Assembly (NCBI RefSeq): GCF_028281565.1
Contig: NZ_JANQJQ010000006.1
Coordinates: 62,001 to 126,000, forward strand
Direction of reading: 5' to 3'
Source: Seonamhaeicola sp.
Lineage (GTDB): Bacteria > Bacteroidota > Bacteroidia > Flavobacteriales > Flavobacteriaceae
Length of the DNA: 64,000 nucleotides
Notes under the pieces: model-generated
The model's database searches: none
The model's input: only the letters and a program-made list of their open reading frames with translations
What the model was told of the DNA's origin: nothing
In this document: positions 1 through 64,000 of the stretch, piece by piece
Position numbering within the stretch: position 1 is the first letter of the stretch
Layout: every line of letters begins with the position of its first letter
Program-made: the position numbers and the translations under genes

Positions 1-2
1 AT

Positions 3-974
3 AGTTTAATTGTAGCAACACAGGGAAGGAGTTTATGGATAATTGATGATTTAACGGTAATACACCAGCTGTATAATCTGGATCTAAGTGGAGATGTATT
101 ATTTCAGCCTAAGGATGCTTACAGAATGCGAGGAAGCTCTAAGAAGGACAGTAAGACCTCCGGAACCAATCTTCCTAATGGCGTTATTACCTATTTTAAT
201 CTAAAAGATTTTAATAAAGAGAAAGACACTGTATCCTTAACGTATTTTGATATTAAAGGTGATACCATTAAAACATTTAGCACAAAAAATAAAAAGAAAG
301 ATAAGCTGGAAGTAAAAAAAGGCGCTAATCAGTTTGTTTGGGATATGGCTTATGAAGGCGCAGAAAAAGTAGAGGGCATGATTTTATGGTCAACGAATCT
401 AAATGGTCCAAAAGCTATTCCGGGTGATTACAAATTAACCCTAAATGTAAATGGCAAAAGTATTTCCCAGCCATTTAAAATATTAGCAGACCCGAGAGCG
501 GAGGGTAGTGAAGAAGACCTTAAAAAGCAATTTGATTTTATTATTGATGTGAACAAAACCATTGATAATGCCCACAAAACGATTAAAAAAATAAGACATA
601 TTAACAAGCAATTAGGCGCATTTGAATTGCAGTATAAAAACGATGCCTCTGTGAAAGAACTGGTGGATAAGGCAAAGGAGTTAAAAAAGGAATTTACCAA
701 AATTGAGGAGGCTTTGTACCAAACTAAAAACAGAAGCATCCAGGATCCTTTAAATTTCCCCATTCGTTTAACTAATAAGCTTGGTCATTTAAATGCATTG
801 GTCCGTTTTGGAGATTTTTCACCAACAGACCAGGATGTTGCAGTAAAAGACGAGCTTACCAAACAAATAAATGATCAATTAAAGATTTTTAATACATTGG
901 TAAGCGATCAAATAAAAGCCTTTAATGACGCATTTAACAATAAAAACCTAAACTATTTATTTATTGAAGATTAA
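3..974 (+). CDS. Secreted BNR/VPS10-like beta-propeller protein, C-terminal part (5' truncated by window)
   Basis: The reading frame is open from the first bases of the window, 41 codons before the first ATG at 126, so this is the 3' end of a longer gene. The first residues include VATQGRSLWIIDD, the last-blade signature of bacterial 'glycosyl hydrolase' sortilin-type (VPS10/BNR) propellers. After it comes an Ig-like beta segment with the pattern KGANQFVWDM and IPGDYKLTLNVNGKS, which in this family follows the propeller, and then a helical tail rich in Lys and Glu. Such proteins are secreted in marine Bacteroidetes and their substrates are mostly unknown. The next gene begins 2 bp after the stop, so the two are probably co-transcribed. 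Confidence 0.75.
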   Translation, partial: SLIVATQGRSLWIIDDLTVIHQLYNLDLSGDVLFQPKDAYRMRGSSKKDSKTSGTNLPNGVITYFNLKDFNKEKDTVSLTYFDIKGDTIKTFSTKNKKKDKLEVKKGANQFVWDMAYEGAEKVEGMILWSTNLNGPKAIPGDYKLTLNVNGKSISQPFKILADPRAEGSEEDLKKQFDFIIDVNKTIDNAHKTIKKIRHINKQLGAFELQYKNDASVKELVDKAKELKKEFTKIEEALYQTKNRSIQDPLNFPIRLTNKLGHLNALVRFGDFSPTDQDVAVKDELTKQINDQLKIFNTLVSDQIKAFNDAFNNKNLNYLFIED

Positions 975-976
975 TT

Positions 977-1525
977 ATGGACTACTATTTCTACATAAAA
1001 GCCTTTCATCTCATTTTTGTAATCACCTGGTTTGCGGGTTTATTCTATATTCCCAGACTTTTCGTCTACCAAATAGAAGCCTTTCATAAACCATCACCTG
1101 AGAAGGAGATTTTAGGGAAACAGCTTAAGCTTATGGCAAAGCGGTTGTGGTACATTATCACCTGGCCTTCAGCCATTTTATGTACCATATTTGCGGTTGT
1201 ATTACTCATTTTAAACCCGTATTTGTTAGAACAACCCTGGATGCAGGTTAAGCTGGCATTTATAGTTTTGCTGTTCATTTATCACATGATGACTCACAAG
1301 TATTACAAACAACTTCAAAACGATATTGTAAAAAAGTCATCAAGCTTTATGCGTATCTGGAATGAGGGCGCTACTTTCATCCTGTTTGCTGTAATATTTC
1401 TGGTTATTTTAAAAAGCGGTATTAATTGGATCTGGGGTATTATAGGTATGCTGGTTTTGGGAGTGCTGATTATGCTTGGTTTCAAAGTTTATAAACGCAT
1501 CAGAGAGAAAAACCCGGATGCTTGA
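977..1525 (+). CDS. hemJ: HemJ/CopD-like membrane protein, probable protoporphyrinogen IX oxidase
   Basis: An integral membrane protein of 182 residues with about four to five hydrophobic helices. The N-terminus has the HemJ pattern KAFHLIFVITWFAGLFYIPR, including the early His (residue 11) and the PR pair seen in the family. HemJ oxidises protoporphyrinogen IX to protoporphyrin IX in the inner membrane during haem synthesis. The ATG lies 2 bp after the previous stop. CopD-like copper proteins share the fold, so the oxidase role rests on the motif and on length (HemJ is typically 140-200 residues), not on gene context. Confidence 0.7.
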   Translation: MDYYFYIKAFHLIFVITWFAGLFYIPRLFVYQIEAFHKPSPEKEILGKQLKLMAKRLWYIITWPSAILCTIFAVVLLILNPYLLEQPWMQVKLAFIVLLFIYHMMTHKYYKQLQNDIVKKSSSFMRIWNEGATFILFAVIFLVILKSGINWIWGIIGMLVLGVLIMLGFKVYKRIREKNPDA

Positions 1526-1585
1526 TTGGTATCTTCGAGAACCTCAAACACAAAGTGATCGTACTTTAACTACTTGCTTTTTGCT

Positions 1586-1613
1586 GTCATGCTGAACTTG
1601 TTTCAGCATCTCA
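1586..1613 (+). repeat. Palindromic repeat, GTCATGCTGA / GCATCTCA class
   Basis: Reads GTCATGCTGA, a short centre, then TTTCAGCATCTCA. TGCTGAA and TTCAGCA form a perfect 7-bp stem. The head and tail match the element inside metG (30271-30300), and the head is shared with the copies around the GIY-YIG gene. Confidence 0.65.
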
Positions 1614-1739
1614 CAAGAAAGCTCAAGTAATTGACCTGAGTTATGTGTATTTAAAACACCTAATAGTTAATGTTAAAACAAGTTGGCTTTTTTAGATCAG
1701 CCTTAGGTTGTTTGGTGCGATAATTGCTATATTTCTTCT

Positions 1740-1865
1740 GTGAAAAACTAAATTTTATGTTCAAAAAATTACAAAATTTAGTTTCACCTCAGTAACCACT
1801 TTGTTAGTACATATAATTTTTTTCATTTGGGACTTTTAATTTTCAAATGAAAAAATTCATGTACT
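1740..1865. repeat. Two consecutive AT-rich inverted repeats upstream of histidine kinase
   Basis: First pair: GTGAAA-ACTAAATTTT near 1740-1756 against AAAATTTAGTTTCAC at 1773-1787, with one extra A in the left arm. Second pair: 1806-1829 against 1844-1865, starting AGTACAT and ending ATGTACT, with CATTTG/CAAATG at the centre. In RNA both would fold into long hairpins in the leader of the downstream gene. Confidence 0.55.
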
Positions 1866-1886
1866 TTTAATGCATTAAAACTGCAA

Positions 1887-3371
1887 ATGAACTTAAAAAA
1901 GCTCTCCTTACGTACCCGTATTTTTGTAGCAATGATACTGTTGGTATTGATGGCATCGGTACTTATTTCGGCAGTGGCTATTTATCAGTATAAAGAACAA
2001 AGTCAGGACTATCATACCGCACGTTTATTACGTAAAGAACAAAATATAAAAGCCCATATAAAACGGTTTTTACACAGCAGATATAATACCTGGGAAATAA
2101 AGACTGAAAACATTCCGCTTATATTCAAGGATGAAATTCATAACATTTTCAGTATTCATAAACTGCAGATTAATTTGTATGATTTAGAAGGCAATTTATT
2201 ACTATCCTCCAACGCCAGGTTACGGGATAATGTTGCGGATCAGTGTTTAGATGCAGAAATACTAAATTCTATTTACAACACGGTGCAATTAAACGATATT
2301 TCAAATACTGCAGAACACAGGTATGTAGATAAACATAAAGAAAACGGGGAAACATTTCAATCATCTTATTCCTTTATAACAGATAATAAATCGAAGTCTA
2401 TTGCCATTATTAATTTACCTTATTTAGAGAAAGACGATTTCCTGACCATGGAACTTCAGGAGTTTTTAAAGCGTATTGGCTTCGCCTTTATGTTGATACT
2501 GTTAGCCGCTATAGCTATTGCCTTTTTATTGTCAAAGTTCATTACAAAATCATTGCAGACTATTAGTGATAAAATCATTTCCACGCGCCTGGAAAAACGA
2601 AATAAAAAAATAGAAATAGACGATACCAGTGATGAGATCTCCATTCTTGTAAATTCCTATAACAGTATGATTGATGAGCTTGAGGAAAGTGCGGTACAAC
2701 TAGCAAGAAGTGAGCGTGAGCAAGCGTGGCGGGAAATGGCAAAGCAGGTGGCTCATGAAATTAAAAACCCGTTAACGCCTATGCGTTTAACAGTACAGAA
2801 TTTCCAGAGAAAATTTGATCCGGAAGATGAAAATATTCATTCAAAACTGGATGAATACAGTAAAACTTTGATTCAACAAATTGATACTATGAGTTCCATT
2901 GCATCGGCGTTTTCAAACTTTGCTAAAATGCCCGCGCAACAAAGTGAAACCTTAAATGTGGTTAAAATTGTGAAGTTGGCGTTAGATATTTTTAACGAAG
3001 ACTATATTGTTTTCACCACGGACTATGAGGAAATTATAGCTAAATTTGATAGAACCCAACTTATTAGAGTGGTTACTAATTTGGTTAAGAATGGTATTCA
3101 GGCCATGCCGGAGGACCAAACCCCAAGAATAGCCATTCATGTAACAACAAAAGATGATAATGTTGTGTTAACTGTGGCCGATAATGGCAGCGGTGTTTCG
3201 GAAGAAAATAAAGATAAGGTATTTGAGCCTAAATTCACCACCAAGACCAGCGGTATGGGGCTTGGATTGGCTATGGTAAAAAATATTGTAGAAACGTATA
3301 AAGGCACTATTACATTTGAATCTGTAAAAGAGAAAGGCACCACTTTTAAGGTGATGTTTCCAAAGGAATAA
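1887..3371 (+). CDS. Two-transmembrane sensor histidine kinase (NtrY-like)
   Basis: 494 residues. TM1 is around 11-33, then an extracytoplasmic sensor of about 160 residues, TM2 around 197-219, a HAMP-like linker, a HisKA dimerisation helix with phospho-acceptor H290 in QVAHEIKNPLTPMRL, and a HATPase_c domain with N box NLVKNGIQAMPE, G1 DNGSGV and G2 GMGLGLAMVKNIV. The LTPMRL version of the H box is typical of NtrY-type kinases. It autophosphorylates on His and passes phosphate to a response regulator; none is encoded next to it, so the partner is unknown. A strongly structured AT-rich leader precedes it. Confidence 0.9.
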   Translation: MNLKKLSLRTRIFVAMILLVLMASVLISAVAIYQYKEQSQDYHTARLLRKEQNIKAHIKRFLHSRYNTWEIKTENIPLIFKDEIHNIFSIHKLQINLYDLEGNLLLSSNARLRDNVADQCLDAEILNSIYNTVQLNDISNTAEHRYVDKHKENGETFQSSYSFITDNKSKSIAIINLPYLEKDDFLTMELQEFLKRIGFAFMLILLAAIAIAFLLSKFITKSLQTISDKIISTRLEKRNKKIEIDDTSDEISILVNSYNSMIDELEESAVQLARSEREQAWREMAKQVAHEIKNPLTPMRLTVQNFQRKFDPEDENIHSKLDEYSKTLIQQIDTMSSIASAFSNFAKMPAQQSETLNVVKIVKLALDIFNEDYIVFTTDYEEIIAKFDRTQLIRVVTNLVKNGIQAMPEDQTPRIAIHVTTKDDNVVLTVADNGSGVSEENKDKVFEPKFTTKTSGMGLGLAMVKNIVETYKGTITFESVKEKGTTFKVMFPKE

Positions 3372-3417
3372 AACTTCCTGTCAACGTAGGAATCTCATAA
3401 TCTAAATCATATTTATA

Positions 3418-4200
3418 ATGAATTTCAACAATATATTAACGGAATATTATGGTGGGATTACTACCATTACCATCAACCGGCCTAATAAATTAAATGCATT
3501 AAATCAGGACACTATAAATGAGTTACATCATGCGTTTAAGGAAGCTGATTTAGACGAAGATACCAAGGTCATTATTGTAACCGGAAGTGGTGAAAAGGCC
3601 TTTGTAGCCGGAGCCGATATTAGCGAGTTTGCAGATTACAGTGTTGAAGAAGGGGAGTATTTATCGGCTAACGGACAAAAAGTGCTGTTCAATTTTGTAG
3701 AAAATCTTTCTACGCCAGTGATTGCGGCAGTAAACGGTTTTGCATTGGGGGGCGGACTGGAATTGGCAATGGCCTGTCATTTTAGAGTGGCCAGCGATAA
3801 TGCCAAAATGGGCTTACCGGAAGTGTCACTTGGGGTTATTCCAGGGTATGGTGGTACTCAACGATTGGCTCAATTGGTTGGTAAAGGGCGTGCTATGGAG
3901 CTTATTATGACAGCGGGTATGATTGATGCTAATAAAGCTTTACAGTTTGGTTTGGTAAATCATGTCACTACCCAGAATGAATTGCTTGCGTTTTGTGAAA
4001 AAATAGCGACCAAAATTTCTCAAAATTCGTCTGTGGCTATCGCTGCAGCCATAAGAGCAGTAAATGCCAATTTTCAGGACGGTGTCGATGGTTTTAATAT
4101 GGAGATTAAAGAATTTGGAAAATGCTTTGGGACCGAAGATTTTGCTGAAGGCACCTCTGCTTTTCTAGAAAAAAGAAAAGCAGATTTTCCTGGGAGGTGA
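3418..4200 (+). CDS. Enoyl-CoA hydratase/isomerase family protein
   Basis: 260 residues, the usual crotonase length. The oxyanion-hole segment AFVAGADISEF, the GGGLELAMACHFRVAS helix and LPEVSLGVIPGYGGTQRL with the two expected Glu residues are all present. The family hydrates trans-2-enoyl-CoA to 3-hydroxyacyl-CoA in fatty-acid or phenylacetate-type degradation; motifs alone do not settle the substrate. It lies 46 bp after the kinase on the same strand and may share its transcript. The gene after it is convergent. Confidence 0.9.
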   Translation: MNFNNILTEYYGGITTITINRPNKLNALNQDTINELHHAFKEADLDEDTKVIIVTGSGEKAFVAGADISEFADYSVEEGEYLSANGQKVLFNFVENLSTPVIAAVNGFALGGGLELAMACHFRVASDNAKMGLPEVSLGVIPGYGGTQRLAQLVGKGRAMELIMTAGMIDANKALQFGLVNHVTTQNELLAFCEKIATKISQNSSVAIAAAIRAVNANFQDGVDGFNMEIKEFGKCFGTEDFAEGTSAFLEKRKADFPGR

Positions 4201-4216
4201 TCAATACAGCTTTTTG

Positions 4217-5401
4217 TCAACTGCGCTTTAACATAACCTCAATGGCTTTAAAAGCTGTTTCACAAGCGCCATGCACTTGTGCCTGATTGTTTTTGGATAG
4301 TGCTTCACCGGCAAAAAATATTTTATTGTTTAGTGGTTCTGCTACCTTTCGCATAATGGCTCCTCTAAATCCGTTAAAATGTAAAGAGTAAGCCCCTTTT
4401 ATAAAAGGTTCTTTTGACCAATTCTGGATAAGGTGTTTGGTATAATTCAGGGAGGCCTGTCCTTCAAATATATCATCCAATTCTGTTAGTACGGTATCTA
4501 TGATTTCCTGTTCCGAAAGATTTATGTATGGAGCAGCTCTTGAGTCAACTGCGAATAATCCCAGGATATTCCTGGTGGAATCCTTTTTAAAAGCAGCATC
4601 ATAAAAGATCTTATAACCTTTGGTAAACACTTCACTTTCTCTACCAACAATAATCATATCGTGATAGAACCTGTTTTTAAATTCCATAAATACCTTAATA
4701 CCGTCAACCATGGTTATGTTGTTAATGGCCCGGATCTTATCATTGGGCAATTGGGGCATAAACTGAATACTACCTTCCTGAAGTATCTTTATGGGAACTG
4801 TGACCAGGACTTTATCTCCGGTGAACGTTTCCCCCGTGTTGGTTTTAACAGCTACTTTATCAGTTTTATAATTAATCTCAGTTACTTGCTTTTTAAAACG
4901 AATGTTTTGTAGAATATCAGGGACTATATAGTTTTCAAAGAAACCGTACCAGGTTGTATTCTTAAATTTGTTTTCACTGTAGGATGAGCTGTCCGGATAT
5001 AACGCACCGTCAATCAGGTAATACACATTGGGATTGTATTCAATAGTTTCTATGGTTTCATTCGCCTTTGGATCATTGGCAATTTCAGAAAGGACCTTAG
5101 GGGATGTGTGTATCCACTCCGCACCAATATCGATGGGAAAATCTGCAAAACCCGGATGTCGCCTTACTCTTCCACCGTATAGAGAGGATGCTTCAATTAT
5201 TTCAAAATCAATACCACTCTTTTGTAATAAAAAGCCTGCTGACAGACCCGCGGCTCCCGCACCAATAATCAGGACTTTACCCGAAAAATCGGAATCAATA
5301 CCCGAATTTAATTTTTTATAACATGATTCCAGGACCATAGGTATAAACGGGATGCTTAAACCGAAAGCGGTACTTTTTTTGATAAATTCCTTTCTCTCCA
5401 T
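4217..5401 (-). CDS. Flavin monoamine oxidase-family FAD-dependent oxidoreductase
   Basis: 394 residues. The N-terminus (ERKEFIKKSTAFGLSIPF then LESC) resembles a degenerate Tat or lipoprotein export signal, suggesting an enzyme acting outside the cytoplasm. A Rossmann FAD-binding motif VLIIGAGAAGLSAGFLL follows at about 43-59. The C-terminal FAD-contact block FFAGEALSKNNQAQVHGACE is typical of monoamine oxidase/LSD1-like enzymes. It would oxidise an amine to an aldehyde or imine with release of peroxide; the substrate cannot be read. It is convergent with the enoyl-CoA hydratase gene and appears monocistronic. Confidence 0.8.
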   Translation of the reverse strand: MERKEFIKKSTAFGLSIPFIPMVLESCYKKLNSGIDSDFSGKVLIIGAGAAGLSAGFLLQKSGIDFEIIEASSLYGGRVRRHPGFADFPIDIGAEWIHTSPKVLSEIANDPKANETIETIEYNPNVYYLIDGALYPDSSSYSENKFKNTTWYGFFENYIVPDILQNIRFKKQVTEINYKTDKVAVKTNTGETFTGDKVLVTVPIKILQEGSIQFMPQLPNDKIRAINNITMVDGIKVFMEFKNRFYHDMIIVGRESEVFTKGYKIFYDAAFKKDSTRNILGLFAVDSRAAPYINLSEQEIIDTVLTELDDIFEGQASLNYTKHLIQNWSKEPFIKGAYSLHFNGFRGAIMRKVAEPLNNKIFFAGEALSKNNQAQVHGACETAFKAIEVMLKRS

Positions 5402-5591
5402 TTTCTTGAATTTTGTTAATATCGGTGTTGTAGATTACTAAATTTATTGAAAAACAACTGCAAACTATAATTCGCGTAGCATATGCGTAGTTAGGGAAAG
5501 AGGAAAATATAATCTCTTCTTAACTTATATGTCAAACATTGTGGTTTATTGCAAACTTGGTGCATTGTTGCTTACTAATCTTTTCAGGATT

Positions 5592-6311
5592 TCATACCGC
5601 TTTGATATAAAAGAAGGCTTCATCGGAATTGTCTGAAAACAAAATGCGATTTGCTTCTTCAGTAATTAGATGCCCGCCATGCTCTATGATCATTTTTTTG
5701 GATTCCCTTAAGTTTTTTACACCAAATGTGCATACCCAATACTCATATTTCCCTTTGTATTGGTTTTGTATTTCTATAATGTCTGCTATATGCTCTTTTT
5801 TGCTATTTAAAACGGAATAGATCCCATTCTGGGTTTGTGTAATGACCCAATCAAAAATACCCTGGTAGAAGGGAATAATGTTTTTTACATTAGAACTATG
5901 TAGTTCATTCCAAATAAGCGTATTTTCTGTGTTCTTCGTGCGCGTGTTTTTCAGCTTATTGCCTTCATATATTGTAAACCCGGCACCTTGAGGGTCTCGT
6001 ATCAAAGCGATTTTTCCAAGACCTTTCATTTCATAATTGATTTCAATGATACCGCCCAGGTGCTTTGCTTTTTCAACGGTCTCTACAACACTCTTTACCT
6101 GAATATAGGTCATCCAGAAATGAGGCATCCGCATTTGTTTGAATTTTGCAGGTGTTTCATATAAGCCGGTGACTTCTCTATCACCTGAAAATGCCGTATA
6201 ATAGTCATTGCTCTTATAATACCTCCACCCAAAGACATTCTCATATAGCGGCATTGTTTTCTCCGGAGAATACGTTGACAGATCGGCAAAAAAGGGATTG
6301 TTAATTTGCAT
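5592..6311 (-). CDS. Two-domain VOC (glyoxalase/bleomycin-resistance-like) protein
   Basis: 239 residues made of two similar halves. Each starts with an 'F-ANP(F)-ADLST..P..YENVFGW' type or 'WNELHSSN....FYQGIFDW' type strand-helix and ends with a beta-strand carrying an acidic residue. This is the layout of fused VOC modules, which use paired beta-alpha-beta-beta-beta units to bind a metal or small molecule. No catalytic function can be assigned. It lies downstream of the Crp-type regulator on the same strand (68 bp gap), so the regulator may control it. Confidence 0.75.
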   Translation of the reverse strand: MQINNPFFADLSTYSPEKTMPLYENVFGWRYYKSNDYYTAFSGDREVTGLYETPAKFKQMRMPHFWMTYIQVKSVVETVEKAKHLGGIIEINYEMKGLGKIALIRDPQGAGFTIYEGNKLKNTRTKNTENTLIWNELHSSNVKNIIPFYQGIFDWVITQTQNGIYSVLNSKKEHIADIIEIQNQYKGKYEYWVCTFGVKNLRESKKMIIEHGGHLITEEANRILFSDNSDEAFFYIKAV

Positions 6312-6379
6312 TGATTTTTACTATTACGTTACAAAGATCACGTAATCAGTTAATTATCTTTTTGACATAAGTCAAAAAA

Positions 6380-6943
6380 TCATTTCTTAGCACGTAATCT
6401 ACTCAACGTTTCTTGCGATATACCCAAAAAGGAAGCGATATATCCAAGTTTTATTCTTAATTCAACGTCAGGAAAGTACGAGAGTAATAATTGATATTTT
6501 TCTTTTGCGGAAAGAAAAGACCAACCTTTGGAAAATTCATCGATAAAGGTGAGCATCTCTTCAGCAAGTAACCGTGCGAAATTCCCAAAAGCAGGGAAGT
6601 CTGCTACTAATTTTTGATATTCTTTATAGCTAATCTGATATAAAACACAATCTTCTAAACATTCTATTTCTTCAAAACTTTGCTTTCGGGCATAAAAGCT
6701 ATACCATGATGTGATAAACTGATCTTCTTTGTAGAACCACGAAGATATTTGTTTGCCATCATGGTAGTAGTAGTTATGTAAAACACCTTTTTCTATAAAG
6801 TACAGGTTATTGGCTCTATTTCCCTGGATAAGGATTTTTTCACCTTGTACGGCTTCTTTTAATTCGAAGCTATTTTCAATACGTTGTTGTAATTCCGGAT
6901 TCAGGAAACATCTATGGCTTATTTCCTGGAGTAGTTTTTGCAT
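6380..6943 (-). CDS. Crp/Fnr-family transcriptional regulator
   Basis: 187 residues. The cyclic-nucleotide-binding beta-roll spans about 25-115 (GEKILIQGNRANNLYFIEKG, then the variable lid), followed by a dimer helix. The C-terminal helix-turn-helix reads LGYIASFLGISQETLSRLRAKK. The cNMP pocket lacks the full RxS arginine-serine signature of cAMP binders, as in many Bacteroidetes members, so the effector is unknown. It probably regulates itself and the VOC gene downstream. Confidence 0.85.
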   Translation of the reverse strand: MQKLLQEISHRCFLNPELQQRIENSFELKEAVQGEKILIQGNRANNLYFIEKGVLHNYYYHDGKQISSWFYKEDQFITSWYSFYARKQSFEEIECLEDCVLYQISYKEYQKLVADFPAFGNFARLLAEEMLTFIDEFSKGWSFLSAKEKYQLLLSYFPDVELRIKLGYIASFLGISQETLSRLRAKK

Positions 6944-7094
6944 TATAATTCCTGACGTTTAATTATTAAGGCTTTAATTGTATTTAAACATAATTAAACG
7001 AAAGTAGTTGAAAAAATTTTCAAAATCAATTCAAATTAACATTTCCCGGAATAAGGGATAAAATATGAGTCGGCAAATCTTTAGATTCTATATT

Positions 7095-8444
7095 TTATCC
7101 GGCTCTCTCCTGTTTCCAGATTTCAATTTTTGCTTTGAAGTCTTCAACGATCTCAGGATGTTTTTCAGTTAAATTACTGTTGTTCTGCGCGTCGTTATTC
7201 ATATCATATAACCCAATGGTTTTTGTTGTGAGATTCCATTTAAAAAACCAGTCATCAGTTCTGGCCCAATAGGCTTCAATTTTTTTACCCATCATGTCTT
7301 CTTCAGAACGCATTTGGGTCACTTTCCCGATAATGATGTTTCTATCGGTTTTGTTGGGGTCTTCAATTAAGGCCTTATAAGATTTACCGAAGAAATCCTC
7401 TGGCAGATCAATATCTAAATAATCCAAAATAGTGGCAGGGATGTCGGCGCTATGCATCAAAGCTTTAGATCGCCCATTCGAGGCAATCTTATCCTTCCAG
7501 GAAAAGATAATGGGTGTTCTAAAAGACTGGTCATAAACCGAAAGTTTGCCTTTATCACCGCCATTATGCCAACGTAGCGAATCATGCCTGAATTCCTGAT
7601 GCGGTTCTTGTTCCCAGCCATTATCGTTTACATAAACAAAAAGGGTATTGTCAAATTCGTTTTTGGCTTTCAGGTATGCCACCAATTCCCCAACGCCCTC
7701 ATCAAACCAGGTACAATTGGCATAGTAACGTTTAGCGGATTCTGTCATATCCTTATCCTTGTAAATGTTGTAATATTTATCCGGAGCATTTAAAGGGTAG
7801 TGCGGTAATTCCGGAGCAAACCAAATAAACATGGGGTCTTCGGGATGTTTATCAATAAAATCATAAACCGGTTGCATGGTTTTTCTAACCAGTTCAGTAC
7901 CATCGCCGCCCATAAATTTTAAAAACCAGTCGTCCTTTTGTTTGTCTTCTTCGGTCCAACCCTTGGTCATGCCTTCATCAAATCCACCGTTTTGATAATT
8001 GAATTCCCACCATTTACCCCCTTGGAAACTCTTATAACCGGACTTCGATAAAATTCGGGGTAGGGTGTTAAAATGTTTCATGGCGTGAAATCTAAAATCG
8101 GCTTTTGAACTGTCCGGAACCGATTTTTCTTTGATTAAGCGTTCCACCCTACTGGCATAATCTATCGGTAAAGTTCCGGTCATTAAAGTCTGTAATGAAG
8201 GTTTACAGTGTGCTTGTGGTACATAACCGTTTGTAAACAGTGTGCCGCTATCGGCTAATTTATCCATATGTGGTGTTTGTACATAGTCGGCGCCGTTAAA
8301 TCCGAAATACGGATACCCATGATCATCGCCAACCAACATAACAATGTTCGGTTTTTCAGTGGAGCTTTCAACTTTTACTTGTTTGGTTTCGGTTTTACAG
8401 CTTAAAAACATTAGGGCTACAAATATTAGATGCATTGTTTTCAT
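7095..8444 (-). CDS. Sulfatase (S1 family) lipoprotein lacking the motif arginine
   Basis: 449 residues with lipoprotein signal LIFVALMFLSC (lipid Cys16). Alkaline-phosphatase-fold sulfatase features are present: metal Asp pair GDDHG at 39-43, formylglycine site HCKPSLQTLMTG with C80, VNDNG metal site and the late K/R block GKLSVYDQSFRTP. In the usual C-x-P-S-R signature the Arg is Leu here (CKPSL), although the following LxTG part is intact. It is last in a minus-strand run with two GH13 proteins (gap 19 bp), so it may release sulfate from the same glycan. Because Cys is retained, maturation to formylglycine is possible, but activity is less certain than for the other two sulfatases in the window. 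Confidence 0.85.
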   Translation of the reverse strand: MKTMHLIFVALMFLSCKTETKQVKVESSTEKPNIVMLVGDDHGYPYFGFNGADYVQTPHMDKLADSGTLFTNGYVPQAHCKPSLQTLMTGTLPIDYASRVERLIKEKSVPDSSKADFRFHAMKHFNTLPRILSKSGYKSFQGGKWWEFNYQNGGFDEGMTKGWTEEDKQKDDWFLKFMGGDGTELVRKTMQPVYDFIDKHPEDPMFIWFAPELPHYPLNAPDKYYNIYKDKDMTESAKRYYANCTWFDEGVGELVAYLKAKNEFDNTLFVYVNDNGWEQEPHQEFRHDSLRWHNGGDKGKLSVYDQSFRTPIIFSWKDKIASNGRSKALMHSADIPATILDYLDIDLPEDFFGKSYKALIEDPNKTDRNIIIGKVTQMRSEEDMMGKKIEAYWARTDDWFFKWNLTTKTIGLYDMNNDAQNNSNLTEKHPEIVEDFKAKIEIWKQERAG

Positions 8445-8463
8445 AGTTAATAGTTTAAATCAT

Positions 8464-10092
8464 TTAATGGGACTTTGAAACCAGAATAGCATAGGGTTTC
8501 AGAGTCATTGAATTTTCAGAAATCGTGATATTTTGCTGGTGCAAAACCTCATGATTCTTTAAAAAATTGATATTATCCAGTTTAATTGTTTCCTCAGAGG
8601 TATTAATCACAACATAGCCGTTTATATTGTTTAACTGACGCTTAAAAGCCATGATATGTTCATGCGCTGTAAGTATGGGTATATAAGAACCTTGGGTGAA
8701 AACGTCATGTTGCCTTCTGATAGCTATTAGGTTTCTATAATGGTTCCAAAGGGAATTCTTATCTTTTTTCTGAACCGAAAGGGCTAATTGATTTACAGAT
8801 GAGGTATTCCAAAACGATTGTGTCCACCAATCCCCTGTATCCTTGTACCAAACGGCATTTCCTTTATCTTCAAAATTTGTAGTCCACGGAAAAGCTTCTC
8901 TTACCGGAATATGATTGGCATCGCTACCCCATTCATGGGTTTGTCCTGTAAGGCCCAATTCTTGTCCATAGTAAATAGATGGCACCCCCGGCAACAAAAT
9001 ATTGAGGACGGCCGCCACGCGTTTTTGCCCTTCATTATTGTTAACAACCGATGCCCACCTTGCTGTATCGTGGTTTTCTAAAAAATTAACCGTAAAGGTG
9101 TTAACCGTAAAATGGGACATACTTTCTTTAACTACCTTATGGATACGTTTTGGGTCCATTTTGACTCCGTTAGAAGCAGGGTCTATATACATATCATGCG
9201 TTCCCTCTTCTCCTGCAATGGCAAAACGAAGCGGAAAACTAAAAGCAGCATCAGCACCACTGGCTTTTACCATGGAATCGCCATATTCATTCCAATTGGA
9301 TTGTTCTCCTAATACGAAAATACTAGGATTTAAGTCTTTGCAGGCTCTAAATATGGGTTTCCAGAATTCCTGGTACATATTGGTAAATAATCCTTTATAA
9401 TCCAGGTCATCCATGATGTGGTCAATTCTAAATCCATCCACGCCATCATCAAAATTTCCATCCGCATTGGGATCTACCCAATACAAGTAGAAGTCTTTCA
9501 TCCAATGTTTTACCTTTTCATTGTTAAGGTCTAAAAACACAATGTGATGTTTGTCTCCGGGCCAGGCAGTAAAATCATATAATGGTGACTTGGAGGGCAT
9601 AAAGATCTGTTCAGGATATTTGTTTAAGGAATCGGAATAGTAAATAAAGTCGGTATATTTTGAATCCGGATTTTCAAAAGAGTCATCAAACCAAATGTTA
9701 CCACTTTGTGCGTATTGGGTTTCCATGTCCATTAAGAACTTCAGCCCCTTTTTATGAACGGCTTTAACAAAGTTGATATAATCTTCTTTGGTTCCATATT
9801 CCGGGTCAATGGCTTCATAATTGGTTGGGAAGTAATTGTGGTAGAATCCGGATTCGTATAATGGCGTAAACAGAATGGTGGTTACCCCCAGTTCTTTTAA
9901 ATAATCCAATTTTTGTACGAAGCCATTTAAATCACCATGTAAATCACCGTTGCTGTCGTAAAAACTCCGTTGCATGACATGGTAAATAATTTCATTGTTC
10001 CAATTTATTGCAGTGTCCTTTTGCCCTAATACAATATTGGACATAAGAATGCAGGCGGACAGTAATGGAAGAACTGATTTATTCATATTCAT
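8464..10092 (-). CDS. GH13 (alpha-amylase-family) secreted protein
   Basis: 542 residues with signal peptide (cleavage near SNIVLGQ). A TIM-barrel GH13 catalytic domain begins at WNNEIIYHVMQRSFYD. Catalytic set: nucleophile D224 in GVDGFRIDHI, acid/base E263 in FVLGEQSN, third Asp D342 in NFLENHD. Conserved region I is unusual: MDMETQY at 121-127 instead of DxxxNH. A beta-sandwich C-terminal domain follows. It probably acts on alpha-glucans or a related alpha-linked oligosaccharide in the periplasm or outside. It is 5 bp from the upstream GH13 gene and 19 bp from the sulfatase, so the three are likely one operon. Confidence 0.87.
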   Translation of the reverse strand: MNMNKSVLPLLSACILMSNIVLGQKDTAINWNNEIIYHVMQRSFYDSNGDLHGDLNGFVQKLDYLKELGVTTILFTPLYESGFYHNYFPTNYEAIDPEYGTKEDYINFVKAVHKKGLKFLMDMETQYAQSGNIWFDDSFENPDSKYTDFIYYSDSLNKYPEQIFMPSKSPLYDFTAWPGDKHHIVFLDLNNEKVKHWMKDFYLYWVDPNADGNFDDGVDGFRIDHIMDDLDYKGLFTNMYQEFWKPIFRACKDLNPSIFVLGEQSNWNEYGDSMVKASGADAAFSFPLRFAIAGEEGTHDMYIDPASNGVKMDPKRIHKVVKESMSHFTVNTFTVNFLENHDTARWASVVNNNEGQKRVAAVLNILLPGVPSIYYGQELGLTGQTHEWGSDANHIPVREAFPWTTNFEDKGNAVWYKDTGDWWTQSFWNTSSVNQLALSVQKKDKNSLWNHYRNLIAIRRQHDVFTQGSYIPILTAHEHIMAFKRQLNNINGYVVINTSEETIKLDNINFLKNHEVLHQQNITISENSMTLKPYAILVSKSH

Positions 10093-10097
10093 TTGGA

Positions 10098-12020
10098 CTA
10101 AAATTTTAATATTATAGCTGTATTGGCACTTATTTCTAATTCTATAACCTTATTGTTTGGGTTGAAATCAGAAGGATTTAGTAAGTTTTTATAGGTGCCC
10201 GAAAATCTGGTTGGCACGTTTACTTTTACGGCAATATCGCCGGAATTGATAATTGTTATAATTTCATGTTCATCATCGTATCTGGAATAAGCGAGTACCT
10301 TTTCAGAATCAACATTCAAAAATTCTATATCGCCTCTGGATAAGACGGGGTTTCCTTTTCTAATGTGTATTAGTTTTTGATAATAGGCAAACAAATCTTT
10401 GTTAAAAGCAACCTTATCAATGGGTTTTTCCATGCCCAGGGGATGTACTTTTTCATCATCAAAGGTGAATTCGGGCCAAAGCAACGGTTTTCTTGTGGAG
10501 GGATCATCGGCGCCCCACATGCCCATTTCGTCTCCCGCCCAAATATGGGGTGCTCCAATATAAGTGTATTGGTGGGCCAATAAAAGCCGAACTCTTTGAT
10601 GAGTGCTTTCATCCGGTTTATGAATCTTGTAATTGGGGTCTTCAGATACTTTACAATAGTATTTATATTGGTTTTGGTTGAAGAACGAGGTTAGCACCCT
10701 GGGTGTATCAAACCCGCCGTTAAGGTTCATCATGGCATAGTTGTTCTCTTCCCTGATATTAGAGCGGAATAGATGCAGGCTATCTATAAGGTTAGAAGCA
10801 GAAATTTCAGTAGGAGCTGCATTTAAGAACTGACGTGAGGTTCGATACCATCTGTAGTTCATGACTCCATCAAAAATATCGCCTTGCAAAAAAGGTTCTG
10901 GGTCTAAGAGCTTGTCCGGCCACTCTTCCCACCAAATTTCACCCAACAAATAGGCATCCGGATTAATACCTCGAACATGTTTTCTAAAGTCTCTCCAGAA
11001 TCCAAGAGGCGTTTCTGCGGCCACATCCAATCGGTAGCCATCAATACCATCGGAAGGATTGCCGTCGCCGTTGGGATCCAACCATCTTTTGGTCAGGTTG
11101 AAAATATGTTGCTTTACGGCTTTGCTATAAATATCACCCTCGAACTTTTGTACACTTTTAGATAAATCCTGCTTTTGGGTTTCTTTTATTTCGGGGAGTT
11201 CATGAACACCGGCCCAACCGTGATATTTAAATTCATTGTCTTCAGTGGCCTGGTTGTCAAAATGGTCTATCCAAAACCAATCTTTATATTTTGAATTTTC
11301 CTGGTTTTTCAAAACATCCTGCCAGGCCCAAAACGATTTTCCAGTATGGTTCCAGGAATAATCCAGGATAACCCTGATGTCCCTTTTGTGAAATTCGTAA
11401 ATAACTTTGAGAAATAGCTTGTCGGCTTCGGTCCATTGCCAGGTACTTGGGTCGTCTGGTGTTTCAGCTTCAATCGTAGCCTTGTCCTTGGTGGGATCAG
11501 GTCCAAAATTTCTATCGATATGCCTCCAGTTTCTGGCGTCGTATTTATGTAGTGAAGGGGCATCGTTTAACGGTCGAAAATAGATCGCTGTGACACCCAG
11601 GGAGTCTATATAATCCATTTTATCCAATACGCCCTGCAGGTCACCTCCATAACGTCTTAGCTGTGCTTTAGAACCAAAGTCTTTCAGCGTGTTTCCATAA
11701 TAGTCTTTATGAGGATGAAGGTTTTCAAAATAGGCATCGTCTTCGTACCAATCTTGTGTCCATGGTGTGGTGTCCCATCCTTCAGGAACAAATCCCGGAT
11801 AGGTATCCACAATATCTGCTGCGGTTTGATCATTGGAAGGGTCACCGTTATAAAAACGTTCTACGGCTATTTCGTACCAAATAACATCTTGGGCCCATTT
11901 AGGAGGTAAATCATAATTTGTAGTTGTCTTAGCTTCTGACGCCTTTATGTTTTCCTTTTCTTTACAGGAAGAAAGACATAGCAAACTTAAAAGGATACAG
12001 GGTATTAGTTTCATTGTCAA
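10098..12020 (-). CDS. GH13 (neopullulanase/cyclomaltodextrinase-like) lipoprotein
   Basis: 640 residues with lipoprotein signal ILLSLLCLSSC (lipid Cys19). GH13 barrel: region I VILDYSWNH at 217-225, nucleophile D332 in GIDGYRLDVA, acid/base E361 in YLLGEIWW, third Asp D438 in GGFDTPR. Compared with the normal SHDTPR/NHD of region IV, the transition-state His is Phe437. A long insertion after 'ARNWRHIDRNFGPDP' and the late AGDEMGMWG block resemble maltogenic or cyclomaltodextrinase types. It is the first gene of the GH13-GH13-sulfatase run and probably binds or cleaves alpha-linked oligosaccharides at the cell envelope. Confidence 0.85.
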   Translation of the reverse strand: MTMKLIPCILLSLLCLSSCKEKENIKASEAKTTTNYDLPPKWAQDVIWYEIAVERFYNGDPSNDQTAADIVDTYPGFVPEGWDTTPWTQDWYEDDAYFENLHPHKDYYGNTLKDFGSKAQLRRYGGDLQGVLDKMDYIDSLGVTAIYFRPLNDAPSLHKYDARNWRHIDRNFGPDPTKDKATIEAETPDDPSTWQWTEADKLFLKVIYEFHKRDIRVILDYSWNHTGKSFWAWQDVLKNQENSKYKDWFWIDHFDNQATEDNEFKYHGWAGVHELPEIKETQKQDLSKSVQKFEGDIYSKAVKQHIFNLTKRWLDPNGDGNPSDGIDGYRLDVAAETPLGFWRDFRKHVRGINPDAYLLGEIWWEEWPDKLLDPEPFLQGDIFDGVMNYRWYRTSRQFLNAAPTEISASNLIDSLHLFRSNIREENNYAMMNLNGGFDTPRVLTSFFNQNQYKYYCKVSEDPNYKIHKPDESTHQRVRLLLAHQYTYIGAPHIWAGDEMGMWGADDPSTRKPLLWPEFTFDDEKVHPLGMEKPIDKVAFNKDLFAYYQKLIHIRKGNPVLSRGDIEFLNVDSEKVLAYSRYDDEHEIITIINSGDIAVKVNVPTRFSGTYKNLLNPSDFNPNNKVIELEISANTAIILKF

Positions 12021-12155
12021 AATTTTAATTATAGTTCAGTTTCCGTCTAAAACAAACCAGTAACTTCCGGTTTGTTGGCAGGCTAAAATTATAACACAAT
12101 TCCCTAATTTTACAGGCTATTATACGAACAACAGCCTATGCGGTCTATAAAACCA

Positions 12156-13043
12156 TTAGTAGTTTAAGCGGGTTTTAACGGCTTCTTTATATTTCCTTCC
12201 TACAGGGATGGTTATGTCATTCAAGATGACTTTAGTTGGGGAATAGGAGCTAATATGCTCAGTGGACACAATAAAAGATCGATGTACTCTTAAGAACATC
12301 TTTTCAGGGAGCATTTCCTCAATGGCTGTTAGGCTTTTGTAAATGGTAATTTCTTTATCTGCGGTAGTGATTTTTACGTAATTTTTTTGGCTTTCTATAA
12401 AGAGAATATCCTTAACTATTATTTTGTGTCTGTGGTTCCCCTCTTTTAAATGAAGGGATGCTTGTTCCTGTGTTTGAGCTAATTTCAAGTTCTCCTGGGC
12501 CAGTTCCTGACTTTTTTCTTTAGATGCATTCCATTTTTTAACAAAGACATAAACCAAAGGTATTATGAGTGCATTGTTCACATCTAAAACGGTGTTCATT
12601 AATTCGGTGATTTTGAAAAACGTTTCGCTTTTGTAAGGTAAATAATGCCCTTGTACCATGAATACCATTATAGAGCGCTGTACCAAAACCCCTGAAATAA
12701 TAAGTAAGGCCACAAGCCCAAAGAAGAACTTTAGGTATTTTTCCTCTAAAAAGAATTTTGGGATCAAGAACAAAATGGTGCCATAAACCAATAGTAAGCG
12801 TGCAGGCAAAGAATACAACTGCACCATAAAATTCCTTAAGTAATCGTGGTCATAGCTTCCCCAAATAAACGTGAAAAACAGTACCAGTCCAAGCCAGTAA
12901 AAAAGATGAAGCTTTACATTTTTTATTTGGAATGCCATTGTGAAAAAATCCGTAAAGTGATTACTGCAATTTAAAAAAGTATCACCAAATAAAACAGGGT
13001 TCTCTATAACTTTAAAGTCGGCTTTTGCTGTTTTGATTATCAT
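12156..13043 (-). CDS. Membrane-anchored LytTR-family transcriptional regulator
   Basis: 295 residues. Three to four membrane helices fill roughly 45-165, a short cytoplasmic helix rich in Gln/Glu follows, and a LytTR DNA-binding domain occupies the last 100 residues (FIESQKNYVKITTADKE, then FLRVHRSFIVSTEHI). There is no receiver domain, so signal sensing probably occurs in the membrane part. The annotated ATG overlaps the GH127 stop by 4 bp, which suggests translational coupling; an internal ATG at 12938 (MAFQIKNV) is an alternative start that better matches where the conserved part begins. Genetic coupling to GH127 and proximity to the GH13 genes suggest a local regulator. Confidence 0.8.
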   Translation of the reverse strand: MIIKTAKADFKVIENPVLFGDTFLNCSNHFTDFFTMAFQIKNVKLHLFYWLGLVLFFTFIWGSYDHDYLRNFMVQLYSLPARLLLVYGTILFLIPKFFLEEKYLKFFFGLVALLIISGVLVQRSIMVFMVQGHYLPYKSETFFKITELMNTVLDVNNALIIPLVYVFVKKWNASKEKSQELAQENLKLAQTQEQASLHLKEGNHRHKIIVKDILFIESQKNYVKITTADKEITIYKSLTAIEEMLPEKMFLRVHRSFIVSTEHISSYSPTKVILNDITIPVGRKYKEAVKTRLNY

Positions 13044-15103
13044 TTGGTCGGAAATGTAACTTTGCGTAATACTGTTTTTCCCATGGGGATTAATGTTACG
13101 GTTTCTTCTTTTTTTGAAGCTGCATTGAAAACAGTGCCTTCTAAATATACATTAGAATCATAAAAGTTTTGAGCTGCTTTATCTTCGGTAATATTGAATT
13201 TGCCATCTTTTAAAATTTGAAGGTTTTTGTAATCATCCGCTTCGGGGAAACAGTAATAATCTGTAAAGTCTGTACCTTCATAAGATTTGATGGTTTTCTC
13301 TCTATGTGGAATTTCATAAGCATACACCAAAGGCCCATGTTGAATATAGGATTCCTTATTTCGGGCTTCTTTGAATTGAATTTCGTTTTGGAATTTAATA
13401 GTAATCCTATCACCATCTTCCCATACTTTGGTAACCGCATAATAGCCGTTGCCTAAATCATCAAACTCGTGATTCGATTCTATATTTTGGGTCCACTCCG
13501 GTTTTCTAATGCTAAAGGCAAACGTTTTTGGAGCATCCATTTTGAACTTGAAGGTCACTTCATTTGATAATGGATAATTGGTTATCTGTTCTATAGATAC
13601 CATACCTCCGTCAACTTCTGTTATCAATTCGGAAGGTCCATACATAATTGCTGCTATATTATCCTTAGTTTTCATCCACATTTGTTCTAAGAAATAAGTG
13701 AAGTTTCGTCCGTAATTAGGTACGCAACATACAGCCGGTTCTGAATGTGTAGGTGAGTACTTATATCTTGGGTCTGGGCGTTGTTCGCCATTTTCATGGT
13801 GATGCCCATCTAAGACATAGCAATTATCTGTCTTACCATAGGTTATTGCGGTACCTTCTTTATTCCTGAAGCCTAGCATGGCGTTGTAGGTTAATTTTTC
13901 AGCGGCATCAGCAAAAGCTACTTCTCCGGTTTTTTGAATCAGGCTGCCATAGGAATTTCGTAATTCCAGCATGGTACAATATTCTGCTCCTGTATGCTCT
14001 GGATGGGCTTCCATTTGCAATATCCATTCATTGCCATGACCGGCACCGCTTGGAAGCATGCAAGGTTCTAACTTAGATAACATATTGTTGTATGCTTCTT
14101 TCAGTTCTGGATAGCCGGTATTATAATAGGCGTTAACCATGGTACGGATATGCTCATAGGTATGCACGCCATGCCCTTGGAATAACGAGTCTTTTTCCAT
14201 TAAGTACGGATATCTTAAATCGTTAAAGGAACGGTTAATAGAATAGGTTGAAAAGGCTTTATAGAGATAGGTCGCGTAATTCTGATAAGCTATATTGCCT
14301 GTTATTCTGTACAGGGTTTCACAAACATCGGTAAGCATGAGGCCGTGGGTGACACCGCCAAAAGCGTTTTTTAAATAAAAGGGATTATTGGTATCCCAGG
14401 CGTAACGTTTCATGGTAACGTTCATAGCTTTTTCCACAGCTTCCAATACCGCACTTTTTTGGGTGAATTCGTAATAAGCAAGCATGGTTCTAAAAGCGGT
14501 GGTCTGTGCCCATAATTCGCCGTTGGAACCTTCGTGCTGATAGCGTAAATTAGGTTTATAGATACCGATATAACCATCTTCATCCTGAGAGGCCAAAAGG
14601 TTGTCTATAATTTGATGCGATTGGGCCACGGCTTCTTCATTTTTGGTTAAAAAAGCATGACGCACAAAACCATCCCACCAATTGCCAATGGTTTCTGAGT
14701 TCCACCACATAATAGAGGTTTCCCATGCGGCACCGGTTAAAACCAAATCGCCCATTTCCGGGATGTCTTCCATACCACCTCGTCTTGCCGTGTTATAGAT
14801 GTCATCTGACTTTATTCCGGGATACAACTCGTCCAGGGCACCTACCACACCCTGTTGTAAATCGATTGTCATCATGTCTAAAATCCAACCCTTAGGTTTG
14901 ACACTCCCGGACGGGAATTGCTCAAACTTTGGAGCGATGGGTTGTTTCGGGTTATTGAAAAAACGTAACTTTTCGCTATCGTCTATAATGGTCGATGCTA
15001 CTTTATTTACATTATCAGTGAAGTTTTCTCCCTGTGAGTTTTTCTCTTTTTCCTTGCAGGAAAGTATAGTTAAAATAATCATAGCTAGATAAATACGTTT
15101 CAT
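13040..15103 (-). CDS. GH127-type beta-L-arabinofuranosidase-like lipoprotein (DUF1680)
   Basis: 687 residues with lipoprotein signal MIILTILSC (lipid Cys16). An (alpha/alpha)6 barrel followed by beta domains. The zinc/nucleophile site known from the GH127 enzyme HypBA1 (Glu-x-Cys plus Cys-Cys) is present: E374 and C376 in GAEYCTM, and C459/C460 in PAVCCVPNYGR. HypBA1 cleaves beta-1,2-linked L-arabinofuranose; related families (GH146 and others) vary in substrate, so the sugar is inferred. A TAnnTTTG promoter element lies 77 bp upstream (15180-15187), facing away from the divergent AraC gene. It heads a unit with the LytTR regulator. Confidence 0.87.
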   Translation of the reverse strand: MKRIYLAMIILTILSCKEKEKNSQGENFTDNVNKVASTIIDDSEKLRFFNNPKQPIAPKFEQFPSGSVKPKGWILDMMTIDLQQGVVGALDELYPGIKSDDIYNTARRGGMEDIPEMGDLVLTGAAWETSIMWWNSETIGNWWDGFVRHAFLTKNEEAVAQSHQIIDNLLASQDEDGYIGIYKPNLRYQHEGSNGELWAQTTAFRTMLAYYEFTQKSAVLEAVEKAMNVTMKRYAWDTNNPFYLKNAFGGVTHGLMLTDVCETLYRITGNIAYQNYATYLYKAFSTYSINRSFNDLRYPYLMEKDSLFQGHGVHTYEHIRTMVNAYYNTGYPELKEAYNNMLSKLEPCMLPSGAGHGNEWILQMEAHPEHTGAEYCTMLELRNSYGSLIQKTGEVAFADAAEKLTYNAMLGFRNKEGTAITYGKTDNCYVLDGHHHENGEQRPDPRYKYSPTHSEPAVCCVPNYGRNFTYFLEQMWMKTKDNIAAIMYGPSELITEVDGGMVSIEQITNYPLSNEVTFKFKMDAPKTFAFSIRKPEWTQNIESNHEFDDLGNGYYAVTKVWEDGDRITIKFQNEIQFKEARNKESYIQHGPLVYAYEIPHREKTIKSYEGTDFTDYYCFPEADDYKNLQILKDGKFNITEDKAAQNFYDSNVYLEGTVFNAASKKEETVTLIPMGKTVLRKVTFPTK

Positions 15104-15179
15104 TTGTAATTAAATATTTTATTCGTGGTCTTAACCTGATGCACTCAGGGACGATTGCTCATTTGGGGAATTCTTATTG

Positions 15180-15187
15180 CAAAATTA
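15180..15187 (-). promoter_or_regulatory. -7 promoter element for GH127 gene
   Basis: On the minus strand this reads TAATTTTG, a match to the Bacteroidetes TAnnTTTG element, 77 nt before the GH127 ATG in the divergent region shared with the AraC gene. Confidence 0.5.
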
Positions 15188-15289
15188 GGAGCATTTGACC
15201 GTTTGGAACACACAGATTTAAACTAAAACTATGCGTATTTAAACATATTAAGTATAAATATTGTATTTTAGGGTTGTAATTAGATAATA

Positions 15290-16135
15290 TTGAATCCGTT
15301 ATTAGAAAAAGTAGCACTAAGTGAAAAACGCAAGTCTTTCAAATTTTTTAATGTTGAAGTACAACGTTTTGAGCCCTTTTGGCATTACCATCCTGAAATT
15401 GAATTGACCTTAATTCAAAAAGGGTCCGGGACCAGATTTGTAGGCGATTCCATTTTACCTTTTGAAGAATTGGACTTGGTTTTGATTGGTGAGAACGTGC
15501 CACACCATTGGATTAGTATTGCGGAAGATGAAACACAAACCCACAAAGCTTTTGTGCTTCAATTTGACAAGGACACTTTTAAAGTCTTTCCCGAGTGTTC
15601 GGAGTTTGAAGATCTATTTGATAAGGCCAATAAAGGCATTCACTTCAATAAACCAAGCAAGCATTTAATTTCTGAGATTACCAATTTTGAATACCTGTCG
15701 GAAACGGAACAGTTAAGTAAATTGTTGCTTATCCTGCATCGATTATGTGGGGATAGGAACCAGCATATCTTATCTTCGAAAGTAAAACAAGTATCATCAA
15801 AAAATGGCGCTTCCCAAAACAAGATATCCAAAACCACTAATTATATCCTGGAAAATTTGGATAAAAAATTAACCGTTCAGCATATGGCCGACTTCACACA
15901 TATGGTGCCTCAGTCCTTTTGCAGGTGGTTTAAAGCCCATTCCGGACATTCTTTTGTCACCTTCCTTAACATCACTAGAATTGAACAGGCTTGTCATTAT
16001 CTATTAACCACAAACTTGAGTATTCAACATATTGCTTTTTCCTGCGGTTTTGAAAGTATCAGTCATTTTAATCGAACGTTTTTGAGGTTAAAGGAAGTTA
16101 GTCCTCGAGGGTATAGGAAGTTAAATATGGTTTAG
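15290..16135 (+). CDS. AraC-family regulator with N-terminal cupin domain
   Basis: 281 residues from a TTG start; no suitable ATG lies upstream in frame. The N-terminal half is a cupin sensor (FWHYHPEIELTLIQKGSGTRF, then NVPHHWI). The C-terminal two helix-turn-helix units are typical AraC: LTVQHMADFTHMVPQSFCRW and IQHIAFSCGFESISHFNRTF. It is divergent from the GH127 gene, so it is the likely sugar-responsive controller of that unit. The stop overlaps the convergent ankyrin gene by 4 bp. Confidence 0.87.
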   Translation: MNPLLEKVALSEKRKSFKFFNVEVQRFEPFWHYHPEIELTLIQKGSGTRFVGDSILPFEELDLVLIGENVPHHWISIAEDETQTHKAFVLQFDKDTFKVFPECSEFEDLFDKANKGIHFNKPSKHLISEITNFEYLSETEQLSKLLLILHRLCGDRNQHILSSKVKQVSSKNGASQNKISKTTNYILENLDKKLTVQHMADFTHMVPQSFCRWFKAHSGHSFVTFLNITRIEQACHYLLTTNLSIQHIAFSCGFESISHFNRTFLRLKEVSPRGYRKLNMV

Positions 16136-16863
16136 TTCTCTGGTAAATAATCCCCCAACAAGTTCCAATCCATACTATTGCCCCAACCGTGTCCGTGATC
16201 ACTGGTGTTTTTTATTTTATGGGCTTCCCCTATACGGTGGTTGCCAAAACTTAAAAGGGATAATATACTTCCGGGACGCAGATGTACACTGGCCCAGGTT
16301 AAAGGTGAGTTTCCATGGGCATCTTTAGCGGTTTTATCGGCACCATGATCAATAAGAAACTTAATGGTCTGGGCATCGGCATAGGCAGCTGCTCTATGCA
16401 GGGGTGTTTCGCCGGAGGTTCTTACATCTCGCATAAAGGCACCCGTATCAATACCGGGTATGGTTTTGGCGTTTACATCCGCGCCTTTTTCCACCAGTAG
16501 TTTAACGGTGTAAAAGTAATAGGGCCTGCCGGCTTTGGCCAGGGCATTATGCAGTGGCATTTCGTTGGTTTTATCAACAATAGTGTTTACATGGGCGCCA
16601 TGACTAATAAGGAAATCACAGACTTTCCAGTGGCCAAAAAAGGCAGCATTTCCTAGTTCGGAATCTAAATTAATACTTTCGAGGTTACCTCCTTTATCCA
16701 AAACGGCCCTAAGAGCTGTGGTGTCATTGTAATACACCAACCATTGCAATAGTTTCACCGGTCCCTGGTGTAGTAAATCCTGCCAGTTGTCCAGTTCAAA
16801 TAACTTAAAAATGTAATCCGTCCGCCCTCTGCTAATGAGTTCCAGTAATTTTCTTGTTTTCAT
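16132..16863 (-). CDS. Ankyrin-repeat protein
   Basis: 243 residues without a signal peptide. Ankyrin units are visible from about 50 to 220, with the typical blocks AAFFGHWKVCDFLISHGAHV, MPLHNALAKAG, VKLLVEKGADVNAKT, TPLHRAAAYADAQTIKFLID and SPLTWASVHLRPG. These make a protein-protein interaction surface; no enzymatic domain is seen. It lies between the AraC gene (convergent) and the second sulfatase (upstream on the same strand, 53 bp gap), so it may be expressed with the sulfatase. Confidence 0.85.
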   Translation of the reverse strand: MKTRKLLELISRGRTDYIFKLFELDNWQDLLHQGPVKLLQWLVYYNDTTALRAVLDKGGNLESINLDSELGNAAFFGHWKVCDFLISHGAHVNTIVDKTNEMPLHNALAKAGRPYYFYTVKLLVEKGADVNAKTIPGIDTGAFMRDVRTSGETPLHRAAAYADAQTIKFLIDHGADKTAKDAHGNSPLTWASVHLRPGSILSLLSFGNHRIGEAHKIKNTSDHGHGWGNSMDWNLLGDYLPEN

Positions 16864-16916
16864 TGGTTTTGATTTTCAGATGATTACCCACTTAAGTTAG
16901 TGTTTTTTAAGAAAAC

Positions 16917-18368
16917 TTATTCTCTTTTCCTTCGGTCATTATACATCCAGTTATCGCCATTTTTGAATGCCTCTAATGTTGTCCATTCTAAAGAAGGCCA
17001 AACGTACTTCTTTGTAGCACGTTGGATTCTATTTTCACCAAACTGGTCTGCTGTAGGTAATGTGTAAGGTTCTATAAGTTTTTCAAGTGACACCCTAATT
17101 TCTTTAGTGTTTTCACTTTCTTCTAAAGGTTTGTAGTCCAGTAAATTCCCTGAAGGGGCACATTTCCAAATACCACCACTGCCGTCCATCATATAGTCTT
17201 TAGTTCTAACGGTGCGTTGCATATCCAAAAAGCTAAACACATAACCCTTCCCTTCATATGCTTTTTGCTCCAACACGGGTTTAAAACTTTTGCCGTCCAG
17301 ACTTTTCATATGGGAAACATCGATGCCGGCCATTTCCAGAACTGTGGGATACATATCTGTGAAATCGATCATCACATCGCTTACATCTCGATGTTTTATT
17401 GGGCCACCAAAGACAATTAAAGGCACTCTAACACCAAGTTCGGAACAGGTGCCTTTGCCATTTGCAAGAGTAGCATTGTCGGCTGTAAAAAACACGATGG
17501 TATTGTCATAAATGTCTGCATCTTTAAGGGTCTGTATGAGTTCATCTACATAGTATTCCAAACGCTTAATTTGTTCGTTGAACCCTGGTTCTGTTCTTCC
17601 GGTTGGGCTACTGGAATCCGGTGTACCGAACCAAGGGTCATGGGGGAGCACCATGGGATAGTATAAAAAGAAGGGTTTATCCCTTTTTCTGGTAACAAAA
17701 TCTAGCGCAAATTTCTGGCATATATCCGGGGCAAAAGTGGTGGCATCACTGGGCTGTAATTTACCATTTTCAATAACACAACCGTTCCAGTAAAGTGCTG
17801 GGTATTGCCCTCTTTTACTCCCGATAACGGCTTTGTCATGAAAGGTTTTGGAAGCTTGAGACCATGAAAACCACAGGCCGTCCCAAACCACGTCCCCTTC
17901 AAAGGGTCTGAAATACCCTCCTAAAAGGGAATACGCATCCAAGCCATAAGCCTCCTGGCCGGCATGGCCTGGTAAATGCCATTTTCCCGAGATGGCAGTT
18001 TCATAGCCCACATCTTTTAAAACTTTAGACATAGGCGTATGTTTTTTGGCAAAATTGGGATCGTTTGTATTTAATTTATTGCCATATTCTCCTGTTCTGG
18101 CGCCATACTTCCCTGACATAAGCATGGCCCTGGTGGGTTTGCACAAAGGTGAAGCCCAACAGGTTGTAAACCTGATACCTTCCTCTGCCAAGGCATCAAT
18201 TACGGGAGTTGTATTTCCCGGAGGATGATTGGGTGTGGCATAGCAAGAGAACTCTACAGCACTGCAATCATCAATCATTAAGAAAATGATATTTGGTTTT
18301 TCTTGCTTTTGACCGAATGCCATAAAACATTGAAGTATTAGAATAGGAATAAGCTTAAACACGTTCAT
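16917..18368 (-). CDS. Secreted S1-family sulfatase
   Basis: 483 residues with a cleavable signal peptide (ILILQCFMAFGQ). Metal site MIDDCS at 31-36 and an intact formylglycine motif LCKPTRAMLMSG with C76 and R80. FFTADNATLANG supplies the later metal Asp/Asn pair. Cys76 must be converted to formylglycine; no maturase is seen in the window. It hydrolyses sulfate esters, probably on an algal or animal polysaccharide. It is followed by the ankyrin gene on the same strand. Confidence 0.9.
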   Translation of the reverse strand: MNVFKLIPILILQCFMAFGQKQEKPNIIFLMIDDCSAVEFSCYATPNHPPGNTTPVIDALAEEGIRFTTCWASPLCKPTRAMLMSGKYGARTGEYGNKLNTNDPNFAKKHTPMSKVLKDVGYETAISGKWHLPGHAGQEAYGLDAYSLLGGYFRPFEGDVVWDGLWFSWSQASKTFHDKAVIGSKRGQYPALYWNGCVIENGKLQPSDATTFAPDICQKFALDFVTRKRDKPFFLYYPMVLPHDPWFGTPDSSSPTGRTEPGFNEQIKRLEYYVDELIQTLKDADIYDNTIVFFTADNATLANGKGTCSELGVRVPLIVFGGPIKHRDVSDVMIDFTDMYPTVLEMAGIDVSHMKSLDGKSFKPVLEQKAYEGKGYVFSFLDMQRTVRTKDYMMDGSGGIWKCAPSGNLLDYKPLEESENTKEIRVSLEKLIEPYTLPTADQFGENRIQRATKKYVWPSLEWTTLEAFKNGDNWMYNDRRKRE

Positions 18369-18538
18369 TTTTGAATTAGTATTGGAAGTTCTATCAAACT
18401 AAGTTACCCAATTTTCTTGGACAAATTCAAATTGTTGATAACCCATTTTCGCTTTAACATTTTTGGCTTAAAATTCTACGTAATTTTATAAATGGTATAA
18501 GTCAGGTATTCCCAACAACTTTCTAAATCTTAATTATT

Positions 18539-19612
18539 ATGAACCCCAAGTCAGTCTTAAAAGGGCGTGGCGCTCAGCTAAACGTCCCCAATCGTTTCTT
18601 CGAATTTAGTCACGAAATACGTGATGATTTCCTTGAATTTTGCCAAAAAGAAGGTGAAAAAGCAGATAAGAACAAAACCCGTTATTTAGAGGTTTTTCCA
18701 AAGACCATAGTCAATAAAGTGGAGAGCCCTGATGTTGGGATGATGTACAGTATGAACGCTTACCAGGGTTGCGAACATGGCTGCATTTACTGTTATGCCA
18801 GAAATACCCACGAATATTGGGGCTATAGTGCCGGCTTAGATTTTGAACGACGTATTTTAGTGAAAAAGGATGCCCCTAAATTGTTAGAGGCTTTAATAAA
18901 AAAGAAAAGCTGGAAAACCTATCCTATAATAATGTCCGGGAACACAGATTGTTATCAGCCGGCTGAACAGATCTATAAAATTACCAGACAATGTCTGGAG
19001 GTATTCTTAAAATACAGGCATCCGGTTGGTATTATTACTAAAAACGCCTTGATATTACGTGACCTGGAGCTTGTAAAGGCATTGGCTAAAGACAGTTTAA
19101 TAGGAGTCAATGTATCGATCACATCATTATCAGAAAAAACAAGACGCATTTTAGAACCCAGGACAGCTACAATAAAACGACGCCTGGAAACCGTTAAAAC
19201 CCTGACGGATCATGGTGTTCCGGTAAATGTGATGCTTGCGCCAATAATTCCATCTATAAACAGTCATGAAATTTTACCACTGGCAAAAGCCGCTTCAGAG
19301 CATGGGGCGTATTCCATAGCACATACCATTGTGAGACTTAATGGGGCTATTGGAGAGATTTTCACCGATTGGATTAAAAAAACCTTACCCGATAGAGCCG
19401 ATAAGGTATTGCACCAGATTGAAAGTTGCCATGGAGGCCGTTTAAATGATAGCCGGTTTGGAACAAGAATGCGGGGAGAAGGTAAAATAGCAGAGCAGAT
19501 TAACAATCTTGTGAGATTGGCAAAACAAAAATATTTTAAAGATAAGACCATGCCTAAGTTAAATTGTGATCTGCATGAACAGTATAAGGTTGGACAGCTC
19601 AAATTATTTTAA
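18539..19612 (+). CDS. PA0069-type radical SAM protein
   Basis: 357 residues. The iron-sulfur cluster motif CEHGCIYC (C78, C82, C85) sits in NAYQGCEHGCIYCYARNTHE, and the following GLDFERRILVKKDAP and IMSGNTDCYQPAE blocks are hallmarks of the PA0069/Rv2578c group related to spore-photoproduct-lyase-like enzymes. The exact reaction of this group is not established. It starts 170 bp from the divergent sulfatase but the motif is not that of sulfatase-maturing enzymes. A hairpin at 19619-19640 lies just after the stop. Confidence 0.88.
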   Translation: MNPKSVLKGRGAQLNVPNRFFEFSHEIRDDFLEFCQKEGEKADKNKTRYLEVFPKTIVNKVESPDVGMMYSMNAYQGCEHGCIYCYARNTHEYWGYSAGLDFERRILVKKDAPKLLEALIKKKSWKTYPIIMSGNTDCYQPAEQIYKITRQCLEVFLKYRHPVGIITKNALILRDLELVKALAKDSLIGVNVSITSLSEKTRRILEPRTATIKRRLETVKTLTDHGVPVNVMLAPIIPSINSHEILPLAKAASEHGAYSIAHTIVRLNGAIGEIFTDWIKKTLPDRADKVLHQIESCHGGRLNDSRFGTRMRGEGKIAEQINNLVRLAKQKYFKDKTMPKLNCDLHEQYKVGQLKLF

Positions 19613-19618
19613 TAAAAA

Positions 19619-19640
19619 AAGCGGGCTATAAAAGCCCGCT
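19619..19640 (-). terminator. Terminator hairpin between radical SAM gene and secreted-protein gene
   Basis: AAGCGGGCT / AGCCCGCTT stem. The A-run on the left is a U-tract for minus-strand transcription, so it mainly ends the gene at 19678-20274. Confidence 0.75.
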
Positions 19641-19677
19641 TCCAGCAAAACTAAACAAAATAAGAACTAATAGGTGT

Positions 19678-20274
19678 CTATTTATTAATGTATTTGGTAA
19701 ACTCTCTGTTGTTTGAGGCAAAAACTATTTTATATTTTCCTTCTTGTAACTTAAATGCTCTTTCAATGTTTTGAACACCTTCGATGGTTTCTTTGTATAA
19801 TAACTCGGAACTGCCACCATAAAGGCCGTAAACACTGATTGCAAGAGGCTCTTTGTTTGGAGCAAGCTTAGTAATGTATACTAAATCTTTTTTCTCCCTT
19901 ACAAAAGGTTTAAATACTTTAGTTTCCTTTTCTTTGTTGAAGGTCACTTCGTTAGATTTTACGGTAAACGGAATGGTCTTAATTTCCATATCCTTCTCTA
20001 ATTCAAAGAAATAGTTTCCGTCAGGCAAATCGGTTAAATCAAAACCTTTGTTGTATAAACCTGTCTGTTCAATAACTTCTTTATATAGAGTAATACCGTA
20101 ACCATCTTTAATTGAAAGTAGGTTTCCTTCTTTTACATTAGCAATAGTTAATGCTGTAGCTCTAAGATCTCTTCCATATTTAATTAAAGAAATCTCATTT
20201 GCGTAACCCATAACCGTAGCCATCATTGCTACCATTAAGATTACTTTTTTAGTGTTTGTGAATACGTTTTTCAT
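19678..20274 (-). CDS. Small secreted protein, paralog A of tandem family
   Basis: 198 residues with a signal peptide (VILMVAMMATVMGYA). The mature part is a probable all-beta protein with alternating strands, for example NYFFELEKDMEIKTIPFTV. It aligns end to end with the gene at 20683-21267, including the signal peptide and C-terminal FTKYINK/FTKFINN. I recognise no enzymatic motif; the shape resembles secretion-associated or cell-surface beta modules of flavobacteria. It has its own promoter element (20303-20310) and terminator (19619-19640), so each copy is an independent transcription unit. Confidence 0.75.
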   Translation of the reverse strand: MKNVFTNTKKVILMVAMMATVMGYANEISLIKYGRDLRATALTIANVKEGNLLSIKDGYGITLYKEVIEQTGLYNKGFDLTDLPDGNYFFELEKDMEIKTIPFTVKSNEVTFNKEKETKVFKPFVREKKDLVYITKLAPNKEPLAISVYGLYGGSSELLYKETIEGVQNIERAFKLQEGKYKIVFASNNREFTKYINK

Positions 20275-20302
20275 AATTTGGGTTTTTTAACGTTTTACAC
20301 TA

Positions 20303-20310
20303 CAAATATA
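20303..20310 (-). promoter_or_regulatory. -7 promoter element of paralog A
   Basis: Minus strand TATATTTG, 29 nt before the ATG. The surrounding 100 bp is similar to the upstream region of paralog B and of the decayed copy. Confidence 0.6.
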
Positions 20311-20512
20311 GAGCGGTTTTAAAGTGTTTAAAACATTGATTTTGACTAATTTATATGCTAAATTATCTGTTAAATCTATGCTAAGTTTAGGTTAAGTCAA
20401 AATACTGTATTGTAGGGTTAATAACACATATATTTGAAGAATACCTCTTTAGAAAATTAAATTTTCGATCTGCATTAGTGCCTAGTATTTATACGGAGTT
20501 TGCCGAAGTGCG

Positions 20513-20534
20513 ATCCCGAATTTATTTCGGGAAT
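20513..20534. repeat. Short palindromic element TCCCGAA/TTCGGGA
   Basis: Imperfect palindrome with a 5-nt AT centre; this type of dispersed hairpin is common in Bacteroidetes intergenic DNA. Confidence 0.45.
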
Positions 20535-20630
20535 ACTCGAACTGACATCTTAAAGTTTTGACTTGTCAAAATACGAGCATTAAAAATGTAGTGTCCTTTC
20601 AATGAAGTGTTAAGTATACTGCAAAAAAAA

Positions 20631-20652
20631 AAGTGGGCCACCACAGCCCACT
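20631..20652 (-). terminator. Terminator of paralog B
   Basis: AAGTGGGC / GCCCACTT stem preceded on the plus strand by a run of about ten A, which is a U-tract for minus-strand transcription. Confidence 0.75.
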
Positions 20653-20682
20653 TCTACCAACTAAACTAAATAAGACATTAAA

Positions 20683-21267
20683 CTAATTATTAATGAATTT
20701 TGTAAAATCTTTATTATTTGAATGGAACACTATTCTGTAATTTCCGGCTTCAAGCTTGTAAGCTCTTTCAATGGCCATAGTACCTTTAATGGTTTCGGTG
20801 TATAACAATTCACCATTATTTGTACCATATACACTTATTGTTAAAGGTTCATAATCCGGAGCAAGTTTGGTAATGTAAACCATACCGTCTTTAACAATTG
20901 CTACCGGTTTGTGGTATAAAGTTTCTTCTTCTTTATTAAAGGTTACTTTATTCTTAGTAACTGAAAAAGGGATGGTTTTAATTTCAACATCTTTTTCCAG
21001 TTCAAAAAAGTAATCGCCATCAGGAAGGGCTGTTAAATCAAATCCTTTGGTATAAATTCCGGATTTTTCAATTAGCTCCTTATATAATGTAAGTCCATTT
21101 AAATCTTTAATAGAAAGTAAGTTCCCCTCTTTTACATTATTCAATGTAAGAGCAGTTCTTTTAGCATCCTTAATAATGGATGTTCTTTCTGCTGCATAAC
21201 CCATAACCGTAGCAGCCATTGCTACCATTAAGATTCCTTTCTTAGTGTTTGTTAATACGTTTTTCAT
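20683..21267 (-). CDS. Small secreted protein, paralog B of tandem family
   Basis: 194 residues, closely similar along its whole length to paralog A: same signal peptide (ILMVAMAATVMGYA), same VKEGNLLSIKD, FDLTALPDGDYFFELEKD and VYITKLAPDYEPLTISVYG blocks. The sequence suggests a beta-rich exported protein with no catalytic residues that I can recognise. Promoter at 21296-21303 and its own terminator at 20631-20652. A third, mostly deleted copy lies upstream (21538-21651), so the family expanded by tandem duplication and then lost one member. Confidence 0.75.
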   Translation of the reverse strand: MKNVLTNTKKGILMVAMAATVMGYAAERTSIIKDAKRTALTLNNVKEGNLLSIKDLNGLTLYKELIEKSGIYTKGFDLTALPDGDYFFELEKDVEIKTIPFSVTKNKVTFNKEEETLYHKPVAIVKDGMVYITKLAPDYEPLTISVYGTNNGELLYTETIKGTMAIERAYKLEAGNYRIVFHSNNKDFTKFINN

Positions 21268-21295
21268 GATTTGGTTTTTTTAACGTTTTACACTG

Positions 21296-21303
21296 CAAAT
21301 GTA
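21296..21303 (-). promoter_or_regulatory. -7 promoter element of paralog B
   Basis: Minus strand TACATTTG, 29 nt before the ATG, at the same position as in paralog A. Confidence 0.6.
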
Positions 21304-21488
21304 TAACAGGTTTAAAGTGCGTAAAACATGGATTTTGATTAATTTATATGCTCAATTATCCGTTAAATTAACGTTAACATTTTGTTGGGTTAAAATAGAA
21401 TACAATAGAGTTAAAAACACATATAATGGTTGGCTTATTTTAAATGAATTCTAAACGGGAATTTTTACTGAATATGGAGCAAAAAAAA

Positions 21489-21508
21489 GTGGGCCACCAC
21501 AGCCCACT
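21489..21508 (-). terminator. Duplicate terminator of decayed third copy
   Basis: AGTGGGC/GCCCACT stem with an A-run on the left; the flanking sequence through the stop codon is nearly identical to the paralog B 3' region. Confidence 0.65.
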
Positions 21509-21537
21509 CTACCAACTAAACTAAATAAGACATTAAA

Positions 21538-21651
21538 CTAATTATTAATGTATTTTATATGAAATCTTTAATTTTGAATTAAAGAGAAACAATTTTACTT
21601 CTGCTTTAATAAACTTTTCAAAATATCATTAAAACTAACGATGCAAAGATA
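21538..21651 (-). pseudogene. Relic of a third copy of the small secreted protein family
   Basis: On the minus strand the last codons (F-H-I-K-Y-I-N-N-stop, stop at 21538-21540) match the C-terminus of paralog B (F-T-K-F-I-N-N-stop), and the terminator after it is duplicated too. Upstream of those codons the coding body is missing; about 90 bp later the promoter-like sequence TATCTTTG (21644-21651) and the AT-rich region behind it again resemble the promoters of paralogs A and B. The simplest reading is an internal deletion that removed almost the whole gene and left both ends. Confidence 0.6.
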
Positions 21652-21792
21652 TGGAGCTAATACGGTGTGGAAAACATCAATTTTAGCAAATTTATGTGCT
21701 ATTTTAACAGTTAAGGATATGTTAAATCCATGTTAAGTTAATTTAGCATATATTTGAGTTAATAAAATATATAATGTGTGCATAATATATTG

Positions 21793-21800
21793 TAATTTTG
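21793..21800 (+). promoter_or_regulatory. -7 promoter element of AraC gene
   Basis: TAATTTTG, 18 nt before the ATG at 21819. Confidence 0.5.
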
Positions 21801-21818
21801 CTATAAAATAGACCCACT

Positions 21819-22694
21819 ATGATTACGAAGAAACCTACATTTAAAAAATTGTCGCCAATGTTTGGTACGTCCATATTGGTGAAACAACATAATGACAAAT
21901 TAGATAGGAGTGAAATGTTTTGGCATTTTCACCCGGAGATAGAACTTATATATATAAACAGGGGCCAGGGTAAGACTCATATAGGTAACCACTTGTCTTA
22001 TTTTAACAATAGTCAGTTAATATTAATAGGATCCAATTTACCGCATAATGGTTTTACAGACAGGTTAACAGCTGCAGGTATAGAAACTACGGTGCAATTT
22101 AGACCGGATTTCCTGGGAGAAGATTTTTTTAACAGTGTTCCGGAAGCTACAGCTATTGCCACCTTGTTTGAAAAAGCTAAAAATGGGATAAAGTTTAATA
22201 GAGCTGCTAAAGATGTAGTTGGTTCCAAGATTGAAGAATTAGAAAATTACACTGGATTCGACAGGATTTTAAAGTTGCTGGAAATCTTGCAATACTTAGC
22301 AACCACTGACGATTATACCATATTAAATGCCGATGGTTTTATGTTTGAAGCAGAACCCCAGGATACCGATAAAATTAAAACCATTTACAAATACGTGAAT
22401 GCCAATTTTAAAGAACACATTGCTTTAGAAGCTATTGCTGATAAAGTAAGTATGACGGTACCGGCGTTTTGCAGATATTTTAAAAAGACCACCGGGAAGA
22501 CTTTTACTCAGATGGTTAATGAAATAAGAATTGTGCACGCCACCAAGTTGTTAAACGAAAGTCAAATGAGTATTGCCGATATATGTTTTGAATGCGGCTT
22601 CAATAATTTTTCACATTTCAACAAACAGTTTAATGAGATTATAGGTAAAAGTGCCTCTAATTATAGAAAGGAAATTAAACAGATAATTCAGTGA
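21819..22694 (+). CDS. AraC-family regulator with cupin domain
   Basis: 291 residues. N-terminal cupin (MFWHFHPEIELIYINRGQGK, then GSNLPHNG) and C-terminal AraC DNA-binding domain (IALEAIADKVSMTVPAFCRY, then MSIADICFECGFNNFSHFNK). The same architecture is seen at 15290-16135, and the two proteins are clearly homologous. There is no sugar enzyme nearby; the divergent neighbours are the small secreted-protein family, which it might control. A strong bidirectional hairpin ends it. Confidence 0.88.
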   Translation: MITKKPTFKKLSPMFGTSILVKQHNDKLDRSEMFWHFHPEIELIYINRGQGKTHIGNHLSYFNNSQLILIGSNLPHNGFTDRLTAAGIETTVQFRPDFLGEDFFNSVPEATAIATLFEKAKNGIKFNRAAKDVVGSKIEELENYTGFDRILKLLEILQYLATTDDYTILNADGFMFEAEPQDTDKIKTIYKYVNANFKEHIALEAIADKVSMTVPAFCRYFKKTTGKTFTQMVNEIRIVHATKLLNESQMSIADICFECGFNNFSHFNKQFNEIIGKSASNYRKEIKQIIQ

Positions 22695-22719
22695 TCTTAA
22701 GCTCAAATAGTTTATAAAG

Positions 22720-22755
22720 AAAAAATCCTTTACAATCGGTTGTAAAGGATTTTTT
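22720..22755. terminator. Bidirectional terminator
   Basis: A 16-bp perfect stem (ATCCTTTACAA / TTGTAAAGGAT with A6 and T6 flanks) around a TCGG loop, between the convergent AraC gene and the small ORF. Confidence 0.85.
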
Positions 22756-22776
22756 GATATTTCAGAATTGTTTTCT

Positions 22777-22899
22777 CTATTTTAATCTAAACCAAATTAA
22801 TAATATACCTGTTAATACAGGTAGTGTTAAGAATAACATTAAAAGGTAAAGAATAGAGTGAAGCCTTTCTTTTTTACTTCTTTTAATGGCCTTTTCCAT
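22777..22899 (-). CDS. Small single-helix membrane protein (40 residues)
   Basis: An unlisted short gene of 40 codons plus TAG. The N-terminus is strongly basic (MEKAIKRSKKERLHS), then one hydrophobic helix (ILYLLMLFLTLPVLTGILL) and a short WFRLK tail, a positive-inside single-pass membrane peptide. Support for expression: a TAnnTTTG element (22927-22934) 28 nt upstream, with flanking sequence like the promoters of the secreted-protein paralogs, and a strong terminator directly after it. Function unknown. Confidence 0.6.
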   Translation of the reverse strand: MEKAIKRSKKERLHSILYLLMLFLTLPVLTGILLIWFRLK

Positions 22900-22926
22900 T
22901 TTTAAACATTTTAATAATTAACAATG

Positions 22927-22934
22927 CAAATGTA
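22927..22934 (-). promoter_or_regulatory. -7 promoter element of 40-residue ORF
   Basis: Minus strand TACATTTG. The ATTTATATGCTATTTTAA block behind it is shared with the promoters near 20340, 21350 and 21700. Confidence 0.5.
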
Positions 22935-23090
22935 TAGGCATATTTATGTTAAAAAAACAACCATCTTAACATATTTATATGCTATTTTAATTGTAATTAA
23001 CTGTAAGTGAAATAGATAGATTCAATGGTTTGTTTGCGCCGGTCGTAATTCAGAACTTAAAGGTAGCTTCGAAAAAAAGCAAATTACCAG

Positions 23091-23786
23091 TTAAAGTTTG
23101 CCATGCCATTCACTGTAAAACTGTTTTAAGTACTGTTCCATAAAGGCGTGTCTGTTTTCTGCCAACCGCTTGCCGGTAGCGGTATTCATACGATCTTTAA
23201 GGAGCAGTAACTTTTCGTAGAAGTGATTGATGGTTGGCGCGTTAGATGCTTTATATTCGGCTTTGCTCATGTTGAGGTTTGGTCTGATATCCGGATTGTA
23301 AAGTTGCCTGTTTTTAAATCCGCCATAGTTAAAACAACGGGCTATACCAATGGCTCCAATAGCATCAAGTCTATCGGCATCCTGGATTACATCCAATTCA
23401 GGCGATCTAAACTTTGGTGCTTCATTACCACCTTTAAACGAGATGTTTTCAATGATTTTCACTACATGCTCGATTACTACCGAATCCACATTCAGCTCAA
23501 ATAAAAACTCACGTGCTATTTTGGGGCCAATCGTTTCATCACCGTTGTGGAATTTACTGTCGGCAATATCATGTAACAAAGCCCCCAGAGATACAATAAA
23601 AAGATCTACAGGTTCCTGTTTTGCTATGAGCAAGGCATTATTGTAAACCCTTAAGGTATGAAACCAATCATGGCCGCCTTCGGCATCAGACAACCTGTCT
23701 TTTACAAAATCTTTGGTTTTATTTACAATAGCCTCCACAGGATTTATTTTAAGGTTGAATACTGGCTTTAATGGTTGTTTCAACAA
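23091..23786 (-). CDS. HD-domain phosphohydrolase (YedJ-like)
   Basis: 231 residues. HD metal site: H39/D40 in GGHDWFH, H72/D73 in ALLHDIADSKFH and a later D in VIQDADRLDAIGA. This is the layout of the YedJ-type predicted metal-dependent phosphohydrolases; substrate unknown, possibly a nucleotide. The annotated start lies 38 bp inside the upstream plsC gene, so either translation is coupled or the true start is later at a non-ATG codon. Confidence 0.82.
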   Translation of the reverse strand: MLKQPLKPVFNLKINPVEAIVNKTKDFVKDRLSDAEGGHDWFHTLRVYNNALLIAKQEPVDLFIVSLGALLHDIADSKFHNGDETIGPKIAREFLFELNVDSVVIEHVVKIIENISFKGGNEAPKFRSPELDVIQDADRLDAIGAIGIARCFNYGGFKNRQLYNPDIRPNLNMSKAEYKASNAPTINHFYEKLLLLKDRMNTATGKRLAENRHAFMEQYLKQFYSEWHGKL

Positions 23787-24492
23787 TATTTATAAGTTCG
23801 GATTTATCTTTAAAATCGGCTACTTTTAAAGGTTTATGAACCTTAAATTTAATGTGTGTTCCCAGGCCCATAGGGAATTTTCCATACCTCAACATTTTCC
23901 AGGAATTATTAATTGAGATGGGAACCACCAGGGCTGAAGGTACTTTTTTAAATAAGATATCCAATCCCTTGGTTTGAAAAGGTTTTGGGACACCGTCCTT
24001 ACTTCTGGTGCCTTCTGGAAAAATAACGGCAGCACGATTATGAGCCTCGATATATTCCCCAAATTTCATGATAGCGGGTAAGGATTGCCTTGGGTTTTTC
24101 CTGTCGATTAAAACCGAACCACCATGCCGTAAATTATAGGACACACTGGGAATGCCTTTTCCCAATTCTATTTTACTTATAAATTTGGTATGATGTTTTC
24201 TCATGTACCACATAATGGGTGATATGTCATACATGCTTTGATGATTGGCAACAATAATTAAAGGTTGATCGGTTTCTATATGGTGCGGGTTGTCAAACGT
24301 AAAATGTGTACCTAATACATGCGTACATTTTAACAAGAAAAACTGTAGCACATCCACACATTTTTTATGGGCCTGATACCCAAATACGTTAAAGCAAAAC
24401 CATTGTAAAGGATGAAATATTACAAGGGTAAAAAAGAAAAATAAATAATAGATAATAGTTAATGGATACGATAAAATTTTTACCATGCCCAA
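23749..24492 (-). CDS. plsC: 1-acyl-sn-glycerol-3-phosphate acyltransferase
   Basis: 247 residues. N-terminal membrane helix (TIIYYLFFFFTLVIF), then catalytic HX4D motif NHQSMYD (H84, D89), and the FPEGTRSKDG phosphate-binding block. It transfers an acyl chain to lysophosphatidic acid to make phosphatidic acid at the inner membrane. The lipoprotein gene is upstream (10 bp gap) and the HD gene overlaps its 3' end; all three are on the minus strand and may be one operon. Confidence 0.88.
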   Translation of the reverse strand: MGMVKILSYPLTIIYYLFFFFTLVIFHPLQWFCFNVFGYQAHKKCVDVLQFFLLKCTHVLGTHFTFDNPHHIETDQPLIIVANHQSMYDISPIMWYMRKHHTKFISKIELGKGIPSVSYNLRHGGSVLIDRKNPRQSLPAIMKFGEYIEAHNRAAVIFPEGTRSKDGVPKPFQTKGLDILFKKVPSALVVPISINNSWKMLRYGKFPMGLGTHIKFKVHKPLKVADFKDKSELINIVETTIKASIQP

Positions 24493-24501
24493 AAGTACAT
24501 G

Positions 24502-24906
24502 TTAATACACAGCTACACAAACGTTATTTTCACAAATGACATCTATGGGTTCTGCAGCTACGGAACAGTCTGAAACAGCACCGTATTGTGCATTAAAAAT
24601 AGCCTCCAGCTGATTATATTGTTCTACCTTGCTTTCCAGTTCATCGGTGTCGATGGAAGTTGAATATATCAAATAAGTCCATGGGCCACCACAAGGTTTA
24701 CTGCCAAAAGCAATGTATTTACATTCGGTATTATCATTACAAACAGAGGAAGAAACAAGCGTTTCAATTTCAGTCTTTAAAGCGTTTAGAGTTTCCAAGT
24801 CCTCTTCATGACTTGATGTGCCACTATCATCAGAAAGACAGGCAGCAAATAACAGGCACAGTACAGTAATTAACCCTAAAAATTTGGGAATAGGTCGCAT
24901 AATCAA
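24502..24906 (-). CDS. Cysteine-rich lipoprotein of unknown function
   Basis: 134 residues with lipoprotein signal ITVLCLLFAAC (lipid Cys23). The mature part has several Cys residues arranged in pairs (CNDNTEC, CGG, CSVAAEP, CENNVC), suggesting disulfides in the periplasm. I know no functional assignment. It is 10 bp upstream of plsC on the same strand. Confidence 0.75.
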   Translation of the reverse strand: MIMRPIPKFLGLITVLCLLFAACLSDDSGTSSHEEDLETLNALKTEIETLVSSSVCNDNTECKYIAFGSKPCGGPWTYLIYSTSIDTDELESKVEQYNQLEAIFNAQYGAVSDCSVAAEPIDVICENNVCVAVY

Positions 24907-24965
24907 TTCTTTTCTCTTAAGATGAAAGATTCCCTAAAAGGTTGCGTAAAGTAATGGCATAAAAA

Positions 24966-24986
24966 AACCACGAATAGGTCGTGGTT
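24966..24986 (-). terminator. Terminator of bacilliredoxin gene
   Basis: AACCACGA / TCGTGGTT stem, 5-nt loop, followed on the minus strand by seven U. Confidence 0.8.
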
Positions 24987-25020
24987 AACTTCTGTCTTCA
25001 TGTGTTGCGCTTCAACCTTT

Positions 25021-25431
25021 TTAACAATACTCGTTATAAGCATCAACCAGGTTTTCAGCAATGAGTTCTGCCGGACGCCCTTCAATATGATGACGCTCTA
25101 ACATATGCACTAATTCACCATCTTTAAATAAAGCCATACTTGGTGAACTTGGAGGAAACGGGATCATATATTCTCGGGCTTTAGCCACGGCTTCTTTATC
25201 AACTCCTGCAAAAACGGTTACTACGTGATTTGGTCTTTTTTCGTTGTGCAAACTCATTTTAGCTCCTGGGCGTGCATTTGCGGCGGCACAACCACATACT
25301 GAATTTACTACTACCAAAGTAGTACCTTCTTTTGCCAAGGCAATATCAACCGCTTCCGGGGTTTGCAATTCTTCAAAACCAACGTTTGTCAGGTCTTCGC
25401 GCATTGGTTTTACTAATTCTGCTGGATACAT
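25021..25431 (-). CDS. Bacilliredoxin (BrxA/BrxB, YphP/YqiW family)
   Basis: 136 residues, the normal family length. The active site is CGC at 46-48 in VVNSVCGCAAANARPG. Family members reduce bacillithiol-mixed disulfides in the cytoplasm after oxidative stress; bacillithiol is made by several Bacteroidetes. A -7 element (25470-25477) precedes it and a clear terminator follows, so it is monocistronic. Confidence 0.9.
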   Translation of the reverse strand: MYPAELVKPMREDLTNVGFEELQTPEAVDIALAKEGTTLVVVNSVCGCAAANARPGAKMSLHNEKRPNHVVTVFAGVDKEAVAKAREYMIPFPPSSPSMALFKDGELVHMLERHHIEGRPAELIAENLVDAYNEYC

Positions 25432-25469
25432 ATTTTTAAATTTAAATAATTAACAATTTTTTAGCGATG

Positions 25470-25477
25470 CAAAGATA
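25470..25477 (-). promoter_or_regulatory. -7 promoter element of bacilliredoxin gene
   Basis: Minus strand TATCTTTG, 38 nt before the ATG. Confidence 0.55.
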
Positions 25478-25520
25478 CCAATTGTGTAACAAAATTGTGA
25501 TGCAATCAACTAACTAATAT

Positions 25521-25528
25521 TATATTTG
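25521..25528 (+). promoter_or_regulatory. -7 promoter element of TerB-DnaJ gene
   Basis: TATATTTG. It overlaps the TTG at 25526 that would extend the reading frame, which argues for the ATG at 25553 as the true start. Confidence 0.6.
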
Positions 25529-25552
25529 ACGATAAATAAAATTTATAATTAC

Positions 25553-26323
25553 ATGAGTTTTTCAAAATGGATTGGGGGCGCCTTAGGTTGGTCGTTTGGA
25601 GGGCCAATAGGAGCCATTATAGGTGTGGCTTTAGGGAGTATTGTTGATGCCATGGCCAATGGTAATGGTGATATACTTATAGGTGAAGGAAAAAAGCGCT
25701 CAAAAAGATCAACATACCGGGGAGGGCAACAACGGCCTCAAACACAATCGGGTGATTTTGAAGTGAGTTTACTGGTATTGGCATCCATAGTTATAAAAGC
25801 AGATGGCAAACAAGACCAACGCGAATTGGATTATGTACGTCAGCAGTTTGCCAATATGTATGGGAAAGAGCGTGCAAATCACGCCTTTCAGTTATTTAAA
25901 GGGATTAGCAAACAAAAAGTTTCAAAACGTCAGGTCTGTTTACAAATAAAACAAATGATGGACCACCCGTCCCGTTTACAATTGATCCACTTTTTATTTG
26001 GCATTGCGAAAGCCGATGGGGTGGTAACTCAGGATGAAGAACGTCAAATACAGATCATGGCCGGTTATTTGGGGATCAATGCACGCGATTATGAAAGTAT
26101 TAAGGCGATGTTCTACAGTAGTAGCGATAATGCTTATACGGTATTAGAAATTGAAAAAGGCGCTACAGTTGACGAAATTAAGAAGGCTTATCGTAAGATG
26201 GCGAAAAAATATCATCCTGATAGGGTGATTCACCTGGGGAAAGAGCATCAAAACGGTGCTGAGGAAAAATTCAGGCAAGTGCAGGAAGCTTATGAGCACT
26301 TACAAAAAGAGTTGAGGTTTTAA
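25553..26323 (+). CDS. DjlA-like TerB/DnaJ co-chaperone
   Basis: 256 residues from the ATG at 25553 (a TTG extension to 25526 would begin inside the promoter). N-terminal Gly-rich membrane-associating segment [17 protein letters not shown], a TerB-like helical domain with acidic metal-type residues ([17 protein letters not shown] and [15 protein letters not shown]), and a C-terminal J domain with the HPD tripeptide in KYHPDRV. J domains stimulate the ATPase of DnaK. This is the DjlA arrangement, normally anchored in the inner membrane. The convergent HEAT gene starts directly after the stop. Confidence 0.88.
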
Positions 26324-27088
26324 TTAAATAGGATTATAATTCCCATCAATATAATCAATAACTTCCTGTTGCGTTAACACAGCAAACTTTTTGTAACGTT
26401 CATGTACATCTACAATTTCATCCAGAGCTTTTTCAACAAGTGTTTTATTTTTCCAGGTATTGAGGTGGGCTACCACGGTTTTTAAACAGCCATTTTTATA
26501 AGCAATCTGCCCCAGAACATGAATAAGGGTATCGGTTACACGTTTGGTGTCATCAAATTCCAGTGCTTTTAAAAGCGGTAAGATATCTTGAGGATGTGTG
26601 CGTCCCCGTAATTCAATGCCATGACATATTTCTCGCCTTACTTCTTTATCAGGATGTTTTAAATAGGTTTTTGCCCAGGCCAAAACCGGAACCGGATTCT
26701 TTGCTCCCATTTTTTTAACAGACCCTATCACGGCATTTCTTACGGAATGATGTTTATCAGACAGACCCGTGTCAAAAACATGTTGCACTTTATCAAAATG
26801 AAACCTTCCAATTTCTCCTGCAGCATTCACAGTGGTTTGACGTACTTTGTCCATATCAGACTTTAATAAATGATTTAAAGTTGAAAGTATGGTTGGTTGC
26901 AGTTCCGGAGCAGCATAAAATATTTTGCCAATAGCTGCATACCCTGTTTTTCGTATGTAAGTATCGTCATCAGAGAAATATGCAACGATGTTTTCCGTTT
27001 GGTTGGCACTTAAATCAGCTTTGATAGTGTCCGTGATTTTTTCAACCAAAGCATTACGCGCTTCTTTAGGTAGATCGTAAAACCCCAT
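26324..27088 (-). CDS. HEAT-repeat / DNA-alkylation-repeat-like protein
   Basis: 254 residues built of consecutive helix pairs: TYIRKTGYAAIGKIFYAAP, KVRQTTVNAAGEIGRFHF, HSVRNAVIGSVKKMGA, KEVRREICHGIELRG and RVTDTLIHVLGQIA. This is a HEAT solenoid with basic inner helices; the AlkD group of HEAT-like glycosylases looks similar, but I cannot confirm the catalytic residues. It ends right against the convergent DjlA gene. Confidence 0.75.
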   Translation of the reverse strand: MGFYDLPKEARNALVEKITDTIKADLSANQTENIVAYFSDDDTYIRKTGYAAIGKIFYAAPELQPTILSTLNHLLKSDMDKVRQTTVNAAGEIGRFHFDKVQHVFDTGLSDKHHSVRNAVIGSVKKMGAKNPVPVLAWAKTYLKHPDKEVRREICHGIELRGRTHPQDILPLLKALEFDDTKRVTDTLIHVLGQIAYKNGCLKTVVAHLNTWKNKTLVEKALDEIVDVHERYKKFAVLTQQEVIDYIDGNYNPI

Positions 27089-27124
27089 GATTTTGATTTA
27101 CTATAAATTTAAGCAAATAAAAAA

Positions 27125-27155
27125 AACCAACTAAACAGTCATGAATAGTTGGCTT
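27125..27155 (-). terminator. Terminator of small secreted protein gene
   Basis: AACCAACTA / TAGTTGG stem with 12-nt loop, followed on the minus strand by eight U. Confidence 0.7.
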
Positions 27156-27177
27156 TATTGTTAATGAGGGTACTTTA

Positions 27178-27432
27178 TTATTTAGTAAAGACTTCTCTAC
27201 TGGTATAGATCTTTGTGTCATCACCTTTGTCAAAGATCATTACCAGTTTGTTTTCAGAATTCAAATAAACCGAAGCTAATTCCCAACCGGCTGTTTTAGT
27301 AGACTCTAATAAACACTTACGAACATCAGGATTATTTAAGTTTAATTTTGAATTTTTAATGGTGTCAGCATGTACACCAGCAGAAAATAGTAGCATAACC
27401 GCTACCACTAATAATTGTAGTTTTTTCATCAT
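27178..27432 (-). CDS. Small secreted protein of unknown function
   Basis: 84 residues with signal peptide (LLVVAVMLLFSAGVHA). The mature 60 residues have one Cys and a predicted beta-rich end (GWELASVYLNSENKLVMIFD). No family recognised. It has its own terminator. Confidence 0.65.
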   Translation of the reverse strand: MMKKLQLLVVAVMLLFSAGVHADTIKNSKLNLNNPDVRKCLLESTKTAGWELASVYLNSENKLVMIFDKGDDTKIYTSREVFTK

Positions 27433-27471
27433 AAAAACTGTTTAAAATTTACTACGAAACTATGGTGTAAT

Positions 27472-28494
27472 TCAAAAACCTTTAAAAATAATAGTCGATT
27501 GTTCTTTTTTTACGATTAACTCTACTGTTCTGCCTAAAATCAGGGCTCTGTTATCCTTTTCATGACCTGCCGGCATATTAAATGCTATGGGGAAGCTATA
27601 CTCTGAAAGCGCATCTAAAATAAGCTGCTCGACAGAGGATCCCCATTGGGTGGTGTTACGTCTAAGCCTGGTCATATTACCCACAATGACACCTTTGCAA
27701 TTGTCAAAATACCCGGCACGTTTTAAGCTTTGTAACATACGGTCTATATGATACTTATATTCGCCAATTTCCTCGATGAATAAAATTTTACCTGAAGTGT
27801 CAATATTGGTTTCAGAACCTAACATGGTATGTAAAATGGTTAAATTACCCCCAACTAAAGGTGCAGAAACAATACCGGCTCTGTTATATTCAGAACCTTT
27901 TAAAGTATAGTTTAAGGTGTTGCCAAAAAGTGCAGATTTAAAAGTAGCAATGGTCTCTTTAATGGTCTCGGCGTCATCTTGTAAACTGGTGCCCATCATA
28001 GCATGTAGGCTTTCAAAGCCTAAATTATGAACCTGATTATGAATGGCCGTAATATCACTATAACCTATAATCCATTTAGGGTGTTGTTTAAAATTAGACC
28101 AATCCAGCTTGTCCAATAGTCTTACTGAACCATAACCGCCTCTGGCACACCATATGGCTTTTATTTTGGGATCATCCAAAGCTTTTTGAAAATCTTCACA
28201 ACGCTCTGAATCAGTTCCTGCAAAATGATTATTCTGATTAAACACATGTTTCCCTACTGCACTATGTAATCCCCAGCTTTTCAATAGTGCTTTGGCTTGC
28301 TCGATCTCACGGGTTCTGTGTTTTAAAATCCCTGCCGGTGCTACTATGGCTACCGTGTCGCCTGCTTTTAAGTATGGTGGTTGTTTCAAAGTAATCTCTT
28401 GTTTTTGTAATGCGTTATTTTGTGCTGAAAAAGCATGCTTTCCAAAGAAAAAAAGGCCACAAAACAAGCATAAAATTAGTAGGTATCTCGACAT
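27472..28494 (-). CDS. LD-carboxypeptidase (peptidase family S66), exported
   Basis: 340 residues from the ATG at 28494; an ATG 33 nt upstream would only add MSFTKKMYIYI before a proper signal peptide (SRYLLILCLFCGLFFFGKHAF), so the internal start is preferred. S66 landmarks: WCARGGYGSVRLLDKLDW, nucleophile Ser in GYSDITAIHN, catalytic Glu in EEIGEYKYHIDRML and the late His in PAGHEKDN. The enzyme removes the terminal D-Ala from murein tetrapeptides during cell-wall recycling. Divergent from metG. Confidence 0.87.
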   Translation of the reverse strand: MSRYLLILCLFCGLFFFGKHAFSAQNNALQKQEITLKQPPYLKAGDTVAIVAPAGILKHRTREIEQAKALLKSWGLHSAVGKHVFNQNNHFAGTDSERCEDFQKALDDPKIKAIWCARGGYGSVRLLDKLDWSNFKQHPKWIIGYSDITAIHNQVHNLGFESLHAMMGTSLQDDAETIKETIATFKSALFGNTLNYTLKGSEYNRAGIVSAPLVGGNLTILHTMLGSETNIDTSGKILFIEEIGEYKYHIDRMLQSLKRAGYFDNCKGVIVGNMTRLRRNTTQWGSSVEQLILDALSEYSFPIAFNMPAGHEKDNRALILGRTVELIVKKEQSTIIFKGF

Positions 28495-28571
28495 AATGTA
28501 AATGTACATTTTTTTAGTGAAACTCAATTTTAGAAGTCTTTAAGACGCACTTAAAATTGTAAGTTGAACTA

Positions 28572-28592
28572 ATCCCGCTTTTTTAGCGGGAT
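28572..28592. repeat. Hairpin upstream of metG
   Basis: ATCCCGCT / AGCGGGAT with a 5-nt T loop; dispersed hairpin or terminator-like element in the divergent region. Confidence 0.45.
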
Positions 28593-28668
28593 CTCGTTTA
28601 GTGTTTTATTGTTTCAATCTATTCTTCATTTATTAATCTCCTTTTTGAAAAATAGCCCTCAAATTGTG

Positions 28669-28676
28669 TACTTTTG
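28669..28676 (+). promoter_or_regulatory. Promoter of metG
   Basis: TACTTTTG, with a TTTTTG box (28642-28647) about 21 nt upstream, a good fit to the Bacteroidetes sigma consensus, 27 nt before the ATG. Confidence 0.65.
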
Positions 28677-28702
28677 CCGCTTAGTAAGATATTTGGGAAT
28701 TT

Positions 28703-30802
28703 ATGAGTCAACCAAAACGATATACCGTAACCACTGCTTTACCATATACTAACGGCCCCATTCATATTGGGCATTTAGCTGGGGTTTATGTGCCGGCAGA
28801 TATTTATGTACGCTATTTACGCCTGACCGGGAATGATGTGGCCTTTATTGGAGGAAGTGATGAACACGGCGTGCCAATTACCATTAAAGCGAAGAATGAA
28901 GGGGTGTCACCACAGGATATTGTAGATAAATATCATGCCATTATCAAACAATCGTTTGAGGAGTTTGGAATCACTTATGATAATTATTCGCGTACTTCAG
29001 CGCCTATTCACCATAAAACAGCGTCTGATTTCTTTAAAACCCTGTATGACAAAGGTGAATTCATTGAAGAAACCACCGAGCAATTATACGATGAAAAAGC
29101 CAAGCAGTTTTTAGCGGATAGGTTCGTCATTGGGACTTGTCCTAAATGTGGTTATGAGGAGAGTTATGGAGACCAGTGTGAAAACTGCGGAACCAGCCAT
29201 AATGCAACCGATTTGATAAATCCGAAGTCTGCCATTACCGGAAATGCGCCTACATTAAAACAAACAAAGCACTGGTTTTTACCGTTGGATAAACACGAGG
29301 ATTTTTTAAAAGAATGGATCTTAAAAGGCCATAAAAAAGACTGGAAGCCCAATGTGTACGGACAGGTTAAATCCTGGATAGATGATGGTTTGCGTCCACG
29401 TGCCGTAACCCGAGATTTGGATTGGGGCATTCCGGTACCTGTAGAAGGTGGTGAGGGCAAAGTATTGTACGTTTGGTTTGATGCCCCTATCGGGTATATT
29501 TCATCCACCATTGAATGGGCAGAACGCGAAGGGATAGATTGGGAACCCTATTGGAAAGATGAAGACACTAAACTGGTTCATTTTATCGGGAAAGATAACA
29601 TTGTATTTCACTGTATTATTTTCCCGTCCATGTTAAAGGCTGAAGGAAGTTATATTTTACCGGAAAATGTGCCGGCTAATGAGTTTTTAAATTTAGAAGG
29701 CAACAAGCTTTCCACCTCTAAAAATTGGGCCGTTTGGTTGCCGGAGTATTTAAAGGATTTTCCGGGTCAGCAGGATGTGTTACGTTATGCGTTAAATGCC
29801 AATGCGCCGGAGACCAAGGATAACGATTTTACCTGGAAGGATTTTCAGGCCAGGAATAATAATGAGTTGGTAGCGATCTTCGGGAACTTCATAAACCGTG
29901 TGGTAGTGTTAACCAATAAATACTATAATGGTGTTGTTCCTGAAGCAAGTGAATTTACCAAAGTTGATGAGGACACTTTAGCGGCAGTAAAAGCCTATCC
30001 TAATGTGATTGCCAGTTCTATTGAGCGGTATCGTTTTAGGGAAGCTGGACAGGAATTAATGAATTTAGCACGTTTAGGAAACAAATATCTGGCTGATGAA
30101 GAGCCCTGGAAAATGATCAAGGTTGACGAAGCCAGAACGCAAACCATTATGTATGTGGCGCTTCAAATTGCAAGTGCTTTAGCAATGCTATGTGAACCCT
30201 TTTTACCATTTACCGCAGAAAAGCTTAAAAAGATTCTTCGTTTTACTCAGAATGACAAAAAAGATTCCGAATGTCATGCTGAGCTTGTCGAAGCATCTCA
30301 ATGGAACGACATCCCAACAAAGGACGTTTTGTTACCATCAGGACATCAAATTGGTAAAGCAGAATTACTGTTCTCTAAAATTGAAGATGCCACCATTCAG
30401 GCACAACTAGATAAGCTGGAAGCCAGCAGAAAAACCAACGAAAAAGCTAATAAAACTGTGGAGCCTCAAAAAGATACTATTACATTTGAAGATTTTACCA
30501 AATTAGACATGCGTGTAGGTACTATTTTGGAGGCTGAAAAAATGCCAAAAACTAAAAAACTTTTAAAGTTAAAAGTTGATACGGGTATTAATACCAGAAC
30601 GATTGTTTCGGGAATAGCTGAGAGTTTTACTGCAGAAGAAGTTATTGGCAAACGTGTAACGGTTTTGGTGAATTTAGCTCCAAGAGCCTTACGAGGTGTT
30701 GAAAGCCAGGGCATGATCTTAATGACTGAAACTGCCGAGGGGAAATTGGTGTTTGTAAATCCTGATGATGCTTCTGTTGGCAATGGATTGCAAATAAGTT
30801 AA
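28703..30802 (+). CDS. metG: Methionyl-tRNA synthetase with C-terminal tRNA-binding domain and repeat-derived insertion
   Basis: 699 residues. Class I signature [10 protein letters not shown] near the N-terminus, zinc knuckle [18 protein letters not shown] around 148-165, and the KMSKS equivalent NKLSTSKNW. The last 110 residues ([19 protein letters not shown] onward) are the OB-fold tRNA-binding domain found fused to MetRS in many bacteria. Charges tRNA-Met in the cytoplasm. Between the catalytic body and this domain, residues about 510-533 ([20 protein letters not shown]) are encoded by a pair of palindromic repeats in inverted orientation (30231-30300), inserted in frame. Confidence 0.95.
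30231..30300. repeat. Inverted pair of palindromic repeats inside metG
   Basis: Left half 30231-30259 (AGATTCTTCG...CAGAATGACA) is a reverse copy of the GIY-YIG-associated type; right half 30271-30300 (GTCATGCTGAGCTTGTCGAAGCATCTCA) is a forward copy of the type at 1586. The heads face each other, about 11 nt apart. The reading frame is kept through the element. Confidence 0.75.
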
Positions 30803-30803
30803 G

Positions 30804-31169
30804 ATGTATCATAAGAATATCATCAGGCAAATTATCGATATTCAGGCACAAGCAGAAAGGTTGATTAGAACGGAAGCTTCAATGGCTGAGATTGAGCAAT
30901 TTGCTCAGTATAATGATGAAATTAAATCGTTCCTAATTAACAATATAGATGATGATTTTGTTCTCAAATATGTAAAAGAAATACCAAATTTAAACATTGA
31001 GGAAATAGAGACCAGAACAGGTCTTATTACAGTATTGTTAAGTTTATTTGTAGGAGGAATTGCTATATATAATGAAAGACGGAAGTCTCAAAAGGCTCTA
31101 AATACCATAAGAGATATTAAGGGTAAATATGCTTCTGCAGAGTTTATGCTCAAGAATTATTTTTCTTAA
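30804..31169 (+). CDS. Hypothetical protein with one membrane helix
   Basis: 121 residues starting 1 bp after the metG stop, so surely co-transcribed. Amphipathic helices with many charged residues form the first 75 residues, then one hydrophobic segment GLITVLLSLFVGGIAIYN and a basic tail (ERRKSQK). Probably a membrane-anchored helical protein; I recognise no family. Confidence 0.6.
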   Translation: MYHKNIIRQIIDIQAQAERLIRTEASMAEIEQFAQYNDEIKSFLINNIDDDFVLKYVKEIPNLNIEEIETRTGLITVLLSLFVGGIAIYNERRKSQKALNTIRDIKGKYASAEFMLKNYFS

Positions 31170-31176
31170 TAGTTTC

Positions 31177-31512
31177 TTATTTCACAATCAACTTTTTAGT
31201 TTCAACCTTATTATACTCGTCTATTGCCTGTACCAGGTAGATGCCACTTTTTAGGTGAGATACATCTATTTTAACAATACTCCTGTTAAAACGGTATAAG
31301 GCCGCTCGTTTTCCTAAAATATCAATGAATTCAATAGTTTTGATCTTATGAGTGCCTAAAATAAACAGTTCGCTTTCTACGGGGTTGGGGTGACACTTAA
31401 ATACAGTATTGCTGCGTTCATTAATTAAGGGGTTTATGGTGTCACTTTTTTGTTGTGAAAATGATAAATGGCAGGTAAAAAGGAGTAAAAGGAAATAATA
31501 AGATAGTTTCAT
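31177..31512 (-). CDS. Secreted protein consisting almost only of a T9SS type A sorting domain
   Basis: 111 residues: signal peptide (YYFLLLLFTCHLSFSQ), about 20 residues of linker, then a complete type IX secretion sorting domain (FKCHPNPVESELFILGT, IEFIDILGKRA, LKSGIYLVQAIDEYNKVETKKLIVK). Such domains normally sit at the C-terminus of large exported enzymes and adhesins; here there is no cargo domain. It may be a truncated gene, or a small surface protein. Confidence 0.75.
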   Translation of the reverse strand: MKLSYYFLLLLFTCHLSFSQQKSDTINPLINERSNTVFKCHPNPVESELFILGTHKIKTIEFIDILGKRAALYRFNRSIVKIDVSHLKSGIYLVQAIDEYNKVETKKLIVK

Positions 31513-31658
31513 AGCGGCAAAATTTAAATGTAGCAGGTTATATATTAACGGGTTACAGTGTTTTTCAGTATATCTTAATGATTGCTTTCAATTTTCATAC
31601 AGGTTTTAAAGCGAATTATTTTTAAAGAATTACTTAACTTTACTAAAAACAAGAAACC

Positions 31659-32180
31659 ATGTTATCAAAGACCATAGAAAACGCATTAAACGATCAAATA
31701 AGAATAGAAGCAGAATCCTCTCAAATTTATTTGGCCATGGCCTGTTGGGCCGAAGTTAAAGGGCTGGAAGGCATTGCCAATTTTATGTATGCGCAATCTG
31801 ATGAAGAACGGGATCACATGCTTAAACTGGTAAAGTTTGTGAATGAACGCGGCGGGCATGCGCACATTTCAGAATTGAAAGCACCGGATGTCACCTTTGA
31901 ATCATTTAAGGACATGTTTGAATTGCTTTATAAACATGAGGTTTTCGTGTCCGGAAGCATTAATGAGTTGGTACATATTACACTTCAGGAAAAAGACTAT
32001 GCCACCCATAACTTTTTACAATGGTATGTATCGGAGCAAATAGAAGAAGAAGCCATGGCGCGTACTATCCTTGATAAAATAAACCTTATAGGCGATGATA
32101 AAGGCGGCTTATATTTGTTTGACAGGGATATAGAAAACCTGACTGTAAGTACTGCTGCACAGGATACCGGTGGTGAATAA
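31659..32180 (+). CDS. Bacterial ferritin (iron-storage)
   Basis: 173 residues. Four-helix ferritin: IEAESSQIYLAMACWAEVKG carries the first metal Glu, QSDEERDHMLKLVKFVNERGG the EExxH, and SEQIEEEAMARTILDKINLIG the second half. Full di-iron site, so it probably oxidises and stores Fe(II) in the cytoplasm as a 24-mer. The next small Cys-rich gene follows 56 bp later on the same strand. Confidence 0.93.
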   Translation: MLSKTIENALNDQIRIEAESSQIYLAMACWAEVKGLEGIANFMYAQSDEERDHMLKLVKFVNERGGHAHISELKAPDVTFESFKDMFELLYKHEVFVSGSINELVHITLQEKDYATHNFLQWYVSEQIEEEAMARTILDKINLIGDDKGGLYLFDRDIENLTVSTAAQDTGGE

Positions 32181-32231
32181 GTTGGTGATAACTTTAACAC
32201 TTAATCTTATTTAGATTAATTAAAAATAACC

Positions 32232-32239
32232 TATATTTG
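32232..32239 (+). promoter_or_regulatory. Possible -7 element overlapping the start of the Cys/Lys-rich gene
   Basis: TATATTTG, a perfect match, but it contains the TTG (32237) used as start codon of the following reading frame, so either the element is not a promoter or translation starts further in. Confidence 0.35.
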
Positions 32240-32428
32240 TCCGAATTAAAAATCTTCGTTCAAGGTTTGGGCAAAAAAGAAAAGAAAAAAGCAGTTAAAA
32301 AATTAAAAAGCTTAGGTATTATTACTACCGATAAGGTTAAAAACAGCTGCTGTAAAAAATTCAAAAAAGGCGAAAAAAAACGCTGCAAAAAATGCCCTTG
32401 CTATGACCTGCTTAAAAAAGTAGCATAA
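32237..32428 (+). CDS. Small Cys- and Lys-rich protein
   Basis: 63 residues from a TTG start. Very basic (about one third Lys) with Cys residues SCCKKF, RCKKCPCYDLL near the C-terminus that could bind a metal. Similar small proteins occur in flavobacteria, as far as I know without assigned function. It sits between ferritin and tex, all on the plus strand, and a metal link with ferritin is speculative. Start uncertain because TTG lies inside a promoter-like sequence. Confidence 0.55.
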   Translation: MSELKIFVQGLGKKEKKKAVKKLKSLGIITTDKVKNSCCKKFKKGEKKRCKKCPCYDLLKKVA

Positions 32429-32494
32429 TTTTGTTTTAATAGTTTCCAAAACAAGATTCTTTTCTAAATTGCGTTTGTTTCAATCCTTAAACAA

Positions 32495-34618
32495 ATGCAA
32501 ATTCTCAATTATATACTTGGCCACATTGAATTACCCCGGGAATCGGTAAAAAACACCTTGGAATTACTTAATGAAGGTGGTACCATTCCGTTTATTTCAC
32601 GCTACCGAAAGGAACGAACCGGTAATCTGGATGAGGTTCAGATTGGAGAAATAGTCGGGCTTAATGAACAATTTGAAATCTTAGAAAAGCGAAAGAAAGC
32701 CATTATAAAAGCATTACAGGAACAAGATGTGCTTTCCCCGGAGTTACGGCAAAAAGTTGAAACAGCGCAGAGTTTAACCGGTTTAGAGGATTTATACCTG
32801 CCGTTTAAGAAAAGCAGAAAAACCAAAGCTGAAAAAGCGCGACAACATGGATTGGAACCATTGGCAAAAATTATTATGAGCCAAAATGCCCATGACCTGG
32901 AGTCTGTTGCTTACAGATATGTAAAAGGTGATGTGTCATCGGTTGATGAAGCTTTGGAAGGTGCACGCCACATTATGGCAGAATGGATTAATGAACGTAC
33001 CGATATTAGGAATCAAATTCGTTATCAATTAGAACGTTTTGCCATGATTTCAACTAAAGTTGTTAAGGTAAAGGAGCATACGGAGGAAGCCCAAAAGTTT
33101 AAGGACTACTTTGATTGGGAGGAATCTTTAAGCAGAATTCCGTCGCACCGTTTGTTGGCCATTTTAAGAGCGGAAAAAGAAGGCTTCGTTAAATTGAAGA
33201 TTGCAATTGATAATGATAGAGCTTTAGATAAGATGGCGCAGAGAATCATTAGGTCTGATAATGACTGTGCCGAACAAATTGAGATAGCCATTAAAGACGC
33301 ATTCAAAAGGTTATTACTACCGTCTTTAAGTAATGAAGCACTTCAGATAGCAAAGGAAAAAGCAAATGATGCGGCCATTTTGGTTTTTGCAAAGAATCTG
33401 AAACAACTCCTTTTGGGGTCTCCCTTAGGTGAAAAACGTGTTTTGGCCATTGACCCGGGATTCAGAACCGGTTGTAAAGTAGTTTGTTTAGATGCTCAAG
33501 GACAATTACTGTACAACGAAACTATTTATCCGCATCCACCTAAAAATGATGGTACAGGTGCCATGAAGAAGATAAATTCATTAGCAGACGCCTATAAAAT
33601 TGAAGCTATTGCTATTGGAAACGGAACTGCCTCACGGGAAACAGAAGCCTTGATTAGAAAGGTTCGATTTAAAAACGATATACAGGTCTTTGTGGTAAGT
33701 GAAGCCGGCGCCAGTATTTATTCAGCTTCAAAAATTGCAAGAGAAGAATTTCCTAATTATGATGTGACAGTTCGCGGTGCTGTTTCTATAGGACGTCGTT
33801 TGCAAGATCCTTTAGCGGAATTGGTGAAAATTGACGCAAAAAGCATTGGTGTTGGTCAATATCAACATGATGTAGACCAAACGAAGCTTCAGAAATCGCT
33901 GGAAACGGTGGTTGAAAATTGTGTGAATGCTGTTGGTGTTAATATCAATACGGCAAGTAAACCATTATTGAGTTATGTTTCGGGAATTGGTCCGAAATTA
34001 GCAGAAAATATTTTTAACTATCGCACTGAAAATGGGCCTTTTACTTCAAGGAAAGTCATTGCAAAAGTACCTCGTTTAGGCAGTAAAGCCTTTGAACAGG
34101 GGGCTGCTTTTTTAAGAATAAAGGACGCCGAAAATCCTTTAGATGATTCCGCCGTACACCCCGAAAGTTATGCTATTGTTACTAAAATGGCTAAGGATAG
34201 CGGTAAATCGGTTCACGCTCTTATAGGCAACCCAGAAGCACTTAAAAATATTGACCTGAAAAAATATTGTACCGATACCATTGGGTTACCAACTCTTGGG
34301 GATATAATTAAAGAGTTAGAAAAGCCCGGGCTGGACATTAGGGAACAAGCTAAGGTGTTTACTTTTAATCAAAATATCAAAACCATCAACGATTTGAGGG
34401 AAGGTCAATTACTACCGGGAATTGTAAACAACATAACTAATTTTGGCTGCTTTGTAGATATTGGTATAAAGGAAAGCGGGCTGATTCATGTTTCTAACCT
34501 GTCTGATAGTTTTGTAAAAGATGTGGGTGAACATGTGCATTTACATCAGCAAATCATTGTAAAAGTGTTGGGCGTTGATATCCCACGAAAACGTATTCAG
34601 CTAAAGCTTCATAAATAA
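32495..34618 (+). CDS. tex: Tex-family RNA-binding transcription factor
   Basis: 707 residues, the full Tex length. N-terminal Tex helical domain (FISRYRKERTGNLDEVQIGE), YqgF RNase-like domain (VLAIDPGFRTGCKVV), helix-hairpin-helix (YVSGIGPKLAENIFNYR) and C-terminal S1 RNA-binding domain (LPGIVNNITNFGCFVDIG). A conserved bacterial relative of Spt6. It is a single plus-strand gene before the AraC regulator. Confidence 0.95.
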   Translation: MQILNYILGHIELPRESVKNTLELLNEGGTIPFISRYRKERTGNLDEVQIGEIVGLNEQFEILEKRKKAIIKALQEQDVLSPELRQKVETAQSLTGLEDLYLPFKKSRKTKAEKARQHGLEPLAKIIMSQNAHDLESVAYRYVKGDVSSVDEALEGARHIMAEWINERTDIRNQIRYQLERFAMISTKVVKVKEHTEEAQKFKDYFDWEESLSRIPSHRLLAILRAEKEGFVKLKIAIDNDRALDKMAQRIIRSDNDCAEQIEIAIKDAFKRLLLPSLSNEALQIAKEKANDAAILVFAKNLKQLLLGSPLGEKRVLAIDPGFRTGCKVVCLDAQGQLLYNETIYPHPPKNDGTGAMKKINSLADAYKIEAIAIGNGTASRETEALIRKVRFKNDIQVFVVSEAGASIYSASKIAREEFPNYDVTVRGAVSIGRRLQDPLAELVKIDAKSIGVGQYQHDVDQTKLQKSLETVVENCVNAVGVNINTASKPLLSYVSGIGPKLAENIFNYRTENGPFTSRKVIAKVPRLGSKAFEQGAAFLRIKDAENPLDDSAVHPESYAIVTKMAKDSGKSVHALIGNPEALKNIDLKKYCTDTIGLPTLGDIIKELEKPGLDIREQAKVFTFNQNIKTINDLREGQLLPGIVNNITNFGCFVDIGIKESGLIHVSNLSDSFVKDVGEHVHLHQQIIVKVLGVDIPRKRIQLKLHK

Positions 34619-34655
34619 ATTGTAATGTTGGAATGTCTTTGCAGACATAGTAATA

Positions 34656-35489
34656 ATGACGCACTCATTTTCTGAATTTTCCACAAATGCCTTATTAAAA
34701 GTTGGGGATGAATCCTTGCTTGCAGAATACCGGCAGCCTAAACCAATGGCTTTATATGCGTTTATTTGGTCTGATGATTCAGAAGCTAAGTTTATTGTGG
34801 ATGGCATTCCTGTTACCTTACCACAACATAGTATTTTAGCATTGACGACAGTTCAGTATTTTCAGTTTGCGGAAGGAGAACGGCTTAAGGTGTATCTTTT
34901 TAATCGGGATTTTTATTGTATCAAGGATCATGATAAAGAAGTAGGCTGTGCAGGATTACTATTTTTTGGCAATATTAAAAACCCGGTTGTTCACTTAAAT
35001 GAGAAAGACCGCATTAAGTTTAATATGCTTCATGAGGTTTTTATTGACGAGCTTGAGACTAAAGATACTATTCAGGCAGAAATGCTGCGTATGTTAATGG
35101 CCCGTTTTATTATTAAAAGCACGCGATTGCTTAAAGCCAAAGAACGTTTCGATACGAAAACAGGCGATACTAAAACGGATTTGCTTCGCGCTTTTAACGT
35201 CCTGGTTGAGGACCATTTCAGAACAGAACATCGTGTTCAGTTCTATGCAGATGCGTTGTATAAATCGCCTAAAACATTATCCAATAATTTTGCAAAACTG
35301 AATACCGGCCCGTTAAAGATCATTCATGAGCGCATTGTTTTAGAAGCGAAACGCTTATTAATGTATACAGACAAAGCAGCCAAAGAGATTGCCTATGAGC
35401 TTGGGTTTGAGGATGCCTCGCATTTAAGCCGGTTATTTAAAAAGCACACTTCACTTTCCCCATCCGATTTTAAAAAACAGCATAGTTGA
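34656..35489 (+). CDS. AraC-family regulator
   Basis: 277 residues. N-terminal cupin-like part (PLHSILALTTVQYFQFAE-type strands), C-terminal AraC domain with two helix-turn-helix units (VQFYADALYKSPKTLSNNF and AKEIAYELGFEDASHLSRLF). The gene is followed by the His-rich small ORF, the AhpD-like protein and the cupredoxin-like protein, probably its target group. Confidence 0.87.
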   Translation: MTHSFSEFSTNALLKVGDESLLAEYRQPKPMALYAFIWSDDSEAKFIVDGIPVTLPQHSILALTTVQYFQFAEGERLKVYLFNRDFYCIKDHDKEVGCAGLLFFGNIKNPVVHLNEKDRIKFNMLHEVFIDELETKDTIQAEMLRMLMARFIIKSTRLLKAKERFDTKTGDTKTDLLRAFNVLVEDHFRTEHRVQFYADALYKSPKTLSNNFAKLNTGPLKIIHERIVLEAKRLLMYTDKAAKEIAYELGFEDASHLSRLFKKHTSLSPSDFKKQHS

Positions 35490-35878
35490 TCCTGTCAGGG
35501 AAAAATTGACATGCTATCAGGAAATCCTCCTATGGCTATGGCTCCTTATATAATTCATCTTTGCACTGTATAATTAAAACAGCAAAGACATGAATTTAAA
35601 GCATATATCTATTTTCAATTTAATTGAAATCTTTCGCGGTAAAAAAAGAAGCGAGATTAAACCAATCAGTTTAGAGACGCATTGCGAACATGAGTACCAT
35701 CATGACTACTACTGTGATGCCGAGAAACCTCATGGAGATCCTGAAATATTGACTTCTAATTCATAAAAGGAAAAATTGACAATACAAAAGGAAAAATAAT
35801 CATGGTATAAAGAGTTCGTATAAAGCAACTTTGTACCGTAGAAATCACACAAAATTTATAAACATTTAAAACAATAAA
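35490..35878. other. Intergenic region containing a 58-residue His-rich ORF
   Basis: Holds the small ORF (35590-35766) and two -7-like sites with the first base changed (CATCTTTG at 35556-35563 and CAACTTTG at 35826-35833) before the ORF and the AhpD-like gene. Confidence 0.55.
35590..35766 (+). CDS. Small His-rich protein (58 residues)
   Basis: ATG to TAA, 58 codons. The N-terminal helix is followed by HCEHEYHHDYYCDAEKPHGD, with five His, two Cys and several acidic residues, a plausible metal-binding cluster. Upstream CATCTTTG (35556-35563) resembles the -7 element. It follows the AraC gene and precedes the AhpD-like and cupredoxin-like genes. I know no family. Confidence 0.55.
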   Translation: MNLKHISIFNLIEIFRGKKRSEIKPISLETHCEHEYHHDYYCDAEKPHGDPEILTSNS

Positions 35879-36430
35879 ATGATGAGCACATTTAATGTAC
35901 CAACAAGAGACCAAGTAAGTGAAAACAATCAGGCTATTTTTGATAACCTGGAAAAAGCTGTCGGCTTTGTTCCCAATTTATATGCCACTTATGCGCACAG
36001 TAATACTGCTTTGGAAAACTATTTAAACTTTTCTAACGCAAAGACATCCCTGTCAGCTAAAGAGAGAGAAGTTGTGAATTTAGCCGTAAGCGAAGTTAAC
36101 CAATGTGTGTATTGTTTATCCGCACATACTGCTATAGGTAAAATGAATGGTTTCACAGAAGACCAGATTTTAGAACTTAGAACAGGACAAGCATCGTTTG
36201 ACCCTAAACTGGATGCACTTGCGAGATTGGCCAAAAACATTACAGAAAATAGAGGCGCCACAGAAGCAACCGTCCTTGAAAATTTCTTTGAAGCAGGATA
36301 TACCAAAGGAAGTTTAATAGATGTCATTTCATTGGTGGGCGATAAAACCATCTCAAACTATATTCATAAAACGACCCAGGTTCCGGTTGATTTTCCGGTA
36401 GTTGAACCATTAGAAGCTACCACAGTTTAG
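35879..36430 (+). CDS. AhpD-like carboxymuconolactone decarboxylase family protein
   Basis: 183 residues. Core motif EVNQCVYCLSAHTAIGK gives the E-x7-CxxC-x3-H proton-relay and redox site of AhpD-type peroxidase partners. It probably reduces peroxides or a thiol partner. Two ATGs occur in succession at 35879 and 35882. Upstream of the cupredoxin-like gene with a 26-bp gap, so the two are one operon. Confidence 0.85.
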   Translation: MMSTFNVPTRDQVSENNQAIFDNLEKAVGFVPNLYATYAHSNTALENYLNFSNAKTSLSAKEREVVNLAVSEVNQCVYCLSAHTAIGKMNGFTEDQILELRTGQASFDPKLDALARLAKNITENRGATEATVLENFFEAGYTKGSLIDVISLVGDKTISNYIHKTTQVPVDFPVVEPLEATTV

Positions 36431-36456
36431 TATTAACAATAAAAAATTTATAAACA

Positions 36457-36825
36457 ATGAAAAAATTAATTTCAGTATTAGTAATAGCGCTTGTATTTAG
36501 TTTAAATGCAAGAGCCCAGGAGGTAAAAACAATTGCTTTGGAACAAACCAAAGGAGCATTTACCCAAAAGTCTTTAACGGTAAGTGAGGGAACCTATATT
36601 TTTGCGGTATCAAACAATCATGTAGGTAAAGATGTAGGTTTAGTACTTGTAGAAAAAGGTAAAGATGTCAGTAAGCCTGAAAATCATATTCAAACGGCTT
36701 ATGTGACTCAGGTAGTTAAAGATGGAAAAGTAGAAAGATCTAAAGCTACTAAATTAACAAAAGGGGAGTATGTATACTTCTGTCCTTTAAATCCAACGCC
36801 CCAATACACGCTTACTGTTCAATAA
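36457..36825 (+). CDS. Exported cupredoxin-like protein
   Basis: 122 residues with signal peptide (VLVIALVFSLNARAQ). The mature chain is a beta-barrel pattern ending in GEYVYFCPLNPTPQYTLTV, like the Cys-containing copper loop of plastocyanin/azurin-type domains; but only one Cys and one early His are evident, so metal binding is uncertain. Followed by a strong terminator at 36847-36879. Confidence 0.65.
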   Translation: MKKLISVLVIALVFSLNARAQEVKTIALEQTKGAFTQKSLTVSEGTYIFAVSNNHVGKDVGLVLVEKGKDVSKPENHIQTAYVTQVVKDGKVERSKATKLTKGEYVYFCPLNPTPQYTLTVQ

Positions 36826-36846
36826 GTTCAACCCTGATGATTATGC

Positions 36847-36879
36847 AAAAAGCTTCCATAACATGTGGAAGCTTTTTTT
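36847..36879 (+). terminator. Rho-independent terminator
   Basis: AAAAAGCTTCCA / TGGAAGCTTTTTTT with a 7-nt loop; ends the AhpD-like/cupredoxin-like operon. Confidence 0.85.
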
Positions 36880-36957
36880 GTTAAAAGACGTATGAAATAA
36901 TAGTAATTTCATTTAAAAAGCCTTAAGTTAGTAGTTAATTTATTACACAACTAATCC

Positions 36958-37668
36958 ATGAAATCTTTTGCACTCAGTTTAGTCTTGTTCCTCTTGTTGG
37001 GAGCCACCTTTGGTATAGCTCAAACACATACTGTAAACGGTAGAATTATAGCCTTTAAAAAGTACCCTGTCAACAAGGTTAAAGTAAGTTCTAAAAAGGC
37101 TAAAACTGTTGTGTATTCAGATTCTTTAGGAATTTATTCAATTTCTTGTAATAAAAACGATCAATTGGTTTTTAATGCTTCGGGGTTTCAAAACCAACGT
37201 ATTAAATTAAAAGGTCAAGATAGTTTGCTGGTTAATTTAGTTATAATAGAAAGTGAGCTTGCTTATGATGAAGTGGTTAAAGGCAACCATTTATCTCAAT
37301 CTAAACTAGATTATTGTTTAAATAACCTAATTGATAATAACAATAATTATGACAAATTAGGAACTATTTTTGAGGTAATTCAATTTGTGTACCCTCAGGC
37401 AAAAATTACTGAAGAGGGTCCTAATCAAAATGACAATGCTAATACATTTGGCACTACAGGCAGGCAGGTAATTCTTGATGCAAGAGCTCTAAAATCAGTT
37501 ATTGCAAGCCCTTATGCGTTATTGGTGGTTGATGGAATTGTTACCAGTGATATATCTGGAATTTCACCGGAACAAGTAAAAACTGTAAAAGTACTTTCAG
37601 CAGCTGAATCTGGTCATTGGGGTACCAGAGGAGGTAATGGTGTGGTTGAAATAACATTAAGACCATAA
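36958..37668 (+). CDS. Exported protein with CarboxypepD-regulatory-like and TonB plug-like parts
   Basis: 236 residues. Signal peptide (LVLFLLLGATFGIAQ), then a carboxypeptidase-regulatory-like beta domain (VNGRIIAFKKYPVNKVKVS, up to about 100), and a C-terminal region PYALLVVDGIVTSDISG and VKVLSAAESGHWGTRGG that resembles the plug domain of TonB-dependent receptors (SusC-type plugs have LVVVDG and RGGNGVV). There is no beta-barrel, so it is a plug-only protein, perhaps an accessory to a receptor elsewhere. Terminator-like hairpin at 37679-37712. Confidence 0.65.
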   Translation: MKSFALSLVLFLLLGATFGIAQTHTVNGRIIAFKKYPVNKVKVSSKKAKTVVYSDSLGIYSISCNKNDQLVFNASGFQNQRIKLKGQDSLLVNLVIIESELAYDEVVKGNHLSQSKLDYCLNNLIDNNNNYDKLGTIFEVIQFVYPQAKITEEGPNQNDNANTFGTTGRQVILDARALKSVIASPYALLVVDGIVTSDISGISPEQVKTVKVLSAAESGHWGTRGGNGVVEITLRP

Positions 37669-37678
37669 TTATTAATTT

Positions 37679-37712
37679 AAAAGCCTCGAAAACACTTTAA
37701 ATAAAGGCTTTT
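37679..37712 (+). terminator. Possible terminator
   Basis: AAAAGCCT / AGGCTTTT with an 18-nt loop, weak. Confidence 0.4.
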
Positions 37713-37741
37713 AGAAAATTTTAACACTTAAAATTTGGATT

Positions 37742-37766
37742 TACTAGACGACTGGTCATATTTTTG
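37742..37766 (+). promoter_or_regulatory. TetR operator and -7 element before tetR gene
   Basis: Operator core GACTGGTCA at 37750-37758 in the context TAGACGACTGGTCA, directly abutting -7 element TATTTTTG (37759-37766). The same core occurs before the RND gene, so TetR most likely represses itself and the export genes. Confidence 0.6.
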
Positions 37767-37783
37767 TCCTGAAATAAAAAGTT

Positions 37784-38380
37784 ATGCTCAAAACAGCAAG
37801 ACATGATGCCAAGGCAAATTTCCTTTTAGAAAAGGGAATGGAGATTCTATGGAGCAAAGGCTATAATGCAACCAGTGTTAACGACATTGTAAAAGCAGCC
37901 GATGTTCCAAAAGGATCTTTTTATTTTTATTTCGAATCTAAAGAAGATTTTGTGGTTAAAGCCATTGAGAAATACTTTGGAGCCATGTTCACGCCTGCTA
38001 AGGCCATTTTAGAAGATAAGACTAAAACACCAAGAGAGCGACTTATAGCATTTAATGAGTTCAGGCTTGATGTTCTGATGAATGATATGGATTGTAAAAT
38101 GGGATGTATGGCGTGTAATTTAAGTAGTGAAATGTCTGAACATAGCGAGCAAATACGTAATGCGATATTAGTTAAGACCCAGTATGTACTGTCATTAATT
38201 ACTGAGGTGATCCAGGAAGCTAAAGACCTGGGGGAAATATCCAATCCTATGAAGGCGGAAGATATCGCCGCTTTTATGGAAGATGCCGGAAAAGGCGCTA
38301 TGATCAGTATGAAAGAAATGAAAAGTGCTTATCCCATTGAAAATGTTATGAGCATGATTGAAAACGTGTTGTTAAAGTAA
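37784..38380 (+). CDS. TetR/AcrR-family repressor
   Basis: 198 residues. N-terminal helix-turn-helix (YNATSVNDIVKAADVPKGSFYFYF). The C-terminal domain carries MDCKMGCMACNLSSE at about residue 105-119, with three to four Cys, matching the NemR/YxaF-like subgroup where Cys can sense reactive electrophiles. Repeated GACYGGTCA sites lie upstream of this gene and of the RND gene. Probably an export-pump repressor. Confidence 0.88.
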   Translation: MLKTARHDAKANFLLEKGMEILWSKGYNATSVNDIVKAADVPKGSFYFYFESKEDFVVKAIEKYFGAMFTPAKAILEDKTKTPRERLIAFNEFRLDVLMNDMDCKMGCMACNLSSEMSEHSEQIRNAILVKTQYVLSLITEVIQEAKDLGEISNPMKAEDIAAFMEDAGKGAMISMKEMKSAYPIENVMSMIENVLLK

Positions 38381-38403
38381 TAATAATATTTTTTTAACGT
38401 TTA

Positions 38404-38592
38404 CTAGACGACCGGTCAATTATCTTTTATAATTAGTTCAATAAAGTGATAAGAAAATGAAAGTACAACTAAATATAACCGACTGGTCAACTATTAAAAA
38501 TTAAATCAGATTCTTGTCCACTTATGTGCTCATAGGATCGTCATAGTAATAAATCAATAAATAACGACTGGATTTTAAGTAACCGCCGGTCA
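38404..38592 (+). promoter_or_regulatory. Array of TetR-type operator sites upstream of RND gene
   Basis: GACCGGTCA at 38410-38418 (in TAGACGACCGGTCAATT), GACTGGTCA at 38481-38489, a partial GACTGGAT near 38568-38575 and CGCCGGTCA at 38584-38592, the last one 17 bp before the RND ATG. Four copies within 190 bp plus the one before tetR. Confidence 0.6.
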
Positions 38593-38608
38593 ACTAATAA
38601 ATCAAATT

Positions 38609-40990
38609 ATGAATGCACTAAAAAAGGCAAAAAGTTTTGCCAATAAGTTTGCCACAAACTGGGCAAAGTTTGTCATCAAACGGAAATGGCCGGTATTACT
38701 GGTAACATTAGCGTTAGCTATGGGATTAGCATCAAAGGGAAATATGGAGTTTGATGGGGATTACCATGTATTTTTCAGTAAATCTAATCCTGAGTTGGAG
38801 GCTTTTGATGCCTTACAGGAAAAATTTACCAAGGACGATAATGTCATTCTTGTTCTAACACCTTCAAACAAGAACATATTCACAAAGGAAAACCTCACCG
38901 CTATTGAGGAATTAACTGCTGAAGCCTGGAATACACCCTATTCTTCAAGAGTGGACGCGATAACCAATTTTCAATATACAAGAGCCGAAGGAGATGACCT
39001 CTATGTGGATGATCTGTCGTATGAATCGACACTCAAATCAGAAGAAGAGATCGCAAAGATCAAAGAAGTCGCTTTAAAAGAACCTTTATTGGTTGACAGG
39101 ATCATCAATAGAGAAGGTAGCGTGACTGCCATTAACATTACGGTTAAACTTCCGGGATTAGACGTTAATGAAATCCCACAAGAGGTGACGCCATTCGTGA
39201 GGAATATGATTTCTGATTTTAAAGAGAAACATCCTGATTTCGAAATTCATTCATCAGGTTTAATACCTATGAATACGGCCTTTTTTGAAGCGTCTATGAA
39301 GGATATGATGCTTACCATGATCATGTTGGTAATTGTTATCATTACTACATTGATCCTTACCAGAAATTTTTATAGCATGCTGGCAACTTTGGTAGTAGTC
39401 ATGTTTTCTATAATAAGTGCTGTTGGCTTTGTTGGTATTATGGGCATCAAACTGACGCCTCCATCAGCAGTATTTCCTACTATGATCCTTACGTTAGCAG
39501 TAGCAGACAGTATTCATATTCTGGTTACTATGCTGCAAAAAATGCGTAAGGACGGCTTAAACAAAGTGGATGCTTTGGTGGAGTCTATGCGACTTAACTT
39601 TATGCCGGTGTTCATTACCAGTTTAACTACGATAATAGGGTTTTTGACCATGAACTTCGGTGATGTACCGCCGTTCTGGGATTTAGGTAATATTACGGCT
39701 TTCGGCATGATGATGGCCTTCTTATTTTCAACCACCACCCTACCCGCTTTAATGGCTATACTGCCGGTAAAGGCCACCGCAAAACAGCAGGAAAGAGAAA
39801 AGAAAAAAACAGGATGGTACACCAGCATGGGTAATTTTGTAGTGAAACAACCGGTTAGACTGGCCATAGTTTCGATAGTAGTGATTTCAGGATTGACCTA
39901 TTTGGCCAATAAGAATGTTTTTAATGACGAGTTCATCAATTACTTCGATAAGACCGTTGAATTCAGAAACAATACAGATTACATTAGTGAAAACCTAACA
40001 GGTATATATAATGTAGAATATGCCATTGGCAGTGGGGAAAGCGGAGGCATTAATAATCCGGAATACCTTAAAAATTTAAATGCTTTTGAAGATTGGCTGA
40101 AGGCACAACCGGAAGTCATTCATGTGAGCGCCTTTAGCGAGGTGGCACGTCGGGTGAACCGTTCCATGCATGGTGATGATGAAGCCTATTACCGGGTGCC
40201 TGATAACAGGGAAGAAGCAGCTCAATACCTGTTATTATATGAGTTGTCACTGCCCTTTGGGTTAGATCTTAACAATCAGATAAATGTAGATAAGTCCGAG
40301 ACCAGAGTAACAGCCACAATAGATAATATCTCCAGTGCGGAAATGATTGCATTTTCCAAACGCGGTGAAAAGTGGTTACGTGATAATACACCCGAACCTA
40401 TGCACGCCATCGGGGTAAGTCCAACATTGATGTTCTCCAAGTTGGGCTTCAGGCAAGCCGATAGTATGTTCAACGGGAATATAGTAGCCCTTATATTGAT
40501 TTCATTGGTGCTAATGATAGCACTAAGAAGCTTTAAGTTAGGATTGTTAAGTATTATTCCAAACGTAACCCCTGTTTTAGTTGGATTTGGTATTTGGTTC
40601 CTTTATAAAGGACAAATAAATACCGGTATGGTGATTGTTTTCGGGATGACCTTAGGCATTATTGTAGATGATACCGTGCACTTTATGAGTAAGTTTTTAA
40701 GAGCGCGCCGGGAATTGGGTTACGATGCCAAGCAAGCGGTTATCTATGCATTTGAAACCGTTGGAAAAGCTCTGGTAACAACTACCATTGTACTTATTGC
40801 AGGTTTTGCTGTGTTGTCCACCTCATCATTTGCATTAAATAGTTACATGGCCCGAATTACTGTCATAATCATTATAGCAGCTTTAATCATTGATTTCATT
40901 TTGCTGCCCTCACTTTTAATACTTACAGCTAAAAAAGAAAAACCGGTTGTAATTGAAGAACCTCAACCTCAGGTTGTATTAAATAAATAA
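38609..40990 (+). CDS. MMPL/RND-superfamily transporter
   Basis: 793 residues with about twelve membrane helices in two halves: helix 1 near residue 30-45, then a large periplasmic loop, five helices (MMLTMIMLVIVIITTLILT onward, MILTLAVADSIHI), a second loop, and five helices near the end (IVFGMTLGIIVDDTVHFMS). The GxxVDD-type Asp pair used for proton coupling is present in each half. It is a sterol-sensing-domain-like exporter of lipids or hydrophobic compounds. The LolA-like gene starts 17 bp later; export of a lipid to the outer membrane is inferred from the three-gene layout. Confidence 0.88.
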   Translation: MNALKKAKSFANKFATNWAKFVIKRKWPVLLVTLALAMGLASKGNMEFDGDYHVFFSKSNPELEAFDALQEKFTKDDNVILVLTPSNKNIFTKENLTAIEELTAEAWNTPYSSRVDAITNFQYTRAEGDDLYVDDLSYESTLKSEEEIAKIKEVALKEPLLVDRIINREGSVTAINITVKLPGLDVNEIPQEVTPFVRNMISDFKEKHPDFEIHSSGLIPMNTAFFEASMKDMMLTMIMLVIVIITTLILTRNFYSMLATLVVVMFSIISAVGFVGIMGIKLTPPSAVFPTMILTLAVADSIHILVTMLQKMRKDGLNKVDALVESMRLNFMPVFITSLTTIIGFLTMNFGDVPPFWDLGNITAFGMMMAFLFSTTTLPALMAILPVKATAKQQEREKKKTGWYTSMGNFVVKQPVRLAIVSIVVISGLTYLANKNVFNDEFINYFDKTVEFRNNTDYISENLTGIYNVEYAIGSGESGGINNPEYLKNLNAFEDWLKAQPEVIHVSAFSEVARRVNRSMHGDDEAYYRVPDNREEAAQYLLLYELSLPFGLDLNNQINVDKSETRVTATIDNISSAEMIAFSKRGEKWLRDNTPEPMHAIGVSPTLMFSKLGFRQADSMFNGNIVALILISLVLMIALRSFKLGLLSIIPNVTPVLVGFGIWFLYKGQINTGMVIVFGMTLGIIVDDTVHFMSKFLRARRELGYDAKQAVIYAFETVGKALVTTTIVLIAGFAVLSTSSFALNSYMARITVIIIIAALIIDFILLPSLLILTAKKEKPVVIEEPQPQVVLNK

Positions 40991-41007
40991 TAAAAATAAC
41001 TGAAGAC

Positions 41008-41781
41008 ATGAAAAAAATAATCGTATTAACACTTGCAACCTTAAGCACTGTTTTATTGCATGCACAATCTGCCGAAGCACGCGGATTAGAAATAGCAAAA
41101 GCGGCTGAACAAGCAGATTTGGGATTTGGCAGCTCGATAGTAGAGTTGAAAATGGTCCTTAAAAACAAGAACGGACAAACCAGTGAACGTTCTTTAATGA
41201 CAAAAACCCTGGAGCTTACCGAAGATGGTGATAAATCACTCATTGTATTCAATAGCCCGAAGGATGTTAAAGGCACTTCAACCCTTACTTTTACACATAA
41301 AATAGGGTCTGATGATCAGTGGTTGTTTTTACCATCCATTAAACGCGTAAAACGTATTTCTTCAAATAACAAATCAGGTCCTTTTGTGGGGAGTGAATTT
41401 GCGTATGAAGACTTGTCATCCCAGGAAGTTGAAAAATACACCTATAAGTTTTTGGAAGAAAAAGGGGATTTATTGATTGTAGAACAAGACCCTGTAGATC
41501 CAAAATCCGGATATACCAGGCGGGTCATTACCTATAATAAGAACAAAGGTTACCGGATTGAAAAAGCTGAATTTTACGATCGTAAAAATGCCTTACTAAA
41601 AACATTGACGTATAGTGACTATAAACTGTACAAGAATAAATTTTGGAGAGCAGGCACATTTCATATGGTAAACCATCAAAGTAATAAAGAAACCCTTCTG
41701 CATTTTAATAATTACAATTTTGATGCGAATTTAACGGAAGATGATTTTACCCAGGTGGCACTTCAAAGAGCCGGAAAATAA
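41008..41781 (+). CDS. LolA-like outer-membrane lipoprotein-sorting-type protein
   Basis: 257 residues with a signal peptide (LATLSTVLLHAQ). Open beta-barrel fold of the LolA/LolB/DUF1329 type, visible as long strand patterns (SERSLMTKTLELTEDGDKS, YTRRVITYNKNKGYRIEKAE). Such proteins carry lipids or hydrophobic cargo across the periplasm. Directly downstream of the RND gene, so it may hand over a substrate exported by it. Confidence 0.8.
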   Translation: MKKIIVLTLATLSTVLLHAQSAEARGLEIAKAAEQADLGFGSSIVELKMVLKNKNGQTSERSLMTKTLELTEDGDKSLIVFNSPKDVKGTSTLTFTHKIGSDDQWLFLPSIKRVKRISSNNKSGPFVGSEFAYEDLSSQEVEKYTYKFLEEKGDLLIVEQDPVDPKSGYTRRVITYNKNKGYRIEKAEFYDRKNALLKTLTYSDYKLYKNKFWRAGTFHMVNHQSNKETLLHFNNYNFDANLTEDDFTQVALQRAGK

Positions 41782-41864
41782 ATTATTGGTGACTAACTTA
41801 GTTTGATTAATGCCTGGAAACGGGGTGCTGTTATGGCACCTCGGTTTCCTCTTGAATTAGAATA

Positions 41865-43064
41865 ATGAACTATTATAAAATAATAACAGGTTTAAGCTTT
41901 ATTTTTTCTTTAGGGTTCCTTCCTGCTCAGGATAATAAAGCAACCCACGATTTTGAGTTAGAACTTGGTACAGAATATAGATACTTTACTAAAACAGGCC
42001 AATTCTCAGGTCAAAAAGAACATTTTCCTTCGGTGTCTATTCAACCTGAATATTCGGTAGATTGGAAGGATGGTGAAGAAAGTATCAATGCCACAGCCTT
42101 TTTTCGTTTGGATGTTGATGATTCCAGAACACATTGGGATATCAGGGAATTATATTATCAAAAAACCAAAAACAATTGGGAGCTAAATGTAGGGCTTAAA
42201 AAAGTGTATTGGGGTGTTATAGAAAGTAATCATTTAGTTGACGTTATAAATCAAACTGATGCGGTTGAATCTTTCGATGGTGAGCAAAAATTAGGACAGC
42301 CAATGGTGCAGTTTGTACTGACTACCAATAGCATTGGAACCTTTAATTTTTTCTATTTGCCTTACCACCGGAAACGTACGTTTCCGGGAGAAAGGGGACG
42401 ATTTCGTTTTCCAATTGTGATCGACCAGGATGATCTTGCCTATGAAAGTAGTGCCGAGGAATGGCACCAGGATTTTGCCTTCAGATGGTCGCATTATTTT
42501 GGTGCTTTTGATGTGGGCCTATCACATTTTTATGGGACGGGAAGAGAGCCGTTGTTCATGTTTGACAATACTGGGAACATCAATGCTTTTTATCCGATCA
42601 TAAACCAAACTGGTTTAGATCTTCAGGTTACACATAATGCCTTTTTATGGAAGCTGGAATCCATTTATAGAGATGCAGATGCTCAAGACTTTTTTGCTTT
42701 GGCCGCTGGATTAGAGTTTACCTTTAGCAATATTGATGGTAACGGATTAGATATTGGACTTTTAGGTGAGTATCTATACGATGAACGCGATGAGCTGGCA
42801 TTAAATGCTTTGCAGAATGACTTGTTCTTTGGAAGTAGAATTGCTTTTAACGATACACAGGACACTTCAATTCTCTTAGGGGGTATAACAGATTTAGAAT
42901 CCAGCAGTAAAATTTTCAGTATTGAAGCATCCAGACGCTTTGGAAGTAACTGGACAGCGGAAGTGGAAACAAGGATATTTAGTGACATTGACAATAATGA
43001 GTTTATACTGTCAAACTTTAGGGATGATAGCTTCTTTAGGCTAAGCATATTCAGATATTTTTAA
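41865..43064 (+). CDS. Outer-membrane beta-barrel protein
   Basis: 399 residues with signal peptide (GLSFIFSLGFLPAQ). The chain is a series of amphipathic beta strands (FELELGTEYRYFTKT, NWELNVGLKKVYWGV, FAFRWSHYFGAFDVGLSHFY) and ends with the aromatic C-terminal strand FFRLSIFRYF typical of outer-membrane barrels. Third gene of the RND/LolA-like group, 83 bp after the second, so it probably forms the outer-membrane end of the same pathway. Confidence 0.8.
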   Translation: MNYYKIITGLSFIFSLGFLPAQDNKATHDFELELGTEYRYFTKTGQFSGQKEHFPSVSIQPEYSVDWKDGEESINATAFFRLDVDDSRTHWDIRELYYQKTKNNWELNVGLKKVYWGVIESNHLVDVINQTDAVESFDGEQKLGQPMVQFVLTTNSIGTFNFFYLPYHRKRTFPGERGRFRFPIVIDQDDLAYESSAEEWHQDFAFRWSHYFGAFDVGLSHFYGTGREPLFMFDNTGNINAFYPIINQTGLDLQVTHNAFLWKLESIYRDADAQDFFALAAGLEFTFSNIDGNGLDIGLLGEYLYDERDELALNALQNDLFFGSRIAFNDTQDTSILLGGITDLESSSKIFSIEASRRFGSNWTAEVETRIFSDIDNNEFILSNFRDDSFFRLSIFRYF

Positions 43065-43084
43065 ACTAAAGGAATCATAGAAAT

Positions 43085-43312
43085 TTGGTTTTGGAGACAA
43101 ATCAAGATTACTCTGAAGTTTTAAGTGATTTTCAAGCTATTTTTAAGGAATGTCTTTTGAAAGTTGAAGAGCAAGGATTCAATAATCAATTTGAAGAGAA
43201 TATCGTTGGCTTATTTTTAATCAATAGTTGGTTGGGAGCATTGCTTAGAATGGAATCGAATAATCCGCTGGAAGGATTTAAAGATTTTATAATTCAACAA
43301 TTGTCAAATTGA
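43085..43312 (+). CDS. Short hypothetical protein
   Basis: 75 residues from a TTG start (a second TTG two codons later). Mostly helical and acidic, no signal. It begins 20 bp after the barrel gene on the same strand. I do not recognise it; existence as a protein is moderately supported by length and lack of competing frames. Confidence 0.45.
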   Translation: MVLETNQDYSEVLSDFQAIFKECLLKVEEQGFNNQFEENIVGLFLINSWLGALLRMESNNPLEGFKDFIIQQLSN

Positions 43313-43329
43313 AAGATAAATGAAATAAC

Positions 43330-43355
43330 AATAGCATTTAAAAACAGCTGCTATT
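43330..43355. terminator. Weak hairpin between convergent genes
   Basis: AATAGCA / TGCTATT with a 12-nt loop; overlaps the end of the CysQ-like gene. Confidence 0.35.
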
Positions 43356-44178
43356 CTAAAATTAAGTTAGAATAATAAACGCCAACATTGTTCATAAAAG
43401 TACTATTCTTTTTATTCAAATCTAATGTTTCGCCCGTAAAGCTAGTTGCGGGTAAACCAAGTTCCTGGTATATACAAGCTGTGGCAGCATAATCCCAAAT
43501 ACTTCCACCACCAATATTTTTCTTAGGGAGTTTTAAAAAACAGGCAGGTCCGTTTTCCAAAACTAAAATAGCGCACATAACAGCACCTGCTCCGGATATT
43601 TCTTTAATGCCTTTTAATCCTAAATTAGTTTTATGTTTATTCAGAATGCCTTGAATTTCATCAGACTTAGGGGTGTCCTTTAATTTTTTATCAGTTGCAT
43701 AAGTTAAATAATCATTGGTGTTTTTAATTGACCAAGTTTTTTTGTTTTTAAAAGCACCCTTATCTTTTACAGCATGGTATAAGGTGTTAGTGCTCGGATC
43801 AAAAACAACGCCAACTACAGGTGTGCCATCTCTTGAAATTAAAGCAATGGCTACAGAAAATCCAGCTTGTTTATTAATAAATGCCAACGTACCATCCATG
43901 GGGTCTACACACCAAAAAAAATCTTTTTCAAGTCGACTGCCATCATCTTTAGTTTCTTCAGACAACATGCCAATATCATCCGTTTTACAAGTGGGCATTA
44001 AATGTGACAAAATAATGCTTTCGCATTCACGATCTACTTTTGTTACTACTTGAGAGGCATAGCTGGAGCCTCCTTCCTTTGTCTCCACAACCATGTTGTC
44101 ATTCATATATTTCTGAATGACTTTTCCAGCTGAAAGCGTCGCTTCAATGGCTATGTTTGCTAAGTGTTGTAAATCCAT
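43351..44178 (-). CDS. Inositol-monophosphatase-family phosphatase, CysQ-like
   Basis: 275 residues. Metal-binding motif WCVDPMDGTLAFINK (DPxDGT) and C-terminal GGGSIWDYAATACIYQE (WDxAA) identify the family; a Glu in MLSEET supplies the third ligand. CysQ removes the 3'-phosphate from PAP made during sulfate use; related members hydrolyse inositol phosphates. It begins 2 bp after the upstream kinase-like gene, so the two are co-translated. Confidence 0.82.
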   Translation of the reverse strand: MDLQHLANIAIEATLSAGKVIQKYMNDNMVVETKEGGSSYASQVVTKVDRECESIILSHLMPTCKTDDIGMLSEETKDDGSRLEKDFFWCVDPMDGTLAFINKQAGFSVAIALISRDGTPVVGVVFDPSTNTLYHAVKDKGAFKNKKTWSIKNTNDYLTYATDKKLKDTPKSDEIQGILNKHKTNLGLKGIKEISGAGAVMCAILVLENGPACFLKLPKKNIGGGSIWDYAATACIYQELGLPATSFTGETLDLNKKNSTFMNNVGVYYSNLILE

Positions 44179-44180
44179 TT

Positions 44181-45128
44181 CTATAGATTTTTGATAACTT
44201 CCGAAGTGATACGTTCACTATAACTATTAATTTTCCAGTGACCGGGGCTCCAGCCTTTTAAAAACCTGTGAAAATCCGCCCAAGCCACACGGTATAAAGG
44301 TCGCCATTCGTTTTCTAAGGCTTCATTGTTTTCACCAAGTGCCTTGTTCAAATGGTTGAAATAGGTGTCTAGTATTTTGGGTTCCATACGCTCGCAATCA
44401 CTTTCATGAAGGCAACTTCCAATAAAATAGGCAACATCTTTCATACCACATCCGCCGCCTACATATTGAAAATCTACACCTGCTACTTGTCCGTTTTCAG
44501 AAAAACAAAAGTTAGCCAGTTTTGAATCGCCGTGAACAAAAGTTTGAAACTTGCAATTGTTCAATTGTTTGTCAATTGCGGCTGCAGCGTTTTTTAAAGC
44601 TGTATCTTCTAAAACTTCTAGTTCTTGAGGTCTTGTGTTCAAATGCCAGTAGGTGCCAACCTCCCAAAGTCCGTTAGGAACTATCCCTAAATAACTCGCA
44701 TGGAACTGAGCCAACCATTTCAAACAGCTATCTATATCCTGCCATTCTACCTTATGTTTTCGTAATGGGAAACCTGCTTTATCCAAATCTTCAAGAACTA
44801 TAAGAACTTCATCTTGGTAGCGTTCAATAGCTAAGCATTTTGGTAAACGTGCCATACTGGATCTACTATACTGCTTATACCATGTGGTTTCAACTTCATA
44901 GGATTTTAATTTTCTTTGATGCCCTATATTAGTGTTCCATCCCCTGGGATGATGATGATGCCTTGGTAGCTGCACATGTTTAATGACAACACTTTCCAAA
45001 GTAGAATCTTCTAATGCGACACGAATAATTTTGCCATAACCACTCCATAGCTCCTGAATCATATCTTTTTCAACTAAAGAAGAGGCACCGGTTTTCTGTA
45101 AAATAACAGATTTAAAATAGTCATTCAT
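44181..45128 (-). CDS. Kinase-like phosphotransferase (APH/EcKinase-type)
   Basis: 315 residues. Catalytic block [19 protein letters not shown] near residue 200 and the metal Asp in [14 protein letters not shown] match the aminoglycoside-phosphotransferase/choline-kinase/ecdysteroid-kinase fold. Substrate unknown; EcKinase-like proteins act on hydroxylated lipids or sugars. Its tight linkage to a phosphatase gene suggests a shared small-molecule pathway. Confidence 0.8.
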
Positions 45129-45218
45129 ACGGTGTCAAAGGTAGCAAAATGTAGTATTTAGTCAGTTCAAACGGTCTTGTACTTTTTATATGTATATTTA
45201 AGTACTAATACACGTATT

Positions 45219-46043
45219 ATGAATAAAATTATCTTTCTACTTACAGCCCTTCTAATGTTCTCTTGTAAACAAGAACAAAAACCAGTTGAAAAAGATTTAG
45301 AAGCTCCAAATCCAGTAAGTTCTAAACCTAAAATAATTGATTTAACCCATGAGTTTTCTGAGGAAACGGTCTATTGGGTAACCGCCAAGGAGTTTGAAAT
45401 GGATGTGGTTGCCGAAGGTCATACCGATGCTGGTTACTATTACGCTGCCAATAATTTCGCTACAGCCGAACACGGAGGTACCCATATTGACGCCCCGATC
45501 CATTTTGCAGCCAATAAGCAACATGTCAATGAGATTCCATTAGAAAAATTAATAGGTCCAGCTATTAAGGTAGATGTGTCTGAACGTTCGTTTACCAATC
45601 CGGATTATTTGGTAAGTATAGAAGATTTCACCAATTGGGAGAAGGAACATGGTATGCAAATCCCCGAGGGTAGTATCGTATTATTGGAAACAGGGTTTTC
45701 AAAATACTATCCCGATAAAAAGAAATATTTGGGTACCGACCAACGCGGTCCAGAAGCAGTTAAATTGTTGCATTTCCCCGGATTGGATCCAGAAGCGGCC
45801 CAATGGTTGGTGGATAACAGAAAGATTAATTCCATTGGACTTGATACGCCTAGTATAGATTATGGCCAGTCCAAAGACTTTAAGGCTCATGTTATTTTAC
45901 TTTCGGAAAATATTCCTGCTTTTGAGAATCTAACCAATCTAGAACAACTCCCTACTAAAGATTTTGAAGTTGTGGCCTTGCCTATGAAAATTAAAGGTGG
46001 TAGTGGTGCGCCGTTAAGGATCGTGGCTTTTGTGAATGAGTAA
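45219..46043 (+). CDS. Cyclase-family metallohydrolase (kynurenine formamidase-like) lipoprotein
   Basis: 274 residues from the ATG at 45219, giving a clean lipoprotein signal FLLTALLMFSC; a TTG extension 42 nt upstream is unnecessary. Metal motif EHGGTHIDAPIHF fits the HxGTHxDxPxHF of the family, followed by PEGSIVLLETGFSKY and a later GxD region. The family hydrolyses cyclic amides or esters. Plus-strand neighbour of a sulfatase, and opposite the phosphotransferase. Confidence 0.85.
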   Translation: MNKIIFLLTALLMFSCKQEQKPVEKDLEAPNPVSSKPKIIDLTHEFSEETVYWVTAKEFEMDVVAEGHTDAGYYYAANNFATAEHGGTHIDAPIHFAANKQHVNEIPLEKLIGPAIKVDVSERSFTNPDYLVSIEDFTNWEKEHGMQIPEGSIVLLETGFSKYYPDKKKYLGTDQRGPEAVKLLHFPGLDPEAAQWLVDNRKINSIGLDTPSIDYGQSKDFKAHVILLSENIPAFENLTNLEQLPTKDFEVVALPMKIKGGSGAPLRIVAFVNE

Positions 46044-46076
46044 ACATTGACTATACATAATTTATACTTTTTCAGG

Positions 46077-46097
46077 ATAGCTTATAAAAGCTATTTT
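46077..46097 (+). terminator. Hairpin after cyclase gene
   Basis: ATAGCTT / AAGCTAT with a short ATAA loop and TTTTA after it. Confidence 0.5.
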
Positions 46098-46142
46098 ATT
46101 GCTTTATATTGACAATGTTTTTTAATCAACTAAACTATTAAC

Positions 46143-47783
46143 GTGAAACATGAATTTTTCAAAACTCCGTTAGCTTTTTTTGCTCTTTTGGCCATGGCAT
46201 TTTTTTCATGTGAAAAGGAAACCAAGGTTGAAAAACCAAATATCTTGTACATTATGTCTGATGATCACACTTCTCAAGCCATTGGAGCCTACGGAAAAAG
46301 ATTAGCGCGTTTAAATCCTACGCCTACCATTGACCGATTAGCAGAAGAAGGTATTTTGTTGGAAAACACGTTTTGTACCAATTCCATTTGTACCCCTTCA
46401 AGGGCGAGCATTATGACCGGTCAGTTCGGACAAGTGAATGGTGTGGTTGATTTAAGTGGTAGGTTAGCACCGGAAAATCAATACCTTCCGATAGAAATTA
46501 AAAAGCAAGGCTATGAAACCGCCATGGTTGGTAAATGGCATTTAAAGCACGCTCCGGAGGCTTTTGATTATTACAATGTGCTTCCTGGTCAGGGTGATTA
46601 TTTCAACCCTACCCTGTATAGCAGAGAAGGCGGCGAAAAGAAGGAAATTCGTTTTGAAGAAGACCTGGTTCGAGAAGTAAACGCCATGAAATACGAAGGG
46701 CATTCATCAGATGTTATTACGGACATTTCATTGGATTGGTTAAAGAACAAGAGAGACAAGTCCAAACCTTTCTTTTTAATGCATCACTTTAAAGCACCGC
46801 ATGATTTTTTCGAATTTGCACCCAGATATAAAGCGTATTTAGAGGATGTAGAAATACCAGAACCTGCAAACATGTGGTATAATGGGAATAATGGTTCCAT
46901 AGCAACAAGAGGTGAAAACAATCATTTGATGGATACCATAGGCTCCTCTATTGGTCACAGAAATGTGATCAGAAATATGGGGATACACATGGAAATAGAC
47001 CCAAATATACCTGACCCTGAGTATAAAAAATTAGCCTACCAGGAGTACTTGAAGCGTTATTTACGTTGTGTAAAAGGAGTGGACGATAACGTTAAACGCA
47101 TTTTCGATTACCTGGAAGCCGAAGGGATTATGGATAATACTATTATTATTTATACTGGGGACCAGGGATTCATGTTAGGAGAGCACGACTACATTGATAA
47201 ACGATGGATGTATGAAGAGTCTCAGCGCATGCCGTTTTTAGTACGATATCCTAAAACGATTAAAGCGGGCTCTCGTTCGGATGCTATGATAAATAATACC
47301 GATTTTGCTCCAACCATGATTGAAATGGCTGGGGGTACTGTGCCTGAATATATGCAAGGATCCAGTTTTAAGTCCATTTTAGAGACCCGAGAAGAAGCGG
47401 AAGGGTGGAAGCAAGATACTTATTACCGCTATTGGATGCATATGGCTCACAAACATAATAATCCGGCACATTTTGGAATTAGAACAAAAGATTACAAGCT
47501 TATTTTCTTTTATGGCCGCGATTATCAAACCAATAGAAATACCAAAGCACAAAAATGGGCGCATAACCCGGCATCTATGTCTGATTTCATAACACCGGTA
47601 GCCTGGGAGTTTTATGACCTAAAAAAGGACCCTGAAGAAATGGATAACAGATATAAGGACCTTAAGTATGCCAGTATCATTTCTGATTTAAAGTCTCGAT
47701 TGAAGACCTTAAGAGATGAGGTTAAGGAAGATGATTCTAAATATCCGGAGATACAGAAGGTCATTGATACATATTGGGATTAA
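46143..47783 (+). CDS. S1-family sulfatase lipoprotein
   Basis: 546 residues from a GTG start (no nearby ATG in frame). Signal FFALLAMAFFSC (lipid Cys23). Metal site IMSDDHTSQ and intact formylglycine signature SICTPSRASIMTG (C83, R87). Metal site 2 TGDQGFMLGEHDY, with the GEH pattern of sulfatases acting on uronate/hexose sulfates. Convergent with the dehydratase-like gene. Probably the best-supported active sulfatase of the three. Confidence 0.9.
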   Translation: MKHEFFKTPLAFFALLAMAFFSCEKETKVEKPNILYIMSDDHTSQAIGAYGKRLARLNPTPTIDRLAEEGILLENTFCTNSICTPSRASIMTGQFGQVNGVVDLSGRLAPENQYLPIEIKKQGYETAMVGKWHLKHAPEAFDYYNVLPGQGDYFNPTLYSREGGEKKEIRFEEDLVREVNAMKYEGHSSDVITDISLDWLKNKRDKSKPFFLMHHFKAPHDFFEFAPRYKAYLEDVEIPEPANMWYNGNNGSIATRGENNHLMDTIGSSIGHRNVIRNMGIHMEIDPNIPDPEYKKLAYQEYLKRYLRCVKGVDDNVKRIFDYLEAEGIMDNTIIIYTGDQGFMLGEHDYIDKRWMYEESQRMPFLVRYPKTIKAGSRSDAMINNTDFAPTMIEMAGGTVPEYMQGSSFKSILETREEAEGWKQDTYYRYWMHMAHKHNNPAHFGIRTKDYKLIFFYGRDYQTNRNTKAQKWAHNPASMSDFITPVAWEFYDLKKDPEEMDNRYKDLKYASIISDLKSRLKTLRDEVKEDDSKYPEIQKVIDTYWD

Positions 47784-47824
47784 AACCTTTATTTGAAATA
47801 AGGTTGGTTATGTAAATGCAAAGG

Positions 47825-49138
47825 CTAAGTGATTGGTTTATGCGTTTTAATATACTCAGGATCTATATTAACACCAAGCCCTGAACCGGTGGGAACATTT
47901 ATCACACCATCAATACTTTCAAATGGCTCCGTTTTACTTTCAACTGGTATAAGGGTGCCGTTTGCGTCTTTGGTGGCAAACATTTTAAACTCATGAAACT
48001 CTGCGGCGTTTTTGCAAGCTGAAACCATATGCAACATATATAAATAGCCCAGGCCACCACTGGACATGTGAGGTGCTATGGTTTGTCCCATAACTTCCGC
48101 CATTCGAGCGATTTGTTTAGTTCTAATCATACCTCCGAAATAAAAGATATCGGGTTGTACTACTTGAAATACGTCATTGGCTATCAACCAACGGAAGGTG
48201 TGAAGACGCGATTCCTGCTCGCCTCCGGCCATAGGAATCTTAAGGGCTTCCTGGACTTGCTTTTGCTCCTCATACCATTCATAGGGAATAGGCTCCTCGT
48301 AAAAGTAATAGTTATATTCTTCCAGCAGTTTGCCTAGTTTAACGGCACCTTCAACGGTATATGTACCGTTTCCGTCAATCATCAGATTCATGTCCTCACC
48401 AAACTTTTCACGGGCAAGTTTCACCAGTTTTTCTGTTCGTCCGGGAGCATTATCTTTATCATTGCCAACATTATGCCCATAACCGGCACGTAGTTTTATG
48501 GCTTTGGCTTTGGTGTCTTCCCAATCTTTATACATCAAATCAAGGGATGTTTCAGGTTCACTTTTACGAAGTTCATTAATTCTTGTGCCCAAATAAATGG
48601 ATACCTCAGGATTATGAAGGTTTCCAATGAGCGCTCCTACAGGTTTATTGGCAATGTTTCCCAACATGTCCAGAATGGCAAATTCAAGGGTTGCCATTTG
48701 AACATTTAAAGGAATGCCATGCAATCGATAATTACCTACGGCAGCATTAAAAATCAAAGTATCTAAATCTCGGGCGTCTTTACCTATAAAATGGTTACTT
48801 ATACGATTAAACATAGGATATCCGATTTTTGAATAAAAAGGATGGCCAATAGAAACCCCTACCGCGCCATCTGCGGATTTTACCTGGCATATAAAATTAT
48901 TCCTATCTCGAAGCAATTCAATAGTTTCTATAATAACAGGACTGGAAAACAATTCCCTTTTTAAAACGGGTTTATTTAGGGCTTCATCAATCGCTACATA
49001 GACTTGTGAACTATTTATCTGCTTTTGTGGACTTTCAGATTTACAAGCAGTCAAAGGTAAAAGGGTGGAAGCGGCACCTGTTAAAGCAGCAGTTTTTATA
49101 AAGTCTCGCCGGGAAGTATTCATTTGATATGTTTTCAT
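47825..49138 (-). CDS. Enolase-superfamily dehydratase-like protein (mandelate racemase/muconate cycloisomerase type) with Tat signal
   Basis: 437 residues. N-terminal twin-arginine motif TSRRDFIK then a Cys (LLPLTAC), so it is exported folded and perhaps lipidated; the alternative ATG at 49123 starts at MNTSRRD. Catalytic barrel: KAIKLRAGYG (base Lys), metal ligands in MIDGNGTY, YYFYEEPIPYEW and GGEQES, and APHMSSGG (His). The pattern suggests a sugar-acid dehydratase or racemase. Location next to a sulfatase and a cyclase suggests a sugar-acid breakdown role; substrate not readable. Confidence 0.82.
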   Translation of the reverse strand: MKTYQMNTSRRDFIKTAALTGAASTLLPLTACKSESPQKQINSSQVYVAIDEALNKPVLKRELFSSPVIIETIELLRDRNNFICQVKSADGAVGVSIGHPFYSKIGYPMFNRISNHFIGKDARDLDTLIFNAAVGNYRLHGIPLNVQMATLEFAILDMLGNIANKPVGALIGNLHNPEVSIYLGTRINELRKSEPETSLDLMYKDWEDTKAKAIKLRAGYGHNVGNDKDNAPGRTEKLVKLAREKFGEDMNLMIDGNGTYTVEGAVKLGKLLEEYNYYFYEEPIPYEWYEEQKQVQEALKIPMAGGEQESRLHTFRWLIANDVFQVVQPDIFYFGGMIRTKQIARMAEVMGQTIAPHMSSGGLGYLYMLHMVSACKNAAEFHEFKMFATKDANGTLIPVESKTEPFESIDGVINVPTGSGLGVNIDPEYIKTHKPIT

Positions 49139-49187
49139 ACAAGATACTAAGTATCCGTCAATTTTAAAATATGGCTGCTTGAAAATA

Positions 49188-49217
49188 AAAATGCGCCGGA
49201 GTAATTCTGGCGCATTT
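49188..49217 (-). terminator. Terminator downstream of LytTR gene 1
   Basis: AATGCGCCGGA / TTCTGGCGCATT with U-tract on the minus strand; the gene it ends starts at 49873. The same GCGCC-type hairpin ends LytTR gene 2. Confidence 0.7.
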
Positions 49218-49326
49218 AATGGACATTATTTATTTGTTGAGAAAAGAGCTATCGAAGGGCTTATAATGTATTGCTTGTGGGCGGATCAGCTACTTTTATG
49301 TCCGGGATATTGGTTTGGTTATTTAA

Positions 49327-49353
49327 GCCCCACAGGTTCAATTCCTGTGGGGC
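49327..49353. repeat. Perfect 10-bp hairpin with a T-arm-like loop
   Basis: GCCCCACAGG / CCTGTGGGGC around TTCAATT. The loop resembles a tRNA T loop and is followed by CA, but no acceptor partner or anticodon arm exists nearby. No long T-run follows, so it is not an ordinary terminator. Confidence 0.45.
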
Positions 49354-49357
49354 CATG

Positions 49358-49873
49358 TTACGTGTACGATTTAAAATAGGCCATTAAGGCTGCTTTTTTT
49401 GAAGCAGATACTGGTAAGTATTGGCCGTTACTTAATTTAATGCGTCCTGTTTTACCTTTTCGGTAGTATTTTACGATCTCATTTATATTAACTAAATAAG
49501 ATTTATGTATACGGACAAAATTGTCAGTACCTAAAACATCTTCAAAATATTTTAGGGTTTTGCTTACTAAATATTTCTCACCGTTTTTAAGATATACCTT
49601 AGTATAATTATCATCTGCCTCGCAATAAGAAATGCAGGTCTTATTAATGACTTCAAAACCATCTTGTAAAGGAATTAAAATCTTACTTTTTAATCCTTCA
49701 TTTTTTTGTGCTTTCATTTTGTTCAGTTCTTCTTTGGAATTAATTATTACATAATAAATCTCATTGTTTTTATGTAATGCAGCTTTATCCAGAGCTTTTA
49801 TAATACCTTCAAGGTTGTATGAATTAACATCCAATACCTGAGGCAAATCTTCTTTATTTAAATTATTTTCCAT
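49358..49873 (-). CDS. LytTR-domain regulator without receiver, N-terminal motif shared with neighbours (LytTR 1)
   Basis: 171 residues. C-terminal LytTR DNA-binding domain covers about 65-171 (GFEVINKTCISYCEADDNYT, NFVRIHKSYLVNINEIVKYY). There is no response-regulator receiver. Residues 10-40 (LPQVLDVNSYNLEGIIKALD) align with the N-terminus of the TPR protein at 51480-52028. The gene is soluble and probably a direct DNA-binding switch. Own terminator at 49188-49217. Confidence 0.8.
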   Translation of the reverse strand: MENNLNKEDLPQVLDVNSYNLEGIIKALDKAALHKNNEIYYVIINSKEELNKMKAQKNEGLKSKILIPLQDGFEVINKTCISYCEADDNYTKVYLKNGEKYLVSKTLKYFEDVLGTDNFVRIHKSYLVNINEIVKYYRKGKTGRIKLSNGQYLPVSASKKAALMAYFKSYT

Positions 49874-50493
49874 AGATGGTTATTCAATAGGTTAGCATTC
49901 ATTTTTAAGGGGTATCTGGCTTTGAAAATCAATAATAGAATAGCAATTTTATAGGGTGACGTTAAATCATAAATAAAATTTTGCACTATTTTAAGCTATT
50001 ATAGTTTACTTTATTATTAGTGTTCATTTTTCATCAAAATGTTACCCGGGCTAAACCTAAAAAGCATAATATTTTTTAATGCGGTACCGTAAGGCTTATA
50101 AAACTGATTGGATTGGTAAATAGTTTTGGGATGAAACAATCTTAAGATTATTCTATTGTGGAATGTTTCTATAAAATTACTTACGAGAAAAGGCCTGGGT
50201 TTAGTTTTGGACATGAGGCCACTACCAGAATTTAAATGCAAAGAGTGTTGATCATAGTGTTCGGTTTATTAGTATAATTCTTACTTAGTTTGTTACAATA
50301 TTTTACAAATATTGTACTCTTATAACTCTCTAAATTGAGTATTATTTTCAAGATATTTAACTTGTTAACAATAATTTAGGTCTAAAACCTATTGATTTAG
50401 GCTTATTTTAACAGAGAAACCTGTTAAGTTTTTTTTTCCAGAGCAGAATTTTATTAAAGCACTACAAAAAAAGTGCCACGTTTTGTAAGTTTT

Positions 50494-50580
50494 TTAACAT
50501 TGTGATTTGCTCTGAACTTTGTCACTATTTATTACAACTTTATACGGTTTACAAATAGCTCTAATTTGTCTTTTTTTCAT
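50494..50580 (-). CDS. Possible 28-residue basic peptide
   Basis: ATG at 50580, stop at 50494-50496: MKKRQIRAICKPYKVV then INSDKVQSKSQC. Basic with two Cys. Only a degenerate -7-like sequence precedes it. Listed because it is the only tidy small frame in the gap. Confidence 0.2.
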   Translation of the reverse strand: MKKRQIRAICKPYKVVINSDKVQSKSQC

Positions 50581-50855
50581 AATGATTGTTTTAATGATTA
50601 CAAGACAAAAATGCAAAGAATACCCAAGTTTCGAAAAACAAAATAGTATTAAAACTGACGATATAAATTGTATTTTTTCAAAATAATTTGCTTTTATTGT
50701 GCTGTATAATAATATTAAATGACGATGTAAATTATAAATTTAATCTGCATAATTTCTTTGTTTTCTAATCCTATATTACTGACGAATTTTTATTGAACAT
50801 ACAAGTAAGGTTTGCTATCTAAGCATGGGAGTTTCAAGAATGGATTTAAACAAAA

Positions 50856-50882
50856 AATGCGCCGATAGTAAATCGACGCATT
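50856..50882 (-). terminator. Terminator of LytTR gene 2
   Basis: AATGCGCCGAT / ATCGACGCATT, with a U-run on the minus strand. Confidence 0.7.
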
Positions 50883-50916
50883 CATAATCAAACACCTATT
50901 TTGAAGGGCAAACGGC

Positions 50917-51363
50917 TTACTTGAAGTAAGACAAGAGTTTTGACTTTTTCATGGCTGAAACCGTAATCTCTTTTCCGTTACTTAACACGATACTTGCTCC
51001 TTTGCCCTTGCTGAAGTATGCCACAATTTCGTTGACATTCACCAGGTAGGATTTATGTACCCGGGCAAAGTGTGCCTTGTTAAGGGTCTCTTCAAAATAT
51101 TTAAGGGTCTTACTTACCATTTTCACGTCTCCGTTGGTAAGGCATATCCGGGTATAATTATCATCTGCTTTACAGTACAAAATATCCCGCGTATGGATGA
51201 CTTCGAAGCCATTCTGATATGGGATCATGATCTTATTGGTCATGAGCTCCATCCGTGATGTCGCCATCCCGGTAGAAAGGGCCTCATCGCCATGGTGTGA
51301 CAGCGCATCTATCAATGCTTCCATAGCGTCATACAAATGGCTGTTATATAAATTAGTTTTCAT
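50917..51363 (-). CDS. LytTR-domain regulator without receiver (LytTR 2)
   Basis: 148 residues, homologous to LytTR 1 across the DNA-binding domain (FEVIHTRDILYCKADDNYTR, HFARVHKSYLVNVNEIVAYF). The N-terminus NLYNSHLYDAMEALIDALS is like the start of the TPR protein (NLHNSYLFQALDAYPYSLEE). No receiver or membrane segment. It lies 117 bp downstream of the TPR gene on the same strand. Confidence 0.8.
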   Translation of the reverse strand: MKTNLYNSHLYDAMEALIDALSHHGDEALSTGMATSRMELMTNKIMIPYQNGFEVIHTRDILYCKADDNYTRICLTNGDVKMVSKTLKYFEETLNKAHFARVHKSYLVNVNEIVAYFSKGKGASIVLSNGKEITVSAMKKSKLLSYFK

Positions 51364-51479
51364 GATGTTCTACTTAAAGATTAGTGCTGACCTTAAGCTT
51401 GTTCGCGCGCCACATTCCTAAAATCCGCCGGTTATAAGGATCAGCATAACATCATGACATCTGCATATCGATTTAAGAT

Positions 51480-52028
51480 TTACTTTGTTTCAGAGGTTTC
51501 TGATCCTTTTTTCTTTCTTTTTTTCTTTTTCTTCTTCCAGCTTCCGGCCCCTGCTTTTTTCTGCACTCTGGATATAGCACCATCTACATGCGTAATAAAA
51601 GCATCACTGGTGGCTATGCTTTTGGCTTCAGTAAAACTGGTAATAGCTCTTTTAAACATACCTTGCTTTTCAAACAAAATGCCTTGTAACAGCTTAAGCT
51701 GGCCCTTGTCAACACCCCTTACAGTCAGTGCAAAAGAGATCAATCGTTCAGCTTCGTTATAATCATCATTCATCACTAAAGCATGAACGTAAAAGGGATA
51801 AGTTACGGGCATGTCAATGGCTTGTGCCACGGCTTCGGCATAGTAATGCTTGGCTGTTTCAAAATCTTTTAATTGTTCGGCATAAATGCGTCCCATTAAA
51901 CAAAGCGCCTGCGGATCTTTACTGTTGTATGACAGGGCATAGTTTAACGCTTCAAGGGTTTCCTCAAGGCTGTATGGGTAGGCATCAAGCGCCTGAAACA
52001 AATAGCTGTTGTGCAAATTGATATCCAT
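51480..52028 (-). CDS. TPR-like protein with basic tail
   Basis: 182 residues. N-terminal motif NLHNSYLFQALDAYPYSLEE is shared with the neighbouring LytTR proteins. Then TPR-like helix pairs (LNYALSYNSKDPQALCLMGR, DFETAKHYYAEAVAQA, FKRAITSFTEAKSIATS) and a very Lys-rich end (SWKKKKKKRKKKGS). The tail could bind nucleic acid or acidic partners. A 284-bp leader with hairpins separates it from a candidate promoter. Confidence 0.65.
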   Translation of the reverse strand: MDINLHNSYLFQALDAYPYSLEETLEALNYALSYNSKDPQALCLMGRIYAEQLKDFETAKHYYAEAVAQAIDMPVTYPFYVHALVMNDDYNEAERLISFALTVRGVDKGQLKLLQGILFEKQGMFKRAITSFTEAKSIATSDAFITHVDGAISRVQKKAGAGSWKKKKKKRKKKGSETSETK

Positions 52029-52584
52029 TGCATTGTTATTTAAAAATTAATACCTGGTTTGAGTGTAAGGCCATAAGGCATACACCCGATACCGATCGGA
52101 CAGATCTATTCTAAGATGTTTGGAATAAAATATCCGAAACAGTTAGCTTGCTTCGGATGTTTTCTGGAAAGTTAATCTACAGAAAGTACCGAAGCCTTAT
52201 AAATGACCGAAGGTCACTACACACACTTACAAAGGGTATGCTATATTTTAACATGGCTTCTTGTTTTTAATTATATTTTTCTAATGCAGTTACTTATTCA
52301 AAACTGCGATGCAAAGATGAAAACTATTCTTTAAAAAACAAATATTTTTTTAATTTAATTTATTGAAAATCAATTAGTTAAATTAAAATTTAAACAAAAA
52401 AAATCCTGTCCGCTTTTTAGCAGATCGTTGAGGTTTTTGGCAAAAGTTTGTTTCCCAGTTGCTTACACTCCAATGGCTTATATTTTAGTTTTTAAAATCC
52501 TTGTTCAATGCGTTTCAAAATTTTTCAAAAAAAAAGCGTCCAATTATAATTGGACGCTTAAATATGATAGTTTTTAACTATGTC
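52029..52584. other. Structured leader and AT-rich gap between TerB and TPR genes
   Basis: Minus-strand -7-like CATCTTTG at 52312-52319. Between it and the TPR ATG are hairpins TGACC/GGTCA (52204-52216) and ATCCGAA/TTCGGAT (52132-52158), and a 25-codon ORF starting MLKYSIPFVS near 52247. The left part holds the TerB-gene terminator (52534-52559). Confidence 0.5.
52534..52559 (-). terminator. Terminator of TerB gene
   Basis: Perfect palindrome AAGCGTCCAATT/AATTGGACGCTT around AT, with a run of nine A to its left (U-tract on the minus strand). Confidence 0.85.
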
Positions 52585-53016
52585 TTATCTATTCATATTC
52601 TTTATTTGGTCCACAAAATGATCTAAATCTGCTTCCTGACTAACTAAAGTAGAAGCTTTATCAATGATGTATTTCACATTTACCGCGTGAAAACCAAGTC
52701 CAACAGCAATCTTTTTCAGAAGCAATAATTCCGACTCTCCTTCAATATTATCAACATATACCATTCTTACTAAATCGTATAAACGCTCTAAACGTCTGTC
52801 GTAAGACACTGGCGGATTAATTGGGTGCGAATTATAATTTTTTAAAATAGCTTTATAATCGGTTGCACTAATATCTAAATTATTAGCCAACCTGTCTAAA
52901 AACGCGCGTTCTTCATCTGTAATAATACCATCGGCCATCGCCACCCTAACAATAGAAGCAAAATGGCTTTCATTACGCTTTTTAAATCCGCTGTCAAATA
53001 AATCTGAAATCGACAT
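52585..53016 (-). CDS. TerB-family protein
   Basis: 143 residues. TerB fold signatures: SIVRVAMADGIITDEERAF with metal-type Asp/Glu, and LLLLKKIAVGLGFHAVNVK. TerB proteins are associated with tellurite resistance and phage/colicin stress, but their chemistry is unclear. -7 element at 53040-53047; own terminator. The gene is adjacent to a repeat. Confidence 0.82.
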   Translation of the reverse strand: MSISDLFDSGFKKRNESHFASIVRVAMADGIITDEERAFLDRLANNLDISATDYKAILKNYNSHPINPPVSYDRRLERLYDLVRMVYVDNIEGESELLLLKKIAVGLGFHAVNVKYIIDKASTLVSQEADLDHFVDQIKNMNR

Positions 53017-53039
53017 ATATTTTTGTTTTTATAGTGGTG

Positions 53040-53047
53040 CAAACGTA
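53040..53047 (-). promoter_or_regulatory. -7 element of TerB gene
   Basis: Minus strand TACGTTTG, 23 nt before the ATG. Confidence 0.55.
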
Positions 53048-53088
53048 CATATTATTTTTAAGATTTTAAACCCAAATTTCAATTTTTT

Positions 53089-53198
53089 GGGCATTCCCGC
53101 AAGGGTCGGGCTTTCACTACTCAATCCCTCCTTCGTCGGGGATTTCAAACATACCGTTCAATCCCTAACGCACTTGTTTGCGGGCTTAGTGTCGTTAG
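53089..53198. repeat. Bacteroidetes dispersed repeat copy 1 with attC-like end
   Basis: Begins GGGCATTCCCGC and contains GATTTCAAACATACCGTTCA followed by ATCCCTAACG. Its end folds: CTAACGCAC (53165-53173) pairs with GTGTCGTTAG (53189-53198) leaving one bulged T, a shape like a short integron attC site. Copy 2 lies at 53951-54007. Confidence 0.55.
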
Positions 53199-53230
53199 TT
53201 AGTTACTTTTTTCTTTTGGGAAGGTTCGTT

Positions 53231-53440
53231 TTACTTTTTAGAAGATACAAGAAGTTCTCTTACATCTACATCTAAAGCTTTTGCTACTTGAAATAAATTT
53301 TCAATTCTAGGTTGCATATCATTTCGACACCATTTAGAAATAGTGTTAGTGTTCATATCTATCTCATCTGCCAACCATTTGTTGGTTTTCCCCTTTTCCG
53401 CTAAAACAGCTTTTATTCTATTGTAAATTGGCTTTTCCAT
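53231..53440 (-). CDS. XRE-family helix-turn-helix repressor
   Basis: 69 residues. HTH: KGKTNKWLADEIDMNTNTIS then KWCRNDMQPRIENLFQVAKA. Short single-domain regulator. Its -7 (53463-53470) and the one of the plus-strand gene (53536-53543) lie back to back, so it probably controls both from the intergenic region. Confidence 0.85.
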   Translation of the reverse strand: MEKPIYNRIKAVLAEKGKTNKWLADEIDMNTNTISKWCRNDMQPRIENLFQVAKALDVDVRELLVSSKK

Positions 53441-53462
53441 AGTAGTAGCTATGCTTTTCTAT

Positions 53463-53470
53463 CAAAAATA
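53463..53470 (-). promoter_or_regulatory. -7 element of XRE gene
   Basis: Minus strand TATTTTTG, 22 nt before the ATG. Confidence 0.55.
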
Positions 53471-53535
53471 GTGAAGAAAAATAAATGCTCTTATAACTAA
53501 AATATGCTTTATTAGGAGTTTTAAAAATCTTTATG

Positions 53536-53543
53536 TAACTTTG
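53536..53543 (+). promoter_or_regulatory. -7 element of gene 53598-53945
   Basis: TAACTTTG, 54 nt before the ATG. Confidence 0.5.
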
Positions 53544-53597
53544 AAATGCTTTAAAGGGAGATAAATAAACTTTTAAAGTTTTTTAAATAATTTAATT

Positions 53598-53945
53598 ATG
53601 AAAATCAATTATCCAAAAAACTTGCCGTTAGTCAAAATGCCTAAAGAAGCAGAATTTGCCATATTTTTTATTAAAGAAGAATTAAAAAGTCGAGCACTAA
53701 CTAATGGTTTTAATAAAATGGGGTTCGATGGAAGTATTTGTATTTCAGATTTTAGCGACTTTATCTTTTCAATTATAGGTATAGATAATAATAAGTCAGA
53801 TGAGTTTTATGAGTGGTATCTGGGTCAGTTAGATATTTTTTGTAAAGATGTTGATTTGTTCAAAGGAGAAACTTTGTCAAAACAAGCCTTCGATTTCTAT
53901 ATCCATTTATTAATTGAAAAAAGAGGACTTGGTGAAAGGAGATAA
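53598..53945 (+). CDS. Hypothetical protein of the repeat-flanked cassette
   Basis: 115 residues, mixed alpha/beta, no signal peptide or membrane segment. I do not recognise any family. It is divergent from the XRE gene and bounded on the right by repeat copy 2, six bp after its stop. An XRE regulator next to a small unknown gene could be a toxin-antitoxin-type or other mobile cassette, but no toxin motif is visible. Confidence 0.55.
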   Translation: MKINYPKNLPLVKMPKEAEFAIFFIKEELKSRALTNGFNKMGFDGSICISDFSDFIFSIIGIDNNKSDEFYEWYLGQLDIFCKDVDLFKGETLSKQAFDFYIHLLIEKRGLGERR

Positions 53946-53950
53946 GTTTG

Positions 53951-54007
53951 CGATTTCAAACATAAAGCCTGTGGTCAGCGAAGTCGAACTATTCAATCCC
54001 TAACGTA
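53951..54007. repeat. Bacteroidetes dispersed repeat copy 2
   Basis: CGATTTCAAACATA ... ATTCAATCCCTAACG, matching the centre and end of copy 1 in the same orientation. The two copies flank the XRE/hypothetical gene pair as direct repeats. Confidence 0.55.
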
Positions 54008-54244
54008 ATAAGGATATCATTTCAAACAATATCAAAAATTTCTTTAAATATTGATTTGTAGATTATAAAAATCAAATCGTCAAAAATTCTGAAACTTTGG
54101 AAGAAATTTAGATTTCATTTTTGGTTTTCTTTTGAAGGATTCCTCGGTTCAATTTGACTTATTGGTTCGTTCAGTGATATGTTAGTGTGAATGTAGGAAA
54201 AATCAAATCATATTCCTTACTTTTATTATTTAAACAAATAACAG

Positions 54245-55180
54245 ATGAAAGTTTGCCCAATAACCTCAAAAGCAATAAGTGAATACTCGAGAGTACATTC
54301 GGTATCGTACTCCGTTGACATAAATGGTAAAAAAGTCTATTTCCAGTTTTGTGAAAAGTGTTTTTATAAAATTGATTTTGATAGATATAGAGGAGCAATT
54401 TTTGGTTTAATATTAAACGGAAAATTGGATCCTGAAAAGCAGAGAATACATTGGGATTCTCAAAACAAGGATGAATTTGATTTAAAGAAGTTTTTAGACG
54501 AATCTAATCACCCTAAAACTCCAAAAGAAAAGTTTGACAATTTTTTATTGAAGTTGTTTAAGCATCGAGACGGAAGAGGAATTATCAATTATAGTAAGCT
54601 TTTAAAGGAAAGCTTCGTTGCTAAATGTTATTTTAATAGTTTTGGGGAAGCCGAAATATACCTAAAATCGATGGATAAGAGAGGCTTTGTTGAGTATAGT
54701 GGGTCATTAACACCCGAAGGAGGTGGTATTTATTTCCCAATTACTTATGAAGGCCTAAACTATATTGTTCAGTTGGAAGAAAATGGGAGTGAATCAAAGA
54801 AATGTTTTATTGCAATGGCTTTTGATTCTCGAACTTTAAAAATACGAGAGGCAATCAAAAATGCTATAATTAAAACAGGCTTCAGGCCTGTCGTAATTGA
54901 TGAAGAAAATATTGATAGCGACCAAACCATTAATGATGCAATAATTGCAGGGATTAAGAATTCTAAATTCTGTATTTCTGATTTCTCCTATCACAGAAAC
55001 GGAGTCTATTTTGAAAGCGGTTTTGCTTTAGGTCTAGGTAAACCTGTTATTTATTGTTGTTCAGAAGAAGAATTTAGTAAGGCTCATTTTGATATAAAAC
55101 CCCTTCAACATATTATTTATAAATCCGAAGATGAATTAGAAAAAAGATTGATAGATAAGATTGAAGCTTGGATAAAATAA
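54245..55180 (+). CDS. Zn-finger/winged-helix protein with nucleoside-deoxyribosyltransferase-like C-terminal domain
   Basis: 311 residues in three parts: an N-terminal CxxC module (KVCPIT ... FQFCEKCFYKI), a helical middle (about 90-180) with a likely winged helix, and from about 190 a domain that begins CFIAMAFDSRTLKIREAI and contains YFESGFALGLGKPVIYC with candidate catalytic E257. This C-terminal domain is of the nucleoside 2-deoxyribosyltransferase/TIR-like class, used in some antiphage proteins for NAD or nucleotide cleavage. Function is inferred. It stands alone between the repeat-flanked cassette and mfd. Confidence 0.65.
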   Translation: MKVCPITSKAISEYSRVHSVSYSVDINGKKVYFQFCEKCFYKIDFDRYRGAIFGLILNGKLDPEKQRIHWDSQNKDEFDLKKFLDESNHPKTPKEKFDNFLLKLFKHRDGRGIINYSKLLKESFVAKCYFNSFGEAEIYLKSMDKRGFVEYSGSLTPEGGGIYFPITYEGLNYIVQLEENGSESKKCFIAMAFDSRTLKIREAIKNAIIKTGFRPVVIDEENIDSDQTINDAIIAGIKNSKFCISDFSYHRNGVYFESGFALGLGKPVIYCCSEEEFSKAHFDIKPLQHIIYKSEDELEKRLIDKIEAWIK

Positions 55181-55194
55181 TTAGTTGAAACAAC

Positions 55195-55202
55195 TATATT
55201 TG
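55195..55202 (+). promoter_or_regulatory. -7 element of mfd
   Basis: TATATTTG, 26 nt before the GTG start. Confidence 0.55.
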
Positions 55203-55227
55203 CATTCGTTAAAACGACGTTGATTAA

Positions 55228-58200
55228 GTGAGCCTTTCAAATCTCTCGCAAGTTTATACACAGGCTTTGCAAACGCAAAATCTGCAGAATATTATTGCCC
55301 GATCTCAACCCTTCAACGTCGCTCAGGACAAGCCTAAGACACATTTAAAAGGGCTTGTTGGTTCTTCGTTTTCTTATGTTATTTCAAGTGTTTTTAAAAC
55401 TGCCGAAAAACCATTTTTAATAGTTTTTAATGATAAAGAAGAGGCGGCACATTATCTCAACGACCTGGAGCAACTTATTAATGATAAAGATGTATTGTTC
55501 TATCCGGGTAGTTATCGCAGACCGTATCAAATTGAGGAAACTGATAATGCCAATGTCCTTTTGCGAGCTGAGGTTTTAAACCGTATCAATTCACGCAAAA
55601 AACCGGCCATTATTGTTACCTATCCGGACGCCCTTTTTGAGAAGGTCGTAACTCGCAGAGAACTTGAGCGCAATACTTTAAAAGTAGCTGTAAATGATGA
55701 CCTGTCTATAGATTTTGTAAACGAGGTATTATTTGAATACCAATTCAAACGTGTCGATTTTGTGACAGAACCCGGCGAATTTTCGGTTCGTGGCGGTATA
55801 GTGGATGTCTTTTCATTTTCACATGACGAACCCTATCGCATTGAATTTTTTGGAGATGAAGTAGATAGTATCAGAACCTTTGATGTGGAGTCGCAATTAT
55901 CAAATGAACAGGTAAAGAAAATCAACATCATTCCAAATGTTGCCAATAAATTTTTGGAAGAAAGCCGACAAAGCTTTTTAAAATATATTGCTCAAAAAAC
56001 GGTAGTTTGTTTAAAGAATGCCGATTTATGCTTTTCAAGAATCGATGATTTTTTTAGTAAGGCCGAAGAAGCCTTTAAAGAACTGTCTTCTGAGTTAAAG
56101 CACGATGAGCCCGAAGCGCTCTTTTGCAACGCTGCCCTGCTAAAAAAGCAACTATTGGATTTTGCAATTATTGAATTTGGGACACAAAGTGTCTTTCTGA
56201 ATGAAGCCCATAAAATAATACAATATAACACTACCCCACAACCAGCCTTCAATAAACAATTCAATTTATTAATTGAAGATTTAAATGCCAATCATAAGCA
56301 GGGATTTACCAATTATATCGCTTGTGTAAGTGAGCAACAAGCCAAACGGTTTCATGACATTTTTGAAGATGTGGAAGAAGATGTTCACTACAAAACCATT
56401 GTACAATCCTTATATCAGGGCTTTGTAGACCATGATAACAAAATAGTTTGTTATACCGATCATCAAATATTCGAGAGGTATCACAAGTTCCACATTAAAA
56501 ATGGCTATGCTAAAAAGCAAGCCATTACCTTAAAAGAGCTTACCAATTTGGATGTTGGCGATTATGTCACCCATATTGACCATGGTATCGGGCGATTTGG
56601 TGGACTTCAAAAGATTGACGTTGAAGGTAAAAAACAGGAGGCCATCAAACTCATTTATGGCGAACGCGATGTATTGTATCTAAGCATTCATTCATTACAT
56701 AAAATTACCAAATACAATGGTAAAGACGGAAAGCCCCCAAAAATCTATAAACTTGGAAGTTCTGCCTGGAAAAACCTGAAGCAAAAAACTAAGGCCCGGG
56801 TTAAGCATATTGCTTTTAACCTCATTAAGTTATACGCAAAGCGAAAAACTAAAAAGGGTCATCAATATAATCCGGATAGCTATATGCAGCATGAGTTAGA
56901 GGCGTCTTTTATTTATGAAGATACCCCTGACCAAAGTACGGCTACAGCAGATATAAAAGCCGATATGGAAAGCGAACGCCCTATGGATCGCTTGGTCTGC
57001 GGCGATGTTGGTTTTGGCAAAACCGAAGTCGCTATTCGTGCCGCTTTTAAAGCGGTCGACAACGGCAAACAAGTGGCCGTTTTAGTACCAACAACCATTT
57101 TAGCGTATCAACATTCCAGGACTTTTAAAAAACGCTTACAAGATTTTCCGGTTGTGGTGGATTATCTAAACCGATTCAGGACTGCCAAAGAAAAACGCTT
57201 AATAGTAGAAGGCTTAGAGCAGGGTAAGGTGGATATTATTATCGGTACCCATCAACTGGTAAACAAAAATGTGAAGTTTAAAGATTTAGGCTTACTTATA
57301 GTTGATGAAGAACAAAAATTTGGAGTAGCAGTTAAAGATAAACTAAAGACTCTAAAAGAAAATGTTGATGTCCTGACTTTAACTGCTACACCCATTCCGC
57401 GAACACTTCAGTTTAGTTTAATGGCCGCCAGGGATCTGTCAGTCATTACCACACCACCACCAAATCGATACCCTATTGAAAGCCATGTGATCCGTTTTAA
57501 TGAGGAAACCATTCGTGATGCGGTGAGCTATGAAATTCAACGTGGTGGTCAGGTATTTTTTATTCATAATCGTATTGAAAATATCAAAGAGGTAGCTGGT
57601 TTGGTGCAGCGTTTGGTACCGGATGCTAAAATAGGTATTGGTCATGGACAGATGGAAGGCAAAAAACTGGAACAACTCATGCTGGCCTATATGAACGGTG
57701 AGTTTGATGTTTTGGTGAGTACTACTATTGTTGAAAGTGGGCTTGATGTGCCTAACGCCAATACTATTTTTATCAATAATGCCAATAATTTTGGATTGAG
57801 TGATCTGCATCAAATGCGAGGACGTGTTGGAAGGAGCAACAAAAAAGCATTCTGCTATTTTATTACACCGGAATATTCGGCTATGACCGAAGATGCCCGT
57901 AAACGTATTACAGCTTTAGAACAGTTTACTGAATTAGGTAGCGGATTCAATATTGCTATGAAGGACTTAGAAATTCGTGGTGCTGGCGATTTGCTTGGTG
58001 GTGAACAAAGCGGATTTATAAATGAAATAGGATTCGACACCTATCAGAAAATATTAAACGAAGCTATTGAAGAACTCAAAGAGAATGAATTTAAAGACTT
58101 ATATAGTGAATCGGATGTTGATAAAGTATATGTAAAAGATGTAACCATTGATACTGATTTTGAGTTATTATTCCCGGATAGTTATGTAAACAATATAGCT

Positions 58201-58596
58201 GAAAGACTAAGCCTTTATACTAAGCTTAACGAATTAAAAACAGAAGCGGAATTACTTCAATTTGAAAAAGAATTAATAGACAGATTTGGCGAATTACCTG
58301 AACAAGTGACCGATTTGCTAAACAGTGTCCAAATAAAGTGGATAGCCTCTAAAATAGGCTTTGAGAAAATTATCATGAAACATGGTAAATTTGTTGGCTA
58401 CTTTATTAGCGATGAACAAAGTAGCTTTTATCAAAGCCCGTGGTTTACTAAAGTATTGCAATATGTGCAGGCAAATGCCGCTTTATGTAAAATGAAAGAG
58501 AAAGAAACACGTAAAGGCTTACGATTATTGCTTACTTTTGAAGAAGTAAAATCGGTTGAAAAAGCTTTAACATTATTAAGACCTATTGTGGCTTGA
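55228..58596 (+). CDS. mfd: Transcription-repair coupling factor
   Basis: 1122 residues from a GTG start, normal Mfd length. UvrB-homology N-terminal part (LVGSSFSYVISSVFK onward), RNA-polymerase interaction domain (DYVTHIDHGIGRFGG), helicase motifs GDVGFGKTEVA (Walker A), VDEEQKFG (DEEQ) and TLTATPIPRT, and the C-terminal TRCF domain. It removes RNA polymerase stalled at lesions and recruits UvrA. Followed by the TlpA-like gene 21 bp later. Confidence 0.97.
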   Translation: MSLSNLSQVYTQALQTQNLQNIIARSQPFNVAQDKPKTHLKGLVGSSFSYVISSVFKTAEKPFLIVFNDKEEAAHYLNDLEQLINDKDVLFYPGSYRRPYQIEETDNANVLLRAEVLNRINSRKKPAIIVTYPDALFEKVVTRRELERNTLKVAVNDDLSIDFVNEVLFEYQFKRVDFVTEPGEFSVRGGIVDVFSFSHDEPYRIEFFGDEVDSIRTFDVESQLSNEQVKKINIIPNVANKFLEESRQSFLKYIAQKTVVCLKNADLCFSRIDDFFSKAEEAFKELSSELKHDEPEALFCNAALLKKQLLDFAIIEFGTQSVFLNEAHKIIQYNTTPQPAFNKQFNLLIEDLNANHKQGFTNYIACVSEQQAKRFHDIFEDVEEDVHYKTIVQSLYQGFVDHDNKIVCYTDHQIFERYHKFHIKNGYAKKQAITLKELTNLDVGDYVTHIDHGIGRFGGLQKIDVEGKKQEAIKLIYGERDVLYLSIHSLHKITKYNGKDGKPPKIYKLGSSAWKNLKQKTKARVKHIAFNLIKLYAKRKTKKGHQYNPDSYMQHELEASFIYEDTPDQSTATADIKADMESERPMDRLVCGDVGFGKTEVAIRAAFKAVDNGKQVAVLVPTTILAYQHSRTFKKRLQDFPVVVDYLNRFRTAKEKRLIVEGLEQGKVDIIIGTHQLVNKNVKFKDLGLLIVDEEQKFGVAVKDKLKTLKENVDVLTLTATPIPRTLQFSLMAARDLSVITTPPPNRYPIESHVIRFNEETIRDAVSYEIQRGGQVFFIHNRIENIKEVAGLVQRLVPDAKIGIGHGQMEGKKLEQLMLAYMNGEFDVLVSTTIVESGLDVPNANTIFINNANNFGLSDLHQMRGRVGRSNKKAFCYFITPEYSAMTEDARKRITALEQFTELGSGFNIAMKDLEIRGAGDLLGGEQSGFINEIGFDTYQKILNEAIEELKENEFKDLYSESDVDKVYVKDVTIDTDFELLFPDSYVNNIAERLSLYTKLNELKTEAELLQFEKELIDRFGELPEQVTDLLNSVQIKWIASKIGFEKIIMKHGKFVGYFISDEQSSFYQSPWFTKVLQYVQANAALCKMKEKETRKGLRLLLTFEEVKSVEKALTLLRPIVA

Positions 58597-58616
58597 TTAT
58601 TGTCTTAAATTAACAA

Positions 58617-59945
58617 ATGAAACGAGCACTACTAAATATATTAATTTTACTCTTTTTTCCAGCAATTCTCTGGGCACAACATACTATTAAAGGAACATTT
58701 ACACCTGCAGAGGATTATAAAGTGGCGATTTTATATAGGGTGACTCCAACGGTTTCAGAATATATCACAAATGCTGAGATCAAGAGCGATGGCAGCTTTG
58801 AAATGAAACTCGATTCTACAGCCACCAAAGGGATGTACAGACTGGTGTATGCCATTCCCCAGGAAGATTATAATTTCGATATTATTTATAACGGACAGGA
58901 AGACATAGAGCTTACGTTTAACAGAGAAACAGGAGTTAAATTTTTATCTTCTGTTGAGAATAAATTACTGGTATCTTATACCAATAGTATGTCTATGGTA
59001 ACCCATAGTATCGGTAAATTTTTTGGTTCCCAAAGTACAGATACGTTGGCTCTGTCCAAAATTTTTGAAACCCAAAGAGACACACAAAAAAACTACGAAG
59101 AGGCTGCTAAAGAAGGTATTGTATTGGAGTTTATAAAAGGGAACAGGCCGTACATCCCGGAACGTTTTGAAGATGTAAAAACCTATGTAAATAATTTAAA
59201 AGCACATTATTTTGATCATGTAGATTTTACCAATGAGACCTTGCAAAGCTCTAATTTTTTGGAAGAGAAAATGCTGAATTATGTGTTTGGAATGACCATT
59301 AATTCTGATGACGAAATAGTGAATTACAAAAACAATATTGATGTAGTTTGTAACGCCATGAAAGCGGCTCCAAATGGAGTAAAACGTATTTTATTGGTTA
59401 TACTTTGGCAACAGATGGTGGACTTGAATTTTGAAAGTGTTGCTAATTATATTTCTGAAGCGTATTTGATGGATATTGCGGTGATATTAAATGACCAGGC
59501 ATTGTTAAATACCTTAATTACCTTTGAAAATGTCTCTTTAGGAAAAACGGCACCGGATTTTTCGTTTGAAGTTGAAGAAGACGGTAAAAATATAACCAAA
59601 AAATTAAGTGAACTCAAAGACTTTGAAACTTACATTATTGTTTTTTGGAGTAGTACTTGCTCACATTGTTTAGATGAAATTCCCCAGTTACAAACTTTCA
59701 CGAAGACTAAGAATAACATAGGAGTTATAGCTGTAGGCCTGGAAGAAGAGCCTAACGAATGGAAACAACTAATAACCAATTATCCGGACTTTATTCATGT
59801 TTACGGTTTAGGGAAATGGGAAAACGCCATAGGAAATGATTATGGCGTAACAGCAACGCCAACATATTTTATATTAGACAAGGACAAAAAAATTATTGCT
59901 AAACCTGAAGATCTGGAGCATTTAAAGAAGTTTTTTCAGGATTAA
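58617..59945 (+). CDS. Exported thioredoxin-like (TlpA-family) protein
   Basis: 442 residues with signal peptide (LNILILLFFPAILWAQ). A large N-terminal domain (to about 300, of the DUF4369/DUF5106-like kind) is followed by a thioredoxin fold with active site SSTCSHCLDE (C348, C351) and the late cis-Pro TPTYFIL. It probably reduces disulfides of exported proteins in the periplasm. It is downstream of mfd, but a functional link is not expected. Confidence 0.82.
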   Translation: MKRALLNILILLFFPAILWAQHTIKGTFTPAEDYKVAILYRVTPTVSEYITNAEIKSDGSFEMKLDSTATKGMYRLVYAIPQEDYNFDIIYNGQEDIELTFNRETGVKFLSSVENKLLVSYTNSMSMVTHSIGKFFGSQSTDTLALSKIFETQRDTQKNYEEAAKEGIVLEFIKGNRPYIPERFEDVKTYVNNLKAHYFDHVDFTNETLQSSNFLEEKMLNYVFGMTINSDDEIVNYKNNIDVVCNAMKAAPNGVKRILLVILWQQMVDLNFESVANYISEAYLMDIAVILNDQALLNTLITFENVSLGKTAPDFSFEVEEDGKNITKKLSELKDFETYIIVFWSSTCSHCLDEIPQLQTFTKTKNNIGVIAVGLEEEPNEWKQLITNYPDFIHVYGLGKWENAIGNDYGVTATPTYFILDKDKKIIAKPEDLEHLKKFFQD

Positions 59946-59947
59946 CT

Positions 59948-59983
59948 TGTCATTCAGAAGGAGTGGAGCGACTGAAGAATCTC
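59948..59983 (+). repeat. Palindromic repeat, left boundary of GIY-YIG gene
   Basis: TGTCATTCAGAAGGAGTGGA then GCGACTGAAGAATCTC. It starts 3 bp after the TlpA-like gene stop and ends 2 bp before the GIY-YIG stop codon. Inverted relative to the right copy. Confidence 0.7.
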
Positions 59984-59985
59984 TT

Positions 59986-60291
59986 TTAAATCGTATCATT
60001 CAAAAATGCCCAAGATGAATTGAAATTGGTTATCAATGCCTCTTTCTTTTTTCTGCTCCAACCCTTAATTTCTTTTTCTCTTCTTATAGCATCTTCAATT
60101 TCGAAAAAATGCTCATAAAAAATTAAATAGAAGCATCTATATTTAGCGGTAAAAGCTTTTGAATATGGTTCTGGATTTGCATGGAAATATAAGCGTTCTT
60201 TGAGGTTATTAGTTACACCTGTATATAATACGGTTTTGGCCTTATTAGTGAGTATATAAACATAATAATTGTGAGTGCCTTTGGTTTTCAT
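59986..60291 (-). CDS. GIY-YIG nuclease (UPF0213-like), repeat-bounded
   Basis: 101 residues from ATG at 60291. An upstream ATG (60357) would add MLFIIFDLCHSERSEESH, which is just translated repeat and the end of yraN, so it is rejected. GIY-YIG motifs: YYVYILTNKAKTVLYTGVTN, Arg in LKERLYFH, Glu in IEDAIRREKEIKGW. Such small nucleases cut structured DNA. Inverted copies of a palindromic repeat lie 2 and 15 bp from its ends. Function in mobility of the repeat is inferred. Confidence 0.87.
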   Translation of the reverse strand: MKTKGTHNYYVYILTNKAKTVLYTGVTNNLKERLYFHANPEPYSKAFTAKYRCFYLIFYEHFFEIEDAIRREKEIKGWSRKKKEALITNFNSSWAFLNDTI

Positions 60292-60305
60292 TATAATAGA
60301 TATAT

Positions 60306-60333
60306 GAGATTCTTCGCTGCGCTCTGAATGACA
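60306..60333 (-). repeat. Palindromic repeat, right boundary of GIY-YIG gene
   Basis: GAGATTCTTCGCTGCGCTCTGAATGACA, the reverse orientation of the left copy, ending 5 bp before the yraN stop. The two heads (GTCATTCAGA) face outward. Confidence 0.7.
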
Positions 60334-60337
60334 AAGG

Positions 60338-60697
60338 TCAAAAATGATAAAAAGCATCTTCCAAATGCTCTATATTGAATTGATGGCCCTCTTTTACTAC
60401 GGCAATAATATCAAACCGTACTTCTACATCTAAACTGTTTGTAGTTACATAATGATCAACAGCCTTGACCAGACGTTGTATTTGTTTAGGTTTTACAAAA
60501 TCCTGGGGATTCCCGAAGTCTATGGTGGAACGGGTCTTCACCTCGATAACGGCCAGGGTGTCATCCAGTTGCGCCATGATATCAACTTCGGCCTTATCAA
60601 AACGGTAATTGCGTTCTACTATTTGATAGCCTTTTTTAATAAGAAAATCTACCGCCAGTTGTTCCCCTTTATTACCAAGTTTGTTGTGTTGTGCCAT
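60338..60697 (-). CDS. yraN: YraN-family (UPF0102) endonuclease-like protein
   Basis: 119 residues. GNKGEQLAVDFLIKKGYQ, then AEVDIMAQLDD and LAVIEVKTR (PD-(D/E)XK-like nuclease core). A Holliday-junction-type nuclease fold of unclear cellular role. Directly downstream of the metal permease (15 bp) on the minus strand, and followed by the GIY-YIG element. Confidence 0.92.
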   Translation of the reverse strand: MAQHNKLGNKGEQLAVDFLIKKGYQIVERNYRFDKAEVDIMAQLDDTLAVIEVKTRSTIDFGNPQDFVKPKQIQRLVKAVDHYVTTNSLDVEVRFDIIAVVKEGHQFNIEHLEDAFYHF

Positions 60698-60712
60698 GAG
60701 GCAATATACAAA

Positions 60713-61873
60713 TTACCCTCTAAACAAAAAGAAATCATCCTTCATGTGTTCGATCTTAACATCTTCATTGGTAATGATATAGTCGATAGCTTGAGACGTA
60801 AAATCATTTCCTTTTTCAGTAAGGGATACGATGTTATTGTCAATCACAATCATATTGTTTTTTAGTGCTAATTCCAAGACCGTTTTACTGCGTACCTTTT
60901 GCCAGTTAATATGTTCGTTAAGGTGATTTACATGGCGCTCTTCTTCCTCATTATGGTTTTTTAAGTGCAATAAAAAAGTCAATAAAGATACTTCGGTGCG
61001 TTGTTGTTTTTCTCTATACAGCACAGCGATAATACCTCTACCGGGCGCTAACAAATACACCAATAAAAAGATAAGACCTAACATAGTTGTTATTGAACCG
61101 GCAATGGAAGCATCCAACCAATGCGCCACCCAATATCCGGAAATGGCACTAAAAACACCAAAACCAATGGCATATAAGAGCATCCGTTTTAGATTGTTTG
61201 TGAGCAGGTAAGCAGTGGCTGCCGGAGCAATCATAAGTGCGACTACTAAAATAGCACCAACAGCATCAAAAGCCCCAACCGTAGTAACTGATGACATACT
61301 CATTAAACCATAATGCATGATAGCCGGAGAAAACCCTAAAGAAGCAGCCAGACCGGCGTCAAAAGTGCTCACTTTTAGTTCTTTGAAAAAAGCGAATAGC
61401 AAACCAACGGTCACGATTAAAATACTGCCTATAACCCATAAAGATTTTGGGCCTAAATCAGCTCCTGAAACTATAAATCTGTCAAAAGGAGCGAAAGCTA
61501 ATTCCCCCAATAAAACGGCATCAACGTCGAGATGAACATCATTGGCATTTTTGGCAATTAAAATAACCCCAATACTAAATAATGCCGGAAACACTAATCC
61601 TATGGCAGTATCTTCTTTTACCAAACCAGTTTTTTGAATATACTCTACTAAAATTACTGTGATAATGCCAGTAATGGCCGCCAATAAAATAAGTACTGGC
61701 GAGTTGAGGTCATGCGTTATAAAAAAGCCGATAACGATACCCGGTAAAATGGAATGACTAATGGCATCACTGATCATGGCCATTTTTCGCAACACCAAAA
61801 ACGTACCCGGAATGGCACAGGCAACAGCTACCAAACTGGCAATAAGTTGTATTTCTATTTGAGCACTACTCAT
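60713..61873 (-). CDS. Zn/Mn ABC transporter permease with C-terminal winged helix (permease B)
   Basis: 386 residues. Membrane part of the ABC-3 family with about nine helices up to residue 290 (LILLAAITGIITVILVEYI, VTTVGAFDAVGAILVVALMI). Then a soluble tail of about 100 residues (LLTFLLHLKNHNEEEERHVN onward) resembling the winged-helix of DtxR-type metal regulators. Overlaps permease A by 8 bp. The tail could sense metal to close the channel or be a fused regulator; inferred. Confidence 0.87.
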   Translation of the reverse strand: MSSAQIEIQLIASLVAVACAIPGTFLVLRKMAMISDAISHSILPGIVIGFFITHDLNSPVLILLAAITGIITVILVEYIQKTGLVKEDTAIGLVFPALFSIGVILIAKNANDVHLDVDAVLLGELAFAPFDRFIVSGADLGPKSLWVIGSILIVTVGLLFAFFKELKVSTFDAGLAASLGFSPAIMHYGLMSMSSVTTVGAFDAVGAILVVALMIAPAATAYLLTNNLKRMLLYAIGFGVFSAISGYWVAHWLDASIAGSITTMLGLIFLLVYLLAPGRGIIAVLYREKQQRTEVSLLTFLLHLKNHNEEEERHVNHLNEHINWQKVRSKTVLELALKNNMIVIDNNIVSLTEKGNDFTSQAIDYIITNEDVKIEHMKDDFFLFRG

Positions 61874-62993
61874 TATTTTCCTGTTGTTGGTTATACAAAT
61901 TTGAAGCGGCTTTAAACCCTTTTTTTGTTAAGCTCCACATATTCCCTTCTAAGATTACATAGTTTTTATGAACTAATTTTTGAAGGGTGCCTTTGGTGAA
62001 TCCTTGAAAATTATTCAAAATTTTAATGGTGTGTGGATGTGAGATATTTTCATGCGTCTCGGCAATACGGTACATAAATGCCAGGGTTTTATTCAGTTTT
62101 AGATCCCGACGGTTTTTTAAGAATCTGATTTGCTTGAATAAAAGGCCTCTGCTCGGGGAAAATATAAATGAAACCAGCACGAAAACACTGGCTATAATAA
62201 CAATTACCGGGCCTGTGGATAGATTATTTTGTGTAGCGCTTACCGCAGTTCCGAAAACGCCTGATAAGGCACCAAAAACAGCCGCTAAAAACACCATTTT
62301 ACCTAAGCTGTTCGTCCATTGTCTCGCAGCGGCGGCAGGAGCTAATAACATAGCACTCATTAACACCACACCTACCGTTTGAAGTCCTAAAACAATAGCC
62401 AATACGATAAAACTGGTAATTAAAATATCGATGGTTTTGGTATTGAAACCAAGAGTTTTGGTAAAGTCGGCATCAAATAGGAGCATTTTAAATTCCTTCC
62501 AGAAGAGCAACAGAATGATAAGACAAATTCCAGTTACTATGGCCATCATCCAAACATCGCTTTCAACTAAGGTAGCCGCTTGCCCGAATAAGTACTTGTC
62601 TAAACCAGCCTGGTTGGCATTGGGCTGTTTTTGGATAAAGGTTAAAAGTAGCATGCCGAACCCAAAGAACAATGACAAGATCAACCCTAATGCAGTGTCA
62701 GATTTTAAGTGGGTTTTAGTGATGATACCTCTGATCCAAAACGTACCAATGAGTCCGCTTATTAATGCCCCTAAAAGTAACACATTACTGTCTTTTGCAC
62801 CGGTGATTAGAAATGCTATGGCGATACCCGGTAAAGCCGCATGTGAAATAGCATCACCTAATAAACTTTGTTTTCGTAAAACGGCGAAACTCCCCAGCAT
62901 ACCCGTTACAGCACCTAATATGGCAGTCCCTAGTGTGATGGTTCTAAGAGTGTAGTCTGTAAAAACCAGATTTATATACTCAATTATATCCAT
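61866..62993 (-). CDS. Zn/Mn ABC transporter permease with C-terminal winged helix (permease A)
   Basis: 375 residues. ABC-3 membrane domain (MLGSFAVLRKQSLLGDAISH, LAIVLGLQTVGVVLMSAMLL) with a C-terminal helical tail (LNKTLAFMYRIAETHENISH, LQKLVHKNYVILEGNMWSLT) of winged-helix type. Second gene after the ATPase. Transports Zn or Mn inward with the ATPase and the substrate-binding protein. Confidence 0.87.
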   Translation of the reverse strand: MDIIEYINLVFTDYTLRTITLGTAILGAVTGMLGSFAVLRKQSLLGDAISHAALPGIAIAFLITGAKDSNVLLLGALISGLIGTFWIRGIITKTHLKSDTALGLILSLFFGFGMLLLTFIQKQPNANQAGLDKYLFGQAATLVESDVWMMAIVTGICLIILLLFWKEFKMLLFDADFTKTLGFNTKTIDILITSFIVLAIVLGLQTVGVVLMSAMLLAPAAAARQWTNSLGKMVFLAAVFGALSGVFGTAVSATQNNLSTGPVIVIIASVFVLVSFIFSPSRGLLFKQIRFLKNRRDLKLNKTLAFMYRIAETHENISHPHTIKILNNFQGFTKGTLQKLVHKNYVILEGNMWSLTKKGFKAASNLYNQQQENNE

Positions 62994-63037
62994 AATTCCT
63001 GCGAAAGCTTAATTCACATTGACACTGTTTTTTTATA

Positions 63038-63099
63038 CCTACAAGGTTTCCAAACCTTGCAGGAGCGATTTTGAGTTCCCCCTTTGGGGGATAGGGGGC
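63038..63099. repeat. Two dispersed hairpins in the metal ABC operon
   Basis: CCTACAAGGTTT / AACCTTGCAGG (63038-63063) and CCCCCTTTGGGGG followed by AGGGGGC (63077-63099). Both motifs are common dispersed repeats of Bacteroidetes. They lie in the 108-bp gap between ATPase and permease A. Confidence 0.5.
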
Positions 63100-63101
63100 T
63101 T

Positions 63102-63839
63102 CTACTCCTGAATACTCACTTTATAGTTGATACCGTAAGTTTTAGTAAGGTTATCATCATTAAAAATATCTTTTACCGGGCCGGTGGCAATCTTCTTCAC
63201 ATTTAAGAAGGTCACCCAGTCAAAATATTCGGGAACGGTCTGTAAATCGTGATGAACAACAATTACTGTTTTTCCTGCTTTCCTCAATTCTTTTAATATA
63301 TTGATGATGGCTATTTCGGTAGTGGCATCCACACCCTGGAAGGGTTCGTCCATAAAATAAATGGAAGCGTTTTGAACCAAAGCTCTGGCCAAAAAGATAC
63401 GTTGTTGCTGACCACCGGAAAGCTGGCTGATTTGACGGTTTTTAAAAGGTAGCATACCGACTTTTTCAAGCGCTTCCAAAGCCAATTTTTTTTCTCTTTG
63501 TTTCGGACGCTTTATCCAACCTAAACTACCGTAAGTTCCCATCATAACCACATCTAAAGCAGTGGTTGGAAAATCCCAGTCTACACTTCCCTTTTGAGGC
63601 ACATAAGCTACTTTTTGTCTTTGTTTATCATAAGGTTTTCCATAAATGCTTACACTACCTGCAATAGGTTTTAAAATACCTAAAACTGATTTTATAAGGG
63701 TTGATTTACCCGCACCGTTAGGGCCAACAATGGCCATAAGAACCCCTTCTGGAATTTCCAAATCGATATCCCAAAGCACAGGTTTGTAGTTATACGCTAC
63801 AGTTAGATCGTCTACTTTTACAGCAATTTGTCTATTCAT
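63102..63839 (-). CDS. Zn/Mn ABC transporter ATP-binding protein
   Basis: 245 residues. Walker [11 protein letters not shown] loop [11 protein letters not shown], signature LSGGQQQR, Walker [10 protein letters not shown] loop VVHHD. The DW in the Q-loop segment is typical of Mn/Zn (MntA/ZnuC-type) ATPases. First complete gene of the operon after the substrate-binding protein. Confidence 0.93.
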
Positions 63840-63898
63840 AACTTTTTATTGAGAACACTTGTAACTTTTACTGTAAACTGGTACTGCATACTGCCAAC

Positions 63899-64000
63899 TT
63901 ATTTAAGTGCATTAACAATGGTATTAACGTTATACTCATACATACCAATATAGGTGCCTTCTATAGTTCCAGGATCACCTAAAGCATCAGAATATAGGGT
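63899..64000 (-). CDS. Zn/Mn ABC transporter substrate-binding protein, C-terminal end (truncated by window)
   Basis: Open from the window edge to the stop at 63899-63901. The readable end SDALGDPGTIEGTYIGMYEY then NVNTIVNALK matches the conserved C-terminus of ZnuA/MntC-type lipoproteins. It precedes the ATPase gene by 59 bp on the same strand. Confidence 0.8.
   Translation of the reverse strand, partial: TLYSDALGDPGTIEGTYIGMYEYNVNTIVNALK

Follow-up and report, generated by a model that had tools for sequence, protein, structure and literature searches.

Known systems in which a small gene is bounded by palindromic repeats include the RAYT (TnpA-REP) REPtrons of the GTAG superfamily, in which the gene encodes a Y1 HUH transposase and the repeats carry a GTAG tag. 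The CGTC REP superfamily was defined by Di Nocera, De Gregorio and Rocco in 2013 (PMC3733652). According to this survey, CGTC REPs occur in five phyla, Bacteroidetes among them, include Neisseria dRS3 and Rickettsia RPE-4 and RPE-6, and "apparently lack a dedicated transposase" (PMC3733652). It states that no tyrosine transposase is flanked by CGTC REPs and that other transposase classes are only fortuitously associated with them, and reports that REPtrons have been lost by deletion in some species, the REPs remaining (PMC3733652). Among the papers listed by searches of PubMed Central full text, none links GIY-YIG genes to REPs.

The window analysed here is a 64,000-nt stretch of the Seonamhaeicola sp. 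genome (contig NZ_JANQJQ010000006.1, positions 62,001 to 126,000). It contains a GIY-YIG gene on the minus strand (ATG at 60289-60291, stop at 59986-59988) that is enclosed by two complete ORFs, both converging on the site, and bounded on each side by a REP unit (Table 1). The flanking palindromes are of the (T)GTCA type and are inverted with their GTC ends outward, the opposite orientation described in the initial annotation. Their stems begin with AT but are interrupted, the tail is CTC, and the tag is (T)GTC or TGTC, not the GTAG of RAYT REPs. Gene and repeats are separated by 2 bp on the 3' side, as had been stated, and by 14 bp on the 5' side, where 15 bp had been given. The unit was also said to lie within a few bases of the ends of both flanking genes; the measured distances are 3 bp between the stop of the thioredoxin-like gene and one tag, and 5 bp between the stop of the other neighbour and the nearer REP unit. 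The latter gene, which we take to be yraN (UPF0102)-like, is present in 27/30 relatives. Close relatives of the GIY-YIG gene also adjoin yraN in Winogradskyella thalassocola and in a Lutibacter MAG, on different sides.

Table 1. Positions of the GIY-YIG gene, its neighbours and the REP units described in the 64,000-nt window (position 1 is the first nucleotide of the window).
Feature	Position	Strand	Sequence or basis
REP unit, 3' side of GIY-YIG gene, long type, GTC tag outward	59949..59983	+	GTCATTCAGAAGGAGTGGAGCGACTGAAGAATCTC, sequence; dispersed class copies
Single-domain GIY-YIG nuclease gene (predicted), 101 aa, ATG start	59986..60291	-	PF01541, conserved columns, AlphaFold2
REP unit, 5' side of GIY-YIG gene, short type, GTC tag outward	60306..60332	-	GTCATTCAGAGCGCAGCGAAGAATCTC, sequence; dispersed class copies
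Left neighbour, thioredoxin-like gene, convergent with yraN	58617..59945	+	name read from sequence
Right neighbour, putative yraN (UPF0102)-like gene	60338..60697	-	present in 27/30 relatives
REP unit of GTCATTCNGA class, first half of in-frame metG pair	30230..30256	-	
REP unit of related class (GTCATGCTGAGCTTGTCGAAGCATCTC), second half of metG pair	30273..30299	+	
Solitary REP unit, CTGAAC class (class flanking paralogs L003 and L007)	1586..1612	+	

The only Pfam match of the encoded protein is to the GIY-YIG family (PF01541, E 2.3e-16), with no match to the Y1 (HUH, single tyrosine) transposases. AlphaFold2 models it as one confident domain (mean pLDDT 92.8), and in a fold search the top PDB match is the UPF0213 entry 1zg2, which alone falls below E 0.001, followed by Slx1 and the N-terminal domain of UvrC. 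Five residues (Y13, Y24, G26, R34 and E73) are invariant across 19 GIY-YIG sequences from several phyla, and H38 and N92 are at least 90% conserved in the same comparison. By reference to I-TevI and UvrC, these conserved Y, Y, G, R, H, E and N columns are presumably the catalytic residues. Sequence and modelled fold assign the protein to the UPF0213-type GIY-YIG nucleases, and DNA cleavage is its predicted activity. GIY-YIG enzymes hydrolyse DNA; to our knowledge they have no strand-joining activity. The locus has no match in the defence, phage-family and NCBIfam libraries or, over 900 bp, in Rfam, and a weak GIY-YIG match is present in 1 of 50,697 phage records.

The window repeat is dispersed in the genome. 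The pattern GTCATTCNGAN{5,30}GAAGAATCT has 43 exact matches in 5.27 Mb and the reversed control pattern has 0, so the repeat is not a product of chance. Recurrence of the repeat class within the window, including inside metG, had been noted and is borne out by the in-frame pair at 30230-30299, within the ORF at 28703-30802; the window also has a solitary unit of a related class (Table 1). The name metG was given to this ORF in the initial annotation and agrees with its sequence. The metG linker appears to be a hot spot, as judged by eye: all six of six congeners hold in-frame REPs or remnants there, of classes other than the window's, and the linkers of three more distant family members are without REPs. 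Elsewhere in the genome, a gene-less miniature, the REPIN at C30:19484-19556, shares both of its unlike ends with the GIY-YIG unit of the window, and 14 bp separate these ends. Several copies exist of a chimeric repeat in which CACTGAG..GAAGTG lies within GTCATTCTGA..GAAGAATCT (e.g. C30:6639-6676 and C41:163967-164005); this composite REP seems to have multiplied.

The same genome carries 12 clear GIY-YIG paralogs, two of which are interrupted by a stop codon within the aligned region. The paralog search yielded 13 matches with an E value of at most 1, the weakest at 0.46, and a profile search gave 14 matches. The palindromes flanking the paralogs fall into different classes (TTCAGA, TTGCGA, CTGAAC, TTTCCGC, CTGAGCGCAGTCGA and others), and for most paralogs the class is not that of the window. 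A 464-kb sample, composed of the window and twenty 20-kb stretches chosen round the paralogs and thus not random, contains 67 REP-like units. Outward-facing units lie within 150 nt on both sides of 8/10 GIY-YIG genes and 2/408 other ORFs in this sample, a comparison biased toward the GIY-YIG genes because the unit queries were taken from their own flanks. With a query-free alignment score of at least 30, the counts are 7/10 and 6/408.

A wider survey used loci found by protein alone, comprising the best 80 of at least 562; three of these 80 were dropped for short flanks. The 200 nt upstream of each gene were aligned to the reverse complement of the 200 nt downstream, with a cut-off score of 30. 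This score is reached at 44/77 GIY-YIG loci and by 6/188 other ORFs of those loci; mismatched GIY-YIG flanks reach it in 53/759 cases, because the repeats resemble each other. When loci are grouped by record title and 220-nt flanks are used, the counts are 26/42 in Bacteroidota, 7/21 in Clostridia and 10/14 in others (43/77 in all). An enlarged set, consisting of the first survey together with relatives, Alphaproteobacteria and plasmid records (116 genomes or records), has matching inverted repeats at 111/169 unique loci as opposed to 9/288 control ORFs (Fisher p 4e-51), and at least three of these nine control matches are themselves such repeats. The matching pair is absent at 58/169 GIY-YIG loci, and newly drawn alphaproteobacterial loci are flanked in 11 of 18 cases. 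The usual matched unit, by eye, is (C/T)GTCAT-NNN-GA..loop..GA-N'N'N'-ATC(T/C), in which the NNN triplets compensate, and a few matched pairs are without a GTC tag (e.g. L282). These counts, with the 8/10 against 2/408 of the Seonamhaeicola genome, answer the question raised in the initial annotation of whether GIY-YIG genes are flanked more often than other genes, and rule out chance flanking of the kind that any gene might have.

The same figures bear on the possibility that the repeats are ordinary terminators or mRNA-stability elements at gene ends and that a small gene has come to lie between two of them by chance. The palindromic form of the REPs is compatible with such a role, as is their position, since 60 of the 67 units in the 464-kb sample lie outside ORFs of at least 100 aa (7 inside) despite the 86% of the sample that these ORFs occupy. 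However, genes other than GIY-YIG are rarely flanked on both sides, at the rates given above, and short control ORFs (<150 aa) fare no differently (3/104), which makes this explanation extremely unlikely. Separately, AT-rich background dominated the result when palindromes preceded by any 3-mer tag were sought, and GTCA did not stand out. In genome G009, the GIY-YIG units L023 and L031 are nearly identical (96.6% over 522 bp) and have, in place of REPs, apparent pieces of tRNA-Val at their ends, as judged by eye; they possibly represent a tRNA-targeting relative.

REP class co-varies with GIY-YIG nuclease lineage after genome effects are removed. Among 122 loci with a flank score of at least 26, repeat similarity was taken only between the upstream flank of one locus and the downstream flank of another, so that shared neighbours cannot create it. 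Similarity rises with protein identity (Mantel rho 0.288; no more than 0.079 in any of 300 permutations). In 736 comparisons, against 479 with the opposite outcome, the more similar repeat belongs to the closest paralog; these comparisons are not independent of one another. Shared base composition may contribute part of the Mantel signal, an effect that permutation within genomes removes. In this second test, limited to the 60 loci from genomes with at least two, the mean of each genome pair was subtracted and values were permuted among paralogs; the genome-pair-centred r is 0.299 (null SD 0.042) and is reached by 0/1000 permutations.

Three Y1-transposase (RAYT-like) matches are present in the Seonamhaeicola genome, one with stops and one weak, in a 507-aa frame. 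They sit between palindromes unlike the GTCA class (GATAGCGCGGATTTGTAATCCGTGCC and others). A single GTCA-type unit occurs at each of two of these loci, over 1.1 kb away from the Y1 match. Two REP systems with separate repeats appear to coexist in this genome. A RAYT as the mover of its GTCA repeats finds no support, the Y1 loci having other palindromes. More generally, a different enzyme, either Y1/RAYT or a DDE transposase, could move the repeats and the GIY-YIG gene could be their cargo or helper. Such an arrangement would agree with the presence of Y1 matches and of the two distant GTCA-type units, with the strand joining that GIY-YIG enzymes are not known to perform, and with the absence of the gene from some REP-rich genomes (see below). 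It is nevertheless very unlikely, as the three Y1 matches lie among different palindromes and a cargo role leaves the match between repeat class and nuclease lineage unexplained. The CGTC survey, with no tyrosine transposase flanked by these REPs and only fortuitous associations for other classes, also argues against it (PMC3733652).

In seven distinct pairs of loci the GIY-YIG units are similar and the flanks diverge; two of these pairs are clean at both ends. The Hymenobacter pair L072/L117 is 76% identical over 411 bp, from CGTCATGTCG to ACATGACG, with unrelated flanks, and L028/L040, from two congeners, are 78% identical over 378 bp, a match that starts at TTGTCATTCC and runs a few bases beyond the inverted end. 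In neither pair do the neighbouring ORFs show homology, other ORF matches being only 17-27 aa in length, and the gene of L040 has an internal stop. Identity ends at the tag on one side only in L175/L186 and L003/L043, and similarity does not end at the tags in L230/L238, L053 (two copies in one locus) and L023/L031. Inspection by eye of the four sites L072, L117, L028 and L040 revealed no target duplication beside the tags.

Gene-free sites occur in several lineages. By eye, the yraN-trx site is without the unit in G006 and G003; in G002 it contains two paired REPs of another class but no gene, and other genomes have decayed REPs there. The unit is absent between sufB and sufC in three relatives of an Azospirillum that has it, and between fnrL and fixJ in four strains of Sphingobium. 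Two of these four strains retain one fused palindrome, which may be a deletion scar; some gene-free sites would then be losses. A 50-kb Sphingobium stretch has, by eye, no clear REPs other than the unit's own two. Three stretches from near-identical Sinorhizobium meliloti strains contained no insertion or deletion inside aligned blocks, and their one differing segment gave no usable footprint; no transposition event was seen among these strains. The initial annotation had asked for empty sites in relatives and for insertion or loss as a unit. Presence and absence of the unit as a whole is seen: gene-free sites occur in congeners, Azospirillum and Sphingobium, and in the two species pairs the units occupy unrelated sites and their identity stops at the tags.

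These sites also allow a homing-like process to be weighed, in which a double-strand break made by the nuclease at certain sites leads to the REP-bounded unit being copied in by repair from another allele or locus, and the repeats are remains of the repair joints. GIY-YIG is a known homing-enzyme fold, and certain sites seem to be re-used, namely the metG linker (6/6 congeners) and the yraN-trx site, both with other REP classes by eye. However, units lie at unrelated sites without a shared flank, gene-less units are dispersed over the genome, and homing would require an occupied homologous allele. This process is unlikely to account for the locus.

Two observations concern the place of insertion. 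In the yraN-trx spacer of G005 (L148), a REP (GTCACACT..GTGT) lies apparently exactly in the loop of another (CTGAACT|TGTTTCAG), and in L117 (Hymenobacter sp. 15J16-1T3B) a perfect inverted repeat runs ~38 nt past the tags. These two cases suggested that units insert into the centre of another palindrome. The idea was examined at 95 loci, where symmetry averages 7.01 matches in 20 compared with a null mean of 5.19. It was not adopted, because the strongest cases except L117 (L215, L214, L010 and, lower, L237) look like mis-called tags, and the figure of 7.01 includes these suspect loci. A scan of 1.83 Mb for nested REPs gave 29 matches and no clear series.

The repeats around alphaproteobacterial GIY-YIG genes connect these loci with the CGTC superfamily. 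Many of the flank units are textbook CGTC REPs, sharing the tag, the AT-starting stem, the short loop and the CCA tail. One example, CGTCATCCCCGCGAAGGCGGGGATCCAG (L208), has an 8-bp stem, a loop of 4 and a CCA tail, and fits the form of the superfamily (8-9 bp stem from AT, loop of 4-5, tail mostly CCA). The unpaired end of CGTC REPs is CGTC, TGTC or CCTC; it is CGTC in the alphaproteobacterial flanks and TGTC in the window. The window units differ from typical members in their weaker stems and CTC tail, and resemble them in that their classes are dispersed and mostly extragenic (67 units in 464 kb, 43 exact copies genome-wide). Pairing and covariation were found in 16 of 17 units from a palindrome scan, 15 alphaproteobacterial and one from Neisseria (0.433, compared with 0.170 shuffled; 0/500), a score that is no independent proof as the units were preselected as palindromes. 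The gene of Azospirillum lipoferum 4B is situated between sufB and sufC and has a full REPIN on either side, and that of a Neisseria gonorrhoeae record is surrounded by CGTCATTCCCGC..GCGGGAAT units, taken to be dRS3. A relative is present in 32 records of the plasmid collection, and 10 of the 11 that were fetched are flanked (score at least 36); the gene of Rhizobium tumorigenes (L235) is unflanked.

Gene and repeats also tend to occur in the same genomes. A covariance model (R1), built in part from the 41 Alphaproteobacteria to which it was then applied, finds at least 10 CGTC REPs in 8 of them; the gene is present in 8/8 of these and in 11/33 of the others. In 82 newly drawn genomes, the gene is present in 9/14 REP-rich genomes and 19/68 others (one-sided p 0.012), or in 14/25 and 14/57 when a single REP suffices (p 0.0065). 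For all 123 genomes the figures are 17/22 and 30/101. The 82 are the rest of the 123-genome draw if all 41 earlier genomes were included in it, as their handle numbers imply, and REP counts throughout are lower bounds, the best candidates alone having been scored. Five genomes (G086, G089, G138, G149 and G063) have from 6 to at least 60 CGTC REPs and a single GIY-YIG match each, in a 630-706-aa frame taken as UvrC. Genome G051 has REPs and no GIY-YIG match, and G125 has three small diverged GIY-YIG genes, of which the two examined are both unflanked. Some REP-rich genomes without the gene may be incomplete.

Based on these observations, the window locus is probably one autonomous minimal mobile unit, a RAYT-like REP system with a GIY-YIG nuclease at its core, for which binding, cutting and movement are inferred. 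The initial annotation had proposed a non-Y1 REP system with GIY-YIG in the position of the RAYT, and this proposal gains support from the flanking excess, the presence and absence of the unit, and the separate palindromes of the Y1 genes. As to the mobilising role that it suggested, the association with repeats is confirmed and the nuclease itself remains the presumed mover.

In such a system, the nuclease would recognise both the unpaired GTC tag and its palindrome, the latter folded into a single-stranded hairpin during replication or repair. Hairpin recognition is plausible because the fold is near those of structure-specific nucleases. The enzyme would then cut at the tag boundary of both inverted units, as Slx1-like enzymes cut branched DNA, and host repair and ligation would seal the donor site and insert the released unit at a new position, with no target duplication; joining, we infer, must come from the host. 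Gene-less pairs would be served in trans. Like the single palindromes, they would be non-autonomous derivatives, related to the full unit in the way that REPs and REPINs are related to RAYT genes. Each nuclease lineage would have to recognise its own palindrome, so that repeat class and nuclease evolve together.

The GIY-YIG gene is a strong candidate for the enzyme, so far missing, behind the spread of one of the two large families of palindromic repeats in bacteria. In its broadest form, the hypothesis is that single-domain GIY-YIG proteins are unrecognised mobility enzymes creating and spreading CGTC-type REPs in many phyla by structure-specific hydrolytic cutting and host joining, and that REPs were invented twice, on the basis of two unrelated nucleases; the balance of the evidence tips slightly in its favour. 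The CGTC-type set would cover the dRS3-type repeats and the GTCA repeats of Bacteroidota described above, and perhaps Rickettsia RPE and rhizobial RIME. A testable enzyme for these REPs would give REP systems a second, independent origin, and would point to a function for a family whose members often carry no annotation beyond "GIY-YIG nuclease family protein". Relatives of CGTC-type repeats lie even within a tRNA-synthetase gene here.

Among known proteins, the closest in fold and length are the UPF0213 and other single-domain GIY-YIG proteins (PDB 1zg2 and 1ywl), whose entry names state neither a function nor an association with repeats. Slx1 and UvrC share the fold and the active-site pattern. 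They are larger repair enzymes, and we know of no case in which their genes are bounded by repeats. The GIY-YIG homing endonucleases likewise employ the nuclease domain as a selfish gene, but no intron or intein is seen at the window locus, which has dispersed repeats as its bounds. The locus also resembles the RAYT REPtron, in which one small nuclease gene likewise lies between inverted tagged palindromes. Both systems include dispersed REPs, gene-less pairs and, within one genome, several repeat classes that have a separate gene each, and in both gene and repeat co-vary. The two differ in the enzyme, GIY-YIG here in place of the Y1 HUH transposase, and in the tag, (C/T)GTC in place of GTAG.
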